64,000 bases of DNA from contig NZ_CP064048.1 in NCBI RefSeq assembly GCF_020923495.1, positions 273,501 to 337,500 of the forward strand, in the 5' to 3' direction. The notes beneath the pieces were generated by a model. That model was not told the origin of the DNA and made no database searches. It saw only the letters and a list, made by a program, of their open reading frames with translations. This document shows, one piece after another, positions 1-64,000 of the stretch. The first letter of the stretch is position 1. Each line of letters starts with the position of its first letter. The stretch is from Brevibacillus sedimenti (GTDB lineage Bacteria > Bacillota > Bacilli > Brevibacillales > Brevibacillaceae). Position numbers and translations under genes: made by a program.

Positions 1-16
1 TCCGCCCATGCACACC

Positions 17-47
17 AAAAAAAGCGGCCCGGTGACAGGCCGCTTTT
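17..47 (-). terminator. Terminator after the dynamin gene pair
   Basis: On the minus strand an AAAGCGGCC / GGCCGCTTT stem with a short loop is followed by a run of seven T (plus-strand A-run 17-24). It lies 40 bp beyond the stop of the second dynamin gene and fits a rho-independent terminator for that operon. Confidence 0.8.
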
Positions 48-86
48 GGCGTCATGTTACATTGCTCCTCGTCTCGCCGGTGCCGC

Positions 87-2054
87 TTACTCCAGCTCGG
101 AAGCCACGCGCTGCAGCTTGCCGGACAGTTCGTCCAAATCCAGCGTCATGTCCAGTGCGGCAAACACGCCGGTAAAGTACGACTCCACCTGCTCCGCCGC
201 ACGGTTCCGCTCGTCCGCTGTCACGGCCGCAAACAGGGTGGAAAACTGTTCACCCAACTGCTCACTGCCGGCCGCGACGTAGGCGGCGACGGGTTCCTGC
301 AGCAGTTTTTCCAGTTGGTCGCGCAGTTTGGTCTTGCCGTCCTGTTCAAAAAAGTCCTTGGTGTTTTTGAACAGGGAAAGCGCCGGGTGCAGGGCTGCCG
401 CATCCACCGGAAGCTCTTCAGCAAACGGCAGCGTCTCCGTCTGGCGCGGCTGGAACGGAGCCAGCGTCAGCCCGGCGGCGTGCCGCTGTACGTCGCGCTG
501 CCACTGCTCCACCAGGGAGACTCCCAGTCTGTTTACAAACTTCTCCAGGCGCAGCGTCGTGGCCCTCAACTCCTGAGCCAGGTCGTAGCTGATCGACCGC
601 AGCAGGTCACTCAGACAGCCTTGCAGCGCCTGCTTCATGTTCCGGCCGTCTTCTTTCAGCACAGCCGGGTTAAACGCGGCATTGAACAGTTCGTTGAACC
701 GGAAGAAGAGGCGCTGTTTTACATAGTACAGCAGTTCCTCCTGCTCCTTGGCCAGATCCCGTTCGGCCGACGCAGTAGACAGCTCGGCCACCGCTGCGAG
801 CGCCGCCCGCTTCGCCTCTTCGGCGGCCTGGCGGCGTGCGATCCGTTCGCTTTCGTCCGCCTGGGCCATCCGGATGAACTCGGCCAGCATGTCGTGTGCC
901 CGGCGGATTTCTCCCATCGCCGCCGTAACAGCAATGCTCGTCAGTTCTTCCAGGGTAAAGCGGAGGAAATCCCGTTCAAACCCTGCCATGCCGGACAGCT
1001 CAAATGCCTGTTCCGCCGCTGGCAGCGGTTCGCCTTCCGCCGTGCCGGTGCGCTGGCGGTACACTTTTTCCGCCGAGGCCGACAGCTTGCCTGCCGCGTG
1101 CATCCTGGCCAGCAATGCCGTCTGGCTGGAGACAGGATAGATCCGCGGATGGCGGATGCCGCAGGCGAGCAGGTTTTTCTCCACGTGCGCGACCACTCCG
1201 TCCAGCTCTTCCTTGGAGGAGGCGAGGTCGGCAGCGTTGACGATGAAGAACATTTTGTCCATCTCAAAGGTGTCCTTCACGCGGCCCATCTGCAGCAGAA
1301 ATTCCCGGTCCGCCTGGGAAAAGGCGTGGTTGTAGTAGGTGACGAACAACACCGCGTCGGCGTTTTTCATGTACTCGAAGGCGACCCCGGTATGGCGGGC
1401 GTTGATCGAGTCCGCTCCCGGCGTATCGACCAGCACGATCCCTTGCTCGGTCAGGGGACACGCGTAAAAGAGCTCGATGTACTCGGCAAAGCAGGCTTTC
1501 TCCTCTTTGGCCACAAAGCCTTTGAACGCCTGCATGTCGACGATCAGCTCGCCCCCCAGATGGGGAGTCATGTCGCTGAGCCCCTTGGTCACCGCTTTCA
1601 AAAAGGTGAAATGCGGTTTCGCAGTCGGCGGAATGTGCGCCACGTCGATCTTGTCCAGTTCGGCCAGAGCCTGCTCCAGCCCGTCAGCCGACAGGCCAAA
1701 GACGGCAAGTGAGCGCAGCACGTCCTGCTCCACCGCTTCCCGGCTCTTCAGGACCACTCGCACCGTCCCGTGCGGATGGCTCTCGGTCGGCGGCATGATT
1801 TTGTTGATCGCCGCCGTCGTCGGATTGGGGGACACCGGCAGTACCAAATCCCCCATCAGCGCGTTGGCAAACGACGACTTGCCGGCGCTGAACGCTCCGA
1901 ACAACGCGACCGTAAAGCGGTTGGCAGTCAGACGGTCGGCACGCTCCCGCATTGCCTCGGCCTGCGCCTGCATTCCCGGCACCGTCGCAATTTCATCGCT
2001 TGCCCGCCGCAAGCGCTCCGCTGCAGCAATCAGTTTCTCTCTCAGTTGGTTCAT
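87..2054 (-). CDS. Dynamin-like GTPase, second half (DynA D2-like)
   Basis: A 655-residue dynamin-superfamily GTPase. The P-loop GAFSAGKSS lies near residues 53-61, the switch motif DTPGADS near 210-216 and the probable G4 motif NAAD near 253-256, followed by a long helical, Ala/Glu/Arg-rich region typical of dynamin stalks. Bacterial dynamins of this type remodel and fuse membranes and help cells tolerate membrane damage and phage. Bacillus subtilis DynA is one ~1190-residue polypeptide with two dynamin units; here the second unit is its own gene, starting 8 bp after the stop of the first. GAAGGAG overlapping the end of the upstream gene, and a closer GGAG, precede the ATG. The two products together (1212 aa) match full-length DynA, so they probably form a heteromeric complex. 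A frameshifted fusion is less likely given the clean stop, ribosome site and start. Confidence 0.88.
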   Translation of the reverse strand: MNQLREKLIAAAERLRRASDEIATVPGMQAQAEAMRERADRLTANRFTVALFGAFSAGKSSFANALMGDLVLPVSPNPTTAAINKIMPPTESHPHGTVRVVLKSREAVEQDVLRSLAVFGLSADGLEQALAELDKIDVAHIPPTAKPHFTFLKAVTKGLSDMTPHLGGELIVDMQAFKGFVAKEEKACFAEYIELFYACPLTEQGIVLVDTPGADSINARHTGVAFEYMKNADAVLFVTYYNHAFSQADREFLLQMGRVKDTFEMDKMFFIVNAADLASSKEELDGVVAHVEKNLLACGIRHPRIYPVSSQTALLARMHAAGKLSASAEKVYRQRTGTAEGEPLPAAEQAFELSGMAGFERDFLRFTLEELTSIAVTAAMGEIRRAHDMLAEFIRMAQADESERIARRQAAEEAKRAALAAVAELSTASAERDLAKEQEELLYYVKQRLFFRFNELFNAAFNPAVLKEDGRNMKQALQGCLSDLLRSISYDLAQELRATTLRLEKFVNRLGVSLVEQWQRDVQRHAAGLTLAPFQPRQTETLPFAEELPVDAAALHPALSLFKNTKDFFEQDGKTKLRDQLEKLLQEPVAAYVAAGSEQLGEQFSTLFAAVTADERNRAAEQVESYFTGVFAALDMTLDLDELSGKLQRVASELE

Positions 2055-2062
2055 TGTCTCCG

Positions 2063-3736
2063 TTACGCTCCTTCACGCAAAATCGCTCGCAGCCGCTCTT
2101 TGACCGCCCGCTCGTTTTCTGCCAGCGCAGCCAGCCCGGCGTGAATCTCCGCCAGTTCACGCAGTGCGCCCAGCCGCCCATTCAGCGCTTCGGCCTCCGC
2201 TTCTGCCTCTTTACGCAGCCGCGCCGTCACCTGTTCGATGAACGCCAGTCCTGCACGGTGGTACTCCGCCTTGATCGCGTTGGAAATATCGGAACAGTAG
2301 TTCATCACGTATTCGCGCGTGCCTGCTCCCTCCTTCACAAGGGCGGCGAGAAATTCAGCCGTCACCTCGATCCGCGTGGCGTGCACGGCGGCGTGGTAGG
2401 CTTCGTCGCGGATGCCGTACGCCTCGGGCAGCTTGCTCACCAGATCCTTGAAATGGAAGTCGAGATTGCCGGCCACCTTTTCGCGGATATCAGCCAAGAG
2501 GGCGTCCAGCCGCTTGGCCCGTTCCTCCTCCGTTTTTCTGGCGGCAAAGAACAGGCCCACCTTGAATCCCGGCTTGCGGCTTTCCAGATAGCGCTCCGCC
2601 GCTTCGTTGGTGCTGTAATACGTCAGCCGCGCGTTGTCAAGCAGGGCGGACAGCTCTTTTTCCATCTGCTTGCGCGCCTCCTCGGCCCGGTTGGCCAGCG
2701 CAGACTGCTGCGCTTCCGCCTCCCGGAGCGCCGCTTCCGCCTGGGCGGCATCGCTCTTGTCCACGCCGTCCACCGCCAGTGCCTCCAGTCTGCTCTCCAG
2801 CGCTTCGCGGGCCGCTGCGTTGCGCTGGGCGATCCCTTTCACGTGCTCGTCGATCAGGTGCTCCGCCGAGTGGACGACGCTCTCCCCAATCAGCCTCTCC
2901 CGCTCACCGATCAGCGCCAGCAGCTTCTCCCGAAACGCCTCGTACTGGTTTTCCGGGTGATCCGGCTCCGCCAGCGACGTGTAGAAAATGCCGTCCGGCT
3001 TGATGTTCCACGTGGCGAACGCCTCTTCCACGCTCTCCTTGTAACTGTCAAAATCAAGCTCAAAGTCGATGTGCTTGTCAATCATGTTGACGACCAGGTA
3101 GACCGGTTTTCCGCGGTCTTTCAGCGCTTTGGTAAAATTGAAGTTCTCCTCCGCCTGCACGTGGTTGTAGTCCATCATGTAGACGACCACGTCCGCCAGG
3201 TGAAGCGCCGATTCGGTCGCGATCTTGTGGGCGGCGTCGGTGGAATCGATCCCCGGCGTATCCAGAAGACTGGAACGCTCGTCCAGGAACGTCCCCGGAT
3301 AGGAGACTTCCACCCATTCCACGGTGTCCCCATCCACGGCAAACTGCTTCAGCTTTTCCATTTCGGTGTCAGGGTCAAAGGTCAGTACGCCGCTGTTGCG
3401 CGTATAGACGCGAGCAGCCTTTTCCCCGCCGCGGATTTTGACCACGTTGGCGCTGGTGGGAATCGGATTGGACGGCAGCAGATTGACGCCCAACAGCGTA
3501 TTGATCATCGTCGATTTGCCGGCGGAAAAGTGGCCGCAAAATGCGATGTTCAGCTCTGCCTGCCGCGTCTTCTCGGCAAGCTGCGCCATTTTCCCCGGCG
3601 TCGTGCCGTCTTTCGCCTCTTCCATCATCGATCCGATCTGTTCCAGTGTATCAGCAAGGCGGGCAAAATCCGTTGCCCGCTCCATTACCTGTGTGTCAGG
3701 CACCCCTATCATCCTCTCGTCTTTCTTCCTCTCCAC
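2063..3736 (-). CDS. Dynamin-like GTPase, first half (DynA D1-like)
   Basis: A 557-residue dynamin-family GTPase with P-loop GHFSAGKST (about residues 68-76), switch motif DTPGIDS (about 158-164) and a G4-type NMIDK (about 197-201), then long charged helical segments. The GTPase core is followed by stalk-like helices; a basic pair of short hydrophobic stretches near residue 390 (KVGLFFAARK) could contact lipid. It is the promoter-proximal gene of a two-gene operon, and its length matches the N-terminal dynamin unit of B. subtilis DynA (about 560 residues). It is divergent from the germinant receptor operon, sharing a 190 bp intergenic region. An in-frame Met at residue 9 is an alternative start. 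Confidence 0.88.
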   Translation of the reverse strand: MERKKDERMIGVPDTQVMERATDFARLADTLEQIGSMMEEAKDGTTPGKMAQLAEKTRQAELNIAFCGHFSAGKSTMINTLLGVNLLPSNPIPTSANVVKIRGGEKAARVYTRNSGVLTFDPDTEMEKLKQFAVDGDTVEWVEVSYPGTFLDERSSLLDTPGIDSTDAAHKIATESALHLADVVVYMMDYNHVQAEENFNFTKALKDRGKPVYLVVNMIDKHIDFELDFDSYKESVEEAFATWNIKPDGIFYTSLAEPDHPENQYEAFREKLLALIGERERLIGESVVHSAEHLIDEHVKGIAQRNAAAREALESRLEALAVDGVDKSDAAQAEAALREAEAQQSALANRAEEARKQMEKELSALLDNARLTYYSTNEAAERYLESRKPGFKVGLFFAARKTEEERAKRLDALLADIREKVAGNLDFHFKDLVSKLPEAYGIRDEAYHAAVHATRIEVTAEFLAALVKEGAGTREYVMNYCSDISNAIKAEYHRAGLAFIEQVTARLRKEAEAEAEALNGRLGALRELAEIHAGLAALAENERAVKERLRAILREGA

Positions 3737-3928
3737 TCTCCTATTCTACCATGCCGAATGTACCACACCTCCCCTCGTTCTTCAATTCTTTTGCGCGAAT
3801 GCGGTATTGGAACTTACATGCAGGGGCAAACCGGCACCGCAGAAGCGGCAGCGTTCGCATAATTCCGCTCACTTCCGGAAAAAATCGCACTAACAGGCTT
3901 GTGTTTCCACGACAGGAGGGACCTCCAG

Positions 3929-5500
3929 GTGTATCGCAAAAATAAGAGGCCGACAAAAACAATGGCTTCGCAGTTGAAGCGACGCCCGCAGCAGACGCCC
4001 GACCTGTCCACCCCGCTCTACCCCCGTCTTGAGGAAAACCTGACGGCCATCAAGCAGACGTTGGGTAACCCGCAAGATCTGATCGTCCGGACATTTTCGA
4101 TCGACAATACCTCGCTGACGTGCGCCGTGGTTTGCTTCGACGGACTGGTGGACTCTGATCTCATCAATGACAAAGTCGTCAAGCACATCCAGCTGACACT
4201 GCCGGCATCGGGCAAGAAGCTCCCTCCGCCGGGCGAAGAGATGCTGACGTTCCTGTTGAGAGAAGTGCTGTCTACCATCGAGGTCAAACTGGAATCAACA
4301 TTTGAAGCCATGTATGACCGGGTACTCGCAGGAGATACCGCCCTGTTTGTTGACGGCACAGCCCAAACCATCGTGATCGACAGCCGAGGCTGGCAGACCC
4401 GCACTATCGACGAGCCGGTGTCGGAAGGGCTGGTGCGGGGCCCACGGGAAGGGTTTACCGAGAACATCCGGGACAATACGATGCTCGTCCGGCGGCGGGT
4501 CAGGGACGTCCAGCTCCGCTTTGATACCATGAACGTGGGACGGCGCAGCAAGACCGATTTGATCATCGCCTACATGCAGGACATCGCCAATCCCGCGCTC
4601 GTGCAAGAGGTGAAACGGCGGCTGGCCACCATCGACGTTGATGAGGTGGAAGAATCTGGATTTATTGAACAGTGGATCGAAGACGACTTTCTTTCGCCGT
4701 TCCCGCAATGCCAGGTGACCGAGCGGCCGGACAAGGTGGCTTCCGCGCTGTTTCAAGGCAGGGTGGCCATCTTGCTGGACGGTACCCCGATGGGCCTGAT
4801 CGTGCCGGTTACCTTCAGCATGCTGCTTCATTCGCCGGAAGACTTTTACGAGCGCTGGATTGTCGGAACGCTGGCCCGACTGCTTCGCTACGTCGCCGCG
4901 TTTCTGGCGGTCTTTTCTCCAGCGTTGTACGTCGCGCTCGTCACCTATCATCCCGGACTGATCCCATCCGACCTGGCCTTCTCTATCGCAGCGACGAGAG
5001 AAGGCGTTCCGTTTCCGGCGTTTGTCGAAGCGCTGCTGATGGTGGCGACGATGGAGCTGCTTCAGGAGGCGGGGCTGCGCCTGCCGAAACCAATCGGTCA
5101 GACGGTGGGGATCGTCGGCGGTTTGGTGATCGGCGAATCGGCCGTATCAGCCGGACTCGTCAGCCCGGTCATGGTCATCGTCGTCGCCCTGACGGCGATC
5201 GCCTCGTTTGCCATCCCGGCGTACAACCTGGCGCTGACGTTTCGCATGATCCGCTTTGTTGTGATGTTTGCCGCCGCTATCTTCGGCCTGTACGGAGTCG
5301 TGCTCATGTTTGTCGCCATCTTTATTCACCTGGCCAATCTGACGAGCCTGGGTGTGCCGTACCTGACGCCGTTTGCGCCGCAACTGCTGAACGACTGGAA
5401 GGATCTGTTGCTGCGTGCTCCCGTGACGTTTATGCGAAAACGGCCGGAGACCGGGCAGCCAAAAGACCACATTCGCATGAAGACAGGGGATGCGCCATGA
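3929..5500 (+). CDS. Spore germinant receptor A subunit (GerA/GerKA family)
   Basis: A 523-residue GerA-family protein: a long cytosolic N-terminal domain (about residues 1-285), a cluster of membrane helices (about 290-490) and a short basic tail. A subunits form an oligomeric channel in the inner spore membrane and trigger germination when germinant binds. I choose GTG at 3929 because AGGAGGG sits 8 bp upstream (3914-3920); the longer frame from an ATG at 3899 would place that site inside the gene. The stop overlaps the start of the B gene (ATGA), so the two are translationally coupled. Recognisable family features include the RRRVRDVQLRFD region and the hydrophobic SPALYVALVTYHPGLIP segment. 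Which receptor (A, B or K type) it belongs to cannot be told from sequence alone. Confidence 0.93.
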   Translation: MYRKNKRPTKTMASQLKRRPQQTPDLSTPLYPRLEENLTAIKQTLGNPQDLIVRTFSIDNTSLTCAVVCFDGLVDSDLINDKVVKHIQLTLPASGKKLPPPGEEMLTFLLREVLSTIEVKLESTFEAMYDRVLAGDTALFVDGTAQTIVIDSRGWQTRTIDEPVSEGLVRGPREGFTENIRDNTMLVRRRVRDVQLRFDTMNVGRRSKTDLIIAYMQDIANPALVQEVKRRLATIDVDEVEESGFIEQWIEDDFLSPFPQCQVTERPDKVASALFQGRVAILLDGTPMGLIVPVTFSMLLHSPEDFYERWIVGTLARLLRYVAAFLAVFSPALYVALVTYHPGLIPSDLAFSIAATREGVPFPAFVEALLMVATMELLQEAGLRLPKPIGQTVGIVGGLVIGESAVSAGLVSPVMVIVVALTAIASFAIPAYNLALTFRMIRFVVMFAAAIFGLYGVVLMFVAIFIHLANLTSLGVPYLTPFAPQLLNDWKDLLLRAPVTFMRKRPETGQPKDHIRMKTGDAP

Positions 5501-6603
5501 ACAACGTTCCCTATGCGGATCAAAAAATCCGCACCAGAGAGATGGTGATCATCATCGCCAATGCCGTGATCGGTGTAGGCATCCTCACTTTTCCCCGTTC
5601 GATTGCGAAGGAGACCGATGCGTTTGACGGATGGATTTCTGTCCTCATCGGCGGCGCTGCCGTCTGTCTCATCGGCTGGCTGTTGGGCAAGCTGGCCAGC
5701 CGCTTTCCCACCCGTACCTATTTCGATTACGTGGCGCTGATCGTCGGCCGGCCGTTCGCGTATCTGCTCACTCTGCTCTTTGGTGTGTACAGCATATTGA
5801 TGGTCTCCTTTGAAGTCCGGGCTGTCGGCAATATCGCCAAGCAGTACCTGTTCACGAACACGCCGGTGGAGATGATCACGCTGGCCTTTTTGCTGATCGT
5901 CCAGTATGCCGTGGCAGGATCGCGCATGGCGCTGCTGCGTCTCAATCTCATCTTTCTGCCGATCGTGCTGCTGGTCATTCTCATGGTCCAGATGTACACG
6001 CTGCGCTTTTTGGAATGGGAAAACGTCCGGCCGTTCTTCTCTACCGACTGGACGACCCTGCTCAAAGGTGCGAAAGGAGTGACCCTGTCCATGTCCGGCC
6101 CGGAAATCGTGCTTTTTTACACGCTCCTGATGAAACGTCCGCAGGATGCCCCCAAGTCAGTCATCCTGGGACTGGCGATTCCTGTCCTGCTGTACATGAC
6201 CATTTACATGGTGATCATCGGTGTCTTTTCAGCGGCGGTGGCCAGAAATCTGACCTTTCCCACCATCGAGCTGGCAAAAGGTGTCGAGGTGCCCGGCGGG
6301 TTTATCGAGCGGGTCGAATCCCTCTTTTTCACCATCTGGATCATGACCATCTTTAACACCTGCACCATCTGGTTTGATCTGACCATAACTGCGCTGCGGT
6401 CCGTATTTACCCGGTTTTCAAAATTTGCGTGGATTCTCATCCTCTCGCCGATTATCTACCTGATTGCGATGCAGCCGCAAAACCAGGTCGAGTTTCTTAC
6501 CTTTGGCGACAGGCTCAGCTACATCGGTGTGGTGATCGCCTATGCCATTCCGCTCCTGCTGCTGACGATCGCCAAACTGCGGGGGGTGAAGGAGAATGAT
6601 TGA
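5497..6603 (+). CDS. Spore germinant receptor B subunit (GerB/GerKB family), copy 1
   Basis: A 368-residue integral membrane protein of the spore germination / amino-acid permease (APC-like) family with about ten hydrophobic segments. It has the typical early motif GVGILTFPRSIA and a conserved segment around LIVQYAVAGSRMALLRLN. B subunits bind the germinant. The ATG overlaps the stop of the A gene by 4 bp and its own end overlaps the C gene by 8 bp, the usual ABC arrangement. A near-identical paralog lies 1.4 kb downstream at 8039-9145. Confidence 0.93.
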   Translation: MNNVPYADQKIRTREMVIIIANAVIGVGILTFPRSIAKETDAFDGWISVLIGGAAVCLIGWLLGKLASRFPTRTYFDYVALIVGRPFAYLLTLLFGVYSILMVSFEVRAVGNIAKQYLFTNTPVEMITLAFLLIVQYAVAGSRMALLRLNLIFLPIVLLVILMVQMYTLRFLEWENVRPFFSTDWTTLLKGAKGVTLSMSGPEIVLFYTLLMKRPQDAPKSVILGLAIPVLLYMTIYMVIIGVFSAAVARNLTFPTIELAKGVEVPGGFIERVESLFFTIWIMTIFNTCTIWFDLTITALRSVFTRFSKFAWILILSPIIYLIAMQPQNQVEFLTFGDRLSYIGVVIAYAIPLLLLTIAKLRGVKEND

Positions 6604-7840
6604 CCGCCGATTCGTTCGCACTGCCTTGATCGGTCTGTGCGCATTCCTGACAGCCGGGTGTTGGGATCAGCTGCCCATCGAAGAGCGCGGTTTTGTCATC
6701 GGCGTGGCGATTGACTTCCCCCGCTCCTCAGCCGCAGAAGAAGCAGCAGAAAAGGAAGCGCCAGACAGGCCGGAGGGACGATGGCGGTTTTTGGTCACCC
6801 ACCAGTTTGTGGTGCCGGGCGGACTGGTTTCCGGTTCGCAGCAAAGAGGCGTCCAGGGCAGTGCCAACGAGGCGTTTTTGAACCTCGCATCAGAAGGGGA
6901 TTCCCTGCTGGAGATTTCCAGTGAGCTGGCGACGCGGAGCAGCCGGTTTCCGTTTTACCAGCACCTGAAAGTGCTGATCATCTCCGAAGAGGTGGCCAAG
7001 GCCAATCACGCCTTTGCCGACGCGCTCGACTTTTTCCTGCGCGATCCGGAACTGCGCCGTAGCAGCAAGGTGATGATCGCCAAGGGGGACGCCAGGCCCG
7101 TCCTGGAAATCTCCCCTATTAACGAGAAACTGCCGGCCATGTACATCAACGCCGTGGCCGAAAACATCCAAAAAAACGCGCGGATATTGCCGGAAATATG
7201 GTTGGGTGAATGCCACGAAAATCTGATGAACGAGCACAGCTTTGTGCTTCCCCGCATTACCTCAAACGAAAAGGAAGTGAAAGTGGCCGGCGCGGCCGTG
7301 TTTAATGGAAAATCAAACCGCATGGTCGGTTTTTTGGGCGAAGAAGAAACGGAAGGCTTGAACTTCCTCACCGACCGCGTTAAGGGGGGCATGCTGAAGG
7401 CAGTGCTCGATCGCGAACTGGTGACATTTAACATTGAGTCGGCCAGCCGGAAAATCAAGGCGGATACCCGGCACAAGGAGCGGATGCGATTCGTCTACAC
7501 CATCACGTGTGAAGGCGTGATCGACGAGACGTTCAAGCCAATGAATTACCTGAGCAAAGATGCGTTAAAAACGCTGCAGGATCACCTGGCCAAAGAGATC
7601 GAGCGAATGGCCCGCGACACGATCAGAAAGGTGCACAAGCAGATGAAAACAGATGTGCTCGGGTTGGGCACTTACTTGAAACAGGAGCATCCCCACCTCT
7701 GGAAGCAGCTCAAACACGACTGGGACTACGGCAGAAATTACTTCGCATCGAGCGAAATCGACGTCAAGGCAACCGTGTACATCCGCAATGTGGGCGAGAT
7801 CAATACAACGGAAACCCGCAGCAGGAACGAAGTACGTTAA
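6596..7840 (+). CDS. Spore germinant receptor C subunit, lipoprotein (GerC/GerKC family)
   Basis: A 414-residue GerC-family lipoprotein. The signal peptide ends in lipobox LTAGC with the modified Cys near residue 22, followed by the family's CWDQ...EERGFVIG motif. GerC anchors on the outer face of the inner spore membrane and is required for receptor function. The start overlaps the B gene stop by 8 bp. The stretch SSAAEEAAEKEAPDRPEGR (about residues 42-60) is a charged insertion shortly after the N terminus. Segments of this gene reappear, collapsed, at 9143-9194. Confidence 0.93.
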   Translation: MIDRRFVRTALIGLCAFLTAGCWDQLPIEERGFVIGVAIDFPRSSAAEEAAEKEAPDRPEGRWRFLVTHQFVVPGGLVSGSQQRGVQGSANEAFLNLASEGDSLLEISSELATRSSRFPFYQHLKVLIISEEVAKANHAFADALDFFLRDPELRRSSKVMIAKGDARPVLEISPINEKLPAMYINAVAENIQKNARILPEIWLGECHENLMNEHSFVLPRITSNEKEVKVAGAAVFNGKSNRMVGFLGEEETEGLNFLTDRVKGGMLKAVLDRELVTFNIESASRKIKADTRHKERMRFVYTITCEGVIDETFKPMNYLSKDALKTLQDHLAKEIERMARDTIRKVHKQMKTDVLGLGTYLKQEHPHLWKQLKHDWDYGRNYFASSEIDVKATVYIRNVGEINTTETRSRNEVR

Positions 7841-7852
7841 GGCGGTGTGGCC

Positions 7853-8002
7853 ATGTTGAACAAGCTATTCGGCATTCTTCCCCCGTTTATGACATGTGCC
7901 GGGGCGGTGCTGTCTGTGCTGATTCCGTGGAGCCTCCACATCATGTTCCGCAAGCTGCGCGAGCACGGCGATCCGCCATGGAAATGCGACAAGCGGGAAT
8001 GA
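7853..8002 (+). CDS. Small membrane ORF after gerC (candidate receptor D subunit)
   Basis: A 49-codon ORF beginning 12 bp after the C-gene stop: a short N terminus (MLNKLFGILPPF), one hydrophobic helix (about residues 12-31), then a basic/charged tail ending KCDKRE. A weak purine-rich site (AAGGCGG) precedes the ATG. Some Bacillus receptor operons carry a small D gene encoding a protein of about 70-75 residues with two membrane helices that tunes germination; position and character fit, but this one is shorter and shows only one clear helix. It may be a reduced D subunit or a non-functional leftover. Confidence 0.5.
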   Translation: MLNKLFGILPPFMTCAGAVLSVLIPWSLHIMFRKLREHGDPPWKCDKRE

Positions 8003-8038
8003 GCGCAAAAACATTCGCATGAAGACAGGGGATTCGCC

Positions 8039-9145
8039 ATGAACAACGTTTCCTATGTGGATCAAAAAATCAGTACCCGAGAGATGATCTTCATCATCGC
8101 CAATTACGTGATCGCCGTAGGCATCCTCACCTTTCCCCGTTCGATTGCGGAGGAAACCGATTCGTTTGACGGGTGGATTTCCATCCTCATCGCCGGCACT
8201 GTCGTCTGTACCATCAGTTGGCTGTTGGGCAAGCTGGCCAGCCGCTTTCCCACCCGTCCCTTTTTCGAGTTAGTGGCGGTGATCACAGGCCGGCCGTTCG
8301 CGTATCTGCTCACTCTGCTCTTTAGCGTGCACAGCATATGGATGGCCTCCTTTGAAATCCGGGCTGTCGGCATTATCACCAAGCAGTGCCTGTTTACGAA
8401 CACGCCGGTGGAGATGATCACGCTGGCCTTTCTGCTGATCGTCCAGTACGTTGCGGCTGGATCGCGCCTGGCGCTGCTGCGTCTCAATCTCATCTTTCTG
8501 CCGATCGTGCTGCTGGTCATTCTCATGGTCCAGATGTACACGCTGCGCTTTTTGGAATGGGAAAACGTCCGGCCGTTCTTCTCTACTGACTGGATGTCCC
8601 TGCTCAGCGGTGTGAAAAGATTGGGCCTTTCCATGACCGGTGGGGAATTGGTGCTGTTTTACACGATTCTGATGAAACGTCCGCAGGATGCCCCCAAATC
8701 AGTCACGCTGGGAATGGCGATTCCCATCCTGCTGTACATGACCATCTACATGATAGTCATCGGCGTCTTTTCATCGGAGGTGGTCAGAAATCTGACCTTT
8801 CCCACCATCGAGCTGGCAAAAGGTGTGGAGGTGCCCGGCGGGTTTATCGAGCGGGTCGAATCCGTCTTTTTCACCATCTGGATCATGACCATCTTTAACA
8901 CCTGCAGCATCTCGTTTGATCTGGCCATAACCACGCTGCAGTCCGTGTTTACCCGGATTTCAAGATTTACGTGGATTCTCATCCTCTCGCCGATTATCTA
9001 CCTGATTGCGATGATGCCGCAAAACCAGACCGAGTTTTTTACCTTTGGCGACCGGCTCGGCTATTTCGGAGTGGTGATCGCCTATGTCATCCCGCTCGTG
9101 CTGCTGGCGATCGCCAAACTGCGGGGAGTGAAGGATGGCAGCTGA
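8039..9145 (+). CDS. Spore germinant receptor B subunit, duplicated copy 2
   Basis: A 368-residue paralog of the 5497-6603 B subunit with most positions identical by eye, including long shared runs around LNLIFLPIVLLVILMVQMY. Differences cluster in loops and in some membrane positions, for example YVIAVGILTFPRSIAEETDS against AVIGVGILTFPRSIAKETDA, and TAGSRL-type changes. The frame is intact and its start context (ggggattcgccATG) is copied from the 3' end of the A gene; no strong new ribosome site is visible beyond ACAGGGGA. B subunits set germinant specificity, so this may be an alternative B subunit sharing the A and C proteins of the same operon. Confidence 0.9.
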   Translation: MNNVSYVDQKISTREMIFIIANYVIAVGILTFPRSIAEETDSFDGWISILIAGTVVCTISWLLGKLASRFPTRPFFELVAVITGRPFAYLLTLLFSVHSIWMASFEIRAVGIITKQCLFTNTPVEMITLAFLLIVQYVAAGSRLALLRLNLIFLPIVLLVILMVQMYTLRFLEWENVRPFFSTDWMSLLSGVKRLGLSMTGGELVLFYTILMKRPQDAPKSVTLGMAIPILLYMTIYMIVIGVFSSEVVRNLTFPTIELAKGVEVPGGFIERVESVFFTIWIMTIFNTCSISFDLAITTLQSVFTRISRFTWILILSPIIYLIAMMPQNQTEFFTFGDRLGYFGVVIAYVIPLVLLAIAKLRGVKDGS

Positions 9146-9194
9146 CCGCTGATTTGTGCGCATTGAAGCGCCAGACGGGCCGGTGGGATGGTGG
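9143..9194 (+). pseudogene. Collapsed gerC remnant
   Basis: Directly after copy 2 of the B gene, three short pieces of the C gene occur in order: tgaccgctgatt (compare 6601-6612), tgtgcgcatt (compare 6636-6645) and gaagcgccagacgggccgg (compare 6755-6773). The intervening C-gene sequence is deleted and nothing downstream matches. This shows the duplication once included the C gene's beginning. Confidence 0.8.
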
Positions 9195-9259
9195 CTGGAC
9201 TAAAAAAGGCAGCGGGCTGCTGCCTAGCCCGCCGCCTGCCCGGTGCGGACCGGGAGCGC

Positions 9260-11677
9260 TTAGGCGCGCTCGGCGGACCGCAGCAGCCGCATGCCGTTGG
9301 CGATCACGATCAGGGAGCTTCCCGTATCGGCCAGCACAGCCATCCACAGCGTGGACCAGCCAAACGCGATCATCAGCAGAAAGACCGCCTTCACCAGCAG
9401 CGAAAACGCGATGTTCTGCTTGATAATGCGCAGCGTCCGCCGGCTGAGATTGACGGCGTAGGGAAGTTTGGACAGATCGTCGGCCATCAGGGTGATGTCG
9501 GCCGTTTCCAGCGCCGTATCCGATCCGGCACCGCCCATGGCGATGCCCACGGTCGCCGCAGCAAGCGCCGGCGCGTCATTGACGCCATCCCCCACCATGG
9601 CCACGCTGGCGCCAGCAGACTGCCACTCCCGGATGAGGGTCAGCTTGTCTTCCGGGAGCAGTTCGGCATGGCAGTCGATGCCTCCCAGTTCGCTGGAGAC
9701 AGCGCGAGCCGCGCCCCGGTGATCTCCGGTCAGCATGACCATCCGCTCTATCCCCAGGGAGCGCAGTTCCCGAATCGCTGTCCTGCTGGACGGACGGACC
9801 GCGTCGGCCAGCGTGATCAGCGCCACCACCTGCTGTTCCGTGCCCAGCACCATCAAGGTGTGGCCGGACTCTCGAAGCTGCTCGATCCGCTGCTCGACCC
9901 GCTCCAGCGAGAGCCCCGCGTCGCCGGAGATCCACCGGGGGTTTCCGATCATGTACGTGATGCCGTTCACCCGGGCTTTCACCCCGCCGCCGGGGACGGA
10001 GACAAACTGATCGTTGTCAGGGATGGCCACGCCCTCCTGCTTCGCCTTGCGGACGATGGCTGCCGCCAAGGGGTGTTCCGATCGGGCTTCCACGGCAGCG
10101 GCGATGGCGAGAACCTCCACCTCCGTCAGAGCAGACACAGGGATGATCCCGGTTACTTCGGGAAGCCCCTGGGTGAGCGTCCCCGTCTTGTCAAAGGCCA
10201 TCACTGAAACGGCACCGAGCCGTTCCAGATGGATGCCCCCTTTGATCAAAATCCCGCTGCGTGCGGCATTGCCGATGGCGGAGACGATAGAGACAGGGGT
10301 GGAAATGACCAGCGCGCAGGGGCACGAGACGACAAGCATCATCAGCGCTCGGTAAAACCAGTCCGCAAACGGCTGCTGGAACAGAAGCGGCGGAACGGCA
10401 GCAATCGCGACAGCCACGGCGATCACCGCCGGCGTGTAGTAGGCGGCAAAGGCGTCGACAAAGCGCTGCGACGGCGCCTTCTGCGCCTGTGCTTCTTCCA
10501 CGAGATGAACGATCCGGGACAAGGTGTTGTCTTCGGCCCGTCTGGTCACCCTGACCGTCAACGCTCCCTGCTGGTTGATCGTGCCGGCGAACACCTCGTC
10601 TCCGGCTCCCTTCTCCACCGGTACGGACTCGCCGGTAATGGGCGCCTGGTTGACGGTCGACCGCCCGTCGGTCACGATGCCGTCCATCGCGATCTTTTCC
10701 CCCGGTTTGACCAGAATCGTGTCGCCGACGCGAATCTGTTCCACCGGAAGCGTCAACTCCCGACCGTCGCGCAGGACGAGAGCTTCAGCCGGCGCCAGTT
10801 CCATCAGGCTGCGCAGCGATCGTCTCGTCCGGTCCATGGTATAGGCCTCCAGCGTTTCCCCCAGCGAAAACAGGCAGACCACCGCCGCTCCTTCCGCCCA
10901 CTCGCCGATCGCCACCGCCCCGATGACAGCGATCGTCATCAGAAAGTCGATGCCGACCGTTCGCGACTTGAGACCGTACAGGCCGCTTTTGGCGATGCGA
11001 ACGCCGCCGGCCAGGATGGACAGCGCGTAGAGCAGCGTGATGAGCGGCTCCGGTGCCGCCGGCGCGAACCCCAGGCCCCAGGCGGCGAGAAACAAAAGGG
11101 AGGCAGTCACGGTCGACCAGGCTTTTTTGTTTTGCCGCCAAAAGCCCCGCTCTTCCTCCCGCCTGTTCGCTTCCTGCTCCCGGACGGCTTCGTAGCCCGC
11201 CTGGCGCACAGTGTCGATCACGCGGTCAACTGCCGTTCCGTCATGCTCGACGGTCATGATCGCCGCGCCGAAATTGACCTGGACGCGATGCACGGCGGGC
11301 AGGGCTCCCACCTTTTTCTCCAGCTTTTGCGCACAATCGGCGCAGTCCATCCCGCGGATGCGGAAGCGAGCCGTGACCGTCCCCCGCTGCTGCGGGGCGA
11401 CGTCGTAGCCCAGTTTCCGGATGGTGTCGACAATCTGCTCATAGGTCGTCCGATGCGGATCGTAGCTGACGCTTGCCTTGGCGGCGGCAGCGTTCACTTC
11501 TGCCCGCGCCATCCCGGGCAGCCGGGCCAGGCTTTTCTCCAGACGTGCCGCACAGTCGGCACAGTGCAGACCGATCAGGGACAATGTTTCACTGCAGGTC
11601 TCAACGGCAGTACCGTTGCCGCAGCATCCTGTTTCCGCGTGGGAGGCCGCTTTGCAGCACTCATCCGTATTGGCCAT
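9260..11677 (-). CDS. cadA: Cd2+/Zn2+/Pb2+-exporting P1B-type ATPase CadA
   Basis: A heavy-metal efflux ATPase of about 805 residues. N-terminal Cys-rich stretch (ECCK...GCCGNG), then two heavy-metal-associated domains with CADC motifs (GLHCADC and GMDCADC), TGES actuator motif, the CPC metal site in a membrane helix (SCPCALV), DKTGTLT phosphorylation loop, SEHP motif and GDGVNDAPAL hinge. CPC plus HP is the zinc/cadmium/lead pattern. I start at the ATG at 11677 (MANTDECC), which has GGGGTGG upstream; an in-frame ATG eight codons earlier lies inside the putative operator. It is downstream of, and co-directional with, the ArsR-type gene cadC, separated by a terminator, so it likely has its own metal-regulated promoter. 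Confidence 0.95.
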   Translation of the reverse strand: MANTDECCKAASHAETGCCGNGTAVETCSETLSLIGLHCADCAARLEKSLARLPGMARAEVNAAAAKASVSYDPHRTTYEQIVDTIRKLGYDVAPQQRGTVTARFRIRGMDCADCAQKLEKKVGALPAVHRVQVNFGAAIMTVEHDGTAVDRVIDTVRQAGYEAVREQEANRREEERGFWRQNKKAWSTVTASLLFLAAWGLGFAPAAPEPLITLLYALSILAGGVRIAKSGLYGLKSRTVGIDFLMTIAVIGAVAIGEWAEGAAVVCLFSLGETLEAYTMDRTRRSLRSLMELAPAEALVLRDGRELTLPVEQIRVGDTILVKPGEKIAMDGIVTDGRSTVNQAPITGESVPVEKGAGDEVFAGTINQQGALTVRVTRRAEDNTLSRIVHLVEEAQAQKAPSQRFVDAFAAYYTPAVIAVAVAIAAVPPLLFQQPFADWFYRALMMLVVSCPCALVISTPVSIVSAIGNAARSGILIKGGIHLERLGAVSVMAFDKTGTLTQGLPEVTGIIPVSALTEVEVLAIAAAVEARSEHPLAAAIVRKAKQEGVAIPDNDQFVSVPGGGVKARVNGITYMIGNPRWISGDAGLSLERVEQRIEQLRESGHTLMVLGTEQQVVALITLADAVRPSSRTAIRELRSLGIERMVMLTGDHRGAARAVSSELGGIDCHAELLPEDKLTLIREWQSAGASVAMVGDGVNDAPALAAATVGIAMGGAGSDTALETADITLMADDLSKLPYAVNLSRRTLRIIKQNIAFSLLVKAVFLLMIAFGWSTLWMAVLADTGSSLIVIANGMRLLRSAERA

Positions 11678-11697
11678 TCGTTCCACCCCGCTCAAAC

Positions 11698-11717
11698 ACA
11701 TGATTAATTGTTCATGT
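11698..11717 (-). promoter_or_regulatory. Probable CadC/ArsR operator upstream of cadA
   Basis: ACATGA and TCATGT form a perfect 6 bp inverted repeat around AT-rich ACAATTAA on the minus strand. The core ATGAACAnTTAnTCAT resembles operators of the SmtB/ArsR family. It lies just downstream of the predicted cadA start of transcription and upstream of the cadA ribosome site, where a repressor would block the gene. Confidence 0.65.
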
Positions 11718-11734
11718 ATTTTATCCTCACAATC

Positions 11735-11764
11735 ATCTTATTTTTTCCGGCTGCAAAACGTCAA
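11735..11764 (-). promoter_or_regulatory. cadA promoter
   Basis: Minus strand: TTGACG (11759-11764), an 18 bp spacer, and TAAGAT (11735-11740). It is a moderate sigma-A match and sits directly in front of the palindromic operator at 11698-11717. Confidence 0.55.
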
Positions 11765-11813
11765 CACAATTTTTCCCGGGCGGACAGCCGTGCATGCAGG
11801 CCGCAGCGCAGAC

Positions 11814-11842
11814 AAAAAAACCCGCCTGCCAAGCAAGCGGGT
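11814..11842 (-). terminator. Terminator of cadC
   Basis: Minus strand: ACCCGCTTGC / GCAGGCGGGT stem (one mismatch) followed by seven T. It begins 10 bp after the cadC stop and separates cadC from cadA. Confidence 0.75.
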
Positions 11843-11851
11843 CTCGGACGA

Positions 11852-12220
11852 TCAGCCGTGTTTCATGTGCTGAAGCGTCTGCACGAATATCTGTTCAATA
11901 TGATCGTCGTCCAGGGAGTAAAAGACGGTTTTTCCCGCCTTTCGCCGTTTGACGATGCGCAGATTTCGCAGATAACGGAGCTGGTGCGACACCGCTGACT
12001 GCCCCATGTCCAGGGCCGTGGAGATGTCGTGGACGCACAGCTCCCTGTGCAATAAAGCGTAAATGATCTTGACCCGGGTAGGATCGCTCAGCGCGCGAAA
12101 CAGATCGGCGAGCGCCCCGGCCGTGTCGTTATCAATCATGGCTTCCTTTATTTCAGCGGCTGTCGGTTCCGTTCCTTGACACGTATCGTCACAGGAATCC
12201 TGCATCTCGTTTGATATCAT
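11852..12220 (-). CDS. cadC: ArsR/SmtB-family metal sensor repressor CadC
   Basis: A winged-helix repressor of 122 residues. It has the family motif ELCVHD in helix alpha-R region (about residues 62-67), the recognition helix QSAVSHQLRYLRNL and C-terminal YSLDDDHIEQIF. Cys residues in the N-terminal tail (DSCDDTC) together with the Cys of ELCVHD form the CadC-type soft-metal site that releases DNA when Cd, Pb or Zn binds. I start at ATG 12220 (MISNEMQ), preceded by GGGGTGG; the open frame runs 35 codons further upstream, but over the promoter. Confidence 0.92.
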   Translation of the reverse strand: MISNEMQDSCDDTCQGTEPTAAEIKEAMIDNDTAGALADLFRALSDPTRVKIIYALLHRELCVHDISTALDMGQSAVSHQLRYLRNLRIVKRRKAGKTVFYSLDDDHIEQIFVQTLQHMKHG

Positions 12221-12257
12221 CCAGTCACCACCCCAAAAGAGAACCGTTACGATTTCC

Positions 12258-12266
12258 ATTATAACA
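12258..12266 (-). promoter_or_regulatory. cadC promoter (extended -10)
   Basis: Minus strand TGTTATAAT: a perfect TATAAT with a TGn extension, 38 bp before the chosen cadC start. No good -35 hexamer lies 17 bp upstream, consistent with an extended -10 promoter. Confidence 0.6.
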
Positions 12267-12315
12267 GACAAATGAGTCAAAGTCGTGCCGAATGCCTGCC
12301 GCTCCAGCGTCGGAG

Positions 12316-12342
12316 TGTTGCACAAAGGACGAAATGTTGCAC
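12316..12342 (+). repeat. Direct repeat TGTTGCAC x2 upstream of feo
   Basis: TGTTGCAC occurs at 12316-12323 and 12335-12342, a 19 bp period (about two helical turns), upstream of the -10-like TATACT at 12381. It could be a tandem regulator site for feoAB or for the divergent cadC; function is not established. Confidence 0.4.
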
Positions 12343-12409
12343 TAGAGAAACTTTTTGTTCCTAAGAGAAAAATTTTGTACTATACTAACAGTAAGAACCT
12401 GATCTACTT

Positions 12410-12452
12410 TTGTCACATATTTTTTTGTAAGCAAAAATTTGCCCTTGGCAAA
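12410..12452 (+). promoter_or_regulatory. feo promoter with DtxR/MntR-like operator
   Basis: TTGTCA (12410-12415), 17 bp spacer and AAAAAT (12433-12438) form a modest promoter. Overlapping its end is TTTGCCCTTGGCAAA (12438-12452), a perfect 6-3-6 inverted repeat very like the manganese/iron DtxR-family (MntR) box. Placement over the start of transcription suggests metal-dependent repression of feoAB. A second -10-like TATACT is at 12381-12386. Confidence 0.55.
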
Positions 12453-12491
12453 CATTTTGTCCCATGCGAAAACCACAGGGGGTGGCATCAC

Positions 12492-12740
12492 ATGGCTTCG
12501 CCCACAATTCCGCTTTCCGAGGCAAAAACCGGAATGCGGCTTGTTTTATCGGGAATCAACGTGCAGGGGGTCCTGCGGCGAAGACTGCTCGACCTGGGAT
12601 TCGTCCCGGGAAACGTCATCGAGGTCCTGCAGAAAAGTCCGCTCGGCGATCCGGTCGCATTTCGTGTGAACAATACGACGATTGCCCTGCGCCGGGAAGA
12701 AAGCTCGCAGATATTCGGAAACATCCTGGGAGGTGAATGA
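12492..12740 (+). CDS. feoA: Ferrous iron transport protein FeoA
   Basis: An 82-residue SH3-like FeoA protein. It has the family pattern ...GVLRRRLLDLGFVPGNVIEVLQKSPLGDPVAFRV...IALRREESSQI. FeoA is a small cytosolic partner needed for Fe2+ uptake through FeoB. AGGGGGTGG lies about 8 bp before the ATG. It is the first gene of the feo operon and overlaps the next gene by 4 bp (ATGA). Confidence 0.93.
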   Translation: MASPTIPLSEAKTGMRLVLSGINVQGVLRRRLLDLGFVPGNVIEVLQKSPLGDPVAFRVNNTTIALRREESSQIFGNILGGE

Positions 12741-13474
12741 TTTTGGCTGCGTACACAATCGCTCTGGCCGGCAATCCCAATACCGGAAAGAGCACGCTGT
12801 TCAACACGCTGACCGGCCTCCGCCAGCACACCGGAAACTGGGCGGGAAAAACGGTGCAGTCAGCCGTCGGTGAGTTTGTCCACGAAGACGTCACCTACCG
12901 GGTGATCGACCTGCCGGGCACCTACTCACTGTATTCCAATTCCGCCGATGAGGAAGTGGCGCGCGATTACATCATTTTTGAACAGCCCGACGTAACTGTC
13001 GTCGTCGTGGACGCCACATCGCTGGAGCGCAACCTGAATCTGGCGCTGCAGGTGATGGAGATGACCAACCGCGTCGTCCTCTGCGTCAACCTGATCGACG
13101 AAGCGAAGCGGTTGGGCATTCACGTCGACGTAACCAAAATCAGACAAAAGCTGGGCGTGCCGACGGTTGCCATCTCAGCCCGCAATCGGACGGGAATCGA
13201 CGCGCTCCTGGCCGAGGTGGAAAAAGTGGCGTCCGGCAAAATCATCCCGCAGCCCGTGACGATTTCCTACAGTGCGGACATCGAGCAGAAAATCAGGGAG
13301 CTGGAGCCGCATGTCACGCACCTGTTGGGCACGCGTTTTTCGCCCAGATGGATTGCGCTCCGCCTGCTTGACGGCGACGAGAAGCTGCTCGCCTCCCTCA
13401 AGGCACGCCTCGACACCGTCGGAGCGACCGGGATGAAGGAGGTCGTGCCCCATGAGCAGATTTCTTGCCACTGA
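12737..13474 (+). CDS. feoB: FeoB N-terminal GTPase subunit (split FeoB)
   Basis: A 245-residue soluble NFeoB: G1 GNPNTGKST, the G2 region around NWAGKTVQ, G3 DLPGTYSL, G4 NLIDE and G5-like ISARNRTG, followed by the helical GDP-dissociation-inhibitor-like domain. It lacks membrane helices because the gene ends before them. ATG at 12737 overlaps the feoA stop; the TTG two codons later at 12743 has better spacing from GGGAGG and may be the real start. The end overlaps the membrane-part gene by 23 bp. Confidence 0.9.
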   Translation: MILAAYTIALAGNPNTGKSTLFNTLTGLRQHTGNWAGKTVQSAVGEFVHEDVTYRVIDLPGTYSLYSNSADEEVARDYIIFEQPDVTVVVVDATSLERNLNLALQVMEMTNRVVLCVNLIDEAKRLGIHVDVTKIRQKLGVPTVAISARNRTGIDALLAEVEKVASGKIIPQPVTISYSADIEQKIRELEPHVTHLLGTRFSPRWIALRLLDGDEKLLASLKARLDTVGATGMKEVVPHEQISCH

Positions 13475-14861
13475 GAGGCCGGATTCGCTCGACTCGCTGT
13501 TTGCCCTGGCCCAGTGCATGGCCGGCGGAGACGCGATCCGCGACGGCATCGTCCGCGACATTTACCAGACATCCCGGAACATCTGCCGGGAGGCCGTCCG
13601 CTACGAAGACCCCAAAAAGCTGGAAAGCACGTATCGGCTGGATAAAATCGTCACCTCGCCGATCTGGGGCTTCCCGATCATGCTGGCGATTCTCGGCGTC
13701 GTGTTCTGGATCACCATCGCCGGCGCCAACGTCCCGTCCGGGATGCTTGCCGACATGTTCGGATGGATCGAAGGGCACCTGACGGCCGCGTTTCAGGCTG
13801 TTCACGCCCCTGACTGGCTGCACGGCCTGCTCGTGCTCGGGCTGTTCCGCGGGACAGCCTGGGTCGTCAGCGTCATGCTGCCGCCAATGGCGATCTTCTT
13901 CCCGATCTTTGCGCTGCTGGAAAACTTCGGCTATCTGCCGCGGGTCGCATTCAACATGGACCGGTTGTTTAAAAAGGCGGGCGGGCACGGCAAGCAGGCG
14001 CTGACCATGTCGATGGGCTTCGGCTGCAACGCGGCGGCGATCATCTCCACCCGGATCATTGAATCGCCGCGGGAGCGGATGATTGCGATCCTGACCAACA
14101 ACTTTGTCCCCTGCAACGGGCGCTGGCCGACGCTGATCCTGCTCGCCTCACTGTTCGTGGCCGCCGGTGTCGCCAGCCAGTACCACACGCTGGTCACGGC
14201 GCTGATCGTCATGGGCATGGTGCTGATCGGCATCGTCGTCACCCTGACCGTCTCCTGGATTTTGTCCAAAACGGCGCTGCGCGGCGTCCCCACCCACTAC
14301 ACGCTGGAGCTGCCGCCGTACCGGAAACCGCAGATGCTCAAAACCGTGCTGCTGGCGTCCAAGGACAAATCCCTGAGCGTGTTGACCCGGGCGGTCCTCG
14401 TCGCCGCTCCGGCCGGCGTGATTACCTGGATACTGGGCAACGTGACCGTGGGCGGCGACAGCATCTTGAATCACCTGGCTTCCTTTTTCCATCCATTCGC
14501 CCACGCGCTCGGACTTGACGGGTACATCCTCATGGCCTTTCTGCTCGGGCTGCCGGCCAATGAGATCGTCCTGCCGATCCTTCTGATGGGATATCTGTCC
14601 TCCGGGGCAATGGTGGACATTGACGGCCTGGACAACATCAAGGACATCTTTTTGGCACACGGCTGGACGTGGCTGACCGCGCTGAACATGATGCTGTTCT
14701 CGCTGCTGCACTATCCCTGCGGCACGACCCTGTTCAACATTTACAAAGAGACCAAAAGCGCCAAATGGACCGTGCTGTCCGCTCTGATCCCGCTGTCCAT
14801 CGCGATTGCCGTGACGTTTGTCATCGCGCAGACAGCACGAGGATTGGGCTTGGTGGCGTAA
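13452..14861 (+). CDS. feoB: FeoB membrane permease subunit (split FeoB)
   Basis: A 469-residue membrane part of FeoB: a linker with some similarity to the end of NFeoB, then two Gate-type halves with about eight membrane helices. GFGCNAAAI, NFVPCNGRWPTL and LPANEIVLPILLMGY are the FeoB core motifs, with Cys residues in both. It transports Fe2+ across the inner membrane when paired with the GTPase. A perfect AAGGAGGT (13436-13443) sits 8 bp before the ATG inside the end of the upstream gene, so the split is genuine rather than a sequencing frameshift. Confidence 0.92.
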   Translation: MSRFLATERPDSLDSLFALAQCMAGGDAIRDGIVRDIYQTSRNICREAVRYEDPKKLESTYRLDKIVTSPIWGFPIMLAILGVVFWITIAGANVPSGMLADMFGWIEGHLTAAFQAVHAPDWLHGLLVLGLFRGTAWVVSVMLPPMAIFFPIFALLENFGYLPRVAFNMDRLFKKAGGHGKQALTMSMGFGCNAAAIISTRIIESPRERMIAILTNNFVPCNGRWPTLILLASLFVAAGVASQYHTLVTALIVMGMVLIGIVVTLTVSWILSKTALRGVPTHYTLELPPYRKPQMLKTVLLASKDKSLSVLTRAVLVAAPAGVITWILGNVTVGGDSILNHLASFFHPFAHALGLDGYILMAFLLGLPANEIVLPILLMGYLSSGAMVDIDGLDNIKDIFLAHGWTWLTALNMMLFSLLHYPCGTTLFNIYKETKSAKWTVLSALIPLSIAIAVTFVIAQTARGLGLVA

Positions 14862-14869
14862 TAACAGCA

Positions 14870-14905
14870 AGACCGCCGGAGATCTCCTCCTGGCGGTCTG
14901 TTTTG
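14870..14905 (+). terminator. Terminator after feo operon
   Basis: AGACCGCC / GGCGGTCT stem with a 14-nt loop followed by GTTTT, starting 8 bp after the feoB stop. Confidence 0.75.
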
Positions 14906-15017
14906 CATCTGAAAAGCCGCTGTCCCTATTTCCATACCGGCGTAGGGCTTGTATGCCGCCCCTTGGGGCTTGGTTTTCTGCCAACAATGCTGAGCGGCAC
15001 GTCCGTAAAAATAAAAA

Positions 15018-15094
15018 TGGTCGGGAAGACAGGATTTGAACCTGCGACCTCTTGGTCCCGAACCAAGCGCTCTACCAAGCTGAGCCACTTCCCG
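15018..15094 (-). tRNA. tRNA-Pro (anticodon CGG)
   Basis: The minus strand folds as a cloverleaf: acceptor CGGGAAG pairs with CTTCCCG, D-arm GCTCAGCTTGGTAGAGC, anticodon stem CTTGG/CCAAG around loop TTCGGGA (anticodon CGG, reading CCG), T-loop GTTCAAATC. The CCA end is encoded (15018-15020). It follows tRNA-Arg in one transcript. Confidence 0.95.
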
Positions 15095-15128
15095 ACTGGA
15101 GGCGAGATAGGCTCTCGCCTCTGCATTA

Positions 15129-15205
15129 TGGCGTGCCCTGAGAGATTCGAACTCCCGACCTTTTGATTCGTAGTCAAACGCTCTATCCAGCTGAGCTAAG
15201 GGCAC
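15129..15205 (-). tRNA. tRNA-Arg (anticodon ACG)
   Basis: Minus-strand cloverleaf: acceptor GTGCCCT pairs with AGGGCAC, D-arm GCTCAGCTGGATAGAGC, anticodon loop CTACGAA (anticodon ACG), T-loop GTTCGAATC, encoded CCA (15129-15131). First gene of a two-tRNA operon. Confidence 0.95.
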
Positions 15206-15244
15206 GTATCTGTTTGTTGTTTCGCACCGTGGCGACAATTCAAT

Positions 15245-15273
15245 ACTATACAGGGGAGACAAGAAAAAATCAA
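15245..15273 (-). promoter_or_regulatory. Promoter of the tRNA-Arg/tRNA-Pro operon
   Basis: Minus strand: TTGATT (15268-15273), exactly 17 bp, TATAGT (15245-15250), 40 bp upstream of tRNA-Arg. A strong sigma-A match. Confidence 0.8.
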
Positions 15274-15563
15274 CCCGTATTTTTTTCATTCACAAATTTT
15301 TTTCGCAAGCTCCCGGAAAAGGCAGGCGCACAGCGGACAAACACAGCCAGCGTGCCCGAAAAAGACAGGCGGAACTGCCGGCGGGAAGTCAGCGGGCGTA
15401 AACCGGGCGCATGGCCGTATCGCCGCCCTCGTCCGACATGACGGCCATCGCGCCTTTTTCCGATCAAACAAAGCGGGAAACTACTGCTTCAGTCGCTCGG
15501 CGGTCGCTTTCGCAAAAACAGAAAGCTCACTAACCCGACAGCAGCAGTCCATCGGCTGCCCGC
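15274..15563 (-). other. Non-coding stretch between tRNA promoter and ABC permease
   Basis: About 290 bp without a credible gene. Short frames here have no ribosome site or recognisable composition. A small stem GCTTTC/GAAAGC (around 15508-15528) follows the ABC permease on the minus strand but has no T-run, so I cannot name a terminator. Confidence 0.5.
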
Positions 15564-16571
15564 CTATTTTTTCAGCCTGGGCAGATAGGTAAGCGTCAGC
15601 GCTCCTGCCAGCACCAGCCCCTTGACGATGTCCTGGGCGTAATACGGCACGTTCATCATCGTCAGCCCGTTCATCAGCACACCCATCAGGATGGCGCCGC
15701 AAAAGGTGCCGAACGCGTTGGGCTTGCCCTGCCCGAAGATGGAAAACCCGATAAACGCAGCAGCCACGGCGTCCATCAACAGCGGCGATCCGGCCATCAC
15801 CTGGCCGGTGCCGATCCGCGCCGTCAGCACGATCCCCCCGATGGAGGCGAACAGCGCCGACAGCATGTAGGCCAGCGTGCGGTACTTGTTGACCGGTACG
15901 CCTGAGAGGCGGGCCGCTTCCAGATTGCCGCCGGTGACGTACAGCATCCGTCCGAAACGGGTGTAGTTGAGAAACACGTGCACGCCGACGACGGCCAGCG
16001 CCATCAGGATGACCGGGACGGGGATGCCCCATATTTCCCCCTGGCCGATGAAGAGAAACGACGGAATGATGATGCCGGGAGCGGACGAGCCGTCGGCCAT
16101 CGGCATGTTGTTGTAGATGGAAAAGCCCTGCGTGTAGCTGAGGTGAATGCCCTGAAAGACGTACAGCGACACGAGCGTCGCCAGGATGTCGGGAATCCGC
16201 ACCTTGACCACCAACAGCGCGTTGATCAGCCCGATCACCAGACCGGCCAGGAGCGGAACAACCACCGCCACCAGCAGTTCCTGCCGGTACCACACCATGA
16301 GCGAGGCGGAGAGCACCGTCGCCACGCTGACCGTCGAACCGACGGACAGGTCAAAGCCGCCCACGATCAGGGAAAAGGTAACCCCGATTGCCACCAGCGT
16401 CACGATGGAAATGGAGCGCAGGATGTCCACCAGATTGGCGTAGCTGAGAAAGTTTTCGTTGACGATGCTGAAAAACACGATCACGGCCAGAATGGCCAGG
16501 AGCGCACCGTACCGCTGCGCCAGCGACCCCCGCGTCTGTTTTGTTTTTTCACCCTGCAGCACTGCTTCCAT
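15564..16571 (-). CDS. CUT2-type ABC transporter permease (SAM-riboswitch operon)
   Basis: A 335-residue polytopic RbsC/BPD_transp_2 family permease. Family motifs: GVTFSLIVGGFDLSVGS in the first half and GAILMGVLMNGLTMM near the end; eight to ten hydrophobic segments. The ATG at 16571 (MEAVLQG) is preceded by GGAGGG at 7 bp; an in-frame ATG five codons earlier would overlap that site. It overlaps the ATPase gene by 23 bp and is last in an ATPase-after-binding-protein operon (binding protein, ATPase, permease). The usual automatic name would be ribose permease, but a separate, complete rbs operon lies at 36-42 kb and this operon is governed by a SAM riboswitch, so the substrate is likely different. 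Confidence 0.88.
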   Translation of the reverse strand: MEAVLQGEKTKQTRGSLAQRYGALLAILAVIVFFSIVNENFLSYANLVDILRSISIVTLVAIGVTFSLIVGGFDLSVGSTVSVATVLSASLMVWYRQELLVAVVVPLLAGLVIGLINALLVVKVRIPDILATLVSLYVFQGIHLSYTQGFSIYNNMPMADGSSAPGIIIPSFLFIGQGEIWGIPVPVILMALAVVGVHVFLNYTRFGRMLYVTGGNLEAARLSGVPVNKYRTLAYMLSALFASIGGIVLTARIGTGQVMAGSPLLMDAVAAAFIGFSIFGQGKPNAFGTFCGAILMGVLMNGLTMMNVPYYAQDIVKGLVLAGALTLTYLPRLKK

Positions 16572-18084
16572 GATGATTCCCTCCACTCATGTAATACATC
16601 ACCGTCTCGGCCGTGATCCGTCCTGTCGTCCATTCGCTCCGGCTCCACTCGGCGGCGGTCCGTCCGTTTTCCAGCACGATCAGCCGATCGGCCAGCGCCA
16701 GCGCTTCGTCAATCTCGCTGGAAAAGTACAAGACGCCTCTGCCCTCGTCCGCGAGTTCCTTAATCAAGCGGAAAATCTCCTGCTTGGCGCCGATGTCCAC
16801 GCCCTTGGTCGGCTCGTCGAAGAGGAACACGCTGGCCGTGGTCAACAGCCACTTGCCGATCGCCACTTTCTGCTGATTGCCGCCGGACAGGCTGCCCGTC
16901 GGCTGATCCAGCCCGGCCGTCTTGATGCCCAGCCGCTCCACGAGGGATTGGGCCGCCTCGCGCTCCGCCTTGTCCGAGAGAAAGCCTCCGCGCGTAAACG
17001 CCTTCAGGTGGGCCAGTGTCAGGTTGTGCTTCACCGGCTCCTCCACCAGGATGCCCTGCAGCCGCCGCTCTTCGGGAATCAGCGCGATGCCGTTTTGAAT
17101 CGCCTCACCAGGATGGCGGAGGCGCAGAGTCTTCCCTCTCAGCCGGATCTCGCCGCCGTCCAGCCGGTCGGCGCCGAACAGGGCACGGGACACCTCCGTC
17201 TTGCCGGCGCCCACCAGTCCCACCACCGCGACGATCTCCCCCTGCCGCAGCTGAACGTCAAACCGCTTCACCTTGTGGCCGATCCGCAGCTCTCTCGCTT
17301 CCAGCAACACCTCGCCTGCCCGTCTGCATCTCTCGTCCGTCTGATTGGCTTCGCGGCGGCCCAGCATCGCCGCCACCGCCTCTTCCGGACTGGTCTGTTC
17401 CGTCCGCTTTTCCCACACCCGGCTGCCGTCCCGCAGCACAGTGATGCGATCAGCGATGGCAAACACCTCCGGCAGCCGGTGGGAGATGTAGACAATCCCC
17501 AGCCCTGCCGCCTTCAAGCTGGCAATCAGCTCAAACAGCGCCGCCGCTTCCGTCAGGCTGAGCGGCGCGGTCGGCTCGTCAAAGATGACGAAGCGGACAT
17601 CCTGGGCCACAGCCCGGGCCAGCAGCACCAACTGTTTCTCCGCCAGCGTCAGCTCCTCCGCCTTTGCCTTCAGCGGCAGGGAAAAACCGCACCGGCTGAG
17701 TATCTGTTGGGCCTGTTCCACCGTACGCTTCGGCGAATGCCACCAGGCGCCGGCGGAGACAGTATGGTCCAGAAGTATGTTTTCCGCGACGCTCAGGGAG
17801 GGAATCAGCCCCGTGTCCACTTCCTGCTGCACGAGGTGGATACCGGCCCGCTTGGCATCCCGCGGTCCGCTGACGGCCAGCTCACGGCCGTCGATCAGAA
17901 TGCTGCCGGCCGTCGCCTGCTCTGCGCCGGAGAGAATTTTCATCAGCGTGCTTTTGCCCGCTCCGTTGGCTCCGAGGATGGCGTGCACCTCCCCGCCGCG
18001 TACGGTGAAATCCACCCCGCGCAGGGCGTACACCCCGCCGTACTGCTTGACGATCCCCTTCATTTCCAAAACAGAGGCCGTCAT
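16549..18084 (-). CDS. CUT2-type ABC transporter ATPase, two nucleotide-binding domains
   Basis: A 511-residue RbsA/MglA-type protein with two tandem ATPase domains. Domain 1: Walker A GANGAGKST, Walker B region VIFDEPTAPLS. Domain 2: degenerate Walker A GLVGAGKTE, signature LSGGNQQK and Walker B FLFDEPTKGVD. One chain supplies both ATPase halves for the single permease gene downstream. It starts 31 bp after the binding-protein stop. Confidence 0.9.
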   Translation of the reverse strand: MTASVLEMKGIVKQYGGVYALRGVDFTVRGGEVHAILGANGAGKSTLMKILSGAEQATAGSILIDGRELAVSGPRDAKRAGIHLVQQEVDTGLIPSLSVAENILLDHTVSAGAWWHSPKRTVEQAQQILSRCGFSLPLKAKAEELTLAEKQLVLLARAVAQDVRFVIFDEPTAPLSLTEAAALFELIASLKAAGLGIVYISHRLPEVFAIADRITVLRDGSRVWEKRTEQTSPEEAVAAMLGRREANQTDERCRRAGEVLLEARELRIGHKVKRFDVQLRQGEIVAVVGLVGAGKTEVSRALFGADRLDGGEIRLRGKTLRLRHPGEAIQNGIALIPEERRLQGILVEEPVKHNLTLAHLKAFTRGGFLSDKAEREAAQSLVERLGIKTAGLDQPTGSLSGGNQQKVAIGKWLLTTASVFLFDEPTKGVDIGAKQEIFRLIKELADEGRGVLYFSSEIDEALALADRLIVLENGRTAAEWSRSEWTTGRITAETVMYYMSGGNHHGSSAAG

Positions 18085-18115
18085 CTCGCATCCCTCCCTG
18101 ATCTGTCCGTTTCGG

Positions 18116-19264
18116 TCACTTGTGCTTTGCCTCCAGCGCAGCCATCCACGGCGAGATGGCGGCGTCGCTTCGACCCCATCCGCTCACGTATTGCGTCAGG
18201 TCGGACATGTTGACCGGTTGGTCCGGCAGTTTGTCCTGGCTGACCAGATGCGGATCGAGCGAGAAGTACTTGGGCGTGTGTTCGCCGGCGATCTTTTGGT
18301 AGAGGAAGCGGCTCTGCACCCGTCCGATGTCCGCCGGATCAGTCGCCGCCGACGCTTTCCACGGGCTGTTCGGCTCCTGGATGAGCTGCAAGTCCTCGTC
18401 GGACAGGTCGATGCCGAACACCTTGATCTCCGTCCGTCCCGCCGCCTTGATCGCCCGTGTGGCCCCTTTGGCAAATTCGTCCCACGGCGCCCATACGGCT
18501 GCAATGTCGCCTTTGTTGGGGAACTTTTTCAGGATTGCATCCATCTGCGCCTGGGTGTCCAGCGCCGTATTCGGCGTGGCCGAACCGAAGCGGGCGATCT
18601 CCTTGATGTTGGGGTAGCGCTTGAGAAAAATCTCGTAGACGCGGTTTCGCTTTTCCATCGGCGCAAAACCGCCCACCCAGATGTAGACGATGTTGCCTTT
18701 CCCGTCGATGGATTGGGCCAGATTTTTCAGCCCCTGCCAGGCCAGGCTGTAGTCGTCCTGGTCAATTACAGTGACGCCTTCCACCTGGTCCAGGTCGTTG
18801 TCAAACGCGACGACGGGAATCCCCGCCTTGACCGCCCGCTCCACCCCCGGCTGCAGCGCTTCCGCACGGCCGTGGTTGATCAGGATGCCGTCCACTTTTT
18901 GGTTGATCGCGGTGTCCAGGTGGGCCGCCATTTTGCCCAAATCGCCGTCCGCGTTGTAGACGACCAGCTCGCCGCCGAATTTGCTCACCTGCTCTTTGAC
19001 TCCTTGCAGGTACTGGGCAGAAAACGTCCCGATGGAAAACTCGCTGACCAGAGCGATTTTCAACGGTTTGTCCACTGCCGCCGGAATAGCTGCCTGAGTT
19101 GCCGCCGCCGGTGATGCGCCTGGCTGCTGCGGCGCGTCCGCCGGCTGTGACGACGATGGCGCGGCAGATTGTGCAGACGGCGCCGGCGGCTGTTCATTGG
19201 TGCAGGCCGTCAGCAAAAGAGCCGCGACGAGACTGACAGTCATCCATTTGTTGATCGTTTTCAT
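18116..19264 (-). CDS. CUT2-type sugar-binding lipoprotein under SAM riboswitch
   Basis: A 382-residue lipoprotein of the Peripla_BP_4 (ribose/galactose-binding) family. Signal peptide with lipobox LTAC (Cys near residue 21), a Pro/Ala/Ser/Gln-rich linker (about residues 22-65), then the two-lobed binding domain beginning KPLKIALVSEFSIGTF. I start at ATG 19264 (MKTINKW), which has GAGGGGG 9 bp upstream; the longer frame runs into the riboswitch terminator. Binding-pocket residues differ from RbsB in this same window (for example NHGRAEALQPGV, FDNDLDQVEG). As first gene of the operon it follows the SAM-I riboswitch; methylthioribose or another S-methylated sugar or nucleoside is a reasonable but unproven substrate. 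Confidence 0.88.
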   Translation of the reverse strand: MKTINKWMTVSLVAALLLTACTNEQPPAPSAQSAAPSSSQPADAPQQPGASPAAATQAAIPAAVDKPLKIALVSEFSIGTFSAQYLQGVKEQVSKFGGELVVYNADGDLGKMAAHLDTAINQKVDGILINHGRAEALQPGVERAVKAGIPVVAFDNDLDQVEGVTVIDQDDYSLAWQGLKNLAQSIDGKGNIVYIWVGGFAPMEKRNRVYEIFLKRYPNIKEIARFGSATPNTALDTQAQMDAILKKFPNKGDIAAVWAPWDEFAKGATRAIKAAGRTEIKVFGIDLSDEDLQLIQEPNSPWKASAATDPADIGRVQSRFLYQKIAGEHTPKYFSLDPHLVSQDKLPDQPVNMSDLTQYVSGWGRSDAAISPWMAALEAKHK

Positions 19265-19319
19265 TTGGTACATCCCCCTCATGAGTGCGTAAAAAATAAT
19301 GACATGGACGGAAAAACCG

Positions 19320-19355
19320 AAAAAACAAACGCCTCTTTTCCTTGAGAAAAGAGGC
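19320..19355 (-). terminator. Riboswitch expression-platform terminator
   Basis: Minus strand: CGCCTCTTTT, 7-nt loop, AAAAGAGGCG, then TTTGTTTTTT. It is a perfect 10 bp stem 56 bp before the lipoprotein start. The CTCTTTTCTC arm can instead pair with GAGATGAGAG at the 3' end of the aptamer, giving the alternative antiterminator. Confidence 0.9.
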
Positions 19356-19370
19356 GCGGTTTGCTCGCTC

Positions 19371-19491
19371 ACCTCTCATCTCTCAGGAAAATTCCTGCAG
19401 GAGTTAGCACCGTGCCGCAAGAGCAGCATGCTCTTGACAGTCGGTTGCCGGGCGTCATCGGGCCAGTCCCTCAGCCTGCTCTGGATAAGAA
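19371..19491 (-). promoter_or_regulatory. SAM-I (S-box) riboswitch
   Basis: The minus strand carries the S-box core in order: TCTTATCCAGAGCAGG, CTGAGGGACTGGCCCGATG, CGCCCGGCAACC, a variable P3/P4 stem, GGTGCTAACTCCTGCAGG and closing GAGATGAGAGG. These are the conserved SAM-I aptamer segments. With the terminator at 19320-19355 it should switch the downstream ABC operon off when S-adenosylmethionine is plentiful. Confidence 0.96.
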
Positions 19492-19603
19492 GGCATGTGT
19501 AATTCCAAGTTTTCCACTATGCTTTTTAATATTGATGACATCATACATCGAAGCGGGATGTGCCGTCAATCCCGTTTTTCGATCGCTTCTCCAAAAAATT
19601 CAC

Positions 19604-19630
19604 AACTGTCAGCATCTTCCGCTGACAGTT
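19604..19630. repeat. Perfect 10 bp inverted repeat
   Basis: AACTGTCAGC, 7 bp, GCTGACAGTT. It lies in the ~175 bp between the SAM riboswitch and the VOC gene terminator. On the plus strand it is followed by TTTTC. It could be a weak terminator or a protein-binding palindrome; no gene reads into it on the plus strand. Confidence 0.5.
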
Positions 19631-19676
19631 TTCAATCGACGAACAGCGAAGGTTGGGCAGGCGTAAAACGCCAAGG

Positions 19677-19716
19677 AAAACGGCTCTGCTGCAATCAACG
19701 CGAGCAGAGCCGTTTT
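19677..19716 (-). terminator. Terminator of the VOC gene
   Basis: AAAACGGCTCTGCT / AGCAGAGCCGTTTT perfect stem of 14 bp, beginning 3 bp after the VOC stop; symmetric A/T flanks allow it to work on both strands. Confidence 0.85.
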
Positions 19717-19718
19717 CG

Positions 19719-20147
19719 TTACTGTTGTTTCCCCTCCGTGTTGATTTGGAAGGTCACGCCAAACTTGTCCGTTACAATCCCATAGGCCGGGCTAAAGAAC
19801 GTCTCTTGCAGCGGCATGTTCACCTGACCGTCCTGCTTCAAGGCTTCATAGATTCGTGTCGCTTTTTCCTTGTCGTCCGTCGAGATACAGATGGTGATTT
19901 GACTGCCGCTCTGATGGGGTTGGCCCGGAGACGTATCGGAAAACATGAGGTCCGACTCGCCGACCCTTATCATGGCATGCGACACGCGATCCTTTGCCTC
20001 TTCCGGCAGGGGAAATTCCGGGTTTTCCGGCATCTCGCCAAACGTTTGGTAAAACAGGATTTTGGCATCCAGTGCTTGTTCGTAAAAGTGAATGGCTTCC
20101 TTGGCATTTCCGTCCATGATCAGATAGGGGATCAAGCGCAGTGTCAT
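19719..20147 (-). CDS. VOC-superfamily protein, PhnB/YjdN-like
   Basis: A 142-residue protein of the vicinal-oxygen-chelate fold in its PhnB-like subfamily: LIPYLIMDGNAKEAIHFYEQAL at the N terminus, FGEMPENPEFPLP in the middle, and DKFGVTFQIN at the end (the family's D-x-F-G-x-x-W/F-x-I). Members are often called glyoxalase or demethylubiquinone methyltransferase-like, without known activity for most. AAGGAG lies 10 bp before the ATG. Single-gene unit with its own terminator. Confidence 0.85.
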   Translation of the reverse strand: MTLRLIPYLIMDGNAKEAIHFYEQALDAKILFYQTFGEMPENPEFPLPEEAKDRVSHAMIRVGESDLMFSDTSPGQPHQSGSQITICISTDDKEKATRIYEALKQDGQVNMPLQETFFSPAYGIVTDKFGVTFQINTEGKQQ

Positions 20148-20338
20148 CAGGAATCAGCTCCTTGGATTTTCATTCTGCCCGCCGCAAAAATCCGTACGGG
20201 CCACAGATTGACACGTATTAAAGCAAGCCATACTCTCTATTATTTCCGATTCTCTGATTTGAAAACGAATCCAGTGTCAATGATCGTGTTGTTCACAGGA
20301 AGGAAAATGAAGCATGGCTTGAAACAAGCGAGATTTTG

Positions 20339-20530
20339 CTAGATCCCCCACTCTTTTTTCAGCAAATAAATCAGTTCTGCTTCCCGCTCGTCGTTCTTCT
20401 TCTGCAAAAATTCCTTTGTCCATTGATAAAAACCGTGTCCGTTTTTCTGGCCGTATTTGCCTTCGTCCACCAAACGGCGCATCATACCGAGAGAGGCCGA
20501 GTCGGTGCTGAGGTCGGGAAACAAATTATT
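20339..20530 (-). pseudogene. 3-Hydroxyacyl-CoA dehydrogenase C-terminal fragment
   Basis: About 64 residues homologous to the very C terminus of 3-hydroxyacyl-CoA dehydrogenases: NNLFPDLSTDSASL, then GKYGQKNGHGFYQW, which matches the family's G-K-x-G-x-K-x-G-x-G-F-Y-x-W. The NAD-binding domain and most of the catalytic domain are missing. The recognisable part begins at the last codons of the neighbouring alcohol dehydrogenase, indicating that a deletion joined the two genes. Its natural stop is at 20339. It may be transcribed with the upstream genes but is not expected to be active. Confidence 0.8.
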
Positions 20531-21701
20531 CCAAAAACAGTTTGCCGGCGAACGATTCACGATAAATGGTTTCGATGTCCGCAGCCGTCAGCCAGCGTGG
20601 ATTATTGTTCAGCAGTCTGTCGATTTTGCTAGCTTCTGCTGCCAAGGCCGGAATGTCTTCTTCTGTCACGCCAACATCTCTGATGCTGGCGGGAATGCCC
20701 ACGTCGCAAGACAGTTTGGCGATGGCGTGGACCGCCTGCATTGCTGCATCGCGAAGCGACAACCCGTCTACGTTTTCTCCCATCGCCCTGGCCACTTCCG
20801 CAAATTTGGGAATATTCGAAACTACATTGTACTTCATGACGTAGGGGAGCAGCAAGGAGTTTGCCACCCCGTGGGGCACTTTGAATTTGCCTCCCAGCGG
20901 ATAGGCCAGCGCATGGACGGCTCCTACCCCGGCGTTGCCCAGCGAAATGCCGGCGAGCAGACTTCCCATCGCCATGTCTTCGCGCGCTTTGAGGTCATGT
21001 CCCTGATACACGGCTTGGCGAAGGGAACGGGAAACCAGTTTGATCGCGTGCAGGGCAATCGCGTCCGTCAGTTCATTTGCCCGAATCGCCGTATAGGACT
21101 CCACCGCATGAACAAACGCGTCCATCCCCGTCGCGGCCGTGACGGATGGAGGCACCGTCACCGTTAGTTCCGGATCGACGATGGCCACATCCGGGAGCAG
21201 GTACGGTGAGACAATTCCCTTTTTCACCTGGTCGCGCGTGTCCGTAAAAATGGCGTTGCAGGTAACTTCCGACCCGGTTCCGGAAGTGGTCGGCACGAGG
21301 ATGAAGGGCACGCCCTTGTTCGCCACCTTGTCAATGCCCACCAGGTCGCGCACATCGCCCGTGTTGGTCATCATAATGGACAAGGCCTTGGTCACATCCA
21401 GCACGCTACCGCCCCCGATCCCGACAAACACGTCATAGCCCCGACCCCTGACCTGGGAGGCAAGCTGCTCCAGATTTTCAAACGGAGGCTCCTGCATGAT
21501 TTCATCAATCACGTGAACGGGCAGGCCTGCTTGCGTCAGCGGGGTTACGGCCTTGTCGACCAGACCTGTTTGCTTCAATACCTTGTCGGTCAAGACCAAA
21601 ACCTTTGTTGCCCCCAGCTTCTTTGCCTTCTCCCCAATGTGTGCAATCGAGCCGATTCCCGTCACGAGTTCAGTCGGTGTTCGAAACACGCTAATGCTCA
21701 T
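20526..21701 (-). CDS. Iron-containing alcohol dehydrogenase
   Basis: A 391-residue group III (Fe-type) alcohol dehydrogenase: NAD-binding GGGSVLDVTKAL (about residues 88-99), PTTSGTGSEVT, and metal-site residues in HAVESYTA and HALAYPLGGKFKVPHG. It interconverts an alcohol and an aldehyde or ketone with NAD(P). I start at ATG 21701 (MSISVF), with AGGAGAGG 8 bp upstream. It follows the aldehyde dehydrogenase by 36 bp, so an alcohol-aldehyde-acid route is likely. The substrate is not evident. Its 3' end runs into a truncated hydroxyacyl-CoA dehydrogenase. Confidence 0.92.
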   Translation of the reverse strand: MSISVFRTPTELVTGIGSIAHIGEKAKKLGATKVLVLTDKVLKQTGLVDKAVTPLTQAGLPVHVIDEIMQEPPFENLEQLASQVRGRGYDVFVGIGGGSVLDVTKALSIMMTNTGDVRDLVGIDKVANKGVPFILVPTTSGTGSEVTCNAIFTDTRDQVKKGIVSPYLLPDVAIVDPELTVTVPPSVTAATGMDAFVHAVESYTAIRANELTDAIALHAIKLVSRSLRQAVYQGHDLKAREDMAMGSLLAGISLGNAGVGAVHALAYPLGGKFKVPHGVANSLLLPYVMKYNVVSNIPKFAEVARAMGENVDGLSLRDAAMQAVHAIAKLSCDVGIPASIRDVGVTEEDIPALAAEASKIDRLLNNNPRWLTAADIETIYRESFAGKLFLE

Positions 21702-21737
21702 CGTCCATTCCTCTCCTATCCCGCACATATTTTCCGT

Positions 21738-23192
21738 CTACAGCAGCTTCACACCGATAAATTTCACTTCGGTCATATCCTCAACGGCGTATTTCACGCC
21801 TTCTTTACCGATCCCGCTCCGTTTTACGCCACCGTATGGATAGTTGTCCTGGCGAACGGTTGACACTTCGTTAATCCACACCCCGCCGGTTTCCAGCTCG
21901 TCGGCCAGGCGAAAGGCACGATTGATATCCGACGTGAAAACGCCTGCCTGCAGGCCGTAGTCGGAAGCGTTCGCGAGTGATACCGCTTCTTCTTCCGTGT
22001 CAAACGGGATGACGACAACGACAGGGCCAAATACTTCCTGACATACGACTTTCATGTCCGGCTTGACATCCACCAGAACGGTGGGATGGTAAATGGATCC
22101 TTCCCGCTTGCCGCCGGTGAGCACTTTCGCACCGTTTTCGACCGCTTCCTGCACCCATTGTTCCACGCGTACGGCCGCCTCTTCCGTAATCAGCGGACCT
22201 ACATCTGTTGTTTCCTCGGCCGGATTCCCTACGCGCAGGCTCGCCACCCGCGGCACAAGCCGATCGAGAAACGTCTGGTACAGCGTCCTTTGCACATAGA
22301 TGCGCTGCACTGAGATGCACGCTTGGCCGGCATAGGCAAACCCGCCCGTCACGATGCTGGAAATCGCTGCGTCCAGGTTGGCGTCCTCGAAGACCAGATT
22401 GGGCGAATTCGAGCCCAGCTCCAGGGTTACTTTTTTGTTGCCCGCCAGTTGTTTGATTTTATAGCCGACTGGCCCGCTTCCCGTGAAGGTCACCTTCTTT
22501 ACCAGCGGGTGGGTGACAAGCGGTTCCCCCAGGTCGGGACCGGTGCCCATCACGACATGCAACGCCCCTTTCGGCAGCCCTGCCTGTAGCAGCAGCCTGG
22601 CGAGTTTCAGCGCGGACAGCGGCGTTTTTTCGGCCGGCTTTATGACCACGGTGCAGCCTGCTGCGATGGCCGGGGCCACCTTGTGCAAAACGAGATTCAG
22701 CGGGAAATTGAACGGCGTTATGGCGGCGACCACCCCAACCGGATAGCGGCGGGCAAATCCGATTCGGTTTTCTCCGCCGACCGCACTGTCCATTTTGATG
22801 AGTTCGCCGTCGTTGGCTTTGGCCACGTCGGCAGCGAAACGCAGTACCTGCACCGCACGTCCCACTTCTCCCCGCGCATCGCGGATCGGCTTGCCCGCTT
22901 CACGAGACAGGAGGTGAGCAAAATCCTCCCGCTGCGCCTCGAGGGCATCGGCAGCTTTCCGCAAAATCTCGGACCGCTGGTGCGCGGGCATTTTTTTCAT
23001 GGTTTGCTGAAAGACCCGGTGGGCGGTTTGGATGGCCTGTTCCAGATCTTCTCTCGTCGCAAAGTCCACAACTCCTATCAGTTCGCCATTGTACGGACTG
23101 CGAACCTCGTGCCGAATCCGGCCGCCCCCGGTAACCTCGTTGCCGTCGATGAGAGAGCCGACGTGCATGACGGTGATCTCGCTTTGATTCAT
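21738..23192 (-). CDS. NAD(P)-dependent aldehyde dehydrogenase
   Basis: A 484-residue ALDH-superfamily enzyme: ITPFNFPLN, KPAEKTPLSAL, FTGSGPVG (Rossmann loop), general base in LELGSNSP, catalytic Cys in GQACISVQRIY and EVFGPVVVV. The overall character resembles the lactaldehyde / succinate-semialdehyde / phosphonoacetaldehyde dehydrogenase branch. The start at ATG 23192 has GGAGGAG at 8 bp. It is the first gene after a perfect LacI-type operator (23262-23275). Confidence 0.92.
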   Translation of the reverse strand: MNQSEITVMHVGSLIDGNEVTGGGRIRHEVRSPYNGELIGVVDFATREDLEQAIQTAHRVFQQTMKKMPAHQRSEILRKAADALEAQREDFAHLLSREAGKPIRDARGEVGRAVQVLRFAADVAKANDGELIKMDSAVGGENRIGFARRYPVGVVAAITPFNFPLNLVLHKVAPAIAAGCTVVIKPAEKTPLSALKLARLLLQAGLPKGALHVVMGTGPDLGEPLVTHPLVKKVTFTGSGPVGYKIKQLAGNKKVTLELGSNSPNLVFEDANLDAAISSIVTGGFAYAGQACISVQRIYVQRTLYQTFLDRLVPRVASLRVGNPAEETTDVGPLITEEAAVRVEQWVQEAVENGAKVLTGGKREGSIYHPTVLVDVKPDMKVVCQEVFGPVVVVIPFDTEEEAVSLANASDYGLQAGVFTSDINRAFRLADELETGGVWINEVSTVRQDNYPYGGVKRSGIGKEGVKYAVEDMTEVKFIGVKLL

Positions 23193-23261
23193 CTCCACCA
23201 CTCCTCCTGCGGGTCGTTACACCTTTTGATCCAATGCTGATTCTTTCTTAAATCGCCCCTA

Positions 23262-23275
23262 TGAATACGTATTCA
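23262..23275. promoter_or_regulatory. LacI-type operator for the aldehyde/alcohol dehydrogenase genes
   Basis: TGAATACGTATTCA, a perfect 14 bp palindrome with central CG, 70 bp upstream of the aldehyde dehydrogenase start. A one-mismatch copy lies at the start of the adjacent lacI-type gene (24323-24336). Confidence 0.8.
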
Positions 23276-23307
23276 AAAACATCGAAAAAGAGGTGTCCCG
23301 GCCATGG

Positions 23308-24306
23308 CTACTTGCGGCGGGCAGTCGTCTTGCGAACAATCAGCTCGGGCTGCAGCACAATCTGTCGCAGCTGTTTCGGGCGCTCCCCTTGCTGAATCAT
23401 CTCGATCAGGTTTTCGGCTGCGATCTCCCCCATCTTGAATTTGTGATGACCGATACTTGTCAATTGGATGGCGCGATGGGAGGAAATCTTGATGTCATCA
23501 ATCCCGACCAGACTTACGTCATCCGGGATGGACAGCCCCATCGACATGATCGTATCCATGCAGGCCAACGCCATGGTATCGGTCGCACAGATGATCGCCG
23601 TGGGCGGTTCGTCCAGGTTCATCAACCTCCAGGTGATTTTTTCCACCTCGGCTGACGTCGTGTTCGTAACAAACACCAGCTGCGGATCGATCTCGATGCC
23701 GGCCTCTTCCATCGCTTTTTTGAACCCTGTTTCCCGTTCAAGAAAGGTAGAGATCGTGGGTTCGCCCGTAATGTAGGCAATCCTTTCATGTCCCAGGTCC
23801 AACAGATGCTTGGTAATCATTTCGCCTGCCCGCGTGTTGTCCAGAACGACGTAGTTCCCACCGTTTCTCGGGCGGCGGTTGAAAAACATGTACGGGATGC
23901 CGGACTGCTCGATCTCGTGAAACAGGGGATCGTCCAGCAGGATGGATGACATCAGGATGCCGTCCACCTTGTTTCCCATCACGGTGTTCACAATGTCTTT
24001 CAGCTTTGCCTCGCCCTCAAAGTACACCATGGTTTTGTAGCCGTGTTTGGTCGCCAGGTTGATAATGGAGTCGGTGGTTTCCACGAAAAAGCCGTTTTTG
24101 AGCGTACCGGAAATCAAGGCGATGGTTTTCGTGCTGTTCGTCACCAGGCTCCTGGCGATGAGATTGGGCTGATAGCGCAGGGTTTCCATCGCCTGCAGCA
24201 CCTTTTTTCTCGTCTCGGGCTTCACGCTTTTCGCGTTGTTCAGTACGCGGGAAACGGTGGCTTGGGACACCCCCGCCAATTTTGCAACATCTTTGGAAGA
24301 GATCAT
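23308..24306 (-). CDS. LacI-family transcriptional regulator
   Basis: A 332-residue LacI/GalR repressor. N-terminal helix-turn-helix SSKDVAKLAGVSQATVSRVLNN, hinge ARSLVTNSTKTIALI, then a periplasmic-binding-like effector domain. It precedes the aldehyde and alcohol dehydrogenase genes on the same strand. Matching operators occur both in front of its own gene and in front of the aldehyde dehydrogenase, so it should be autoregulated and control that pathway. The effector is not identifiable. Confidence 0.92.
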   Translation of the reverse strand: MISSKDVAKLAGVSQATVSRVLNNAKSVKPETRKKVLQAMETLRYQPNLIARSLVTNSTKTIALISGTLKNGFFVETTDSIINLATKHGYKTMVYFEGEAKLKDIVNTVMGNKVDGILMSSILLDDPLFHEIEQSGIPYMFFNRRPRNGGNYVVLDNTRAGEMITKHLLDLGHERIAYITGEPTISTFLERETGFKKAMEEAGIEIDPQLVFVTNTTSAEVEKITWRLMNLDEPPTAIICATDTMALACMDTIMSMGLSIPDDVSLVGIDDIKISSHRAIQLTSIGHHKFKMGEIAAENLIEMIQQGERPKQLRQIVLQPELIVRKTTARRK

Positions 24307-24322
24307 GGAACGTTACCTCGAA

Positions 24323-24336
24323 TGTATACGTATTCA
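24323..24336. promoter_or_regulatory. LacI-type operator in front of the regulator gene
   Basis: TGTATACGTATTCA, 17 bp before the start codon, differs at one position from the perfect palindrome at 23262-23275. Consistent with autorepression. Confidence 0.75.
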
Positions 24337-24492
24337 TTGGTAGAGAATAGTATACCGCCTGTTTGGTAATCTGTCCATATTCAAACGTCGTTGGAGATAT
24401 AGTACGCGGACGCTGCCAACTTCTTGGCTGGTCGTCAAGAGAGCGAGCGGGCCCTATCACCACCCATGCCCCACGGACTTTGTCTACAAGCA

Positions 24493-24521
24493 AAGGGGAC
24501 TGTCTGCACAGTCCCCTCTTT
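24493..24521 (-). terminator. Hairpin downstream of pbuX
   Basis: AGGGGACTGT / ACAGTCCCCT perfect stem with a CTGC loop, flanked on both sides by AAAG/CTTT. It lies 70 bp beyond the pbuX stop. T-run is short, so efficiency is uncertain. Confidence 0.5.
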
Positions 24522-24591
24522 GACTACAGTCCAACAGGTTATTCATCTAATGTAAAAAGTCCGTGGACGGGCGGAGGAGGATTCCTTTTCC

Positions 24592-25902
24592 CTACGCCTC
24601 TGTAACGGTACCCGTATGCACCGGCGTTGATTGTTTTTGTGTTTGCCGGCTGTGCACGAGCATGATGTTCAGCACGACAGCCGTGATCGAACCGGTGACA
24701 ATGCCGTTTTGCAGAATCATTTTCGCCATCGTCGGCAGTTGATCAAACATCTGCGGGACGGCAGCGGACCCAAGCCCGACGGCAATGCTGCAGGCGGCAA
24801 TCAGCAGGTTCTCGTTTTGGCGCAGATCGACTTGCGACAAGATATTGATCCCGGATGCCACCACCATGCCGAACATGGCGATCATCGCGCCGCCCAGCAC
24901 CGGATTGGGGATGACGGTGGTCAGCGCGGCCAGTTTCGGGAGCAGGCCGAGGACCACGAGAATGCCGCCGGCGGCTACCATTACGTCACGGGTCTTGATT
25001 TGCGTCAGGGACACCAAGCCGACGTTCTGAGAAAAGGCGGTGTATGGGAAGGCGTTGAAAATCCCGCCCAGCATGATCGCAATCCCTTCGCCGCGCAATC
25101 CTTTGACGACGTCCTGGCTGCTGACGTCCTGTTCCGTCACTCTGCCGAGGGCAAAATAGACGCCGGTCGATTCCACCATGCTGATGATGTTCACGAGGAT
25201 CATGGTGAGGATCGCAACGATGTGAAACTCCGGCACGCCGAAATAGAACGGCTGGACAATGTTGACCCAGGATGCCTCAGTTACGGCGTCAAAATTGACC
25301 ATGCCCATCACGTACGCCGCTGCCGTTCCGGCCACCAGGCCGAGCAGCACCGAGATGGCGCGAATAAAGCCGGTAAACAGACGATTGATAAGCAAAATGA
25401 TGACCAGTGTGCCAAATGCCAGCAGCAGGTTGCGCGGTTGGCCAAAATCCGGGCTGCCTGCACCGCCGGCGGCGTTGTTCATGGCGACAGGAATCAGCGA
25501 CAGACCGATAATCGTCACCACGGAGCCCTGCACCACCTTCGGGAAAAAGCGCAGCAGCTTGCCAAAGAGCGGTGCGGCCAACACGACAAACAGACCGGAG
25601 ACGATGATCGCTCCGTAGGCGGTGGCCAGGTTGCTGCCGGAGGCGATGGCGATAATCGGCCCCACTGCGGTGAACGTACAGCCGAGCACGACCGGCAGTC
25701 TGATCCCGGTGTAGCGTGTGCCGATCACTTGCAGCAGAGTGGCCAGTCCGCAGGTGAACAAGTCGGCTGCGATCAGGTAGGCAATCTGAGTGGGAGTCAG
25801 TTTCAGCGCGCCGCCAATAATCAGCGGGACGATGACTGCCCCCGCGTACATGGCCAATACGTGCTGCATGCCCAGCGTCAGCAGTTTTTGTTTGGACAGC
25901 AT
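24592..25902 (-). CDS. pbuX: Xanthine permease PbuX (NCS2 family)
   Basis: A 436-residue nucleobase:cation symporter-2 protein with about 12-14 membrane helices. Key motifs: QHVLAMYAGAVIVPLIIG near the start and FSQNVGLVSLTQIKTRD in the family's substrate region. The start at ATG 25902 (MLSKQK) has GAGGAG before it; an earlier ATG in the frame would lie in xpt. Second gene of xpt-pbuX, 43 bp after xpt; imports xanthine for salvage. Confidence 0.93.
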   Translation of the reverse strand: MLSKQKLLTLGMQHVLAMYAGAVIVPLIIGGALKLTPTQIAYLIAADLFTCGLATLLQVIGTRYTGIRLPVVLGCTFTAVGPIIAIASGSNLATAYGAIIVSGLFVVLAAPLFGKLLRFFPKVVQGSVVTIIGLSLIPVAMNNAAGGAGSPDFGQPRNLLLAFGTLVIILLINRLFTGFIRAISVLLGLVAGTAAAYVMGMVNFDAVTEASWVNIVQPFYFGVPEFHIVAILTMILVNIISMVESTGVYFALGRVTEQDVSSQDVVKGLRGEGIAIMLGGIFNAFPYTAFSQNVGLVSLTQIKTRDVMVAAGGILVVLGLLPKLAALTTVIPNPVLGGAMIAMFGMVVASGINILSQVDLRQNENLLIAACSIAVGLGSAAVPQMFDQLPTMAKMILQNGIVTGSITAVVLNIMLVHSRQTQKQSTPVHTGTVTEA

Positions 25903-25945
25903 GAGTGTTCTCCTCTCTTGTGAATGGGATTCCCCGCGTACCCGA

Positions 25946-26536
25946 CTAGACGCGAGCAGACACAGGCTCGATAAACTGGATGTCACCCGGCTGCATCGAT
26001 TGGATGCGGGCCAGCGACTCGACGCGAACGCCCATCTGCTCCAACAGACCGCGCCCTTCCTGGAAGCTTTTTTCGATCACCGCGCCGACGCCGACGAGGT
26101 GCGCCCCCGCTTCCTTTACGATCGTAGCCAAACCTACCAGCGCCGCTCCGGTGGCGAGAAAATCGTCGACGATCAAGACCCGGTCATGAGACGACAGGTA
26201 CTGTTTGGCGATGCTGATTTGGTACGTCTCCTGGCGGGTGAAGGATTGGACCGGCACCGAATACACCTCGTCGCTCAAGGTGACGGCTTTTTTCTTTTTC
26301 GCATAGACAAACGGCACGCCCAGCGCGTATGCCGTGGCCATCGCAAAGTGAATGCCGCTCGCTTCCACCGTCAGCACCCTGCTGACCCGCTCATCGCGGA
26401 AGAGCTCGGCAAAGGCTTGGCCGATCTTCATCGTCAACTGCGGGTCCACCTGATGATTCAAAAACGCATCCACCTTCAGCACCGTCTCGGACAACACCTT
26501 GCCGTCCCGGACGATTCGCTCCTTTAATTCTTTCAC
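25946..26536 (-). CDS. xpt: Xanthine phosphoribosyltransferase
   Basis: A 196-residue type I phosphoribosyltransferase. The PRPP-binding loop VLIVDDFLATGAAL (about residues 125-138) is diagnostic and the N terminus MKELKERIVRDGKVL is typical of Xpt. It converts xanthine and PRPP to XMP. Starts at GTG with AGGAGGAGG 9 bp upstream. First gene after the guanine riboswitch. Confidence 0.95.
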   Translation of the reverse strand: MKELKERIVRDGKVLSETVLKVDAFLNHQVDPQLTMKIGQAFAELFRDERVSRVLTVEASGIHFAMATAYALGVPFVYAKKKKAVTLSDEVYSVPVQSFTRQETYQISIAKQYLSSHDRVLIVDDFLATGAALVGLATIVKEAGAHLVGVGAVIEKSFQEGRGLLEQMGVRVESLARIQSMQPGDIQFIEPVSARV

Positions 26537-26569
26537 GTTGTTTTCCTCCTCCTATCGGCTGCACTGCCA

Positions 26570-26648
26570 CAAAAACAAGAAAACCCAGAGCGGACAGTTC
26601 ACCGGCTGGCAGGCAGACCAACTCCAAGTGAAACCTGTCCCTCTGGGC
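26570..26648 (-). terminator. xpt riboswitch terminator
   Basis: Minus strand: CCCAGAGGGACAGG pairs with CTGTCCGCTCTGGG across a long loop, followed by TTTTCTTGTTTTT. It lies between the purine aptamer and the xpt ribosome site. Confidence 0.85.
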
Positions 26649-26761
26649 TTTTTTCCCTCAGGTGTAGCACGAAAGATGTGCCAGCGCCGCTCGGACCGGG
26701 CTTTTGCCGGACGGCCGCGATACGGACCGGCGGTCAAAACGGAACCCTAGGCGCTCTTTCA

Positions 26762-26828
26762 CTCGTAGTCAGGCGATTTACGGTCACCTGGTAGAAACTT
26801 ATGGGCCATATTCCCAAAATTATACGAG
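26762..26828 (-). promoter_or_regulatory. Guanine (purine) riboswitch
   Basis: Minus strand: CTCGTATAAT starts P1/J1-2, then TATGG...GTTTCTACCAGG, then CCGTAAA..., closing with CTGACTACGAG. The base that pairs with ligand, in GACTAC, is C, which specifies guanine/hypoxanthine rather than adenine. It should terminate xpt-pbuX transcription when guanine is abundant. Confidence 0.96.
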
Positions 26829-26911
26829 CTTGTGTCGATGTTCGGTTGATACAGACAAATCTACCACACTACCTGTCGGCGGGGCAAGCGTAATTTTGCC
26901 GCAATCAAGTC

Positions 26912-26951
26912 AAAAAAAAAAGCGCGAACCCTCGCGCAATGGGAGGGTTCG
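26912..26951 (-). terminator. Terminator of rsgA
   Basis: Minus strand: CGAACCCTC / GAGGGTTCG stem followed by CGC and ten T, 22 bp after the rsgA stop. Confidence 0.85.
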
Positions 26952-26973
26952 GCAGGATGGAACAGCAGGCCGC

Positions 26974-28044
26974 CTACCGCTTGGGCTTAGCGTGGCGCAT
27001 GGCCATCGTGATTTTCTTCCACTTGTTTTTTTCGGCCGCCTGCAATCTGGCGTCATCCTTGCGGGCCAGATGGGCCAGTTCCCGCTGCAGTTTCCGATAG
27101 CTGTCAAAGCGGGCCCGCTGCAGCGAGCCGTCGGCCAACGCCGCCTGGACCGCACAGCCGGGCTCCCTTTCGTGACTGCAGTCGCGAAAGCGGCAGGCTT
27201 CCGCCAGTGTTTCAATGTCGTCAAAGGCGTCGCGAAACCCGTCATCCGCCTCCCACAACTGCAGTTCCCGCATGCCAGGCGTGTCGATCATCAGGCCGCC
27301 TGAGGGCAGCCGGAACAGCTCGCGGTGCGTCGTGGTGTGCCGGCCGCGGTCGTCTTTGCTGCGCACGCCGCTGACCCGCTGAAGATCCATGCCGGCCAGC
27401 CGATTGATGAGCGTCGATTTGCCCACCCCGGAGGAGCCCAGCAGCGCGACGGTCTGCCCCTCCCTCAGGTACGGAGCCAGGCTGTCCAGCCCCTCGCCCC
27501 GTTCAGCGCTGATCGCGTGGATCGGCACTCCGATGGCGACCGACTCCACTTCGGCCACCTTGCGCTCCACATCCTCGCACAAATCGGCCTTGCTCAACAC
27601 GATGACCGGGTTGGCCCCGCTTTCCCACGCCAGGATCAGATAGCGCTCGATCCGGCGCAGGTTAAAATCGTTGTTCAACGCGTTGACGAGAAACACGGTA
27701 TCCACGTTGGCGGCGACGATCTGCTCCTCCACTGTTTCGCCCGCCGCCCTGCGGGAAAACTTGCTCGTGCGCGGGAGCACGGCGTGGATGGAGGCCCGCT
27801 TCTCTTCGACGCGGGAAGTGATGACCACCCAATCCCCCACCGCCGGGTAGTCTTCCCGTCCGGAGGCCGTAAAACGGAACTTACCCGTCACTTCCCCCAG
27901 GAGTTCGCCGTGTTCCGTCATCACGCGATACAATCGTTTGTGTTCCAGGACAATGCGTCCCACACATACATCCTGCTCCGCAAACGGAGCGAAATGGGCT
28001 GCGAAATGGTCGTTCCAGCCCCATGCCTGCAAATTGTTGTTCAC
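26974..28044 (-). CDS. rsgA: Ribosome small subunit-dependent GTPase A
   Basis: A 356-residue circularly permuted GTPase of the RsgA/YjeQ family that assists late 30S maturation. Motif order shows the permutation: G4-like LSKAD first, then P-loop GSSGVGKST, then DTPG. It has an N-terminal OB-like domain and a C-terminal zinc site CRFRDCSHEREPGC. Start is GTG with AGGAGG 9 bp upstream. It stands alone, not next to prpC/prkC, where the housekeeping copy usually sits in Bacillales, so it is probably a second paralog. Confidence 0.92.
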   Translation of the reverse strand: MNNNLQAWGWNDHFAAHFAPFAEQDVCVGRIVLEHKRLYRVMTEHGELLGEVTGKFRFTASGREDYPAVGDWVVITSRVEEKRASIHAVLPRTSKFSRRAAGETVEEQIVAANVDTVFLVNALNNDFNLRRIERYLILAWESGANPVIVLSKADLCEDVERKVAEVESVAIGVPIHAISAERGEGLDSLAPYLREGQTVALLGSSGVGKSTLINRLAGMDLQRVSGVRSKDDRGRHTTTHRELFRLPSGGLMIDTPGMRELQLWEADDGFRDAFDDIETLAEACRFRDCSHEREPGCAVQAALADGSLQRARFDSYRKLQRELAHLARKDDARLQAAEKNKWKKITMAMRHAKPKR

Positions 28045-28130
28045 TTACGGATTCCTCCTGCAAAGGTATTGTCTGGTCCAGTCAACAGGACAACAACCCG
28101 TCACAGGGAATCCTCTGGCAAAAAATACGG

Positions 28131-28205
28131 TTAGCGTCCGGCTGAAAGGAGGATTCCCGTGACTACATCACCTTGAACAATCTCGACAATCTGCGTTTTT
28201 ACCAT
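28131..28205 (-). CDS. Short peptide ORF upstream of rsgA (24 aa)
   Basis: ATG at 28205 has AAGGAG about 10 bp upstream and opens a 24-codon frame: MVKTQIVEIVQG followed by DVVTGILLSAGR. I do not recognise it. It could be a small protein or a leader peptide for rsgA, whose start is 87 bp downstream. The only evidence is the ribosome site and position. Confidence 0.3.
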   Translation of the reverse strand: MVKTQIVEIVQGDVVTGILLSAGR

Positions 28206-28328
28206 CGTGACATCTCTCCTTTCAGACCGGCGAACCGGTCAATGCATGTGGTTACCGCTAATTGTACCACGGTTTTATGGGGAGCAACAGTACGGGATGC
28301 CCCGGATTTTCTGCCTGACGCGACGACG

Positions 28329-28544
28329 TCAGTCGCCGCCTCCACCGTCGCTTCCTCCTCCGCCGTCTCCCCAGATGCCGTCGGACTTGTGGTCTTTACC
28401 GTCGCTGTCGATGTAAAACGGTCCGGACGACGAACTGTCACTGCCGTACGCGGAGGATCGACCAGTGCCCGCCCTTTTGACGGCCGACACGAGCACCAGC
28501 AGCAGGAGGATCAATAATACGGCACCGATGATGATTGCTTTCAT
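28329..28544 (-). CDS. Small single-pass membrane protein with Gly/Asp/Ser tail
   Basis: A 71-residue protein: MKAII followed by a very hydrophobic helix (about residues 4-21), then a polar region rich in Ser, Gly and Asp ending GGGGSDGGGGD. GGGGGAG precedes the ATG closely. The tail composition is low-complexity and hydrophilic, suggesting an extracellular or cytoplasmic flexible segment. No function can be assigned. Confidence 0.6.
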   Translation of the reverse strand: MKAIIIGAVLLILLLLVLVSAVKRAGTGRSSAYGSDSSSSGPFYIDSDGKDHKSDGIWGDGGGGSDGGGGD

Positions 28545-28720
28545 CTTTCTCCCCCAGCATTTGCAATTTTTGATTGCCATTTCATTATTCATGCAGCGGT
28601 CTTGCAGTCAGGCAGGCCGAATGCCCAGGAAAAGCGGCCGTACGTCCCCCCGCTGTTTGCCTGGATAATTCTGTGGTACGCTTACCTTACATGCTGTGCA
28701 GTGGGAGGGGTTTCTTATCC

Positions 28721-29584
28721 ATGGATACGGTCACACACGCGCTTATCGGCGCAGTTCTCTACAGGTCGATTCGCACTGAACACCTGTCCAAAGCGGAAAA
28801 GCGGGCGCTCTTGTTCACCTCGCTTGCCGGAAGCGAACTGCCCGACATCGACGTCGTCTCCCAATTGTGGGATACAGGCGGCCAATACCTGATGTGGCAT
28901 CGCGGCATTACCCACTCGGTCCTGCTCGTGCCGGTGTGGGCGGCGCTTTTGACCGGCATCGCCCGATGGTGGTGGCGGGTGGCTGACAAGCGCATTTTCC
29001 CGCTCGCCATGCTCGCCCTCTTTGTCCACATCACCACCGACATTTTCAATCCGTGGGGCACCGGCTACTGGGAGCCGTTTTCCCAGCAGCGCGTCTCCAT
29101 CGGCACCGTCCCGATTATCGATCTGGTCATGTGGGCGATCATGCTCGCCGGCTATCTCCTCAGCCGTTTCGGCAAATGGCCGCGCCATCTCGTCTTTCGC
29201 GCCGTTGCCTGCCTACTGGTGCTGGAGATCGCCAGCCAGACGGTGCAGGGCCAGATCGTCAAGCATTCGTTTGCAGACCGGTACGAGCAGGTCGTGCTGG
29301 CCGCCGACTTTGTGCCTGGTTCGTACAAGGTGATCAGCAAACAGGGAACCACTGTGGACATTCACCGCGCCTCCGTCTGGTCGGAGCCGGTGCTGCTTCA
29401 GCGCCTCACCACCGCCGAGCAGGCCGATCTGACGCCGCTGTTCGAGCAAAATCCGGCTGCCCGCACGCTCTATCAGTGGGCGCCGATGGTCGTCGTCGTT
29501 GACACGCCTGAGCGTCTGGCCGTCTTCGATCCGCGTTTTGGCGACCGGGGCGAGTCGTTTTTGTACGAGTACATCGACAAGTAA
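28721..29584 (+). CDS. Membrane-bound metal-dependent hydrolase, YfhP/YdjM family (DUF457)
   Basis: A 287-residue protein starting MDTVTHALIGAVLY, with family motifs THALIG, SELPDID and HRGITHS (His/Asp metal ligands) and four to five membrane helices in the first two thirds. The C-terminal ~110 residues are soluble. Members of this family include B. subtilis YfhP. Actual substrate is unknown. GGGAGGGG lies 10 bp before the ATG. Confidence 0.85.
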   Translation: MDTVTHALIGAVLYRSIRTEHLSKAEKRALLFTSLAGSELPDIDVVSQLWDTGGQYLMWHRGITHSVLLVPVWAALLTGIARWWWRVADKRIFPLAMLALFVHITTDIFNPWGTGYWEPFSQQRVSIGTVPIIDLVMWAIMLAGYLLSRFGKWPRHLVFRAVACLLVLEIASQTVQGQIVKHSFADRYEQVVLAADFVPGSYKVISKQGTTVDIHRASVWSEPVLLQRLTTAEQADLTPLFEQNPAARTLYQWAPMVVVVDTPERLAVFDPRFGDRGESFLYEYIDK

Positions 29585-29687
29585 TCAGCACACGATCACG
29601 ACTGTGTGCTCGCCGCGTCAGCGGCACAGCGGCCGGAATGTCGGCTGACTCGCGAAACGCGCGGCGAGCGAAGCAGTCCGTCTGGTA

Positions 29688-30368
29688 TCAGGAAGAGGGG
29701 ATGAAAACGTCCTTCTCTTCATCATAGTGATAGACTTGTGAAGTTTCTTTGGTCGAACTTACGTGTTCGAAGTCCTCGTTATAGTTGTAGGCAGTCTGCT
29801 TGTAATACAGGGTGCCTGTATGTTCATCGATAAAAAACGTGCCAAACTTCTTGTGTAACGGCGGGGGGCCGTTCGCCAACACATCATAAGCTACGCCATT
29901 CCACACTTCTTTGTAACCCTGCTTTGTGTATTTGATGAGATGGTAATTGTTTTTCTGTACGCCGGAACCGCCAAGCCCGGATACAAATGAAATCATGTGA
30001 TCAACGGCACCGTGAACCTGCAGACCATATACTGGCTCACCCTTGGCATACACCTCTCTGTATGCGCCGTTTTCTTCCGCATACAGGACAAACCAGCCTT
30101 CCATATGGCTCGTTGTCAGGAAGGCGGCTATTTCGGGTGCCCTGTTTTTTCGATCCATCCGAAGATACACAAGCGTAATGCTTTCTTTCTTGATTTCATC
30201 TGGTTGACTAAACTTTTGTCTGAATGAATCGAACAACCAATCGGGGATGTTGGTTGCATCCCCCTCTTCTGATTGAACAGGTTGTTTTCGTTCCCCTTGC
30301 TCGCTGTTCGATGACGTACAGCCGATCAGGACAACAGCTGTCACAACAAGCAGCAGCCATTTCTTCAC
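29688..30368 (-). CDS. Hypothetical lipoprotein
   Basis: A 226-residue protein with a clear lipoprotein signal (MKKWLLLVV...LIGC, Cys near 17) and a charged linker. The mature part includes WLFDSFRQKFSQPDEIKK and repeated aromatic strands near the C terminus (GTLYYKQTAYNYNEDF). No family recognised. Its codons are richer in A and T than its neighbours', which may mean recent acquisition. Convergent with the YfhP-like gene; a GC-rich hairpin (about 29611-29668) lies between them. Confidence 0.7.
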   Translation of the reverse strand: MKKWLLLVVTAVVLIGCTSSNSEQGERKQPVQSEEGDATNIPDWLFDSFRQKFSQPDEIKKESITLVYLRMDRKNRAPEIAAFLTTSHMEGWFVLYAEENGAYREVYAKGEPVYGLQVHGAVDHMISFVSGLGGSGVQKNNYHLIKYTKQGYKEVWNGVAYDVLANGPPPLHKKFGTFFIDEHTGTLYYKQTAYNYNEDFEHVSSTKETSQVYHYDEEKDVFIPSS

Positions 30369-30439
30369 TAGAGTCTTTTTGCCTCCTTAGCTGTCTCTGC
30401 AAGCCCATCTTTCGTATAAGTACAGCCTACTGCTTCCTG

Positions 30440-31258
30440 TTACTTCCGCCCCAGGAAGTCGAGCACCAGCCGGTTGAACGCCTCCGGCTGGTCCATCGGC
30501 GGAATGTGAGCCGACGCCTCCAGCACTGCTTTTTCCGCGCCGGATATGCGTGCCGCCAGCTCGTCGGCGATCTGCAAAAAGTCCTCGTAGTCTCTGCCGC
30601 CGGCAATCACCAGCGTCGGTACCTTGATCTCTTCCAGCCGGTCTTTCGGCAGCGGTGACAGCCACGCGGGCATTTGGGTCACCGGCGGCAGCGAGTAGGC
30701 ATGCGCGGTCATCTGCCGGAAGTTCTCCCTCTCTTCCCCCGCCTCTGTGTTGACCGGCTGATCCGGCCCGTCAAACCACATCCGCGCCGCCAGCTCCACT
30801 GCCTCTTCCCGGCTGCCTGATTCAATCAGCTCTGCTATGCGGCCTGCATCCCGCTGCCGTCGCTCCGATCGCGGGTGGCCGAGCAGACCGGACGAGACGA
30901 GTACGAGCCGCTTCACCATCTCCGGCCAGGCCAGGGCAAACTCCTGGGCCACCATCCCGCCGAATGACAAGCCGACAACATGGGCCCGTTCCACACCCAA
31001 TCCTTCCAGCACGGCGCGGGTATCCCCGTACACCGTGTAGGGCCCCTCCCCGATGGGCGTCCGGCCCATGCCGCGCAGATCAAAGCGGATGACGCGATAG
31101 AATTGGGCAAACACCGCCGCCTGTCTCTCCCACATGCGCGTGTCCAGATTAAGTCCGTGAATCAGCAGCAGCGGCTCTCCCGTTCCCTGTGCTTCGTAGT
31201 AGAAGCGGGTGCCGTTCGCTTCGATCCATCCGGATTGCGTTACGAGATCGATTTCCAT
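30440..31258 (-). CDS. Alpha/beta hydrolase
   Basis: A 272-residue alpha/beta-fold hydrolase. Oxyanion region LLLIHGLNLDTRMW, nucleophile elbow VVGLSFGGM (Ser near 98), acid in VIAGGRDYED and His in SAHIPPMDQPEAF. The pattern resembles 3-oxoadipate enol-lactonase and related esterases; the real substrate is not evident. It is separate from the pot operon, whose terminator lies upstream. Confidence 0.88.
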   Translation of the reverse strand: MEIDLVTQSGWIEANGTRFYYEAQGTGEPLLLIHGLNLDTRMWERQAAVFAQFYRVIRFDLRGMGRTPIGEGPYTVYGDTRAVLEGLGVERAHVVGLSFGGMVAQEFALAWPEMVKRLVLVSSGLLGHPRSERRQRDAGRIAELIESGSREEAVELAARMWFDGPDQPVNTEAGEERENFRQMTAHAYSLPPVTQMPAWLSPLPKDRLEEIKVPTLVIAGGRDYEDFLQIADELAARISGAEKAVLEASAHIPPMDQPEAFNRLVLDFLGRK

Positions 31259-31378
31259 TTTTTATCACCCCGCCACCACTATTGCACACATCACCCGGAT
31301 GTGTCCAGACAATTCACACAATATACGAGATACCCCCCAAAAAGTCCGGACGTCACGTATGGGTCGCGATGTGCGCTG

Positions 31379-31426
31379 AAAAAAACAACGGCCCGACACA
31401 CGGGAGATGTCCCCGCTGCCGGGCCG
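31379..31426 (-). terminator. Terminator of potABCD
   Basis: Minus strand: CGGCCCG ... CGGGCCG stem followed by TTGTTTTTTT, about 50 bp after the potD stop. Confidence 0.8.
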
Positions 31427-31476
31427 GATGCACGCGTCCCGCCGCCGCCACATGTGCGGTGAAACGGGACTTGCGC

Positions 31477-32532
31477 TTATTCACGTCCACTCTTTAGTTC
31501 AGTCCAGTACCGGTCGTACTCCTGCAGCGTGTCGCCCACGTCGACAAGCCATTCGGCCCGATCGATGTCCGCTTTGTCCAAGAAGATCATCTTGTTGGCG
31601 CGGTATTCTTCGCTGTGCAGCGGGTACGCCTTTTCGTTCGGGTTGCTGTAGCCGATGAACTCGTAGTTTTTCACGCTGACCTGCGGGTCCATCAGGTAGT
31701 TGATAAACTTCTCCGCCAGTTCCTTGTGCTTGGCTCCTTTGGGAATGGCCAGCGTGTCCGCCCAGATTGTGGCCCCTTCTTTCGGGATGACGTACGCGAC
31801 ATCCTGGTTTTGCGCGTTGATAAACGACGCGTCGCCGGACCAGACGGTGCCAATCCACGCTTCTTCGGCGATCATTTTCTGCTTGATGTTGTCCGTGTCA
31901 AACGCGATCACACTGGGCAAAAGGCCCTTCAGATCCGCAAACGCCTTCTCCAGTTCGCCCTTGTCCTTGGTGCTGTTGGAGAAGCCGTTTTTGATCAGCG
32001 CCATGCCCATGACTTCGCGCGGGTCGTTCAGCAGGATCACACGTCCCTTGTACGCAGGGTTCCACAGGTCCTGCCAGCTGGTGATCGGCTCTTTCACGTA
32101 CTTTTTGTTGTAGGCGATCCCCGTAATGCCCCAGGTATACACGATCGAATACTTGTTGCCCGGGTCAAACGGCGGCGTCTGGAACGTGGAGACGATGTTC
32201 TTCAGGTTGGGGATGTTCTCCTTGTTCAGCTCTTCCAGCAAGCCGAGCTGGATCAACGTTCCCACCATGTAGTCGGACGGCTGGATCAGGTCGTAACCGG
32301 AAGCGCCCGCCTGGATTTTGGCCAGCATCTCTTCGTTGCTGCCGTACACGTCGTAGTTTACCTTGACGTTGTACGTCTGCTCAAACTCCTTGATCACATC
32401 CGGGTTAAAGTTGTCAGCCCAACTGTAGATGTTCAGCACCTGCTCCCCTTGCTCGGAAGAGGAGCAGCCGACGGCGGAAAAGGCGAGGGCGGCGGACATC
32501 GCGCCGATCAACAGGGACTTCAGCACTTTCAT
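31477..32532 (-). CDS. potD: Spermidine/putrescine-binding lipoprotein PotD
   Basis: A 351-residue extracytoplasmic binding lipoprotein. Signal peptide MKVLKSLLIGAMSAALAFS with lipobox AVGC. The mature part begins LNIYSWADNFNPDVIKEFEQ, a PotD hallmark, with WGITGIAYNKKYV and further conserved segments. Last gene of potABCD; delivers polyamine to PotBC. Confidence 0.93.
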   Translation of the reverse strand: MKVLKSLLIGAMSAALAFSAVGCSSSEQGEQVLNIYSWADNFNPDVIKEFEQTYNVKVNYDVYGSNEEMLAKIQAGASGYDLIQPSDYMVGTLIQLGLLEELNKENIPNLKNIVSTFQTPPFDPGNKYSIVYTWGITGIAYNKKYVKEPITSWQDLWNPAYKGRVILLNDPREVMGMALIKNGFSNSTKDKGELEKAFADLKGLLPSVIAFDTDNIKQKMIAEEAWIGTVWSGDASFINAQNQDVAYVIPKEGATIWADTLAIPKGAKHKELAEKFINYLMDPQVSVKNYEFIGYSNPNEKAYPLHSEEYRANKMIFLDKADIDRAEWLVDVGDTLQEYDRYWTELKSGRE

Positions 32533-32574
32533 GTGACGAGTTCAACCTCCCGTAAACGGTTGTTTGTGTCCTGG

Positions 32575-33366
32575 TTACAACGTGATCGATTTGGAGTCCT
32601 TGCGCCGGAGAAGCTCGGCGATGACCACCAGCAGCACCGTGCAGGCGATCATCAGCGTGGAGAGCGCGTTTACCTCCGGAGACACGCCGCGTTTAACCAG
32701 GCCGTAGATGTACAGCGGCAGCGTCGTCGAGTTGGGCCCGGCGACAAAGAACGAAATAATGAAGTCGTCCAGCGAGAGCGTAAAGGACATCAGCAGCCCG
32801 GCGAGAATGCTGGGCGAGATCAGCGGCAGCGTCACATGGCGCAGCGTCTCCCAGGGGGTGGCACCCAAATCCTGTGCCGCCTCTTCCAGTTCGCTGCCCA
32901 TGTCGGCCAGCCGCGCCATGATGATGACCATCACAAACGGCATGCTGAAGGTGACATGCGCCATCACCAGCGTCGCTTTGCCCAGCTCGATGTGCAGTTG
33001 GCTGAACAGCACCAGCAGCGACAGCCCCATCATGATTTCCGGGATGACGATCGGCAGGTAGATTAGGGATTGAACGATGCTGCGCCAGCGAAGCGAGAAA
33101 TGCTTTAACGCCAGTGCCGCCGCCGTCCCCAAGAGCGTGGCCAGCACACTGCTGATCAGCGCGATGGACAAGCTGTTGCCCAATGCTTCCATCACCTGCC
33201 GGTTTTCAAACAAGGAAACGTACCATTTCCACGTAAACCCGCTCCAGACGGCATTGATGCGCGACTGGTTGAACGAATACAGCATCAAAACGGCGATCGG
33301 CAGGTACAAAAAGACCAGCATCGCCCAGGAATAACCGGATAGTGCTCGGCGCCGCCAGCTGCTCAT
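32575..33366 (-). CDS. potC: Spermidine/putrescine ABC permease PotC
   Basis: A 263-residue inner-membrane permease with about six helices and the conserved cytoplasmic EAA-type loop EEAAQDLGATPWETLRHVTLP. It overlaps potB by 4 bp. Confidence 0.93.
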   Translation of the reverse strand: MSSWRRRALSGYSWAMLVFLYLPIAVLMLYSFNQSRINAVWSGFTWKWYVSLFENRQVMEALGNSLSIALISSVLATLLGTAAALALKHFSLRWRSIVQSLIYLPIVIPEIMMGLSLLVLFSQLHIELGKATLVMAHVTFSMPFVMVIIMARLADMGSELEEAAQDLGATPWETLRHVTLPLISPSILAGLLMSFTLSLDDFIISFFVAGPNSTTLPLYIYGLVKRGVSPEVNALSTLMIACTVLLVVIAELLRRKDSKSITL

Positions 33367-34214
33367 GCTGCTCCCTCCTTTGGCCCGGCCGCTTTGGTGG
33401 CACGGTAGTAAAGGAAGATCAACAGCATCGACAGAAGCATCAAAACGATCGAAAGCGCCGAGCCAAACGGCCAGTCGCGTGCGGAGAGGAACTGGTTCTG
33501 GATGACGTTGCCGATCAGGGCCGATTTCGCCCCGCCCATCACGTCAGGCACGACGAACATGCCGATGGACGACACGAAAACCAGAATGGAACCGGTGACC
33601 ACGCCTGTCTTGCTCAGCGGCAAGGTGACGTGCCAAAAGGCTTTCCACGGCGTCGCACCCAGGTCGTACGCCGCCTCCAGCTTGCGCCGATCCATCTGCT
33701 CCAGCGAGACGTAGATCGGCAGCACCATGAACGGCAGCAGGGTGTAGACCATCCCCAGCAGCACCGAGCCGGAGTTGTACAAGAGCGGCAGCGGTTCGTC
33801 GATCAGACCGAGCGACTGCAGCACGGTGTTGATTACACCTTGCGAGCGCAAAATGATCACCCAGGCGTACGAGCGAACGAGAAAATTGATCCAAAACGGG
33901 ATCATGACCAGCAGCAGCCAGATTTTCTGCGCCGACCGCCGCATCCGCGAGATGTGGTACGCCAGCGGATAGCCGCAGACGAGCGCGAGAAACGTCGTCA
34001 GCACGGAAATGGCCAGCGTGTCCAGGAAGATGTCTCCGTACAGCGGATCAATGATGCGCGTGTAGTTGTCCAGCGTCCCCTGATACACGATCTGGCCGTA
34101 GGTGCCGCGTTTCAAAAAGGAAAGGGCAGCGATCATCAATAGCGGCAGGACGAAGAGCGCCCCCAGCCACACCAGGGCCGGCAGCGCCAATAGCTTGAGC
34201 CGTTTGGTGGTCAT
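33363..34214 (-). CDS. potB: Spermidine/putrescine ABC permease PotB
   Basis: A 283-residue permease with about six membrane helices and loop LEAAYDLGATPWKAFWHVTLP. ATG at 34214 overlaps the potA stop (ATGA), so I reject the 11-codon longer frame. Confidence 0.93.
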   Translation of the reverse strand: MTTKRLKLLALPALVWLGALFVLPLLMIAALSFLKRGTYGQIVYQGTLDNYTRIIDPLYGDIFLDTLAISVLTTFLALVCGYPLAYHISRMRRSAQKIWLLLVMIPFWINFLVRSYAWVIILRSQGVINTVLQSLGLIDEPLPLLYNSGSVLLGMVYTLLPFMVLPIYVSLEQMDRRKLEAAYDLGATPWKAFWHVTLPLSKTGVVTGSILVFVSSIGMFVVPDVMGGAKSALIGNVIQNQFLSARDWPFGSALSIVLMLLSMLLIFLYYRATKAAGPKEGAA

Positions 34215-35197
34215 AACCAGAGCGTCACCTCGTCCTCGGGTGCCCATCCGATCGCCACTTGATCGCCCTCCCGCCAGCTGCGGCTGTCGCCTGCGTACTG
34301 GTGGGCCAGCACGGTCATGTCCTCCTCGTACAGCCGAATGTACAGCTTGCGCAGGTTGCCGAGAAACACCATGTCAATGATCCGGCCGGTCATGCGGTGC
34401 TTGTCCTGCTCCGCTTCAAGCGGATACAGCCTGATTTTTTCCGGCCGGACGGCGATGTTGGCGTCACCGCTGCGGAAAATGTTGTTTTCACCGATGAACG
34501 TGGCGACGAACAGGGTGCGCGGTCGGTTGTAAATCTCGGCCGGTGTGGCGATCTGCTCGATCCGCCCCTTGTTCATGACTGCAATCCGGTCGGACATCGC
34601 CATCGCCTCTTCCTGGTCGTGCGTCACGTAGACAAAGGTAATACCTAAATTTTTCTGCAAATTCTTTAATTCCAACTGCAGATTTTTGCGCAGTTGATAG
34701 TCCAGCGCTCCCAATGGCTCGTCCAACAGCAGCACCTTCGGGTTGTTGACGATTGCCCGGGCAATGGCCACGCGCTGCTGCTGCCCGCCGGACAGCTGTT
34801 TCGGCGTCCGCTTGCGAAGCTCAGCGAGATGCGTGTACTGCAGGGCTTCCTCCAGCCGCCGCTGCTGTTCCGCAGCAGGCACTTTCTTCATTTTCAGTCC
34901 GAACAGGATGTTCTCTTCCACCGTCATGTGCGGAAACAAGGCGTACTGCTGGAACACCATGTTCATGTCGCGCCTGTAGGGGGGAACGTTGGTCAACGGC
35001 TTCCCGTCCAGATAGATCTCCCCGGCTGTCGGCTCCTCAAAACCGGCGATCATGCGCAGCAGTGTCGTTTTGCCGCAGCCGCTCGGCCCCAACAGCGTCA
35101 GAAATTCCCCTTCACCGATGGTTAGGGACAGGGGAGGAATCACCACGGAACCTGAAAAGTGCTTTTCAATTGACTCCAGGGCAATGATCGTTTTCAT
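34211..35197 (-). CDS. potA: Spermidine/putrescine ABC ATPase PotA
   Basis: A 328-residue ATPase: Walker [11 protein letters not shown]-loop [12 protein letters not shown], signature [14 protein letters not shown], Walker [12 protein letters not shown], switch His in VTHDQEEAM, and a C-terminal TOBE domain ([11 protein letters not shown]). First gene of the operon, 50 bp downstream of its promoter. Confidence 0.95.
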
Positions 35198-35246
35198 CTG
35201 GTCATCGTCTCACCATATGTCAAAATACTCATAACCAATCTAGGTA

Positions 35247-35275
35247 AATATAACGTGGATGACACGTTTTGTAAA
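35247..35275 (-). promoter_or_regulatory. potABCD promoter with embedded palindrome
   Basis: Minus strand: TTTACA (35270-35275), 17 bp, TATATT (35247-35252). The spacer is almost entirely the inverted repeat AACGTG-N5-CACGTT (35252-35268), ideally placed for a repressor to exclude polymerase. The regulator is unknown; the divergent PadR protein is a candidate. Confidence 0.7.
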
Positions 35276-35349
35276 CAGGTGGAGGGTCTTGTCGATCAAA
35301 TTTTTCCGAGCGAGTTTTCGGCGCGATGGCGGCGGGCAAACACGCCAAG

Positions 35350-35378
35350 TTGAAAACGTTTCCACCTCTTCCTATAAT
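35350..35378 (+). promoter_or_regulatory. padR promoter with perfect cre site
   Basis: TTGAAA (35350-35355), 17 bp, TATAAT (35373-35378). TGAAAACGTTTCCA (35351-35364) overlaps the -35 region and matches the CcpA consensus TGWAARCGYTWNCW at every position, so glucose repression of the padR gene is likely. Confidence 0.8.
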
Positions 35379-35412
35379 AGTCTCAAACATAACGATGACA
35401 GGAGGCTACAAC

Positions 35413-35958
35413 GTGAATCCGCTTGCGTACGGACTGCTTGGGCTGGTGGCGCGCACGCCCAGCTCCGGTTATGACTTGATGCTGCAGCTTCAACCATTTT
35501 GGCAGGCCAAACACAGCCAGATTTACCCCCTGCTGGCCAAAATGGAGCAGGAGGGGTATGTGGAATTTACCCGCGTACACCAGATAGACCGGCCGGACAA
35601 AAAAGTGTATTCGATTACCGAAAAGGGACGCGAGGCTTTGCGGGAGTGGCTGGCGGAACCGACTTCGGAGCCGGTGTTTCGCGACGAGCTGTTTCTCAAG
35701 TCGTACTGCCTGTGGTTGACAGATACTGAGTCGGCCCGCAACCTGTTTGCCGAGCGGGAAGCGTACTGCCGGGAGCAGCTGCAGATGTTTGAGACCTTTT
35801 TACAAGAGCTGGAGAAGGCTTGCGACGGCCTGCCGCAAGACCCCCGCACTCCCTCCTTTGGCGAATACATTCTGATCCGCCGCGCCATCAGCAGCATGCG
35901 CGAGGAAATGGAGTGGTGCCGCTGGGTGATGGACCTGTTGGACAACTCCCGGCCTTAA
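35413..35958 (+). CDS. PadR-family transcriptional regulator
   Basis: A 181-residue PadR regulator: N-terminal winged helix (NPLAYGLLGLVARTPSSGYDLM, SQIYPLLAKMEQEGYVEF, KVYSITEKGREAL) plus the C-terminal alpha-helical Vir_act_alpha_C dimer domain. The start is GTG at 35413 with AGGAGG 7 bp upstream. Divergent from potABCD. Confidence 0.9.
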   Translation: MNPLAYGLLGLVARTPSSGYDLMLQLQPFWQAKHSQIYPLLAKMEQEGYVEFTRVHQIDRPDKKVYSITEKGREALREWLAEPTSEPVFRDELFLKSYCLWLTDTESARNLFAEREAYCREQLQMFETFLQELEKACDGLPQDPRTPSFGEYILIRRAISSMREEMEWCRWVMDLLDNSRP

Positions 35959-35973
35959 ATCCAATCCATGCGC

Positions 35974-36004
35974 AAAAAAAACCTCCCGCCGTACAGACAG
36001 GAGG
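35974..36004 (-). terminator. Terminator of rbs operon
   Basis: Minus strand: CCTCC ... GGGAGG stem followed by eight T, 13 bp after the rbsB stop; also lies just after padR, so it may serve both. Confidence 0.7.
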
Positions 36005-36017
36005 CCCATTTCCGGTG

Positions 36018-36971
36018 TTACTTTTTCGTCACCAGCTCCAGATCAACCGGGATGAAGCTGTCCACTTTCTCTCCTTTAGCCACGCTGATTGCCGTTTGTA
36101 CAGCCGTCTCCCCGATTGCAGCCGGTTTTTGCGCGACGGTTGCCGCCATTTTGCCCTCGTTGACCGCTTTGACTGCGTCGTCGGTAGCGTCAAAGCCGAC
36201 CACCAGGATCTGTTTGCCCGCCGCTTCGATCGCCTGCAGTGCGCCCAGCGCCATCTCGTCGTTGTGGGCGAAGACGGCCTGAATGTCCTTGTTGCCCTGC
36301 AGAATGTTTTCCATTACACTCAATCCTTTGGCGCGGTCAAAGTCAGCCGGCTGCTGAGCCACCACTTTTACACCGTCCTTGTTGTCAACGGCTTCGTGGA
36401 ACCCTTTGCCGCGGTCGCGGGCCGCGGAGGTGCCGGCGATGCCCTGCAGCTCGACGATGTTGCCCTTGCCGCCCAGCTTCTCCAGAATGAACTCGCCCGC
36501 CATTTTGCCTCCTTTTTCGTTGTCAGAGGCGATGTGGGAGACGACGTTTCCGCCTTCTGCCGCACGGTCGACGGTGATTACCGGAATGTTGGCCTGATTG
36601 GCCGCTTCCACTGCGGTGGTGATGGCGGCGCTGTCCGTTGGGTTGATCAGGATGACGTCCACCTTTTTCTGGATCAGGTCTTCCACGCCGCTGATCTGCT
36701 TGGCGGTGTCATCCTGCGCGTCGACGACGATCAGCTTTGCGCCGGCCTCGCTTGCCGCCTTTTCCGCCCCTTCCTTGAGCGTGACAAAGAACGGGTTGTT
36801 CAGCGTGGACACGGCCAGACCGATGGTGATTGTGCCGTCTGCCGCAGCACCGGAGCCACCTTGGGACGACTGATCCGGTGCCTTGTTTTCCAGACTGGAC
36901 GACGTGGAGCAGCCGGCCAGCACCGACAGCACCAGTGACGAAGCCAACGCCAACTTCAAAAACCTTTTCAT
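36018..36971 (-). CDS. rbsB: D-ribose-binding lipoprotein RbsB
   Basis: A 317-residue ribose-binding protein with lipobox LAGC, then [46 protein letters not shown] and the sugar-ligand segments typical of RbsB ([14 protein letters not shown]). Last gene of rbsRKDACB. Confidence 0.93.
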
Positions 36972-36995
36972 GTGTACCTTCCCCCTATGTGAGCA

Positions 36996-37922
36996 TTATT
37001 TATTGGATTTAGACCGGTCGAGCAATACTGCCACCAGGATGACTGCCCCTTTGACCACCGCCTGGTAGAAAGAGGAGACATTGAGCAGATTGAGACCGTT
37101 GTCTAACACACCGATGATCATCGCCCCGATCAGGGTGCCGACGATCCAGCCGCGTCCGCCGGCCAGACTGGTTCCGCCCAGCACGACGGCAGCAATCGCA
37201 TCCAGTTCGTACGCAGTCCCCGCCGTCGGCTGCGCCGAGTTGAGGCGGGAGGCGAGGATAATTCCGCTCAGAGCGGCAAACAGCCCGCTGATCGTGTAGA
37301 CCCATACCTTCACCCGGGTCGTGCTGATGCCGGACAGCCTCGTCGCTTCCTCGTTGCTGCCGAGCGCGTAGACGTGACGCCCAAACGTCGTGTGACGCAG
37401 AATGAAGTACAGCACGACAAAGGAGAGCACCATCCAGATGACCGGCATCGGAATCTCCAGGAAAAAGCCTTTCCCCAGCATGGCAAAATCGGGATTCAGG
37501 CCGGTGATCGGCTTTCCTTCCGTATAGACAAGCGTCAGTCCGCGAAACACGGTCATCGTCGCCAGCGTGGCGATAAACGGGGCGACTTTTCCCTTGGCGA
37601 TGATCAGGCCGTTGACGGCTCCCATCGCCATGCCGGCCATCAGGCCAATCAGGACGGCCAGCGTCGTGTCCATCCCGCCGGTCATCAAGCCGGCCGTGAT
37701 GGCGCTGGACAGGGCCAGAATGGAGCCAACGGACAAGTCGATCCCGCCCGTCAGGATGACGAAGGTCATCCCGAACGCGATCAGGGCGTTGATGGAGATC
37801 TGCCGCAGCACGTTGAAAATGTTGCTGAGGGTCAAAAAGTCGTCGCTAATAATGGACAGTACGATGACAATCAAGGCCAGCCCGAGGAGCGGGCCCATCC
37901 GCTGCAATAGGTTAAACCGCAT
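36996..37922 (-). CDS. rbsC: Ribose ABC permease RbsC
   Basis: A 308-residue polytopic permease: NALIAFGMTFVILTGGIDLSVGS and GTLIGAMIIGVLDNGLNLL are the RbsC motifs. ATG at 37922 has GGGAGGG upstream; the nine-codon longer frame lacks a site. Overlaps rbsA by 11 bp. Confidence 0.93.
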   Translation of the reverse strand: MRFNLLQRMGPLLGLALIVIVLSIISDDFLTLSNIFNVLRQISINALIAFGMTFVILTGGIDLSVGSILALSSAITAGLMTGGMDTTLAVLIGLMAGMAMGAVNGLIIAKGKVAPFIATLATMTVFRGLTLVYTEGKPITGLNPDFAMLGKGFFLEIPMPVIWMVLSFVVLYFILRHTTFGRHVYALGSNEEATRLSGISTTRVKVWVYTISGLFAALSGIILASRLNSAQPTAGTAYELDAIAAVVLGGTSLAGGRGWIVGTLIGAMIIGVLDNGLNLLNVSSFYQAVVKGAVILVAVLLDRSKSNK

Positions 37923-39420
37923 GGGTGTTCGTCCCTCCCGTCGCCGCATGCATGATCAATTCCTGTGTCGCTTCCGCCCGTGAAAACGATCCGGTGATGC
38001 GCCCCTCGTGCATGACTAGCACCCGGTCGCTCATCCCCAGCACCTCCGGCAGTTCGGAGGAAATCATCAGGATGGCCACGCCTTCCTGGGCCAGGCGGTT
38101 CATGATGTCGTAAATCTCTTTTTTCGCTCCGATGTCGACCCCTCGGGTCGGTTCGTCCAAAATCAAAATCTTCGGCTTGGTGGCCAGCCATTTGCCGATC
38201 ACCACTTTTTGCTGATTGCCGCCGGAGAGCGAGCCGGCCGCCTGTTCCCCGCCGGATGTCTTGATTAACAGCCGCCGAATCGTCTCCTCGCTCAATGTCC
38301 GCTCCGCATGCCGGTTCATCACGCCCAGCGACGAGAGCTTTGCCAGATTGGGCAGTGCGATGTTTTCCCGCACAGAGAGCGGCAGCACCAGCCCCTCCTC
38401 TTTTCGGTCCTCGGTCACCAGCGCAATGCCCGCCCGGATCGCGTCGATCGGCTGGCTGATGCGGACTTGCTTGCCGTCGACGAAAATGGCGCCGCCGTCC
38501 ATCTTCTCCGCGCCGAACAGCGCTTTGGCCATCTCGGTGCGGCCTGCTCCCATCAAGCCGGCCACGCCGACAATCTCACCGCTTCTCAGGGAAAAGGAGA
38601 TGCCGGACAGCTTGCCGCGGACGGTGAGGTTCTCCACGCGAAGCCGTTCCTCGCCAGGCTTCACTTCCACTTTCGGGAAGCGATCCGTGATTTCCCGGCC
38701 GACCATCATTTTTACCAGTTCATCCAGGTTGGTCTGTTCCGTCGTCACTGTTCCCACGTATTTGCCATCCCGCAGCACCGTGATCCGGTCGCTGATCTGG
38801 AAAATCTCCTCCATGCGGTGGGAAATGTAGATCATGCCCACCCCTTTCTGTTTGAGGGCGGCAATCACCTCAAAGAGGGCGTCGATCTCCCGGTTGGTCA
38901 GCGCCGCCGTCGGTTCGTCCAGCACCAGGATATCCGCCTGCATCGACAGCGCTTTGGCAATTTCGATCATCTGCTGCTGCCCGACGGACAGGTTGCCCAC
39001 CAGCGTCGCCGGATCCAGGTCGATCGCCAGCTGCTCCAGCCAGCGCTTTGCTTCCGTCCGCATCCGGGACCAGTTGACAAGCCCGCTTTTGCCGTAGGTA
39101 AACTCGCGGCCGAGAAAGATGTTTTCCATGACGGACAGGTGCGGGATCAGGTTCAGCTCCTGGTGGATGATGGCGATGCCCCGTTTGGCGGCGATGTCGG
39201 GGGTCATCGTTTCCTGCGTCTGCCCCTTGACGACAATCGTGCCGCCGTCCCGCTGGTAGATGCCGCCGAGAATTTTCATCAGGGTGGATTTGCCCGCCCC
39301 GTTTTCGCCCATCAGCGCAAGCACTTCGCCGCGCTTCAGGTTGAGCATCACCCCGTCCAGCACCTTTACCCCGGGGAACGACTTGCTGATCTCCTTCATC
39401 TCCAACAAGTAGTCACTCAT
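37912..39420 (-). CDS. rbsA: Ribose ABC ATPase RbsA
   Basis: A 502-residue double ATPase: domain 1 Walker A GENGAGKST, signature LSVGQQQM, Walker B LVLDEPTAAL; domain 2 GLMGAGRTE (degenerate), signature LSGGNQQK, Walker B LILDEPTRGVD. Energises ribose uptake through RbsC. Confidence 0.94.
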   Translation of the reverse strand: MSDYLLEMKEISKSFPGVKVLDGVMLNLKRGEVLALMGENGAGKSTLMKILGGIYQRDGGTIVVKGQTQETMTPDIAAKRGIAIIHQELNLIPHLSVMENIFLGREFTYGKSGLVNWSRMRTEAKRWLEQLAIDLDPATLVGNLSVGQQQMIEIAKALSMQADILVLDEPTAALTNREIDALFEVIAALKQKGVGMIYISHRMEEIFQISDRITVLRDGKYVGTVTTEQTNLDELVKMMVGREITDRFPKVEVKPGEERLRVENLTVRGKLSGISFSLRSGEIVGVAGLMGAGRTEMAKALFGAEKMDGGAIFVDGKQVRISQPIDAIRAGIALVTEDRKEEGLVLPLSVRENIALPNLAKLSSLGVMNRHAERTLSEETIRRLLIKTSGGEQAAGSLSGGNQQKVVIGKWLATKPKILILDEPTRGVDIGAKKEIYDIMNRLAQEGVAILMISSELPEVLGMSDRVLVMHEGRITGSFSRAEATQELIMHAATGGTNTHAV

Positions 39421-39447
39421 GCGCTCTCCCTCCCTTCGCCTCGCGCT

Positions 39448-39843
39448 TTAGAAGATGACGCCTGCCTGCAGGATCACGTTGGCGTACGGCGTGCACTCAC
39501 CCGTACGGATCACCGCCCGGGCTTCCCTGGTCAGCTGCTTGAACGTTTCGTGGCTGACGATGTCCCGTTCGGCGCCGGGCAGTTCCGCTTCCAGCCGCCG
39601 GACGGCCTGCGGGTTGACCCGCTGCCATTCCTCCGCGTAGATCACCCGCTCCACCTGCATCTCGATCAGGACCGCCTGCAGCACGTCAAAGAACGACGGC
39701 AGTCCCGGCAACACAGCCAGATCAATGCGCGGAACGAATTCGGGAATCGGCAGGCCGGCATCGCAAATGACGATCCGGTCCGTGTGTCCCAGTCTGCTGA
39801 TCAGCGCCGACAATTCACTGTTGAGTATCCCCTGTTTTTTCAT
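39448..39843 (-). CDS. rbsD: D-ribose pyranase RbsD
   Basis: A 131-residue RbsD protein (MKKQGILNSELSALISRLGHTD with the catalytic His near residue 20; ends GECTPYANVILQAGV). Converts the pyran to the furan form of ribose for the kinase. Confidence 0.93.
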   Translation of the reverse strand: MKKQGILNSELSALISRLGHTDRIVICDAGLPIPEFVPRIDLAVLPGLPSFFDVLQAVLIEMQVERVIYAEEWQRVNPQAVRRLEAELPGAERDIVSHETFKQLTREARAVIRTGECTPYANVILQAGVIF

Positions 39844-39852
39844 GGCGTCCTC

Positions 39853-40770
39853 CTACTCTGCGGCAAATTCCTGCACCTGTGCAAGCGTCGGCATTCCGGC
39901 GTGCGCCCCCAGCCTGGTGACGGCCAGCGCCCCCACCTTGACGGCAAACGCCACCGCCGCAGGCACTGTCTCGCCTGTTGCAAGCGCAAAGGCAAATCCG
40001 GCGTTGAACGCATCGCCTGCTCCTGTCGTATCCACCACGTCTACCTTGTGGCCGGGAACGCGGCCAAACGCTCCGTCTTCTGTCAGATACGCCGCACCCT
40101 TGGCGCCGAGCGTGGTGACGATGGTCCGCACCCCTTTGTCCTGCAGACGGCGCATCGCATCGACCAGCTCGGTGCGTTCGTCCGCTTCCGCCAAAAGGTA
40201 CAGCTCCGTTTCATTCGGAATCAGCACATCCACATGGGAGAGCAGGTCGTCGGGCAGCGGCCGGGCCGGAGCCGGGTTGAGCACGACCGCCTTGCCGAGC
40301 CGCTTGGCCGTCTGCGCCGCGTACTGGACCGTCTCCAGCGGAATTTCCAACTGCAGGAGCACCGCGTCCGCCTGTCTGACAAGCTCCTGGTGCCGGTCGA
40401 TGTCAGCCGGAGTGCAGTGACCGTTTGCCCCGGCGACGACGATAATCTGGTTGTCTCCTTGCGACAGCAGGATTGAGGCAACGCCGGTGTGCGTCCCGCT
40501 TACGGTTTTGACTGCCCTTGTGTCGATGCCTTCACGCTGCAGCGATTGCAGCAGTTCCGCGCCAAACGGATCGCCGCCGACAGCCCCGATCATCGCTGTT
40601 CGCGCTCCCAGCCGGGCAGCGGCCACCGCCTGGTTGGAACCTTTGCCTCCGGGAATGAAATGCACCTGGCTGCCGGACACCGTTTCGCCCATTTGAGGCG
40701 GCCGGTCCGCTTCCACCACGATGTCGATGTTCAAACTGCCGATTACGACAATCGAAGGGATCTTGTTCAT
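39853..40770 (-). CDS. rbsK: Ribokinase RbsK
   Basis: A 305-residue PfkB-family kinase: GSLNIDIVV start, GGKGSNQAVAAARLG, and catalytic DTTGAGDAFNAGF with the Asp base. Makes ribose 5-phosphate. Start overlaps the rbsR stop by 4 bp. Confidence 0.94.
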   Translation of the reverse strand: MNKIPSIVVIGSLNIDIVVEADRPPQMGETVSGSQVHFIPGGKGSNQAVAAARLGARTAMIGAVGGDPFGAELLQSLQREGIDTRAVKTVSGTHTGVASILLSQGDNQIIVVAGANGHCTPADIDRHQELVRQADAVLLQLEIPLETVQYAAQTAKRLGKAVVLNPAPARPLPDDLLSHVDVLIPNETELYLLAEADERTELVDAMRRLQDKGVRTIVTTLGAKGAAYLTEDGAFGRVPGHKVDVVDTTGAGDAFNAGFAFALATGETVPAAVAFAVKVGALAVTRLGAHAGMPTLAQVQEFAAE

Positions 40771-41771
40771 GCTTCCGCTCTCCTTTTCGTGGATTCCCGC
40801 GCAACGAGGGTGACCTCCAGCTCGTACAGCCTTGGCTCCATCACGCCGGTCTCAATCGTTTCCATCAAGACTTTGGCCGCAAGCACTCCCATCTCGTAAA
40901 TGGGCTGGGCCACCGTGGACAGCTCCGGCTGGGTCAGTTCAGTCAACCCGATCCCGTCAAAACCGATCAGCGCCACGTCCTCCGGCACTCTTACGCCCAA
41001 TTGGTACAGCGCTTTTAACGCGCCGACCGCCATCAGATCGTTGCCGCAGAAAATGCCGTCCACGTCCGGGTGCCGCTTCAACAGCTCCTTGACGGCATCA
41101 AATCCGCCATCCACGCGGAAGTGGCCGGGCACCATCAGGCTGGGCGTGTACCAGGGGAAGTGCATCACCGTCTCCTCGTAGCCGAGCAGCCGTTTTTTCG
41201 CCGTGATCAGCTCCTGCGGGCCGTAGATGTGGGCGATTTTCCGGCACCCCACGTCCAGCAGGTGGCGGACCGCCAGTTTGGCCCCTTCGTAGTTTTGTGA
41301 ACGGATCACGCTGCACAACTGCCGAGTGGGCGCCCGGTCGAGCACGACCAGCGGAATGTTGTTGCTCCGCATCTGCTCCACGTCTTCCTGCCCCAGGGTG
41401 TTGGAGGCGAAAATGATGCCGTCGATGTACTTTTTGCGGAGCATTTCGATGTATGACTTTTCCTTTTGTCCCTGGTCGTCGGAGTTGCACAGAATCACCG
41501 TGTACCCCTGCGCCTGTGCCGCGTCCTCCACGCCGCGGGCCATCTCGGGAAAAAACGGGTTGGTGATGTCGGGCAGTATCAGGGCAATCGTGCCTGTCTG
41601 TTTGCCGGCCAAGCCCCGCGCCACCGCATTCGGTTCGTACCTGAGCTGCTCAATCGCTCTGCGCACTTTTTGTTCCGTTTCCTTGTTCACGTAGCCGTTT
41701 TGGTTGAGCACCCGGGACACTGTCGCCACGGAGACGCCCGCCAGTCTGGCTACATCGCGAATCGTCGCCAT
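40767..41771 (-). CDS. rbsR: LacI-family ribose operon repressor RbsR
   Basis: A 334-residue LacI repressor: HTH TIRDVARLAGVSVATVSRVL, hinge ARGLAGKQTGTIALI, and effector domain. First gene of the rbs operon. I start at ATG 41771 (MATIRDV); the upstream frame runs into the operators. Confidence 0.93.
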   Translation of the reverse strand: MATIRDVARLAGVSVATVSRVLNQNGYVNKETEQKVRRAIEQLRYEPNAVARGLAGKQTGTIALILPDITNPFFPEMARGVEDAAQAQGYTVILCNSDDQGQKEKSYIEMLRKKYIDGIIFASNTLGQEDVEQMRSNNIPLVVLDRAPTRQLCSVIRSQNYEGAKLAVRHLLDVGCRKIAHIYGPQELITAKKRLLGYEETVMHFPWYTPSLMVPGHFRVDGGFDAVKELLKRHPDVDGIFCGNDLMAVGALKALYQLGVRVPEDVALIGFDGIGLTELTQPELSTVAQPIYEMGVLAAKVLMETIETGVMEPRLYELEVTLVARESTKRRAEA

Positions 41772-41797
41772 GTCTGCTTCACCGTCGTCATCTGATC

Positions 41798-41811
41798 TGT
41801 AACCGGTTACA
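41798..41811. promoter_or_regulatory. RbsR operator 1
   Basis: TGTAACCGGTTACA, a perfect 14 bp palindrome with central CG, 26 bp upstream of rbsR. Confidence 0.85.
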
Positions 41812-41852
41812 CATGATTGGAAAAAAATGAATGATCGGAGTATCCAACCATA

Positions 41853-41866
41853 TGTAACCGGTTTCA
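41853..41866. promoter_or_regulatory. RbsR operator 2
   Basis: TGTAACCGGTTTCA, one mismatch from operator 1 and centred 55 bp away, about five helical turns, so both sites face the same side of DNA and could loop. Confidence 0.8.
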
Positions 41867-42003
41867 TGTATACGCTTTCAATATACGCCTGTGCATCCGA
41901 GGATGTCAACACTTTTCTGACGCGCCCAGTCCGGACCAAGACGATGCGGCCGTCGTTCACGCAGCGGCGACAATGCTTTTTATCGCCTGTCCGCTTCCCC
42001 AAC

Positions 42004-42039
42004 GCAAAAGCGGGCGTCCGTTGAAGACACCCGCTTTTG
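42004..42039 (-). terminator. Terminator-like hairpin after lutABC
   Basis: Minus strand: CAAAAGCGGGTGTC / GGACGCCCGCTTTTG long stem, about 25 bp after the lutC stop. The stem ends in TTTTG rather than a longer T-run. Confidence 0.6.
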
Positions 42040-42063
42040 TTTACTGACCACACTTATACCTAA

Positions 42064-42822
42064 CTATTCGTCGTCGAGGACCAATGCGTAGACGATCCCC
42101 GGTCCGTGCACGCCGATCGTCAGGTCGTTCTCGATGTCGGCCGAACGGCTGGGGCCTGTGATAAAGTGAATGCCCGCCGGCAGCCCGCTCCCGCTCCATG
42201 CGGCGATCTCGCGCAGCACCTCGCCCATTTTCGTCTTGATCGCGGATGCCTTCACAATGCCCATGAACGCAGTGGGCAGCAGGCTGATCAAGCGGCCCTG
42301 AGACGGCCCGGAGGCGATCACCACCGAACCGGTGTGAGCAATGGCAAAGTCGACGACGGCGATTCCCAGGTCGGCGTCGGCTGCCTTTTCCAACAGGCGC
42401 GAACGCCCGCCGTTTTCGCCCGACTCCTTTTTCCAGACGTGAACCTCGGCCGGTTTCATGCGGACGTCCACCCGCAGCTCTTCCATCAGCGGATGATCGG
42501 CTCGGATCACCTGCTTCACGCCTGTCTCGGCGGCAAACGTTTCGAGAAATTGACCGAGAGCGGCCGTGTCTGCAAAACGCCTGGCAACTCCGCCCAGACT
42601 CTTCCAGTTTTTGATGAACAACTCCACGTTGTCCTCCCTGTCCAGCGCATAATCGTTCCAAAAATCGGGCGCTCCCTTTACCGTGCGCTGCGGCGGCTTG
42701 GTGAGCTGCGGCCGTCCCAGGCGTTCTGCAATCCGCGCGAAGAATGCCTGTTCCTTTTCCAGAGACTCGCGATGCAGCCGATCAATTTCCTCATGGCCGG
42801 TTGGGGATAGAGTGCGGTTCAT
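42064..42822 (-). CDS. lutC: L-lactate utilisation protein LutC (LUD domain)
   Basis: A 252-residue LUD-domain protein: VDFAIAHTGSVVIASG and SLLPTAFMGIVKAS are shared with LutB's LUD part; HFITGPSRSADIENDLTIGVHGPG is diagnostic of LutC. Third component of the L-lactate-oxidising complex. Its start overlaps the lutB stop by 1 bp and has AAGGAGG upstream. Confidence 0.93.
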   Translation of the reverse strand: MNRTLSPTGHEEIDRLHRESLEKEQAFFARIAERLGRPQLTKPPQRTVKGAPDFWNDYALDREDNVELFIKNWKSLGGVARRFADTAALGQFLETFAAETGVKQVIRADHPLMEELRVDVRMKPAEVHVWKKESGENGGRSRLLEKAADADLGIAVVDFAIAHTGSVVIASGPSQGRLISLLPTAFMGIVKASAIKTKMGEVLREIAAWSGSGLPAGIHFITGPSRSADIENDLTIGVHGPGIVYALVLDDE

Positions 42823-44318
42823 CAGCGTTTCCTCCTTTGCTCGAGCTGATCCTGCAGCCGTTTTCGAATCTCGTCGCTCATCTCCGTGCTTTCATCACGC
42901 AGCTCCTGTTCCAGGGCGGACCAGCGCTCGCGGAAAGACTGCCCGGCCAAACCCGGCAGCACCCGCCCCGCGTTCCATCCCTTGAACGGGCCCCACTTGG
43001 CGCGGATCACGCCGTTTCGCAGCAGCGCGGCCTGTCCGATCCGCCCCAGCTTGATCGTTCGCCGAAACGCGTGGCGACTGGAGGCAGCCAGTCGAAACAC
43101 CTTCATCCCCAGCCTCTCCGCAGGTGCGGTCAGTCCACTTTCCACATTTTTCCTGCGGGTGTAGACCAGCATGTCGTGCAGGGGGATTTTGACCGGACAC
43201 GCTTCATAGCAGGCGCCGCAAAGACTGGAAGCGTTCGCCACCTCTCCCCACTTGGCCCGGTCTTCATTCAGCAGAGGCGTGAGCACGGCGCCGATCGGCC
43301 CGCTGTACACCCAGCCGTACGCGTGGCCGCCCACGTGCCGGTAGACCGGGCAGGCGTTGAGGCAGGCACCGCAGCGTATGCAGTTGAGTACTTCCTGAAA
43401 CTCCGGGTCGCCCAGTTGGCGGGACCTCCCGTTGTCAATGATGATGACGTGCAGCTCTTCCGGCCCGTCGCCGTCTCCGCTGCGCCGTGGACCGGTAATC
43501 GCCGACATGTACACGGTCAGTTTCTGTCCGGTGGCGGAACGGGGCAGCAGCGTCGCCATCACTTCGAGATCTTCCCAGGAGGGGATGATTCGCTCCATCC
43601 CCATGAAGGTGATCTGCGTCTTGGGCAACGTGCTGACCATTCTGCCGTTTCCTTCGTTGGAAAAAAGCACAATCGAACCGCTTTCAGCAATAGCAAAGTT
43701 GCAGCCGGTCATGCCGATGTCGGCGGCGAGAAACTTCTCCCTCAGCTTGGTGCGGGCAAATCCGGCAAGAATCGCCGTTTCCGCCGGGAGATCGGTTCCC
43801 GCCACCTGGGAAAACAGCTGCGCCACCTGGCTTTTGTTCTTGTGGATCGCGGGAATAATGATGTGGGACGGCGTTTCCCCGGCCAGCTGGATGATGTACT
43901 CTCCCAGATCGGTCTCCACCGCCTCGATCCCGTTCGCCTCCAGCGCCTGGTTGATGTGCAGTTCTTCAGACACCATCGACTTGGACTTCACCACCGATTT
44001 CGCCTGTTTCGCCCTGGCGATGCGCAAGGTGATGTCGACAGCCTCCCTGGCGTCCGCCGCGAAGTGAACGTATCCCCCCGCCGCCCTGAGGTTGGCGACA
44101 AATTGGCTCAGGTAGTAATCCAGATGGGCGATCGTGTGCAGTCTGATCTGTCGCCCGCGTTCGCGCCAGGCTTCCCAGTTGCCCAGTTCGTCCGCCGCTG
44201 TCTGCTTGCCGGTGCGCAGCTTCTTGGTGGTAAACTTGACGGCATTTCGCAAAAACTGGTCGCGCAGGGCGATTTTCGCCCGCTGCTCCAAGGTATCAGC
44301 CGTATGATGTCCGCTCAT
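42822..44318 (-). CDS. lutB: L-lactate utilisation iron-sulfur protein LutB
   Basis: A 498-residue LUD/ferredoxin-like protein: N-terminal LUD domain, then two 4Fe-4S motifs CIRCGACLNACPVY and CGACYEACPVKIPL. Core subunit passing electrons from lactate oxidation. Overlaps lutA by 4 bp. Confidence 0.94.
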   Translation of the reverse strand: MSGHHTADTLEQRAKIALRDQFLRNAVKFTTKKLRTGKQTAADELGNWEAWRERGRQIRLHTIAHLDYYLSQFVANLRAAGGYVHFAADAREAVDITLRIARAKQAKSVVKSKSMVSEELHINQALEANGIEAVETDLGEYIIQLAGETPSHIIIPAIHKNKSQVAQLFSQVAGTDLPAETAILAGFARTKLREKFLAADIGMTGCNFAIAESGSIVLFSNEGNGRMVSTLPKTQITFMGMERIIPSWEDLEVMATLLPRSATGQKLTVYMSAITGPRRSGDGDGPEELHVIIIDNGRSRQLGDPEFQEVLNCIRCGACLNACPVYRHVGGHAYGWVYSGPIGAVLTPLLNEDRAKWGEVANASSLCGACYEACPVKIPLHDMLVYTRRKNVESGLTAPAERLGMKVFRLAASSRHAFRRTIKLGRIGQAALLRNGVIRAKWGPFKGWNAGRVLPGLAGQSFRERWSALEQELRDESTEMSDEIRKRLQDQLEQRRKR

Positions 44319-45049
44319 CGTCTGCTGTTCACCCCTTCGTACAAGAGTTCCGCCAGGTGCATCACCCGCACCTGTTTGCCTTCGTGCATCAAGCGGCCCC
44401 CGATGTTCATCAGGCAGCCCATGTCCGTTCCGACCAGGACCTCCGCCTCCGTCTCCAGCACGTGCTCCGCTTTTTCCGCCGCCATCGCCAGAGAAATGTC
44501 GGGGAGCTTGACCGAAAACGTCCCGCCGAATCCGCAGCAGTCTTCGGCATAGGGCAGCGGAACGAGTCGAAGCCCGGCTACATTGGACAAGAGGGACAGC
44601 GGTTCGTCCTTGACGCCAAGCAGCCGGCTGGCATGACAGGACGGATGATACGTGACCGTGTGCGGAAAGGTCGCCCCCAGATCGGTCACCCCCAAAACAT
44701 TGACGAAAAACTGCGAAAATTCATAGGTCTTTTCGATCAGCGCTTCCGCCTTTTGCAAATAGACCGGGTCGTCTTGAAACAGCGCGGGATAGTGATGGTG
44801 AATCATTCCCACACAGGAGCCGGACGGGGCAATCACGAAATCGCTTTCAGCAAACGCGTCGATAATGGTCTTGGCCGCGTCTCGGGCCGCATCCCAGTAC
44901 CCGCTGTTGAACGCGGGTTGGCCGCAGCAGGTCTGCCCGTCGGGAAAGCGGAGCCGGATGCCGTACCTGGCGCACAGGCGGGCCACCGCTTCTCCCACGC
45001 GGGGATAGACGGCATCAGACAAACAGGTGACAAAGAGCGAGACGTTCAT
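44315..45049 (-). CDS. lutA: L-lactate utilisation protein LutA (CCG domain)
   Basis: A 244-residue protein with two Cys-rich CCG-type domains: CGQPAFNSGYWD / TYHPSCHASRLL and CCGFGGTFSVKLPDIS. First gene of lutABC, with GGAGGAG 8 bp before the ATG. The promoter region holds a LutR-type operator (45102-45119). Confidence 0.94.
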   Translation of the reverse strand: MNVSLFVTCLSDAVYPRVGEAVARLCARYGIRLRFPDGQTCCGQPAFNSGYWDAARDAAKTIIDAFAESDFVIAPSGSCVGMIHHHYPALFQDDPVYLQKAEALIEKTYEFSQFFVNVLGVTDLGATFPHTVTYHPSCHASRLLGVKDEPLSLLSNVAGLRLVPLPYAEDCCGFGGTFSVKLPDISLAMAAEKAEHVLETEAEVLVGTDMGCLMNIGGRLMHEGKQVRVMHLAELLYEGVNSRR

Positions 45050-45101
45050 CCATGCTTCTCCTCCAGTTCGTCGCTTGGGTATGCCTGACCAAAAATATGT
45101 C

Positions 45102-45119
45102 AGGTTATCTGATGAATTT
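45102..45119 (-). promoter_or_regulatory. LutR operator in the lutA-lutR divergent region
   Basis: Minus strand AATTCATCAGATAACC matches the two sites upstream of lutP (46016-46038 and 46168-46190). It lies 53-70 bp before lutA and within the lutR upstream region, so it may regulate both. Confidence 0.75.
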
Positions 45120-45186
45120 ACACCAGACTATCATAATTCAGGAAAAAAGTGTAGAGTGGAATTATCACTGCCATGGAGGTAACCGG

Positions 45187-45873
45187 ATGTTTCTGCATAA
45201 AAAAAGCTATGAAATTATCGCCGAAGAGTTGCAGCGAATCATTGAATCCGGCCTGCTCAAGCCTGGTGACAAACTGGATACGATAGAAAATCTGGCCAAG
45301 CAGTATCACGTCAGCCGCTCCACCATCCGTGAGGCGTTGAGCCACCTCAAGGCCCTGGGGCTGATCGAGTCGCGGCAGGGCGGCGGGACGTTTGTCAAAA
45401 GCGCCCCGTTCCAATCAGCGGAAACCATGCTGCAGTTGAACAACCCGCAGGTGGAACTGCTGCAGATCATGCAGGTGCGCAAGATTTTGGAGATCGGTTG
45501 TGTGGAACTGGCCGCATACAACCGCACGGACGAAAACATCGAAGAGCTGGAGCGGATTCTCAAGCAGATGAAAGAAGCGCTGGGCAACGAAGAGATCAGC
45601 CACCTCTACGACGTCAACTTCCACCTGGCCATCGCCCGCAGCACGCAGAACCCGATCCTGCAATCGCTGATCGAGAACTTCGCCTCTTCCCTGTTTCGCA
45701 CGATGCAGGACATACGAAAGCTGTGGCTGCATACCGAGTCGGCCATGAAACTGTACGAGGAGCACAAACAGCTGGTAGAAGCGATCAAAAATCGTGACGC
45801 CAAACGGGGGATGGAGCTGATGGCCAAACACCTGCAGCGATCCGAACTGCCCCTGACCAAGGAAAACAAATGA
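45187..45873 (+). CDS. lutR: GntR/FadR-family regulator LutR
   Basis: A 228-residue FadR-type regulator: winged helix (SYEIIAEELQRIIES, LAKQYHVSRSTIREALSHLKALGLIESRQGGGTFV), then the FCD all-helical domain with metal-ligand-like D...H residues (VNFHLAIARSTQNP). Start chosen at ATG 45187 with GGAGGT 6 bp upstream. Divergent from lutABC and upstream of lutP; probable lactate-responsive repressor. Confidence 0.92.
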   Translation: MFLHKKSYEIIAEELQRIIESGLLKPGDKLDTIENLAKQYHVSRSTIREALSHLKALGLIESRQGGGTFVKSAPFQSAETMLQLNNPQVELLQIMQVRKILEIGCVELAAYNRTDENIEELERILKQMKEALGNEEISHLYDVNFHLAIARSTQNPILQSLIENFASSLFRTMQDIRKLWLHTESAMKLYEEHKQLVEAIKNRDAKRGMELMAKHLQRSELPLTKENK

Positions 45874-45877
45874 GCAG

Positions 45878-45930
45878 CGAGCCCTCGGCTCCGCCTTTTT
45901 AGGACGGGCGGGGGCTCGTGCCGTTTTTTT
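45878..45930 (+). terminator. Terminator of lutR
   Basis: CGAGCCC ... GGGCTCG stem followed by TGCCG and seven T, directly after the lutR stop. Confidence 0.8.
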
Positions 45931-45965
45931 GCAGCGCCGACCGATCAAAAGATTCAAAATTTTTC

Positions 45966-45994
45966 TTGAATCTTTTTTTCCTGCTTTTTATAAT
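45966..45994 (+). promoter_or_regulatory. lutP promoter
   Basis: TTGAAT (45966-45971), 17 bp T-rich spacer, perfect TATAAT (45989-45994). Transcription would begin just before the first LutR operator. The leader to lutP is about 240 nt. Confidence 0.85.
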
Positions 45995-46015
45995 CGAGGT
46001 AATCATTCACCAAAA

Positions 46016-46038
46016 ATTCATCAGATGACCTTACTACA
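46016..46038 (+). promoter_or_regulatory. LutR operator 1 upstream of lutP
   Basis: AATTCATCAGATGACCTTAC with core palindrome TCATC-A-GATGA (46018-46028), placed immediately downstream of the lutP promoter. Confidence 0.8.
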
Positions 46039-46104
46039 TGATGAATGGCTCTCGTTCATGTCCACCGGAAAGGAGGGCGCTGCCGGACATTTGCCTTGCT
46101 GTTT

Positions 46105-46119
46105 TTGCAAACGCTTTCT
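46105..46119 (+). promoter_or_regulatory. cre-like site in the lutP leader
   Basis: TTGCAAACGCTTTCT matches the relaxed cre pattern WTGNAANCGNWNNCW at every fixed position. Downstream of the promoter, suggesting a CcpA roadblock under glucose. Confidence 0.65.
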
Positions 46120-46167
46120 TTAATTCGCATGCAGTACGCTCGTGACGGAACGGACTCTCAACCACCA

Positions 46168-46190
46168 ATTCATCAGGTGACCTTATTACT
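46168..46190 (+). promoter_or_regulatory. LutR operator 2 upstream of lutP
   Basis: AATTCATCAGGTGACCTTAT, two changes from operator 1 over 20 bp; core TCATCAGGTGA at 46170-46180. It lies 50-70 bp before the lutP start. Confidence 0.75.
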
Positions 46191-46238
46191 TTGTCGTGTT
46201 TCCTGCTTTGAACTCATGTTGAAACGGGGTGTTTTTCC

Positions 46239-47933
46239 ATGACGTGGACACAAACAGTCGCTCCCCTCAATGGGAGTATCGTACTCTCGGCCCTGGCGGC
46301 ACTCGTCCCGATTCTGTACTTCTTCTGGGCCTTGGCGATCAAGCGCATGAAAGGGCACGTGGCCGGAATCACCACGCTGCTCCTCGCCGTGCTCGTCGCT
46401 GTATTGGTCTACGGCATGCCGGTCCGGATGGCGGTCATGTCGTCGGTTCAGGGAGCTGTTTACGGCCTGCTGCCGATTGGCTGGATCATCATCTGTGCCG
46501 TGTTTTTGTACAAGCTGACGGTGAAGACGGGCCAGTTTGATTTGATCCGCGCCTCTGTCGTGTCGATTACCGAAGACCGTCGATTGCAGGTGCTGCTGAT
46601 CGCTTTTTCATTTGGCGCGTTTCTGGAGGGGGCGGCCGGCTTTGGTGCTCCGGTGGCTATCACGGCCGCACTGCTGGTCGGTCTGGGCTTTCACCCGCTT
46701 TACGCCGCCGGCCTCTGTCTGATTGCCAACACTGCACCCGTCGCATTTGGCGCGATCGGCATTCCCATCCTCGCCGTGGAGGGGCCGACCGGGGTGCCCG
46801 CGATGGAGATTTCCAAGATGGTCGGGCGGCAGCTTCCGTTCCTCTCCGCCTTCGTGCCGTTTTACCTGATCGTCATCATGGCAGGGGTAAAAAAAGCGGT
46901 GGAGGTCCTGCCGGCGATTCTCGTCTCCGGCGTCTCGTTTGCGCTTACCCAGTACCTCACGTCCAACTTCCTGGGACCGGAACTGCCCGACATCCTGTCC
47001 GCGCTCGTCTCCATCGTGGCGCTGGCGCTCTTTCTGAAAGTCTGGAAGCCCAAGCAGGTGTTTCGCTTTTCCGCCGAGCAGGCCTCCTTTGAACTGACGG
47101 CCGCTGCCGCTTCAGCAGGGCACGCCGGCCCAAAGCATTCCTCTTTGCAGGTAGTCAAGGCGTGGTCGCCGTTTGTCATGCTTACCGTCTTCATCTTTCT
47201 CTGGGGACTCCCCCCTGTCAAAAAGGCCCTGCTCGGCACATACGAGGGGAGCAATCCCCTGCTGAACCTGCTTAATCCGCTCGGGAAGCTGCTTACCTTT
47301 ACGCCGGAAGTCCCCGGCCTGCACAAGCTGATTATCGACACCGCCGGCAACCCGATGGCCGCCGTGTTCAAGCTGGAACTGCTGGCTGCTGCCGGCACAT
47401 CGATCCTGGTCGCCGCTGTCGTGACCAAGTTCATCGTCAGGATATCCTGGAAAGATTGGTGTTCCACTTTTGCCGAAACGCTGCACGAACTTCGCTTCCC
47501 GATCGTGACCATCGCCTCGGTTGTCGCGTTTGCCTACGTGACCAATGCGTCCGGCATGAGCACGACACTGGGGACCCTGCTGGCTTCAACCGGCGTGCTG
47601 TTTCCATTCTTTGCGCCGTTCCTCGGGTGGCTCGGCGTGTTTATCACCGGTTCCGACACGTCGTCCAACCTGCTGTTCGGACATTTGCAAAAAGTGACGG
47701 CCACGCAGTTGGGGGTTGATCCCGTCCTGGCGATTGCCGCCAACACCAGCGGGGGTGTCACCGGAAAGATGATCTCGCCGCAATCGATTGCAGTCGCCTG
47801 CGCCGCCGTCGGATTGGCCGGCAAGGAAGCCGACCTCGTCCGCTTTACGCTGAAGCACAGCATCATCCTGGTGGTGCTGGTCGGCCTGATCACGTTCCTG
47901 CAATCCAACGTCCTGTCGTGGATGATTCCGTGA
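46239..47933 (+). CDS. lutP: L-lactate permease LutP
   Basis: A 564-residue LctP-family lactate/glycolate permease with about 12-14 membrane helices. Hallmarks: GAFLEGAAGFGAPVAITAALLVGLGF, TAPVAFGAIGIPI, FITGSDTSSNLLFG and ANTSGGVTGKMISPQSIAVA. Imports L-lactate for the LutABC enzymes. Purine-rich ACGGGG precedes the ATG at a long spacing. Confidence 0.95.
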   Translation: MTWTQTVAPLNGSIVLSALAALVPILYFFWALAIKRMKGHVAGITTLLLAVLVAVLVYGMPVRMAVMSSVQGAVYGLLPIGWIIICAVFLYKLTVKTGQFDLIRASVVSITEDRRLQVLLIAFSFGAFLEGAAGFGAPVAITAALLVGLGFHPLYAAGLCLIANTAPVAFGAIGIPILAVEGPTGVPAMEISKMVGRQLPFLSAFVPFYLIVIMAGVKKAVEVLPAILVSGVSFALTQYLTSNFLGPELPDILSALVSIVALALFLKVWKPKQVFRFSAEQASFELTAAAASAGHAGPKHSSLQVVKAWSPFVMLTVFIFLWGLPPVKKALLGTYEGSNPLLNLLNPLGKLLTFTPEVPGLHKLIIDTAGNPMAAVFKLELLAAAGTSILVAAVVTKFIVRISWKDWCSTFAETLHELRFPIVTIASVVAFAYVTNASGMSTTLGTLLASTGVLFPFFAPFLGWLGVFITGSDTSSNLLFGHLQKVTATQLGVDPVLAIAANTSGGVTGKMISPQSIAVACAAVGLAGKEADLVRFTLKHSIILVVLVGLITFLQSNVLSWMIP

Positions 47934-47971
47934 CGCGCTCGAATCGCTGATGGGCGCCGCGACTTGGCATG

Positions 47972-48006
47972 AAAAAAGAGCGAAGCAGACTCGTGCTGCT
48001 TCGCTC
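47972..48006 (-). terminator. Terminator overlapping the DUF5316 stop codon
   Basis: Minus strand: GAGCGAAGCAG, 7-nt loop, CTGCTTCGCTC, then six T. Perfect 11 bp stem; the stop codon of the 48005-48283 gene lies at its base. Confidence 0.85.
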
Positions 48007-48283
48007 AGCGTGTAGACCATAACAGGAAAATGGCCGTCACGACAAAAGGGAGGCCGAACAGAAACAAGCGTCCCGCCCATTTCTGCCGCTGCTTGCGATC
48101 CTCCGCCGTTTCCGTCGCGTAGTTGGCGCGAATGCGGTCGCCGCTCAGCAGCGCTCCCGAACAGACCGCGCTGAACAGCCACACCGCTCCGCCGACGACG
48201 GCAAACGTGTTCCAATAGCCGAAATACAGTCCGGCCGCCAAACAGGCCAGCCATAGCCCGGCACATACGACCGCGTACTTCAC
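48005..48283 (-). CDS. DUF5316 small membrane protein
   Basis: A 92-residue protein with three hydrophobic segments (about residues 3-22, 25-45, 70-90). The loop LLSGDRIRANYATETAEDRKQR matches the small family DUF5316 found in Bacillales. Role unknown. Confidence 0.8.
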   Translation of the reverse strand: MKYAVVCAGLWLACLAAGLYFGYWNTFAVVGGAVWLFSAVCSGALLSGDRIRANYATETAEDRKQRQKWAGRLFLFGLPFVVTAIFLLWSTR

Positions 48284-48433
48284 GAGACCACCCTCCCCCT
48301 TTTGCCTGCCATTCCTTTATTCGCGATTCGGATCTGCTGCGCCGATGCAGCAGCAGATGATGCTCATGCTGTGTCAGACGGCATCCCCGCTGGACGGTGC
48401 CATCCCCCACGGGACAGTCTTTTGTGCCATTGA

Positions 48434-49603
48434 TCACGCCTGTGCGCGGTACACCTGTCTGCCCATTACATAGGTGGCCTCCACTCCGTACGACAGGTTC
48501 AGCACGGTAATATCCGCGTCGTACCCCGCCTCCAGGCGCCCTTTTTGCCCGCCCAGGCCCACGATCTCCGCCGGTGTCTGGGACGCCATGGCGACCGCTT
48601 CCGGCAGCGGCACGCCGCACAGGGTCACCATGTTCTGCACCGCCCGGTTGAGTGTCAAAATGCTGCCGGCCAGCGTGCCGTCCGCCAGTTTGGCCTGCGT
48701 TCCCCGCACGTGCACTTCCTGGCCGCCCAGGTCGTACACGCCGTCGCCGAGCGCCGCCGCCCGCATCGAATCGCTGACCAGGGCCAGGCGCCCAAACGAC
48801 TTCAGCCGATACAAAATGCGCATCACGGCCGGGTGCACATGCTCTCCGTCGGCGATCAGCTCGGTGCTCAACTGTTCGTGCACCATCGCCGCACCGACCA
48901 CCCCCGGCTCGCGGTGGTGCAGTCCCGTCATGGCGTTGAAGCAGTGGGTAAAGTGCTGCACGCCGCACTCCACCGCATGCTGTGCCTGGGCAAACGTGGC
49001 CCCGGTATGCCCGGCGGAGACGATGACCCCCTGCTCCTTCAGCCAGCGGATCGCTTCCAGCGCTTCCGGCTGCTCCGGCGCGATCGTCACCACCTTCAGC
49101 AGTCCGCCTGCCAGCTCGTACAGCCGGCGCACCTCCGCCAATTTGGGTGCGACGATGTGGGCCTCGTTTTGCGCCCCTTTGTAGCGCGGATTGATCCACG
49201 GCCCTTCCAGGTGAATGCCCGCGACAGCCGCTCCCTCCGTCCCGGCTCGGCTGACCGCGGCGATGTTGCGGATCGCCTTTTCCAACTCCGCGTAAGGGGC
49301 TGTCATCGTCGTCGCCAAAAACGACGTGACGCCGTAACGGGCCAGCGCCCGGGAGATCGTCATAAGCGACTCCGGCGTGCCGTCCATCGTGTCGCAGCCG
49401 GCGATGCCGTGCATGTGTATGTCGACGAACCCCGGACAAATCCAGCCGTCCTTCACCGTCTCCACCCGTTCCGGCAGCGGTCCGGCGTACCCGGCTGACG
49501 TTCCCGCGTAGGCGATTGTGCCGCCGTCCACGACGACCAGGCCGTCAGCCACAATCGTGCCGCCTGTGACCACCGTTCCCCGCAGGGCAAATGCTTGCTT
49601 CAT
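48434..49603 (-). CDS. nagA: N-acetylglucosamine-6-phosphate deacetylase
   Basis: A 389-residue amidohydrolase: metal-binding PGFVDIHMHGIAGCDTMDG, HLEGPWINPRYKGAQNE, SAGHTGATFAQA, THCFNAMTG and a catalytic Asp in LVSDSMRAA. Makes GlcN-6-P and acetate. I start at ATG 49603 (MKQAFALRG) behind GGAGGGATGGAGG; the longer open frame is a shadow of other sequence. No nagB or PTS gene is next to it, but a GlcNAc-kinase-like gene lies 4.5 kb away at 54080-55090. Confidence 0.93.
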   Translation of the reverse strand: MKQAFALRGTVVTGGTIVADGLVVVDGGTIAYAGTSAGYAGPLPERVETVKDGWICPGFVDIHMHGIAGCDTMDGTPESLMTISRALARYGVTSFLATTMTAPYAELEKAIRNIAAVSRAGTEGAAVAGIHLEGPWINPRYKGAQNEAHIVAPKLAEVRRLYELAGGLLKVVTIAPEQPEALEAIRWLKEQGVIVSAGHTGATFAQAQHAVECGVQHFTHCFNAMTGLHHREPGVVGAAMVHEQLSTELIADGEHVHPAVMRILYRLKSFGRLALVSDSMRAAALGDGVYDLGGQEVHVRGTQAKLADGTLAGSILTLNRAVQNMVTLCGVPLPEAVAMASQTPAEIVGLGGQKGRLEAGYDADITVLNLSYGVEATYVMGRQVYRAQA

Positions 49604-49703
49604 CCTCCATCCCTCCATCTGCTGTCTTGCTTCATCGCGTGCTGCCGCCCGGTCGGATGATGGCCGCAGGTGCCTGCCGGCGCTCTCAAGCGATGCCGCG
49701 CGG

Positions 49704-50198
49704 CTACGGCGATAGCCGCTTTTCCAGCTCAATCTCGTCGCGCAGCGGGATGCCGTCACTGCCAACGGTCGGGATTTGCGGCTTGAGCCGACGCGCCTGC
49801 TCCACAGCATTGCGGTGGACAGCGACCAGTACGTACCCCCGCTTTTGGTAAAAGCGCAGGGCATTCAGGTTGTCGTTGGTCGTCAACAGCCAAACGCGAT
49901 CCATTCCGCTGTCGCGCGCCACCCGTTCCACCGCCAGCATCAAGGAGGTGCCGACGCCGATGCCTTCCCTCACGCTGTCCAGCGAGACCACCTGCAGCTG
50001 GCCGTCGGCGACAGCGTAGGTCACCAGCCCGACAAGCTCCTCGCCGCAGAAAGCGGCAAATCCGGGCAGCTCGTCACAGGCAAACACCTGCAGTCCGTGG
50101 CCGTACACCATGTTTGAGCTGCCCCAATGCTCACGGAGAAAGCCGCCCAGCCACAGCCGGTCCGACTCGACCAGGGCTCTGACACGAATTTCGTTCAT
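49704..50198 (-). CDS. GNAT-family N-acetyltransferase
   Basis: A 164-residue acetyltransferase: acetyl-CoA loop VREGIGVGTSLMLAVERVAR and C-terminal NLNALRFYQKRGYVLVAVHR. The chosen ATG at 50198 (MNEIRV) has GAGGGGG upstream. Acceptor not identifiable. Confidence 0.88.
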   Translation of the reverse strand: MNEIRVRALVESDRLWLGGFLREHWGSSNMVYGHGLQVFACDELPGFAAFCGEELVGLVTYAVADGQLQVVSLDSVREGIGVGTSLMLAVERVARDSGMDRVWLLTTNDNLNALRFYQKRGYVLVAVHRNAVEQARRLKPQIPTVGSDGIPLRDEIELEKRLSP

Positions 50199-50313
50199 GC
50201 TCGTTCCCCCTCTATTGTATCGCAATCACCCCGCCAGCCGAACACATAATGCGCCGATAGAGGCGAGGTTCCCGACGGGGTTCCGTCAGCACTCTGGCGA
50301 ACAGCATTACGTT

Positions 50314-50982
50314 CTATTTTTCAACCTCGGTGCCATCGACGGCCGACAGCTTGACAATCAACGCCCACTTTGCCAGTTTTAGCCGCTCGGGGGAGAAATC
50401 CATCACGTGCATGACGTTTTCATCCGTCGCCTGCATGCCCCAGACGGCTACTTGTTCCCCTTCCGAAACCTGTACACTGTCGTGAAGTTGAATCAGCCCT
50501 CTTGCCATATGTTTACGCCCGGCGTCCAGTTCCGTCCGGACGCTGGACTGTTCGCTGTCGTCGGCAAAAGCGGAAGTGACCACGTATCGCGTGCTGGCTT
50601 CGTTGTTGGCGTCCGACTCTCGTACGGAGATGAGAAACTGGCCGTCGTAATGCCTGTTATTGGTTGACGCGCGGGTCATTGTGTCAAACGCCTGCCCAAT
50701 GTCCGTTTTGACGCCGTTTTCCCACACCTCAACCACAGCCCGGATCGTCTCTTTCTTTCCTTCGTAGGACACTTTGACGGCCCCTGACATGTCTCCCAGG
50801 AACGGTTTGAATTTTTGGGCATCTCCGGCGAACAAATCGACAGGTTCGATGTGCAGCATGCCCGGCTGCGTCCGCTCAGAATTGGAGCATGACAGGAGCA
50901 AAAGCGACGACAGCACAAACAGAACAATGCGCAGGATGCCCAAGGTGTGCCATCCTCCCTTCTCCCGCATGAATGATTTCAT
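50314..50982 (-). CDS. Hypothetical lipoprotein
   Basis: About 222 residues with a hydrophobic leader and lipobox-like LLSC followed by SNSERTQ. The mature part contains VKVSYEGKKETIRAVVEVWENG and ends DGTEVEK. Family not recognised. The start is uncertain: ATG 50982 (MKSFMREKG) or 50970, neither with a strong ribosome site. It ends 115 bp before the GNAT gene. Confidence 0.65.
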   Translation of the reverse strand: MKSFMREKGGWHTLGILRIVLFVLSSLLLLSCSNSERTQPGMLHIEPVDLFAGDAQKFKPFLGDMSGAVKVSYEGKKETIRAVVEVWENGVKTDIGQAFDTMTRASTNNRHYDGQFLISVRESDANNEASTRYVVTSAFADDSEQSSVRTELDAGRKHMARGLIQLHDSVQVSEGEQVAVWGMQATDENVMHVMDFSPERLKLAKWALIVKLSAVDGTEVEK

Positions 50983-51063
50983 CTCATCTGTCCGTATGCT
51001 GCTCACCGCCGCGCGGGGACGTGCGGGAGCCTTCGACGGCCGCGATCCCGGCCGTGATGCCAT

Positions 51064-52143
51064 TTACGTCCGGCCGGCGAAACGTGCCATCGCCTGTTCC
51101 GTTTCCTCAACCAGACGGCGCATCAGCGTCCCCGCGTCCATCTGGCGGGAGAGACCGCTCCCCTGGCCAGCCCACATCGACAGGTAGTCGCGCTCGCGCT
51201 GTTTCGCCGCGGCCTGCCGGATGTCGCGGGTCAAGGCGTTTTGCACCGGATAGGGCGGCACTTCATCCCGGTACGGGGCAATCTCGCGCATGAACCGGTT
51301 GCAGACGCCCCGCGCCGGCTTGCCGGAAAACGCGATCGTCAGCGCCGTCTGGTCATCGCCTGCCTCCAGGATCGCCTGTTTGTGCAGCGGATGGGCGCCG
51401 CTCTCCGTGCAGACCAGAAACGCCGTGCCCACCTGTACAGCCTCTGCCCCCAGTGCCAACGCGGCAGCGATCCCCCGCCCGTCCATGATGCCGCCGGCGG
51501 CAATGACCGGGATATTCAGCCTGTCCGCCAACTGCGGCACCAGGGCCATCAAGCCGATCAGGTTGTCGGGGGAATCGGGCAAAAACGAGCCGCGATGCCC
51601 GCCTGCCTCGCTGCCCTGCGCGACCACCAGGTCGACGCCGCTCGCCTCCAGCGCCACGCCTTCGCGCACCGTGGTGGCGGTGCCGATCACCGTGACCCCT
51701 CGCCGCTTCAGCTCCGCCATCCAGCGCTGCTCGAGGAGGCCAAACGTGAAGCTGAACACTGGCACCTCTTCCTCCAGCACCGCCGCCATCTGCTCTTCAA
51801 ACGGTTCGGCAAACCGGCCGACGTCCGGGTCTTCGGGGATGCCCAGCCGCCGCCTCGCTTCGTTCATCAGCCGCCGGACGTTTTCGCCCGGACGCGTATC
51901 GCCGCTGACCTCCTCCGGGATGAACAGGTTGACCGCAAACGGTTTGTCGGTCAATTGACGGATGGCGCGAACCGCACTGCGGATCTGCTCACCGCTCATG
52001 TACCCTGCCCCCAGCGAGCCCAGCCCGCCCGCATTTGAAACAGCGGCGACCAGCTCAGGTGTCGTCGCCCCGCCGGCCATCGGGGCCTGGATGATCGGCC
52101 ACTGCACCTGCAGTCGTTTGGTTGCCTCGTTTGTTGGCCACAT
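51064..52143 (-). CDS. Nitronate monooxygenase-family FMN oxidoreductase
   Basis: A 359-residue TIM-barrel flavoenzyme: PIIQAPMAGGATTPELVAAVSNAGGLGSLG at the N terminus, QGSEAGGHRG, PVIAAGGIMDGRGIAAALALGAEAVQVGTAF at the FMN phosphate site. Oxidises propionate-3-nitronate-type nitronates in characterised relatives; some are enoyl-ACP reductase-like. ATG at 52143 has AAAGGAG 10 bp upstream. Confidence 0.9.
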   Translation of the reverse strand: MWPTNEATKRLQVQWPIIQAPMAGGATTPELVAAVSNAGGLGSLGAGYMSGEQIRSAVRAIRQLTDKPFAVNLFIPEEVSGDTRPGENVRRLMNEARRRLGIPEDPDVGRFAEPFEEQMAAVLEEEVPVFSFTFGLLEQRWMAELKRRGVTVIGTATTVREGVALEASGVDLVVAQGSEAGGHRGSFLPDSPDNLIGLMALVPQLADRLNIPVIAAGGIMDGRGIAAALALGAEAVQVGTAFLVCTESGAHPLHKQAILEAGDDQTALTIAFSGKPARGVCNRFMREIAPYRDEVPPYPVQNALTRDIRQAAAKQRERDYLSMWAGQGSGLSRQMDAGTLMRRLVEETEQAMARFAGRT

Positions 52144-52171
52144 GCATGATACGCTCCTTTCGCAATCGGAA

Positions 52172-52846
52172 TCAGCGTTCGGCTTGTCCTTCGCCGTCAG
52201 GACCCACAAGTTCCAGAAAATGTGCCAGAATCCGTGCGGTCAGCCCCCAGATCACGCGCCCCTCCACCCGATAAAACAAGTGGTGGACGGTGCCGGTCCG
52301 CCACGGATACCGCTCGCCGCCCGGTATCAGGTGATAGGGATAGTCCGCTCCCGGCTCCACCTTCATCTTCACCGGATACACTTCCGGCCGGGTGGCAACA
52401 AGCGTTTGCAGCGGCACGCAAAACACCTCTTCCACTTCGGCCGGGTTGGGCGACATGTCTGCAAGCGAGTCGATCTGCCCGACAAACGGGTAGATACAGG
52501 CAAACGGCGTCACCACCGTATCCAGCGTCCCCACTTGGCGGATGCGTTTAGCGGCCAGCCCCAGCTCTTCGCTCGTCTCACGCCGGGCCGTCTCCCACGG
52601 GGAGGCGTCTCCCTCTTCGGCCCGCCCTCCCGGAAAACAGATTTCTCCGGCCTGCCGCCGCATCGTGCGCGCCCGCTTTTCAAACAGCACCGCCAACGTT
52701 CCGTCATCCCGCTCCACCAGCGGCACCAGCACGCTGAAGCGGCCCAGGTGCTTCTCTCCCATGATGCCGGGCTGGCGCTGCCCCAGCGCGTCGGCAATTT
52801 CGGCAACAGACAGAAAATGGTTACGGGTCGGTTCCTTGCTGTTCAC
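52172..52846 (-). CDS. Nudix hydrolase, probable CoA pyrophosphatase
   Basis: A 224-residue protein with the Nudix box GGRAEEGDASPWETARRETSEELGL (about residues 72-96), here quoted as two parts: GGRAEEGD and RETSEELGL. Upstream ICFPGGR and the RMRRQAGEI-type sequence are typical of the CoA diphosphatase branch (YeaB/Nudt7). Starts at GTG with AAGGAGG upstream, 28 bp before the nitronate monooxygenase gene. Confidence 0.87.
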   Translation of the reverse strand: MNSKEPTRNHFLSVAEIADALGQRQPGIMGEKHLGRFSVLVPLVERDDGTLAVLFEKRARTMRRQAGEICFPGGRAEEGDASPWETARRETSEELGLAAKRIRQVGTLDTVVTPFACIYPFVGQIDSLADMSPNPAEVEEVFCVPLQTLVATRPEVYPVKMKVEPGADYPYHLIPGGERYPWRTGTVHHLFYRVEGRVIWGLTARILAHFLELVGPDGEGQAER

Positions 52847-52987
52847 TCGCCGCCCTCCTTTTCATGATGGCGTTTCTACATGATGGCGCTTCCACGGAGA
52901 GCAAGCCGCTTCCCCCTGTACTGCCAGGCGTGAACAATCGGACGTCCAGTCGTTCGCCCCCTGGCGCCGCCAGTTCCGCCGGCTTGC

Positions 52988-53031
52988 CAAAAAAAGACGC
53001 AGTCCCTTTTCATCAGGGTACCACGTCTTTT
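52988..53031 (-). terminator. Terminator downstream of the 53-64 kb operon
   Basis: Minus strand: AAAGACG...CCC / GGG...CGTCTTT stem followed by a T-run. It lies about 50 bp after the 74-residue ORF and probably ends the long operon that includes the PIG-L, kinase and lyase genes. Confidence 0.7.
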
Positions 53032-53078
53032 GACAGGATGAAACTGGAATTTGATTTACTCTGCTTTATCCAGCACGA

Positions 53079-53303
53079 TCAAATTAGATGTTTTCTCTGC
53101 TCGATAACCTGCTCGATATACTCATGCAGCAGGGCAAGGTCGGTATCTGGAGGCAAGCATTGTTGATTGCGATATTCCCAATCCTCAATGACTTCGATCT
53201 CGACAATGTCGCACGTGATATTGTTTTTGTGAAGCAACTTGCTGCATTCTGAAAAATCGATACCCTTTCTTGTATAAAGGGTGATCTCCAGCACGGCACC
53301 CAT
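53079..53303 (-). CDS. Hypothetical 74-residue protein
   Basis: MGAVLEITLYTRKGIDFSE... with a compact mixed sequence (SKLLHKNNITCDIVEIEV) and a helical end (LLHEYIEQVIEQR). TGAGGTGAG precedes the ATG. A frame one base off spans the same region but has a worse composition. It starts 37 bp after the PIG-L gene's stop, so may be the last gene of that operon. Not recognised; A+T-rich for this region. Confidence 0.6.
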   Translation of the reverse strand: MGAVLEITLYTRKGIDFSECSKLLHKNNITCDIVEIEVIEDWEYRNQQCLPPDTDLALLHEYIEQVIEQRKHLI

Positions 53304-53339
53304 TGGCTCACCTCAGTCTGGTATGCGGTCCCGAAAATG

Positions 53340-54083
53340 CTACAACTCCATCACCGGAATCCCGTTCTTGGGCGCGACCGGTTTCACGGGTTGGCCGCCG
53401 GAACGGACAAGCGTGTAATACTCGTAGCAACCAATCACCCCGTTGTCTCCCTCCATGACCCCGGGGTAGGCGCGGTTGACGGAGTAGACCTGGCTTTGGT
53501 GGGCCCGGAGCGCCTCCCCCTTGCGGTCGCGGTAGCGGGTGATGTCCACCTTGCCGGTGATCGGCACGGCGGGAGCAGGTCCTTTGTCCGGACAATGGTC
53601 GTAGTAGTGCGGGATGGAGACGAAGTAGAAATCAGGCCACTCATCCGTCGGCAGCACCTGCTCCGCCTGTTCCACCGCCATGCCCGTCGCGCGGCACACG
53701 GCGATATGGTCGGGATGGCCCGTCACTCCGTCGGGGGGAAACGTGACCACCACGTGCGGCTTCCATTCCACGATGGCGGACGCCAGCCGTCCGGCCAGTT
53801 CGCAGGGATCCACTTCGGCCAACCCGCCGTCTGGGTAGCGGTACAGCTCCAGCCGCGTAATGCCGAGGATGTGCGCCGCGTTGCGCAGCTCCTGTTCGCG
53901 GTGACGGGCCAGCGCTTCCCGGCTGTCGAACGCAAACGGCCCGGAACGTCCCTTGCAGCCGGACGTGACGCAAATCAGGCAGGTCTCCTGTCCGGCATCG
54001 CTGCATTTGGCCAGCGTCCCGCCGCAGGCAAACGATTCATCGTCAGGATGGGGAAAGACAAACATCAGTCGTTTCATCATCAC
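53340..54083 (-). CDS. Cytosolic PIG-L family deacetylase/amidase
   Basis: A 247-residue zinc hydrolase: MFVFPHPDDESFACGGTLAK (metal motif PHPDDE) and VTGHPDHIAV (second metal His pair). The family includes the bacillithiol/mycothiol enzymes BshB, MshB, Bca and Mca, which cleave N-acyl groups from glucosaminyl conjugates. No signal peptide. It overlaps the kinase gene by 4 bp and is the last major gene of the operon. Start is GTG/ATG in GTGATGATGAAA, so one or two residues uncertain. Confidence 0.88.
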   Translation of the reverse strand: MMMKRLMFVFPHPDDESFACGGTLAKCSDAGQETCLICVTSGCKGRSGPFAFDSREALARHREQELRNAAHILGITRLELYRYPDGGLAEVDPCELAGRLASAIVEWKPHVVVTFPPDGVTGHPDHIAVCRATGMAVEQAEQVLPTDEWPDFYFVSIPHYYDHCPDKGPAPAVPITGKVDITRYRDRKGEALRAHQSQVYSVNRAYPGVMEGDNGVIGCYEYYTLVRSGGQPVKPVAPKNGIPVMEL

Positions 54084-55090
54084 ACCTCGCTCTCGCCGGC
54101 CTGTTTCTCCAGATAGGCCAGCCCTTTGGCTATCACGCCGAAGATCGGATCGTTTTGCGCCTTGTCGATGGTCACCTGCGGCGTGTAGCGGCGGGCGTGC
54201 TCGATGACGATGCGGCGGACGCGCTCGTCGTTTTGCAGCACGCCTCCCTGGAGGATCATTTTGAACGGCTCCTCTCTCATCCTCAGCCGCTCGATGACGG
54301 CGCGGGCAGCGAGAAACAGCTCTTCACCGGCGGCCTTGAGAATTGACGCGGCCACCCGATCCTGCGAGTCGGCCGCCTGGCTGACGAACGGCGACAGTTC
54401 GCCCACCTTTTCCACGGAGTAGTCCGGGCCGTACGTCCAGTTAAACAGTTCCTCCACCCGATCGAGCCCCAGATGCGGCAGCAGCAGGCTTTCCAGCAGC
54501 GTCGGCTCACCGCGGCCGTCCGCCGCTTTCAATACAGCCATGATCGCTTGTTTGCCGATCCAGTACCCGCTGCCCTCGTCGCCGACGCGGTGACCCCATC
54601 CGCCTGCGCGCGCCGTCTCGCCCGCCCGGTTCACCCCGAACGCGATCGAGCCGGTCCCGGCGATCACGAGAATGCCCGGCTCTCCGTTGGTCGCTCCCAG
54701 CAGGGCGGCAAAGCCGTCATTTTCCACGATCAGGTGGCGGACGCGAATCCGCAGCATCTTCAGGACGTCGCGGACCATGCCCGTGATCACCTGCCGGTCG
54801 TGCTCTGTATCCAATCCAGCCAGGCCAAATACGGCGCACTCAATCTCCCATGCTGTACGGCTCATGCTGTCGTGGGGAGCGGCTGTCGGCAGCCGCCCCG
54901 CCGCCTCATTCAGCGCCTGGCTGATTGCGGCCGCCAGTTCCCGCGCGGCCGCTTCCCTGCCAATCCCCTGGTAGTTGCAGGAACCGGCCCGTCCCGCACC
55001 CAACGTCCGCTTGGACCGGTCTGTCAGAACAGCGAGGCATTTCGTGCCGCCGCCGTCCACGGCCAGCAGGGGAATGTGTACCGCTGTCAT
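54080..55090 (-). CDS. BadF/BadG/BcrA/BcrD-type kinase, N-acetylglucosamine kinase-like
   Basis: A 336-residue ASKHA-fold ATPase: LAVDGGGTKCLAVLTD phosphate-1 motif at the N terminus, VENDGFAALLGATNGEPGILVIAGTGSIAFG (adenosine/phosphate-2 region), GDEGSGYWIGKQ and LQGGVLQND. This is the GlcNAc-kinase branch rather than the activase branch, since there is no 4Fe-4S Cys. Overlaps both neighbours by 4 bp, so it is translationally coupled to lyase and PIG-L hydrolase. Confidence 0.88.
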   Translation of the reverse strand: MTAVHIPLLAVDGGGTKCLAVLTDRSKRTLGAGRAGSCNYQGIGREAAARELAAAISQALNEAAGRLPTAAPHDSMSRTAWEIECAVFGLAGLDTEHDRQVITGMVRDVLKMLRIRVRHLIVENDGFAALLGATNGEPGILVIAGTGSIAFGVNRAGETARAGGWGHRVGDEGSGYWIGKQAIMAVLKAADGRGEPTLLESLLLPHLGLDRVEELFNWTYGPDYSVEKVGELSPFVSQAADSQDRVAASILKAAGEELFLAARAVIERLRMREEPFKMILQGGVLQNDERVRRIVIEHARRYTPQVTIDKAQNDPIFGVIAKGLAYLEKQAGESEV

Positions 55091-56598
55091 TTCCGTTCAC
55101 TCCATTCGGCCATGACCTGATCCAAATAGCGCATCGCCTGGTCGCACGCCTCGCGGGCCTGCTTCAGCCAGGCCATTTCTGCCTGCAGCGACTGCTTTCG
55201 TTCGCCGATCATCCGCTTCATTTCGTCCGCATTGGGTCCGCCGGGCAGCTTGCGAACGGCGACGAAATATACCGGATCGAGCGCCTGACGAAGCTGCTCG
55301 TCCGTAATCGTCAGCGTCCGTCCAATGACAGCCAAAGCGGCCTGATTGACCAGCTCGAGGCTGATTTGGTCCGCCCGCAGCCCTTGGGCCGCCGCCTCCT
55401 TCACCACGCGGCTGACGATGTGGTGCGCCGTGCGGAAGGACAGACGGTCGATGCGCACCAGCGTGTCGGCCAGTTCCGTCACCGTGGCGAAACTGCCTTT
55501 GGTCCGTTCCAGCAGCCCCTCCTTGTTTACGTCCATCGTGCCGACCACACAGGCCATCAGGCGGTACATCTGCTCCAGGACGGACAGGCTGCGCCAGGCG
55601 TACGGCTGCATGTCGTCCTCCGTGTCAACGATGTCGCCAAACGGCGTATTGTGCATCATCGTCAAGACGACAGCGGCGTTGCCCGCGCTGGACGATAGCA
55701 TGGAGCGCATGTGTTCAAACGAGACAGGATTGCGCTTCTGCGGCATGATCGAGCTGATCTGAACATACGGGTCAGCCACTTTCAGCACGTCAAACTCCTG
55801 CGTGCACCACTGCAGCATATCCTGCACCGTCCGCCCCAGGTTGATTGCCGCCACCTGCACGGCGGCCGCCGTTTCGCCCAGGTAGTCCGCCCCGCCGATC
55901 GCGTCGTAGGAATTCTCCACCAATTCGTCAAAGGCGAGCAGCTGCCGCATTCGCTCCCGGCTGATGGGAAAACCCGAGGTGGTCAGCGCCGCCGCTCCCA
56001 TGGGACTGCGGTTGCAGGTGCGGTAGGCGCTGATCAGGCGGCGGATGTCCCGCGACAGCGAGTCAGCCACGGCCGTGATGTAGTGGGCCATCGTCGTCGG
56101 CTGCGCCTGCTGGGTGTGGGTGTAGCCGATCATCACCGTCTCGGTGTGTTCTTGCGCAAACAGGAGCAAATGCTCTTTCAGAGAGAGTGCCGAAGCCAGC
56201 GTGGCCAGCAGCTTCTCGCGCAGCACCATGCGGTAGATGGTGACGCCCATGTCGTTGCGGCTGCGGGCCAGGTGCAGATTGCCGGCCACGTCCCCGGCCA
56301 GCTCCAAAAGACGGCTCTCTACCTGAAAGAACAAATCTTCAAACTGTCCGGTATAGGCTGAGCGGCGCAGCCCGTCCAGGTCGATGGCAGTGAGGGCGCG
56401 GGCAATCGCCTTCGCTTCGTCCTCCGTGATCAGCTTCTGTTCGCGCAGCATGATCAGATGCGCCTTGTTGATCGCCATCATCGGCGTCAGCAGATGGGTT
56501 TTCGCTTCCGAAAAAGCCGGTTCCAGCACGGCCTCCGCGTACGTCTTTCCGGGGAACCGGGCTCCTTCCCGTTGAAATATCCGCTCTTTGTAGTCCAT
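55087..56598 (-). CDS. Argininosuccinate lyase-like fumarate-forming lyase
   Basis: A 503-residue aspartase/fumarase superfamily protein close to argininosuccinate lyase: LHLARSRNDM, IGYTHTQQAQPTTMAHY (catalytic His) and the fumarate-lyase signature SSIMPQKRNPVSFEHMR with the catalytic Ser loop. Enzymes of this fold eliminate fumarate from N- or O-substituted succinates. No argG or other arginine gene is nearby; instead it is coupled to a sugar kinase and PIG-L hydrolases. So it is probably not the biosynthetic ArgH but a catabolic paralog. ASL-fold EDDS lyase shows that such paralogs can act on N-substituted aspartates. Confidence 0.88.
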   Translation of the reverse strand: MDYKERIFQREGARFPGKTYAEAVLEPAFSEAKTHLLTPMMAINKAHLIMLREQKLITEDEAKAIARALTAIDLDGLRRSAYTGQFEDLFFQVESRLLELAGDVAGNLHLARSRNDMGVTIYRMVLREKLLATLASALSLKEHLLLFAQEHTETVMIGYTHTQQAQPTTMAHYITAVADSLSRDIRRLISAYRTCNRSPMGAAALTTSGFPISRERMRQLLAFDELVENSYDAIGGADYLGETAAAVQVAAINLGRTVQDMLQWCTQEFDVLKVADPYVQISSIMPQKRNPVSFEHMRSMLSSSAGNAAVVLTMMHNTPFGDIVDTEDDMQPYAWRSLSVLEQMYRLMACVVGTMDVNKEGLLERTKGSFATVTELADTLVRIDRLSFRTAHHIVSRVVKEAAAQGLRADQISLELVNQAALAVIGRTLTITDEQLRQALDPVYFVAVRKLPGGPNADEMKRMIGERKQSLQAEMAWLKQAREACDQAMRYLDQVMAEWSERK

Positions 56599-56678
56599 TG
56601 ACGTTTCTCCTTCCCTGCCGTTTCCTTTTCTGTTTTTTCGCGGTTCCCCACTGCCGGGGAGCCGGGAAAAGCGGGGAA

Positions 56679-56698
56679 GACGGCCGACTGCGGCCGTC
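56679..56698 (-). other. Intercistronic GC hairpin
   Basis: GACGGCCG-N4-CGGCCGTC perfect 8 bp stem, in the 120 bp between the secreted PIG-L gene and the lyase. No T-run; more likely an mRNA stabiliser or attenuator than a full terminator. Confidence 0.5.
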
Positions 56699-56720
56699 TC
56701 TCCCGTCCCGTTTTCCTGTC

Positions 56721-59252
56721 TTATTGCTTCAAACTGACCATGTTGACGAACATGCGGATGGCTCCCGGCACCAGGGCGGGGATTTCACGGTACCAGACGA
56801 GCGAACTGTAGGTGTACGTCCCCTTGCCGTATTTTGCGGTCAGGAATGTGCCGGTAAACTCCTTCTCGCCCGGATCGCCGTTTGCAATCAGCTCCACGTA
56901 CTCTTTGCCCCACTGCGACGGGTTGTAGGCGGAACGGTCCTGAATCCAGTTGTTCCAGTCTTCCTCCGTAATCTTGTTGGGTGTGTTGAAAATGGGATGA
57001 TCCGGCGCAAGCATGGTAACTTTCGAGTTTTCATCGGTGACGCGCCATTCAATCAGCGGCGTGCCGATCGTGATCGGGTACGGCGCCAACTCCGGCTTCC
57101 AGTTGTCTTCCGGCTTGTGGTACTGCACCACCAGGTTGCCGCCGTTTTCCACGTACTTCAACAGGCGGGCATTGCTCGAAATCAGTTCGGGGCGGAACCC
57201 GTACGCCCGGATGCCCAGCACAATCGTGTCGTACTGGCTGAGGTCGCCAGACTCGATGTCCTTGGCGCTGAGGAGGGTGACGTTGACGCCGACCTGTTTC
57301 AGGTACTCGTCGATGTTGTCAAAACCGCTGGAGACGTATCCTACTTTCAACCCCTCCGGCACTTTCAGGTCAAACGCCTGGATCATCAGCTCCGCCGGTT
57401 GGACGTAATACGTGGTGCCGATGTGCGGATAGCGGATCACCTGGGCGCCATGGCGGCTTTCTTTTGCCCCCGCGCGCGCCACGGCCGTTACCGTGTACGT
57501 GCCCGATTTGACGGCGGCGGACGGCTTTACCGTAAACGCGACCGACTTGGTCTCCCCTTTGGCGGCAAACGCCAGCGGACTTGCCTTCGGTTCTACCGTC
57601 CAGCCTGCCGGAACGTCCAGCGAGATGTCCGCTTCCGCCGCACCCGGCTGGTAGTTCTTTACCGTCACCTTCACCGAAATCGGCTCTTGCGGCTTCAACG
57701 TGTTCAGAACAGCTGCGCCCGGGTCGAGCGACAGCGAGAACGGCGGCAGGACGGCGACAGCGTCAGACGGAACGACGCGGCTGACCGCGGTGGAGCCGAA
57801 CGCCTTGTACGATACGTCCGCAGTGATGGACGGCGGCAGATACGGCTGGAACAGCGGGGCGTCTTTCGGCACCTCCACTTCGTACGCGGCCGTGACGGTC
57901 TGGTTGTACCCCACCTGGCCGAAGCTGGTCGCCCCCAACGGCTTGGCCCGCCATCCTTCCGGCACATTCAGCTTCAGGCTGACGTCTTTCAGCGGCACCT
58001 GTCCGCCGTTGTACGCCGTCACTTTTACGGTGGCAGTCTGACCGGCGACCAGTTCGCCTGTCTCCGGCCTTACTTTGGCCACCAGTGACAGCGCCTCCGC
58101 ACTCGCCGTGTACAGCTGTCGTTCCTTTACCTTCAGACGGTGGGTCAGGTCTGCCCTGGTCGCTTCGTCCAGTTTGGCTTCCTGCACGACGGTCAGCGCC
58201 CTCTGCACGTCCGACAGCATGTCGTGCACTTCCCTGGCCACGTCGGCAAAGCGCGGGTAGGCGGCGATCACGTCGTCGGCGTCTTTTTGCAGGGTGCGAA
58301 GCTCCCTGGCCAGCTTTTCCCCGCCCGGCTTGCCGGCCACTTCCCGGGCCAGGTCGTCAAAGGTGTAGGCGATGCCTTCGAAAAAGTCCGATTCCCGGGC
58401 TTTGGACGGAACCGTCGACTGCTCCAGCTTGTAGTAGTTGAAGCTGGGCCCTTCGTCGTAGTGGCGCCCCATCCCCTGGCTCTTGTGCATGAAGCGGGAT
58501 TCCTCGCCCAACTGCTGGTAAGACGCGCCGTACACCTCGTCGTACTCGCCGATCGGCACGCGAACCGTGTAGTCTTTCTCATCCGCCGGCACGTACAGCT
58601 TTTTGGGCTGCCAGGGGCGCAGCCCGTTTTTCAGATGCTCCGGAAACACGGACGGGTCGGCGGCGTCCTTGAACGCTTTTACCGTGATCACGTTGATGGC
58701 GCGGTGATGTCCGTGCGTGGAGGGTACGTTCAAAAACGCGGGGATGAGCACGTCCGGCCGCAGTTCGCGAATCTTGCGAATCAGCCGTTCGTAGACGACC
58801 TGTTCTCCCCATTTGGACAGTGTCTCATCCGGGCTCTTGGAAAAGCCAAAGTCGTAAATGGGGTCGTTGATCGATTCGCTGAGGATGTCCAGCGTGACGT
58901 TGGTGACCTTGGACGCTTCCTGCAATTCACGAGTACGGATAATGCCCAGTGCGTTGCCCAGCTCGCTGCCGATTTCGTTTTGGCCCCCTTCGCCGCGGTT
59001 GGCGATGATGCTGTACGTGTCCACACCCTTGCCGAGCGACAGGTACGCGAGCATCGCGCTGTGCTCGTCATCCGGGTGAGCCCCCGTGTTCATGGCGCTG
59101 GCGATGGTAGTCAACGGCTTGATCGCTTTGTACAAGTCGACCACTCCCCGGTCAGCATGGGCGGTCCGGGGCGCCATCGGCCATACCAGAGTGCCTGCCA
59201 GGGCCACGGCTGATACGACGGAAAACAGCTTGGCAAATGTCCCCTTTCTCAA
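56721..59252 (-). CDS. Large secreted PIG-L deacetylase with NEW3-type domains
   Basis: An 843-residue exported protein. Start is TTG at 59252 behind AAGGAGG (8 bp). A basic N terminus, hydrophobic core and AHADRG cleavage region form a Sec signal peptide (about residues 1-35). PIG-L domain: TGAHPDDEHSAML metal motif and HGHHRAIN second motif, about residues 50-320. Then a helical linker, two Ig-like NEW3/alpha-galactosidase-associated domains (about 385-600) and a C-terminal domain resembling ThuA/GATase-like folds (TIVLGIRAYG...VENGGNLVVQYHKPEDN). It acts outside the cell, presumably releasing an importable product from a conjugate. Lies between the permease and the lyase gene. Confidence 0.85.
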   Translation of the reverse strand: MRKGTFAKLFSVVSAVALAGTLVWPMAPRTAHADRGVVDLYKAIKPLTTIASAMNTGAHPDDEHSAMLAYLSLGKGVDTYSIIANRGEGGQNEIGSELGNALGIIRTRELQEASKVTNVTLDILSESINDPIYDFGFSKSPDETLSKWGEQVVYERLIRKIRELRPDVLIPAFLNVPSTHGHHRAINVITVKAFKDAADPSVFPEHLKNGLRPWQPKKLYVPADEKDYTVRVPIGEYDEVYGASYQQLGEESRFMHKSQGMGRHYDEGPSFNYYKLEQSTVPSKARESDFFEGIAYTFDDLAREVAGKPGGEKLARELRTLQKDADDVIAAYPRFADVAREVHDMLSDVQRALTVVQEAKLDEATRADLTHRLKVKERQLYTASAEALSLVAKVRPETGELVAGQTATVKVTAYNGGQVPLKDVSLKLNVPEGWRAKPLGATSFGQVGYNQTVTAAYEVEVPKDAPLFQPYLPPSITADVSYKAFGSTAVSRVVPSDAVAVLPPFSLSLDPGAAVLNTLKPQEPISVKVTVKNYQPGAAEADISLDVPAGWTVEPKASPLAFAAKGETKSVAFTVKPSAAVKSGTYTVTAVARAGAKESRHGAQVIRYPHIGTTYYVQPAELMIQAFDLKVPEGLKVGYVSSGFDNIDEYLKQVGVNVTLLSAKDIESGDLSQYDTIVLGIRAYGFRPELISSNARLLKYVENGGNLVVQYHKPEDNWKPELAPYPITIGTPLIEWRVTDENSKVTMLAPDHPIFNTPNKITEEDWNNWIQDRSAYNPSQWGKEYVELIANGDPGEKEFTGTFLTAKYGKGTYTYSSLVWYREIPALVPGAIRMFVNMVSLKQ

Positions 59253-59415
59253 TGAACGCTCCTCCTTTTCCTTATTGGGATTGATGTATGCATCAATCAT
59301 GGCCGTCCATGGAGCCGGTTCCTGCTGTCGCCATGGATTGACCTGAGGTAGCTGAAACGGACATGCACAGACGCTGCCGTCTGGTTTCGGGACGAGAAAT
59401 CGAACGCAAACCTGC

Positions 59416-61143
59416 CTACACCGCAGTGCCCGCCTTGTCGCCAGCCAGTTTTCTGGAGATGAACAGGACGATGATGATGACCACAATCTGCAGCACGCCG
59501 TATGCGCACGCGGTGCCGAATTCAAACGTGTACATGCGCTGGAAAATGGCCACTGACAGCGGCATCGTCCGCGGCGTAAAGATCAGGATGGAGGCGACGA
59601 ACTCGCCGATACACTGAACGAACGCCAACAGCGTGCCGGCCAAAATCCCGCCAAATGCCATCGGGAAAACGACGCGGCGGAAGCTGTACCACCACGATGC
59701 CCCCAGATTGCGCGCCGCTTCCTCCACCGACGGGTCCATCTGCATCAGCGTGGCCGATGTGGAGCGGAACACCAGCGGCAGGTGGCGGACGAAATAGGCG
59801 AGCGGGATGATCCAGAACGTGCCGATGAGCACCTGGCCAAAGCTGAATACGGTCGGCTCACTGAACGCGGCGATCAGGTTGACGGCGACAACAGTGCCGG
59901 GAAGCGCCCACGGCAGCATGATCAGCACGTCGAGCAGCGTTTTGCCGCGAAAGCGCAGCCGCACCATCGCGTACGCCGCCGCCACCCCGAACAGGACGAT
60001 GCCGACGGTGGCGATCGCACTCAGCTCCAGGCTGTTGGCAATCGGCCGCCAGGTCTTGCTGTCCGTAAACAGGTCGATGTAGTGGTCCAGCGTGTACTGC
60101 GGCGGCAGAATCTGCACCGTCCAGGTGCCGTCCACCGAGAACGAGATCAACACCAGCACGAGGATCGGCAGCATCAGGATGACGATGCCGATGAAGGCCA
60201 GCACCATGCAGACATAGCGGCCCGCTTTGCTTTTCACCTCGGTGCGGTGTACGCTGATGCCCTTGCTCATGTTCTGGTAGTTGCGCACCCCTTGGTACCA
60301 GCGCATCAGCAGCAAAAAGGCAATGGAGACGACGGACAGGACGGTCGACTGGGTAGCCGCCATGTCCAGATCGCCGTTGGTCCGGGACAGGTAAATCTGC
60401 ATCGTCATCGTCCGGTCGATGCCGAAGATCAGCGGCGCCGTGTAGGACGCCATGGAGATCATGAACACCAGCAGCGACGACGCCACCATGGCTGGCGTGA
60501 GCATCGGCAAAATCACCCGCCGCCAGACGGTAAAGCGGTTGGCGCCCAGGCTAGCCGCCGCCTCTTCCAGCGACGGGTCAAGACCTTTGATCGCCGCCGA
60601 TGCCGTCATGAAAAAATAGGTGTACATGGTAAAGGTGTGGACCACAACGACGCCCCATATTCCTTTCAGCGAAAACGGCACCTGTTCCAGCCCGAACAGT
60701 TCCTTGAACAATCGGGGGAATATGCCGCTTTCCCCGTACAAAAACGTAAACGACAGCACGCCGATGAGCGGCGGCAGCGCCATCGGCACCAGGGCGAGGA
60801 CGGAGAGGATTTTCCGCCCCGGGAACTCGTAGCGCTCCAGCAAAAAGGCCATCGTCACGCCAACAATGCCGCAGGTAATGACACTCAACACGGATATGTA
60901 TACGCTGTTCCAAAGCGCTTCCAGATTGGCCGTGTGCTCCAGGCTGAAGAAACGGGCGTAGTTTTTCCACGTAAACTGCCCGTCCACGTTGACGCTGGTG
61001 GCAAACGTTTCAAACAGCGGATAGATGACGTAGGCCAAAAGGATCAGGAACAGCGGAGAAACCAGCACGTAGACAAAGGACGGCGAAGCAGTGAAGGAGA
61101 TCCGTTTGGACGGTGTCGCGGCTGGCTGTAGTTCTGCTTTCAC
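59416..61143 (-). CDS. ABC transporter permease, double-length (FbpB/AfuB-like)
   Basis: A 575-residue permease with two BPD_transp_1 halves, about 12 helices. Both halves have an EAA loop: SLEEAAASLGANRFTVWRRVILP and SVEEAARNLGASWWYSFRRVVFP. A single gene therefore supplies the whole pore. The start at GTG 61143 has AAGGAGGAGG upstream; a TTG 8 codons earlier overlaps the ATPase stop. Such permeases carry ferric iron, sugar phosphates or phosphonates; exact ligand unknown. Confidence 0.88.
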   Translation of the reverse strand: MKAELQPAATPSKRISFTASPSFVYVLVSPLFLILLAYVIYPLFETFATSVNVDGQFTWKNYARFFSLEHTANLEALWNSVYISVLSVITCGIVGVTMAFLLERYEFPGRKILSVLALVPMALPPLIGVLSFTFLYGESGIFPRLFKELFGLEQVPFSLKGIWGVVVVHTFTMYTYFFMTASAAIKGLDPSLEEAAASLGANRFTVWRRVILPMLTPAMVASSLLVFMISMASYTAPLIFGIDRTMTMQIYLSRTNGDLDMAATQSTVLSVVSIAFLLLMRWYQGVRNYQNMSKGISVHRTEVKSKAGRYVCMVLAFIGIVILMLPILVLVLISFSVDGTWTVQILPPQYTLDHYIDLFTDSKTWRPIANSLELSAIATVGIVLFGVAAAYAMVRLRFRGKTLLDVLIMLPWALPGTVVAVNLIAAFSEPTVFSFGQVLIGTFWIIPLAYFVRHLPLVFRSTSATLMQMDPSVEEAARNLGASWWYSFRRVVFPMAFGGILAGTLLAFVQCIGEFVASILIFTPRTMPLSVAIFQRMYTFEFGTACAYGVLQIVVIIIVLFISRKLAGDKAGTAV

Positions 61144-61156
61144 AAGCTCCTCCTCC

Positions 61157-62233
<1,077 letters not shown>

Positions 62234-62313
62234 CAGGTGTCCTCCCTCTCGAGATTGGCAGGGCGCTGCCCGGCTTCGGCAGTCGCCTGTGCCGGACGGA
62301 ACCGGACACGGCC

Positions 62314-62341
62314 AGACGGAAAGGGGTCCCCCTTCCCGTCT
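62314..62341 (-). other. Intercistronic hairpin between binding-protein and ATPase genes
   Basis: AGACGG(g)AAgGGGG / CCCCTTt(C)CGTCT imperfect 12-13 bp stem without a long T-run, in the 129 bp after the binding-protein stop. Partial termination or 3'-end protection here would make more binding protein than transporter, as is common. Confidence 0.55.
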
Positions 62342-62362
62342 GTTCCTGCTGTCCTCACCCGC

Positions 62363-63472
62363 TTACTTCTTGCTTTTTCCCTTGATGTTTTCGTCCCAGT
62401 ACTGCATCCACTCTTTTTCTTTCTCCGCCATCACATTCCAGTCGAGCTCCAGCGGTTTCAGCTCCAGGTTTTTCATGAAGTCAGGCAGTTCGTCCTTGCT
62501 GATGTCGGTGCGTGACGGGAACTGGTAGCGCTCTTTCGCCAACTGCGTGGCGATCTCCGGGCTGAACAGGAACTCGTAGAACTTTTTGGCTGCGTCCATG
62601 TTCTTGGCCCCTTTGACGATCGCGACCCCATCGACGAGGATCGGCGCGCCGCTCTCAGGATAGACAAAATCGTACGGATGGTTGTTCTGCTTGCTTTGAA
62701 TCAGGACGTCCTGCAGGTTCCACAGGGAAATGACGCCTTCCTGGCGGTCCAGCTTCAGGTAGAGCTGGGTCGGGTCCTGGGCGTACTCCTTGGTGTTGGC
62801 GTCCAGTTTTTTCAGCCATTCATACCCTTTTTCCGGCGTGTCTGGCCCCTGACGGTAGATCATCGCCGCGTAAATGGTCCGCATCGTGCCGGACGGCAGG
62901 ACGTTGCGGATCACGATTTTATCCTTGTACTTGGGATCGAGCAGGTCGTCCCAGTCCTGCGGCGCTTCTTCTTTCGTCAGCGCCTGCGAATTGTACATGA
63001 TCACCTCGGGCAGCAGCATTTCGCCGTACCAGCGGTCCTGCGGGTCCTTGTACAGATCGGGAATCTTGTCGGCAAACGTCGGTTTGTACGGCTCCAACAG
63101 CCCCTCGTCCGCTGCCGTGCTCAGCGCGGACTGTGTGCCGCCCCACCAGAAATCGGCCTGCGGATTGGCCTTTTCGGCACGCACCCGCTCCAGGATTTGC
63201 TGCGCCCCCATCTCAAATGTTTCCACTTCAATATTGGGATATTTTTCCTTAAACTTGGGCAGGACGATTTCAAAAATATTTTTGTCCCGGGCGGTGTAAA
63301 TGACCAATTTTTGCGATTCGCCGGATGCTGCCGGCTGCGCCTGATCACCGGACTGGCCGCCTGTACCGCTGTCCGCCTGTCCTCCGCCGGAACAAGCGGC
63401 GACGGTCAGGGCCAGCGAGCCGACAAACACGCCGCGAAGCCATTTTTTCCATGTGCTGTTGGACGTTTTCAC
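62363..63472 (-). CDS. ABC transporter solute-binding lipoprotein (Fe3+-type SBP family)
   Basis: A 369-residue binding lipoprotein: signal with lipobox VAAC, a Gly/Ser/Gln linker, then LVIYTARDKNIFEIVLPKFKEKYPNI as in the AfuA/FbpA/PhnS family. The pocket region ADFWWGGTQSALSTAAD suggests a ligand other than bare iron; iron-binding family members keep paired Tyr near the C terminus, which I do not see clearly here. Start at ATG 63472. It is directly downstream of the ROK gene (24 bp). Confidence 0.9.
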   Translation of the reverse strand: MKTSNSTWKKWLRGVFVGSLALTVAACSGGGQADSGTGGQSGDQAQPAASGESQKLVIYTARDKNIFEIVLPKFKEKYPNIEVETFEMGAQQILERVRAEKANPQADFWWGGTQSALSTAADEGLLEPYKPTFADKIPDLYKDPQDRWYGEMLLPEVIMYNSQALTKEEAPQDWDDLLDPKYKDKIVIRNVLPSGTMRTIYAAMIYRQGPDTPEKGYEWLKKLDANTKEYAQDPTQLYLKLDRQEGVISLWNLQDVLIQSKQNNHPYDFVYPESGAPILVDGVAIVKGAKNMDAAKKFYEFLFSPEIATQLAKERYQFPSRTDISKDELPDFMKNLELKPLELDWNVMAEKEKEWMQYWDENIKGKSKK

Positions 63473-63496
63473 AATCGAATCCCCCTTTTTTTCACT

Positions 63497-64000
63497 CTAT
63501 TTGTCCAGCAATTTCGTAGATGGAAACGCTTCCAGGACGCTGTGAACGGCCCCGATCAACCCCGCCTCTTCACCAAGTCGCGCTTTTTCCATACGGGGCA
63601 CAACGGGCACCCATTCCGCCAGCCACTCGCGAATCTGCTTCACCCCTTTTTCGTCGATATGAACCATCTCTCCGCTCAGAATCAACAGCTCCGGGTTCAG
63701 CACGCTGACGATATTGGCCATCGCGTAGGCCCAGTGTCGGTATACGTCATCCAGCAACCGCGCGGCCTCCCGGTTGTCCTGCCGAGCTTGACCGATCAGC
63801 GTCTCTATGATACTCGACCCTTCCTGAAGGTCGGAGAGAAAGGCCTTCGCCTGTGCTTTGACGCCAGGGACGGAGTAATGCGTCTCAAACACGCCGTACG
63901 CTCCGTCGCGCCGGCTGTGTACGGGGCCGATCAGCATGTAACCGATCTCGCCCGCTGCGTCCCGGCTTCCCCGGTATAACTGGCCGTCCAGGATGATGCC
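63497..64000 (-). CDS. ROK-family protein, N terminus outside window
   Basis: The C-terminal 167 residues of a ROK repressor/kinase. The frame stays open to the edge: the first codons in view read GIILDGQLYRGSRDAAGEIGY, matching the glucokinase-like GxI(h)xxGxLxxGxxxxAGEIGH block (the conserved His is Tyr here). Later VLNPELLILSGE is also typical. Whether it has an N-terminal HTH cannot be seen. First visible gene of the operon; could regulate it or phosphorylate the imported sugar. Confidence 0.82.
   Translation of the reverse strand, partial: GIILDGQLYRGSRDAAGEIGYMLIGPVHSRRDGAYGVFETHYSVPGVKAQAKAFLSDLQEGSSIIETLIGQARQDNREAARLLDDVYRHWAYAMANIVSVLNPELLILSGEMVHIDEKGVKQIREWLAEWVPVVPRMEKARLGEEAGLIGAVHSVLEAFPSTKLLDK

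Follow-up and report, generated by a model that had tools for sequence, protein, structure and literature searches.

A recent tandem copy of a germinant receptor B gene in Brevibacillus sedimenti and its possible role as an alternative sensing subunit

In the window, by which we mean the whole 64-kb stretch of the Brevibacillus sedimenti genome that was analysed, a GerA-type germinant receptor operon, in which A, B and C genes are present together according to profile matches, carries a second B gene behind the others, giving the gene order A-B1-C-D-B2 (Table 1). We consider it fairly probable that a duplication later than the split from Brevibacillus thermoruber, followed by a deletion, has left this second gene, B2, as an alternative sensing subunit in a second receptor.

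Table 1 Features of the germinant receptor locus (positions in the window)
Feature	Position	Strand	Remarks
A subunit gene, GerA family	3929..5500	+	PF03323, E 4.6e-188
B1, original B subunit gene	5497..6603	+	Spore_permease PF03845 and TIGR00912
C subunit gene, Ger(x)C	6596..7840	+	PF05504 and PF25198
D-like gene, 49 aa	7853..8002	+	Between C and B2; conserved GDPPWK-type end
Left junction edge, post-D spacer GCGCAAAA	8003..8010	+	Aligns with B. thermoruber
A-gene tail copy, 28 nt	8011..8038	+	Matches 5469-5496 at 27/28
B2, second B subunit gene, 368 codons	8039..9145	+	Intact frame
Identical stretch, 118 nt (B nt 431-548)	8469..8586	+	Equals 5927-6044 in B1; candidate gene conversion tract
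Collapsed C-gene start	9143..9195	+	First three bases double as B2 stop
Right junction edge	9196..9206		Border to B. thermoruber-like sequence before the P-type ATPase terminator
Terminator-like hairpin of the ATPase gene	9207..9237	-	
Metal-transporting ATPase gene (P-type)	9260-11701	-	Convergent

The A gene has a GTG start 3' of AGGAGGG, and its last four bases overlap the start of B1, which occupies a position that is conserved in all 10 other Brevibacillus loci retrieved, each of them A-B-C-D with a single B. The element CGCATAATT lies upstream of the A gene in four of the five Brevibacillus sequences examined, and a sigma-G-like pattern of our own had no match in any of these five. The small gene directly 3' of C agrees in size and place with a GerUD-type D subunit, for which two transmembrane spans with a loop are also expected; since a simple hydropathy scan of its product gave a single hydrophobic stretch (approximately residues 4-32) instead, we name it D-like only. 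Pfam and NCBIfam profiles gave no match to this product at E 0.001, and the gene was matched in 22 of the 26 genus genomes (the own genome included). Both this gene and the absence of a DJ-1/PfpI gene from the locus had been overlooked in the initial annotation.

The two B proteins are 81% identical in amino acid sequence, and the borders of B2 can be assigned closely. What had been described as some 30 bp of A-gene end in front of the second B gene is the 28-nt tail copy, with a single mismatch; it carries the Shine-Dalgarno-like CAGGGGA of the B gene, and the next best match on the + strand of the window reaches 18/28. About one base (A, 8011) is common to the post-D spacer and the copied tail. 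The three-piece C-gene start reported behind B2 was also recovered, as the best gapped alignment: 9143-9154 equals 6601-6612 at 11/12, 9155-9164 equals 6636-6645 at 10/10, and 9165-9195 equals 6755-6785 at 27/31, for which the best match elsewhere in the 64 kb is 20/31 on either strand. The C start codon is lost in this remnant. A two-piece reading, with 9143-9165 against 6601-6623 ungapped at 19/23 (best chance match 16/23) next to the third piece, is more economical by one internal deletion. Sequence common with B. thermoruber restarts at about 9203, and the limits of 5460-9194 originally given to the whole feature are right within a few bases.

The initial annotation had the copied block run from the A tail to the C start, and whereas the duplication stands, this extent is probably too small. 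Before the copy, post-D spacer is joined to A tail, as expected if some 2.5 kb (5469-8010), C and D included, had been duplicated in tandem. In addition, the DJ-1/PfpI gene that follows the operon in each of the 10 other Brevibacillus loci is absent here from the insertion place, so that the copied unit probably exceeded the first estimate, extending from the A tail through D, with a deletion afterwards. Alternatively, a smaller block may have been copied in one step.

The relatives, with which a comparison of the locus had been proposed, support a recent tandem duplication. The two genes are neighbours and group as sisters, more weakly so without the identical tract, and B. thermoruber, the nearest relative, has an empty site at the position of B2. 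Across the genus, 20 other genomes have a B of this type, always as a single gene, and 5 more genomes are without any. In trees built with B. thermoruber and 8 of the 9 remaining Brevibacillus loci (all but L043), B1 and B2 are sisters with a bootstrap of 98, and in the AU test on the full gene both alternatives were rejected (P 0.002 and 0.031). The dS between B1 and B2 (0.141) is lower than that between B1 and B. thermoruber (0.208) or B2 and B. thermoruber (0.262). With the identical tract removed, support for B1 with B2 is 94 (codon positions 1+2, 82; third positions, 41), and a grouping of B2 with B. thermoruber is no longer rejected by the AU test (P 0.094). The grouping of B1 with B2 implies that the copying is probably younger than the split from B. 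thermoruber. The identical tract itself, in which B. thermoruber differs at several sites, is a possible case of gene conversion (run test, p 0.00095; random placement, p 0.0001); since third codon positions alone gave no signal for conversion runs (p 0.45), it rests on all variable sites.

Other origins of B2 were considered. An origin of B1 and B2 from unrelated genes, named beforehand as an observation in relatives that would count against a duplication, is contradicted by their identity and their sister position and was ruled out. An assembly artefact is unlikely because there are 120 differences between the copies in 1104 nt and the genome assembly is a single contig. Acquisition from outside the genus was rejected as well: no sequence was closer to B2 than B1 among 60 relatives, 26 genus genomes and 25 loci, the last being a set from which records very near to the genome of the window may be absent. 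Among the titles and abstract openings listed by literature searches, none described the duplication. The evidence on how B2 is to be read comes from one genome.

The initial annotation held that a dN/dS near 1 between the copies would indicate a dying gene. The pairwise value is 0.78, the branch-wise omega is equally raised on B1 and B2 (0.76 and 0.77), and gene-wide an omega below 1 is non-significant (2dlnL 1.5, P 0.47), so that the value is formally near 1. It does not imply a dying copy, because conserved sites are spared by the amino acid changes in B2 (52, against 27 in B1) and, for each copy, a neutral model partitioned by site was rejected. The mean profile log-odds of the B2 changes is -1.35, against -3.48 expected, with none of 5000 draws as good; the yardstick was a profile of 68 of the 72 sequences, from which B1 and B2 of the window, the B. 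thermoruber B gene (L012) and a divergent B paralogue of the own genome (L004) were excluded. For B2, a model with all site classes neutral was rejected (2dlnL 17.05, 3 df, P 0.0007), omega in the conserved class is 0.30, and an omega above 1 at variable sites is non-significant (P 0.19). The outgroup in these omega and profile tests was B. borstelensis, to which synonymous distances are saturated; this affects the background values and matters less for those of B1 and B2. Branch-wise omega values obtained with it for the A, C and D genes, the single B genes and two dynamin genes were discarded because the outgroup is saturated and the apportioning of changes to the window and B. thermoruber branches is unstable (18 on the D branch, 2.8 on the B. 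thermoruber B branch, 0.42 for the window dynamin), and pairwise values and the duplicate branches were used instead.

A redundant gene with its constraint strongly relaxed, a pseudogene in the making that contributes some dosage at most, would also give a gene-wide omega that cannot be separated from 1, and a further B-type match of this genome does have three in-frame stops. The absence of stops from B2 is weak evidence, since only about 1.6 are expected by chance (82 substitutions, 2% stop fraction). The sparing of conserved sites and the rejection of neutrality argue against such decay, as does the lack of any indel in 1104 nt of B2 next to a C remnant from which one or two internal pieces and the end are missing. 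The earlier view of a decayed C part beside a B frame that remained open is borne out. B2 is constrained rather than simply dying, and we regard a pseudogene in the making as unlikely, though of some weight.

Both copies match the B subunit profiles across most of their length and above the curated cut-offs (PF03845, 240.9 bits for B1 and 234.5 for B2, cut-off 23.4; TIGR00912, 239.4 and 231.0, cut-off 139.55). The predicted structure of B2 (pLDDT 85.2, pTM 0.84) has the APC transporter fold, with AdiC (5j4n, Z 36.3, rmsd 3.0 over 348) and GkApcT (5oqt, Z 33.6, rmsd 3.2 over 350) as structural neighbours; at the sequence level B2 had no match among solved structures up to E 1. Residue numbers in B1 and B2 are those of GerAB with a constant offset of +1. 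At 16 positions equivalent to the pocket and channel of GerAB, B2 has five changes, including A23Y, G26A, S200T and W292S, and B1 has none, an enrichment that is borderline (P 0.045 stratified, or 0.060). Changes in B2 are also enriched in TM1, 2, 3, 6, 7 and 8 relative to TM4, 5, 9 and 10 (P 0.012); the signal weakens to P 0.079 when TM5, where part of the identical tract lies, is left out. Since the altered residues are ones at which the nutrient is thought to bind, B2 may respond to a different germination signal, and selection for altered specificity is plausible.

B1 has glycine in both the TM1 and TM6 breaks (GerAB G25 and G200); B2 keeps the TM6 glycine and has alanine in TM1. In a six-frame tally of 72 distinct family sequences, the TM1 break has glycine in 66 and alanine in three, B2 included. 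In the cited passages on B. subtilis GerAB, the mutant G25A (here G26A) assembles a stable complex that does not germinate with L-alanine, and Y291S (here W292S) behaves as unstable (PMC8617281); B2 could thus be inactive. A subunit that joins A and C without responding would lower the share of responsive receptors and spread germination in time, and B2, with its natural equivalent of the deaf G25A mutant and possibly similar levels from the same operon, could act in this damping manner. However, alanine also occurs at this place in two operons of other genera that have a single B (L108 and L109), which suggests that it may suit a working receptor, and A23Y and W292S point to remodelling over simple inactivation. 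We regard damping as very improbable.

The equal acceleration of B1 and B2 could be plain relaxation from redundancy. It would also be expected if both copies specialise, the ancestral receptor for two germinants having been split between them; eight positions are changed in both, including 202 adjoining the TM6 glycine. This subfunctionalisation is quite doubtful, since B1 is unchanged at the pocket and channel positions and B2 has about twice as many changes. There is likewise a rather small chance that, soon after its birth and with both copies under diversifying pressure, B2 became a receptor component that answers to a new trigger or that only modulates the B1 response, through replacement of the TM1 glycine and the swaps in pocket bulk (Ala to Tyr at 23, Trp to Ser at 292).

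For the preferred reading, B2 as an alternative sensing subunit, the following course can be envisaged. After the split from B. thermoruber, a segment of about 2.5 kb from the A tail through B, C and D would have been tandemly duplicated by short-homology recombination, and a deletion would then have removed the bulk of the second C together with the second D, the operon end and the adjacent DJ-1/PfpI gene, the order of events and the unit size being inferred. The remaining second B would have retained its ribosome-binding site in the copied A tail. Transcription of B2 as a fifth gene together with the rest of the presumed forespore operon is probable, as B2 starts 36 nt behind D and a scan for terminator-like sites (12 sites found, 5.9 expected in shuffles) gave none in that gap; a weak match on the + strand occurs within B2 (8851-8865). 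The B2 protein most likely replaces B1 in some A-C complexes, and this second receptor, with its remodelled pocket, would give spores an altered or broader range of germinants.

The way in which germinant receptors acquire new specificities is unsettled. Operons with several B genes are already known, and B2 is a fresh addition. Extra B genes compared here are far more diverged than B1 and B2: an A-B-C-B operon of the same class (L111) and operons in which B genes lie side by side (L053, L065, L110 and L114) have the same or a similar architecture, but their B pairs are 35-63% identical. With a young copy of which both the birth scars and the empty site can be read, common A and C subunits, and several changed residues that align with pocket positions mapped in GerAB, the emergence of what may be a new germinant sensor becomes directly testable.

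The ynd operon of Bacillus licheniformis contains E genes, which we take to be B subunit genes. Its order is given as D, E3E2, F1, E1, with yndF2 as a gerAC homologue, and it is said to be functionally uncharacterised; it resembles the present locus in having several B genes, one of them behind the C gene, whereas duplication scars, which are readable here, are not described in the cited passages (PMC4021175). With B. subtilis GerAB and Geobacillus kaustophilus ApcT, the B proteins have the APC fold in common, and B1 has the TM1 and TM6 breaks at equivalent glycines, whereas B2 differs by its TM1 alanine and a serine at the pocket-floor position. GerVB of Bacillus megaterium is a divergent, plasmid-borne gene adjoining its operon and is exchangeable with GerUB, whereas B2 is a recent tandem copy within the operon. 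A construct of gerUA, gerUC and gerVB with a D gene is reported to give a working receptor, so that A and C subunits were used with a B subunit from a different ABC set (PMC4661057). B2 is a candidate for an exchangeable, GerVB-like B subunit, which would work with the A and C subunits of another B and change the germinant range.

The genome under study is a single contig of 3.93 Mb. The closest relative present in the collections, Brevibacillus thermoruber 423 (L041), shares 90.8% and 93.5% DNA identity with it in the two long flanking alignments. The proteins of B1, the B gene of the germinant-receptor operon, and of B2, a second B gene behind D, exceed the cut-offs of PF03845 and TIGR00912 by far and align without gaps (81% identity, each 368 aa). 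A model of B2 based on 28 related sequences (mean pLDDT 85.2, pTM 0.84) matches APC transporters over nearly the full length (AdiC, Z 36.3; ApcT, 34.5; GkApcT, 33.6).

Genes of the germinant-receptor operon and the second B gene (window positions)
Feature	Position	Strand
A (GerA)	3929-5500	+
B1 (Spore_permease)	5497-6603	+
C (Ger(x)C)	6596-7840	+
D-like gene, 49 aa	7853-8002	+
B2	8039-9145	+

The D-like protein matched no family in Pfam or NCBIfam. Proteins of this type, roughly 50 aa long and with a single hydrophobic stretch, lie behind C and were matched by tblastn in L041-L050, the ten other Brevibacillus loci compared, and in L052-L059; six Brevibacillus sequences inspected end in G[DN]PPWK. 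Upstream of the operon are two adjoining dynamin-family GTPase genes (87-2054 and 2063-3736, minus strand), with relatives of both at the same place in all ten loci. The C gene of Brevibacillus reuszeri NIT02 (L043, 11112-12304) matches in two pieces in different frames, and is either frameshifted or affected by a sequencing error. Elsewhere in the window's genome, a B-type match with three in-frame TGA codons (L006, G000:C1:3580344-3581198) adjoins a GerA gene (C1:3581282-3582628); unlike B2, it looks broken.

That a second B gene is present with scars of its duplication is a correct observation, beyond chance. The end of the A gene does precede B2, as the initial annotation had stated: immediately upstream of B2, 27 of 28 nt are identical to the A tail, as compared to 18 in the best plus-strand match elsewhere. 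The copied tail includes CAGGGGA, which lies 6 nt upstream of the B1 start, so that B2 too has a ready ribosome-binding site, and this supply may be the reason that the copied tail survived. Pieces of the C start are indeed found downstream of B2. The last (9165-9195 versus 6755-6785) is identical at 27 of 31 positions, where the best chance match within the 64 kb reaches 20. The first, read without gaps, agrees at 19 of 23 positions, compared with 16 for a chance match. The three pieces described initially give the best fit, although a reading in two pieces, which needs one deletion fewer, is possible.

Directly before the copied A tail lies the spacer that follows D, with about one base common at the joint, which is the junction expected from a tandem duplication of 5469-8010. 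Such a duplication would have been followed by a further event removing most of C' and D', the presumed second copies of C and D, together with the operon's end and a DJ-1/PfpI gene. Alternatively, a smaller block may have been copied in one step to the site of a deletion; the end product would be identical, and the data fit either course. A unit from A tail to C start is thus possible but appears less natural to us. The core of the initial interpretation, a tandem copy in which the C part decayed and the B frame was kept, thus stands, whereas the unit was probably larger than assumed and the missing neighbour gene had been overlooked.

In B. thermoruber, A-B-C-D is followed by a spacer, a DJ-1/PfpI gene on the opposite strand and the metal ATPase also present in the window. 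About 640 bp of this sequence (L041 12519-13157) is replaced in the window by about 1190 bp with B2 and the C scraps, and the DJ-1/PfpI gene is absent at this place; its best matches elsewhere in the genome are 33% and 32% identical. The gene is found behind the operon in 10/10 other loci, with reversed orientation in L045 and about 2 kb farther away in L046. Comparison of the locus in relatives, as suggested at the outset, bears out the duplication: all ten have the order A-B-C-D with one B per operon, and the site is empty in B. thermoruber. At E 1e-100, this B type occurs in 21 of 26 genus genomes, the window's own included, with two copies in the latter and one in each of 20; it was not found in the other five.

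B1 and B2 group as sisters (ultrafast bootstrap 98), and the AU test rejects both alternatives (P 0.0024 and 0.031). When nt 430-549 are left out, support is 94 (82 for positions 1+2, 41 for third positions); one alternative is again rejected (AU 0.004), whereas B2 with B. thermoruber is not (0.094). With each of eight outgroups, site patterns favour B1+B2 (20 to 28 sites); 7 to 16 sites support one alternative and 13 to 18 the other. Between B1 and B2, dS is 0.141. Compared with B. thermoruber, it is 0.208 for B1 and 0.262 for B2, and for A, C, D and three genes nearby it lies between 0.155 and 0.444. The sister grouping, site patterns and dS suggest that the copy is probably younger than the split from B. 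thermoruber, perhaps not by much. Gene conversion is suggested by a 118-nt stretch in which the two copies are identical to each other but not to B. thermoruber (p 0.00095 in a run test, but 0.45 when third positions alone are used).

The pairwise dN/dS is 0.78 for B1-B2, 0.39 for B1-thermoruber and 0.45 for B2-thermoruber; other genes give 0.16 (A), 0.27 (C), 0.35 (D) and 0.10-0.17 (three neighbours). In a codon model, omega is 0.764 for B1, 0.771 for B2 and 0.11 elsewhere; a single ratio is rejected (2dlnL 57.8), and fixing both copies at 1 is not (2dlnL 1.5, P 0.47). Gene-wide, this comes close to the ratio that the initial annotation took as the mark of a dying copy and, taken by itself, would speak against the initial interpretation, yet profile and site-class tests show that the evolution of B1 and B2 is not free decay. 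Rated with a profile built from 68 family sequences, the 52 amino-acid changes of B2 have a mean log-odds of -1.35 and the 27 of B1 -0.84, as compared to -3.48 (sd 0.44) and -3.49 for random non-synonymous mutations; none of 5000 draws was as good in either case. The new residue occurs at the same place in the family for 40 of 51 scored changes in B2 and 23 of 26 in B1 (expected 57%). In three conservation classes of sites, duplicate-branch omega is 0.27, 0.78 and 1.36, and neutrality in all classes is rejected: 2dlnL is 28.1 (P 3.5e-6) for the two copies jointly, 17.05 (P 0.0007) for B2 on its own and 10.9 (P 0.012) for B1 on its own. In the variable class, omega does not significantly exceed 1 (P 0.19). 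Since omega of the conserved class is about ten times the background (0.025), B1 and B2 are both clearly less constrained. The lack of stops in B2 is weak evidence, because only about 1.6 are expected (82 changes, 2% stops).

Pocket residues of GerAB, the B. subtilis B subunit, as named in passages of PMC8617281 and PMC8038838, were mapped by residue names without the GerAB sequence, using an offset of +1 on the residues in common (N21/N22, G25/G26, Y97/Y98, F104/F105, E105/E106, S197/S198, G200/G201, T287/T288, I290/I291); in TM2 the offset alone was used. B2 is changed at 5/16 pocket or channel positions (I18F, A23Y, G26A, S200T, W292S), B1 and B. thermoruber at none, and the pre-duplication branch at two (A56V, L102M); for the enrichment in B2, P is 0.045 with stratification by conservation and 0.060 without it. 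GerAB G25A assembles but gives no L-alanine response, Y291S reduces GerAA levels and abolishes germination (both PMC8617281), and G25A in B. cereus GerIB, at a position we infer to be equivalent to the TM1 glycine here, causes severe impairment although germinosomes form (PMC13170314). The natural changes in B2 thus affect two positions that matter. Among 72 distinct family sequences, B2 included, the TM1 glycine position holds G in 66 and A in three. Besides B2, alanine is present in two sequences of other genera (L081/L108 and L087/L109), and in both cases no further B gene was found next to the A and C genes. L081 shares the pattern N-Y-x-x-A-x-G with B2. Since Tyr at position 23 (8 sequences) and Ser at 292 (9) also recur, these changes lie within the family repertoire; glycine 202 of B2, beside the TM6 glycine, is in none of the others. 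The pocket comparison favours remodelling over loss. Overall, B2 would best be read as an alternative sensing subunit of recent origin; a weakly constrained copy is also possible.

Other operons with several B genes are already known. The E genes of the B. licheniformis ynd operon are presumably B subunits, and in B. megaterium the B subunits GerUB and GerVB have been compared. Passages of the respective papers give the ynd order as D, E3E2, F1, E1 (PMC4021175) and describe GerVB as functioning with GerUA and GerUC (PMC4661057). The loci compared here include A-B-C-B (L111), A-B-B-C (L053 and L114), B-B-C-A (L065) and four B domains in three frames adjoining C and A (L110). The first B of the tandem pair in Paenibacillus piri (L053, 8869-9984) has an odd TM1, YIHGVLILTVP, without the usual GxG; its neighbour has SxG. 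In L110, a single 774-aa open frame (6592-8913, minus strand) holds two B-subunit domains, 63% identical and with no intervening stop. It adjoins two further B genes as well as C and A, and is possibly a natural B-B fusion. The B pairs of these five loci are 35-63% identical, so that B1/B2, at 81%, is the most similar pair among the multi-B loci compared; it is also the only one in which birth scars and an empty site were sought, and both were found.
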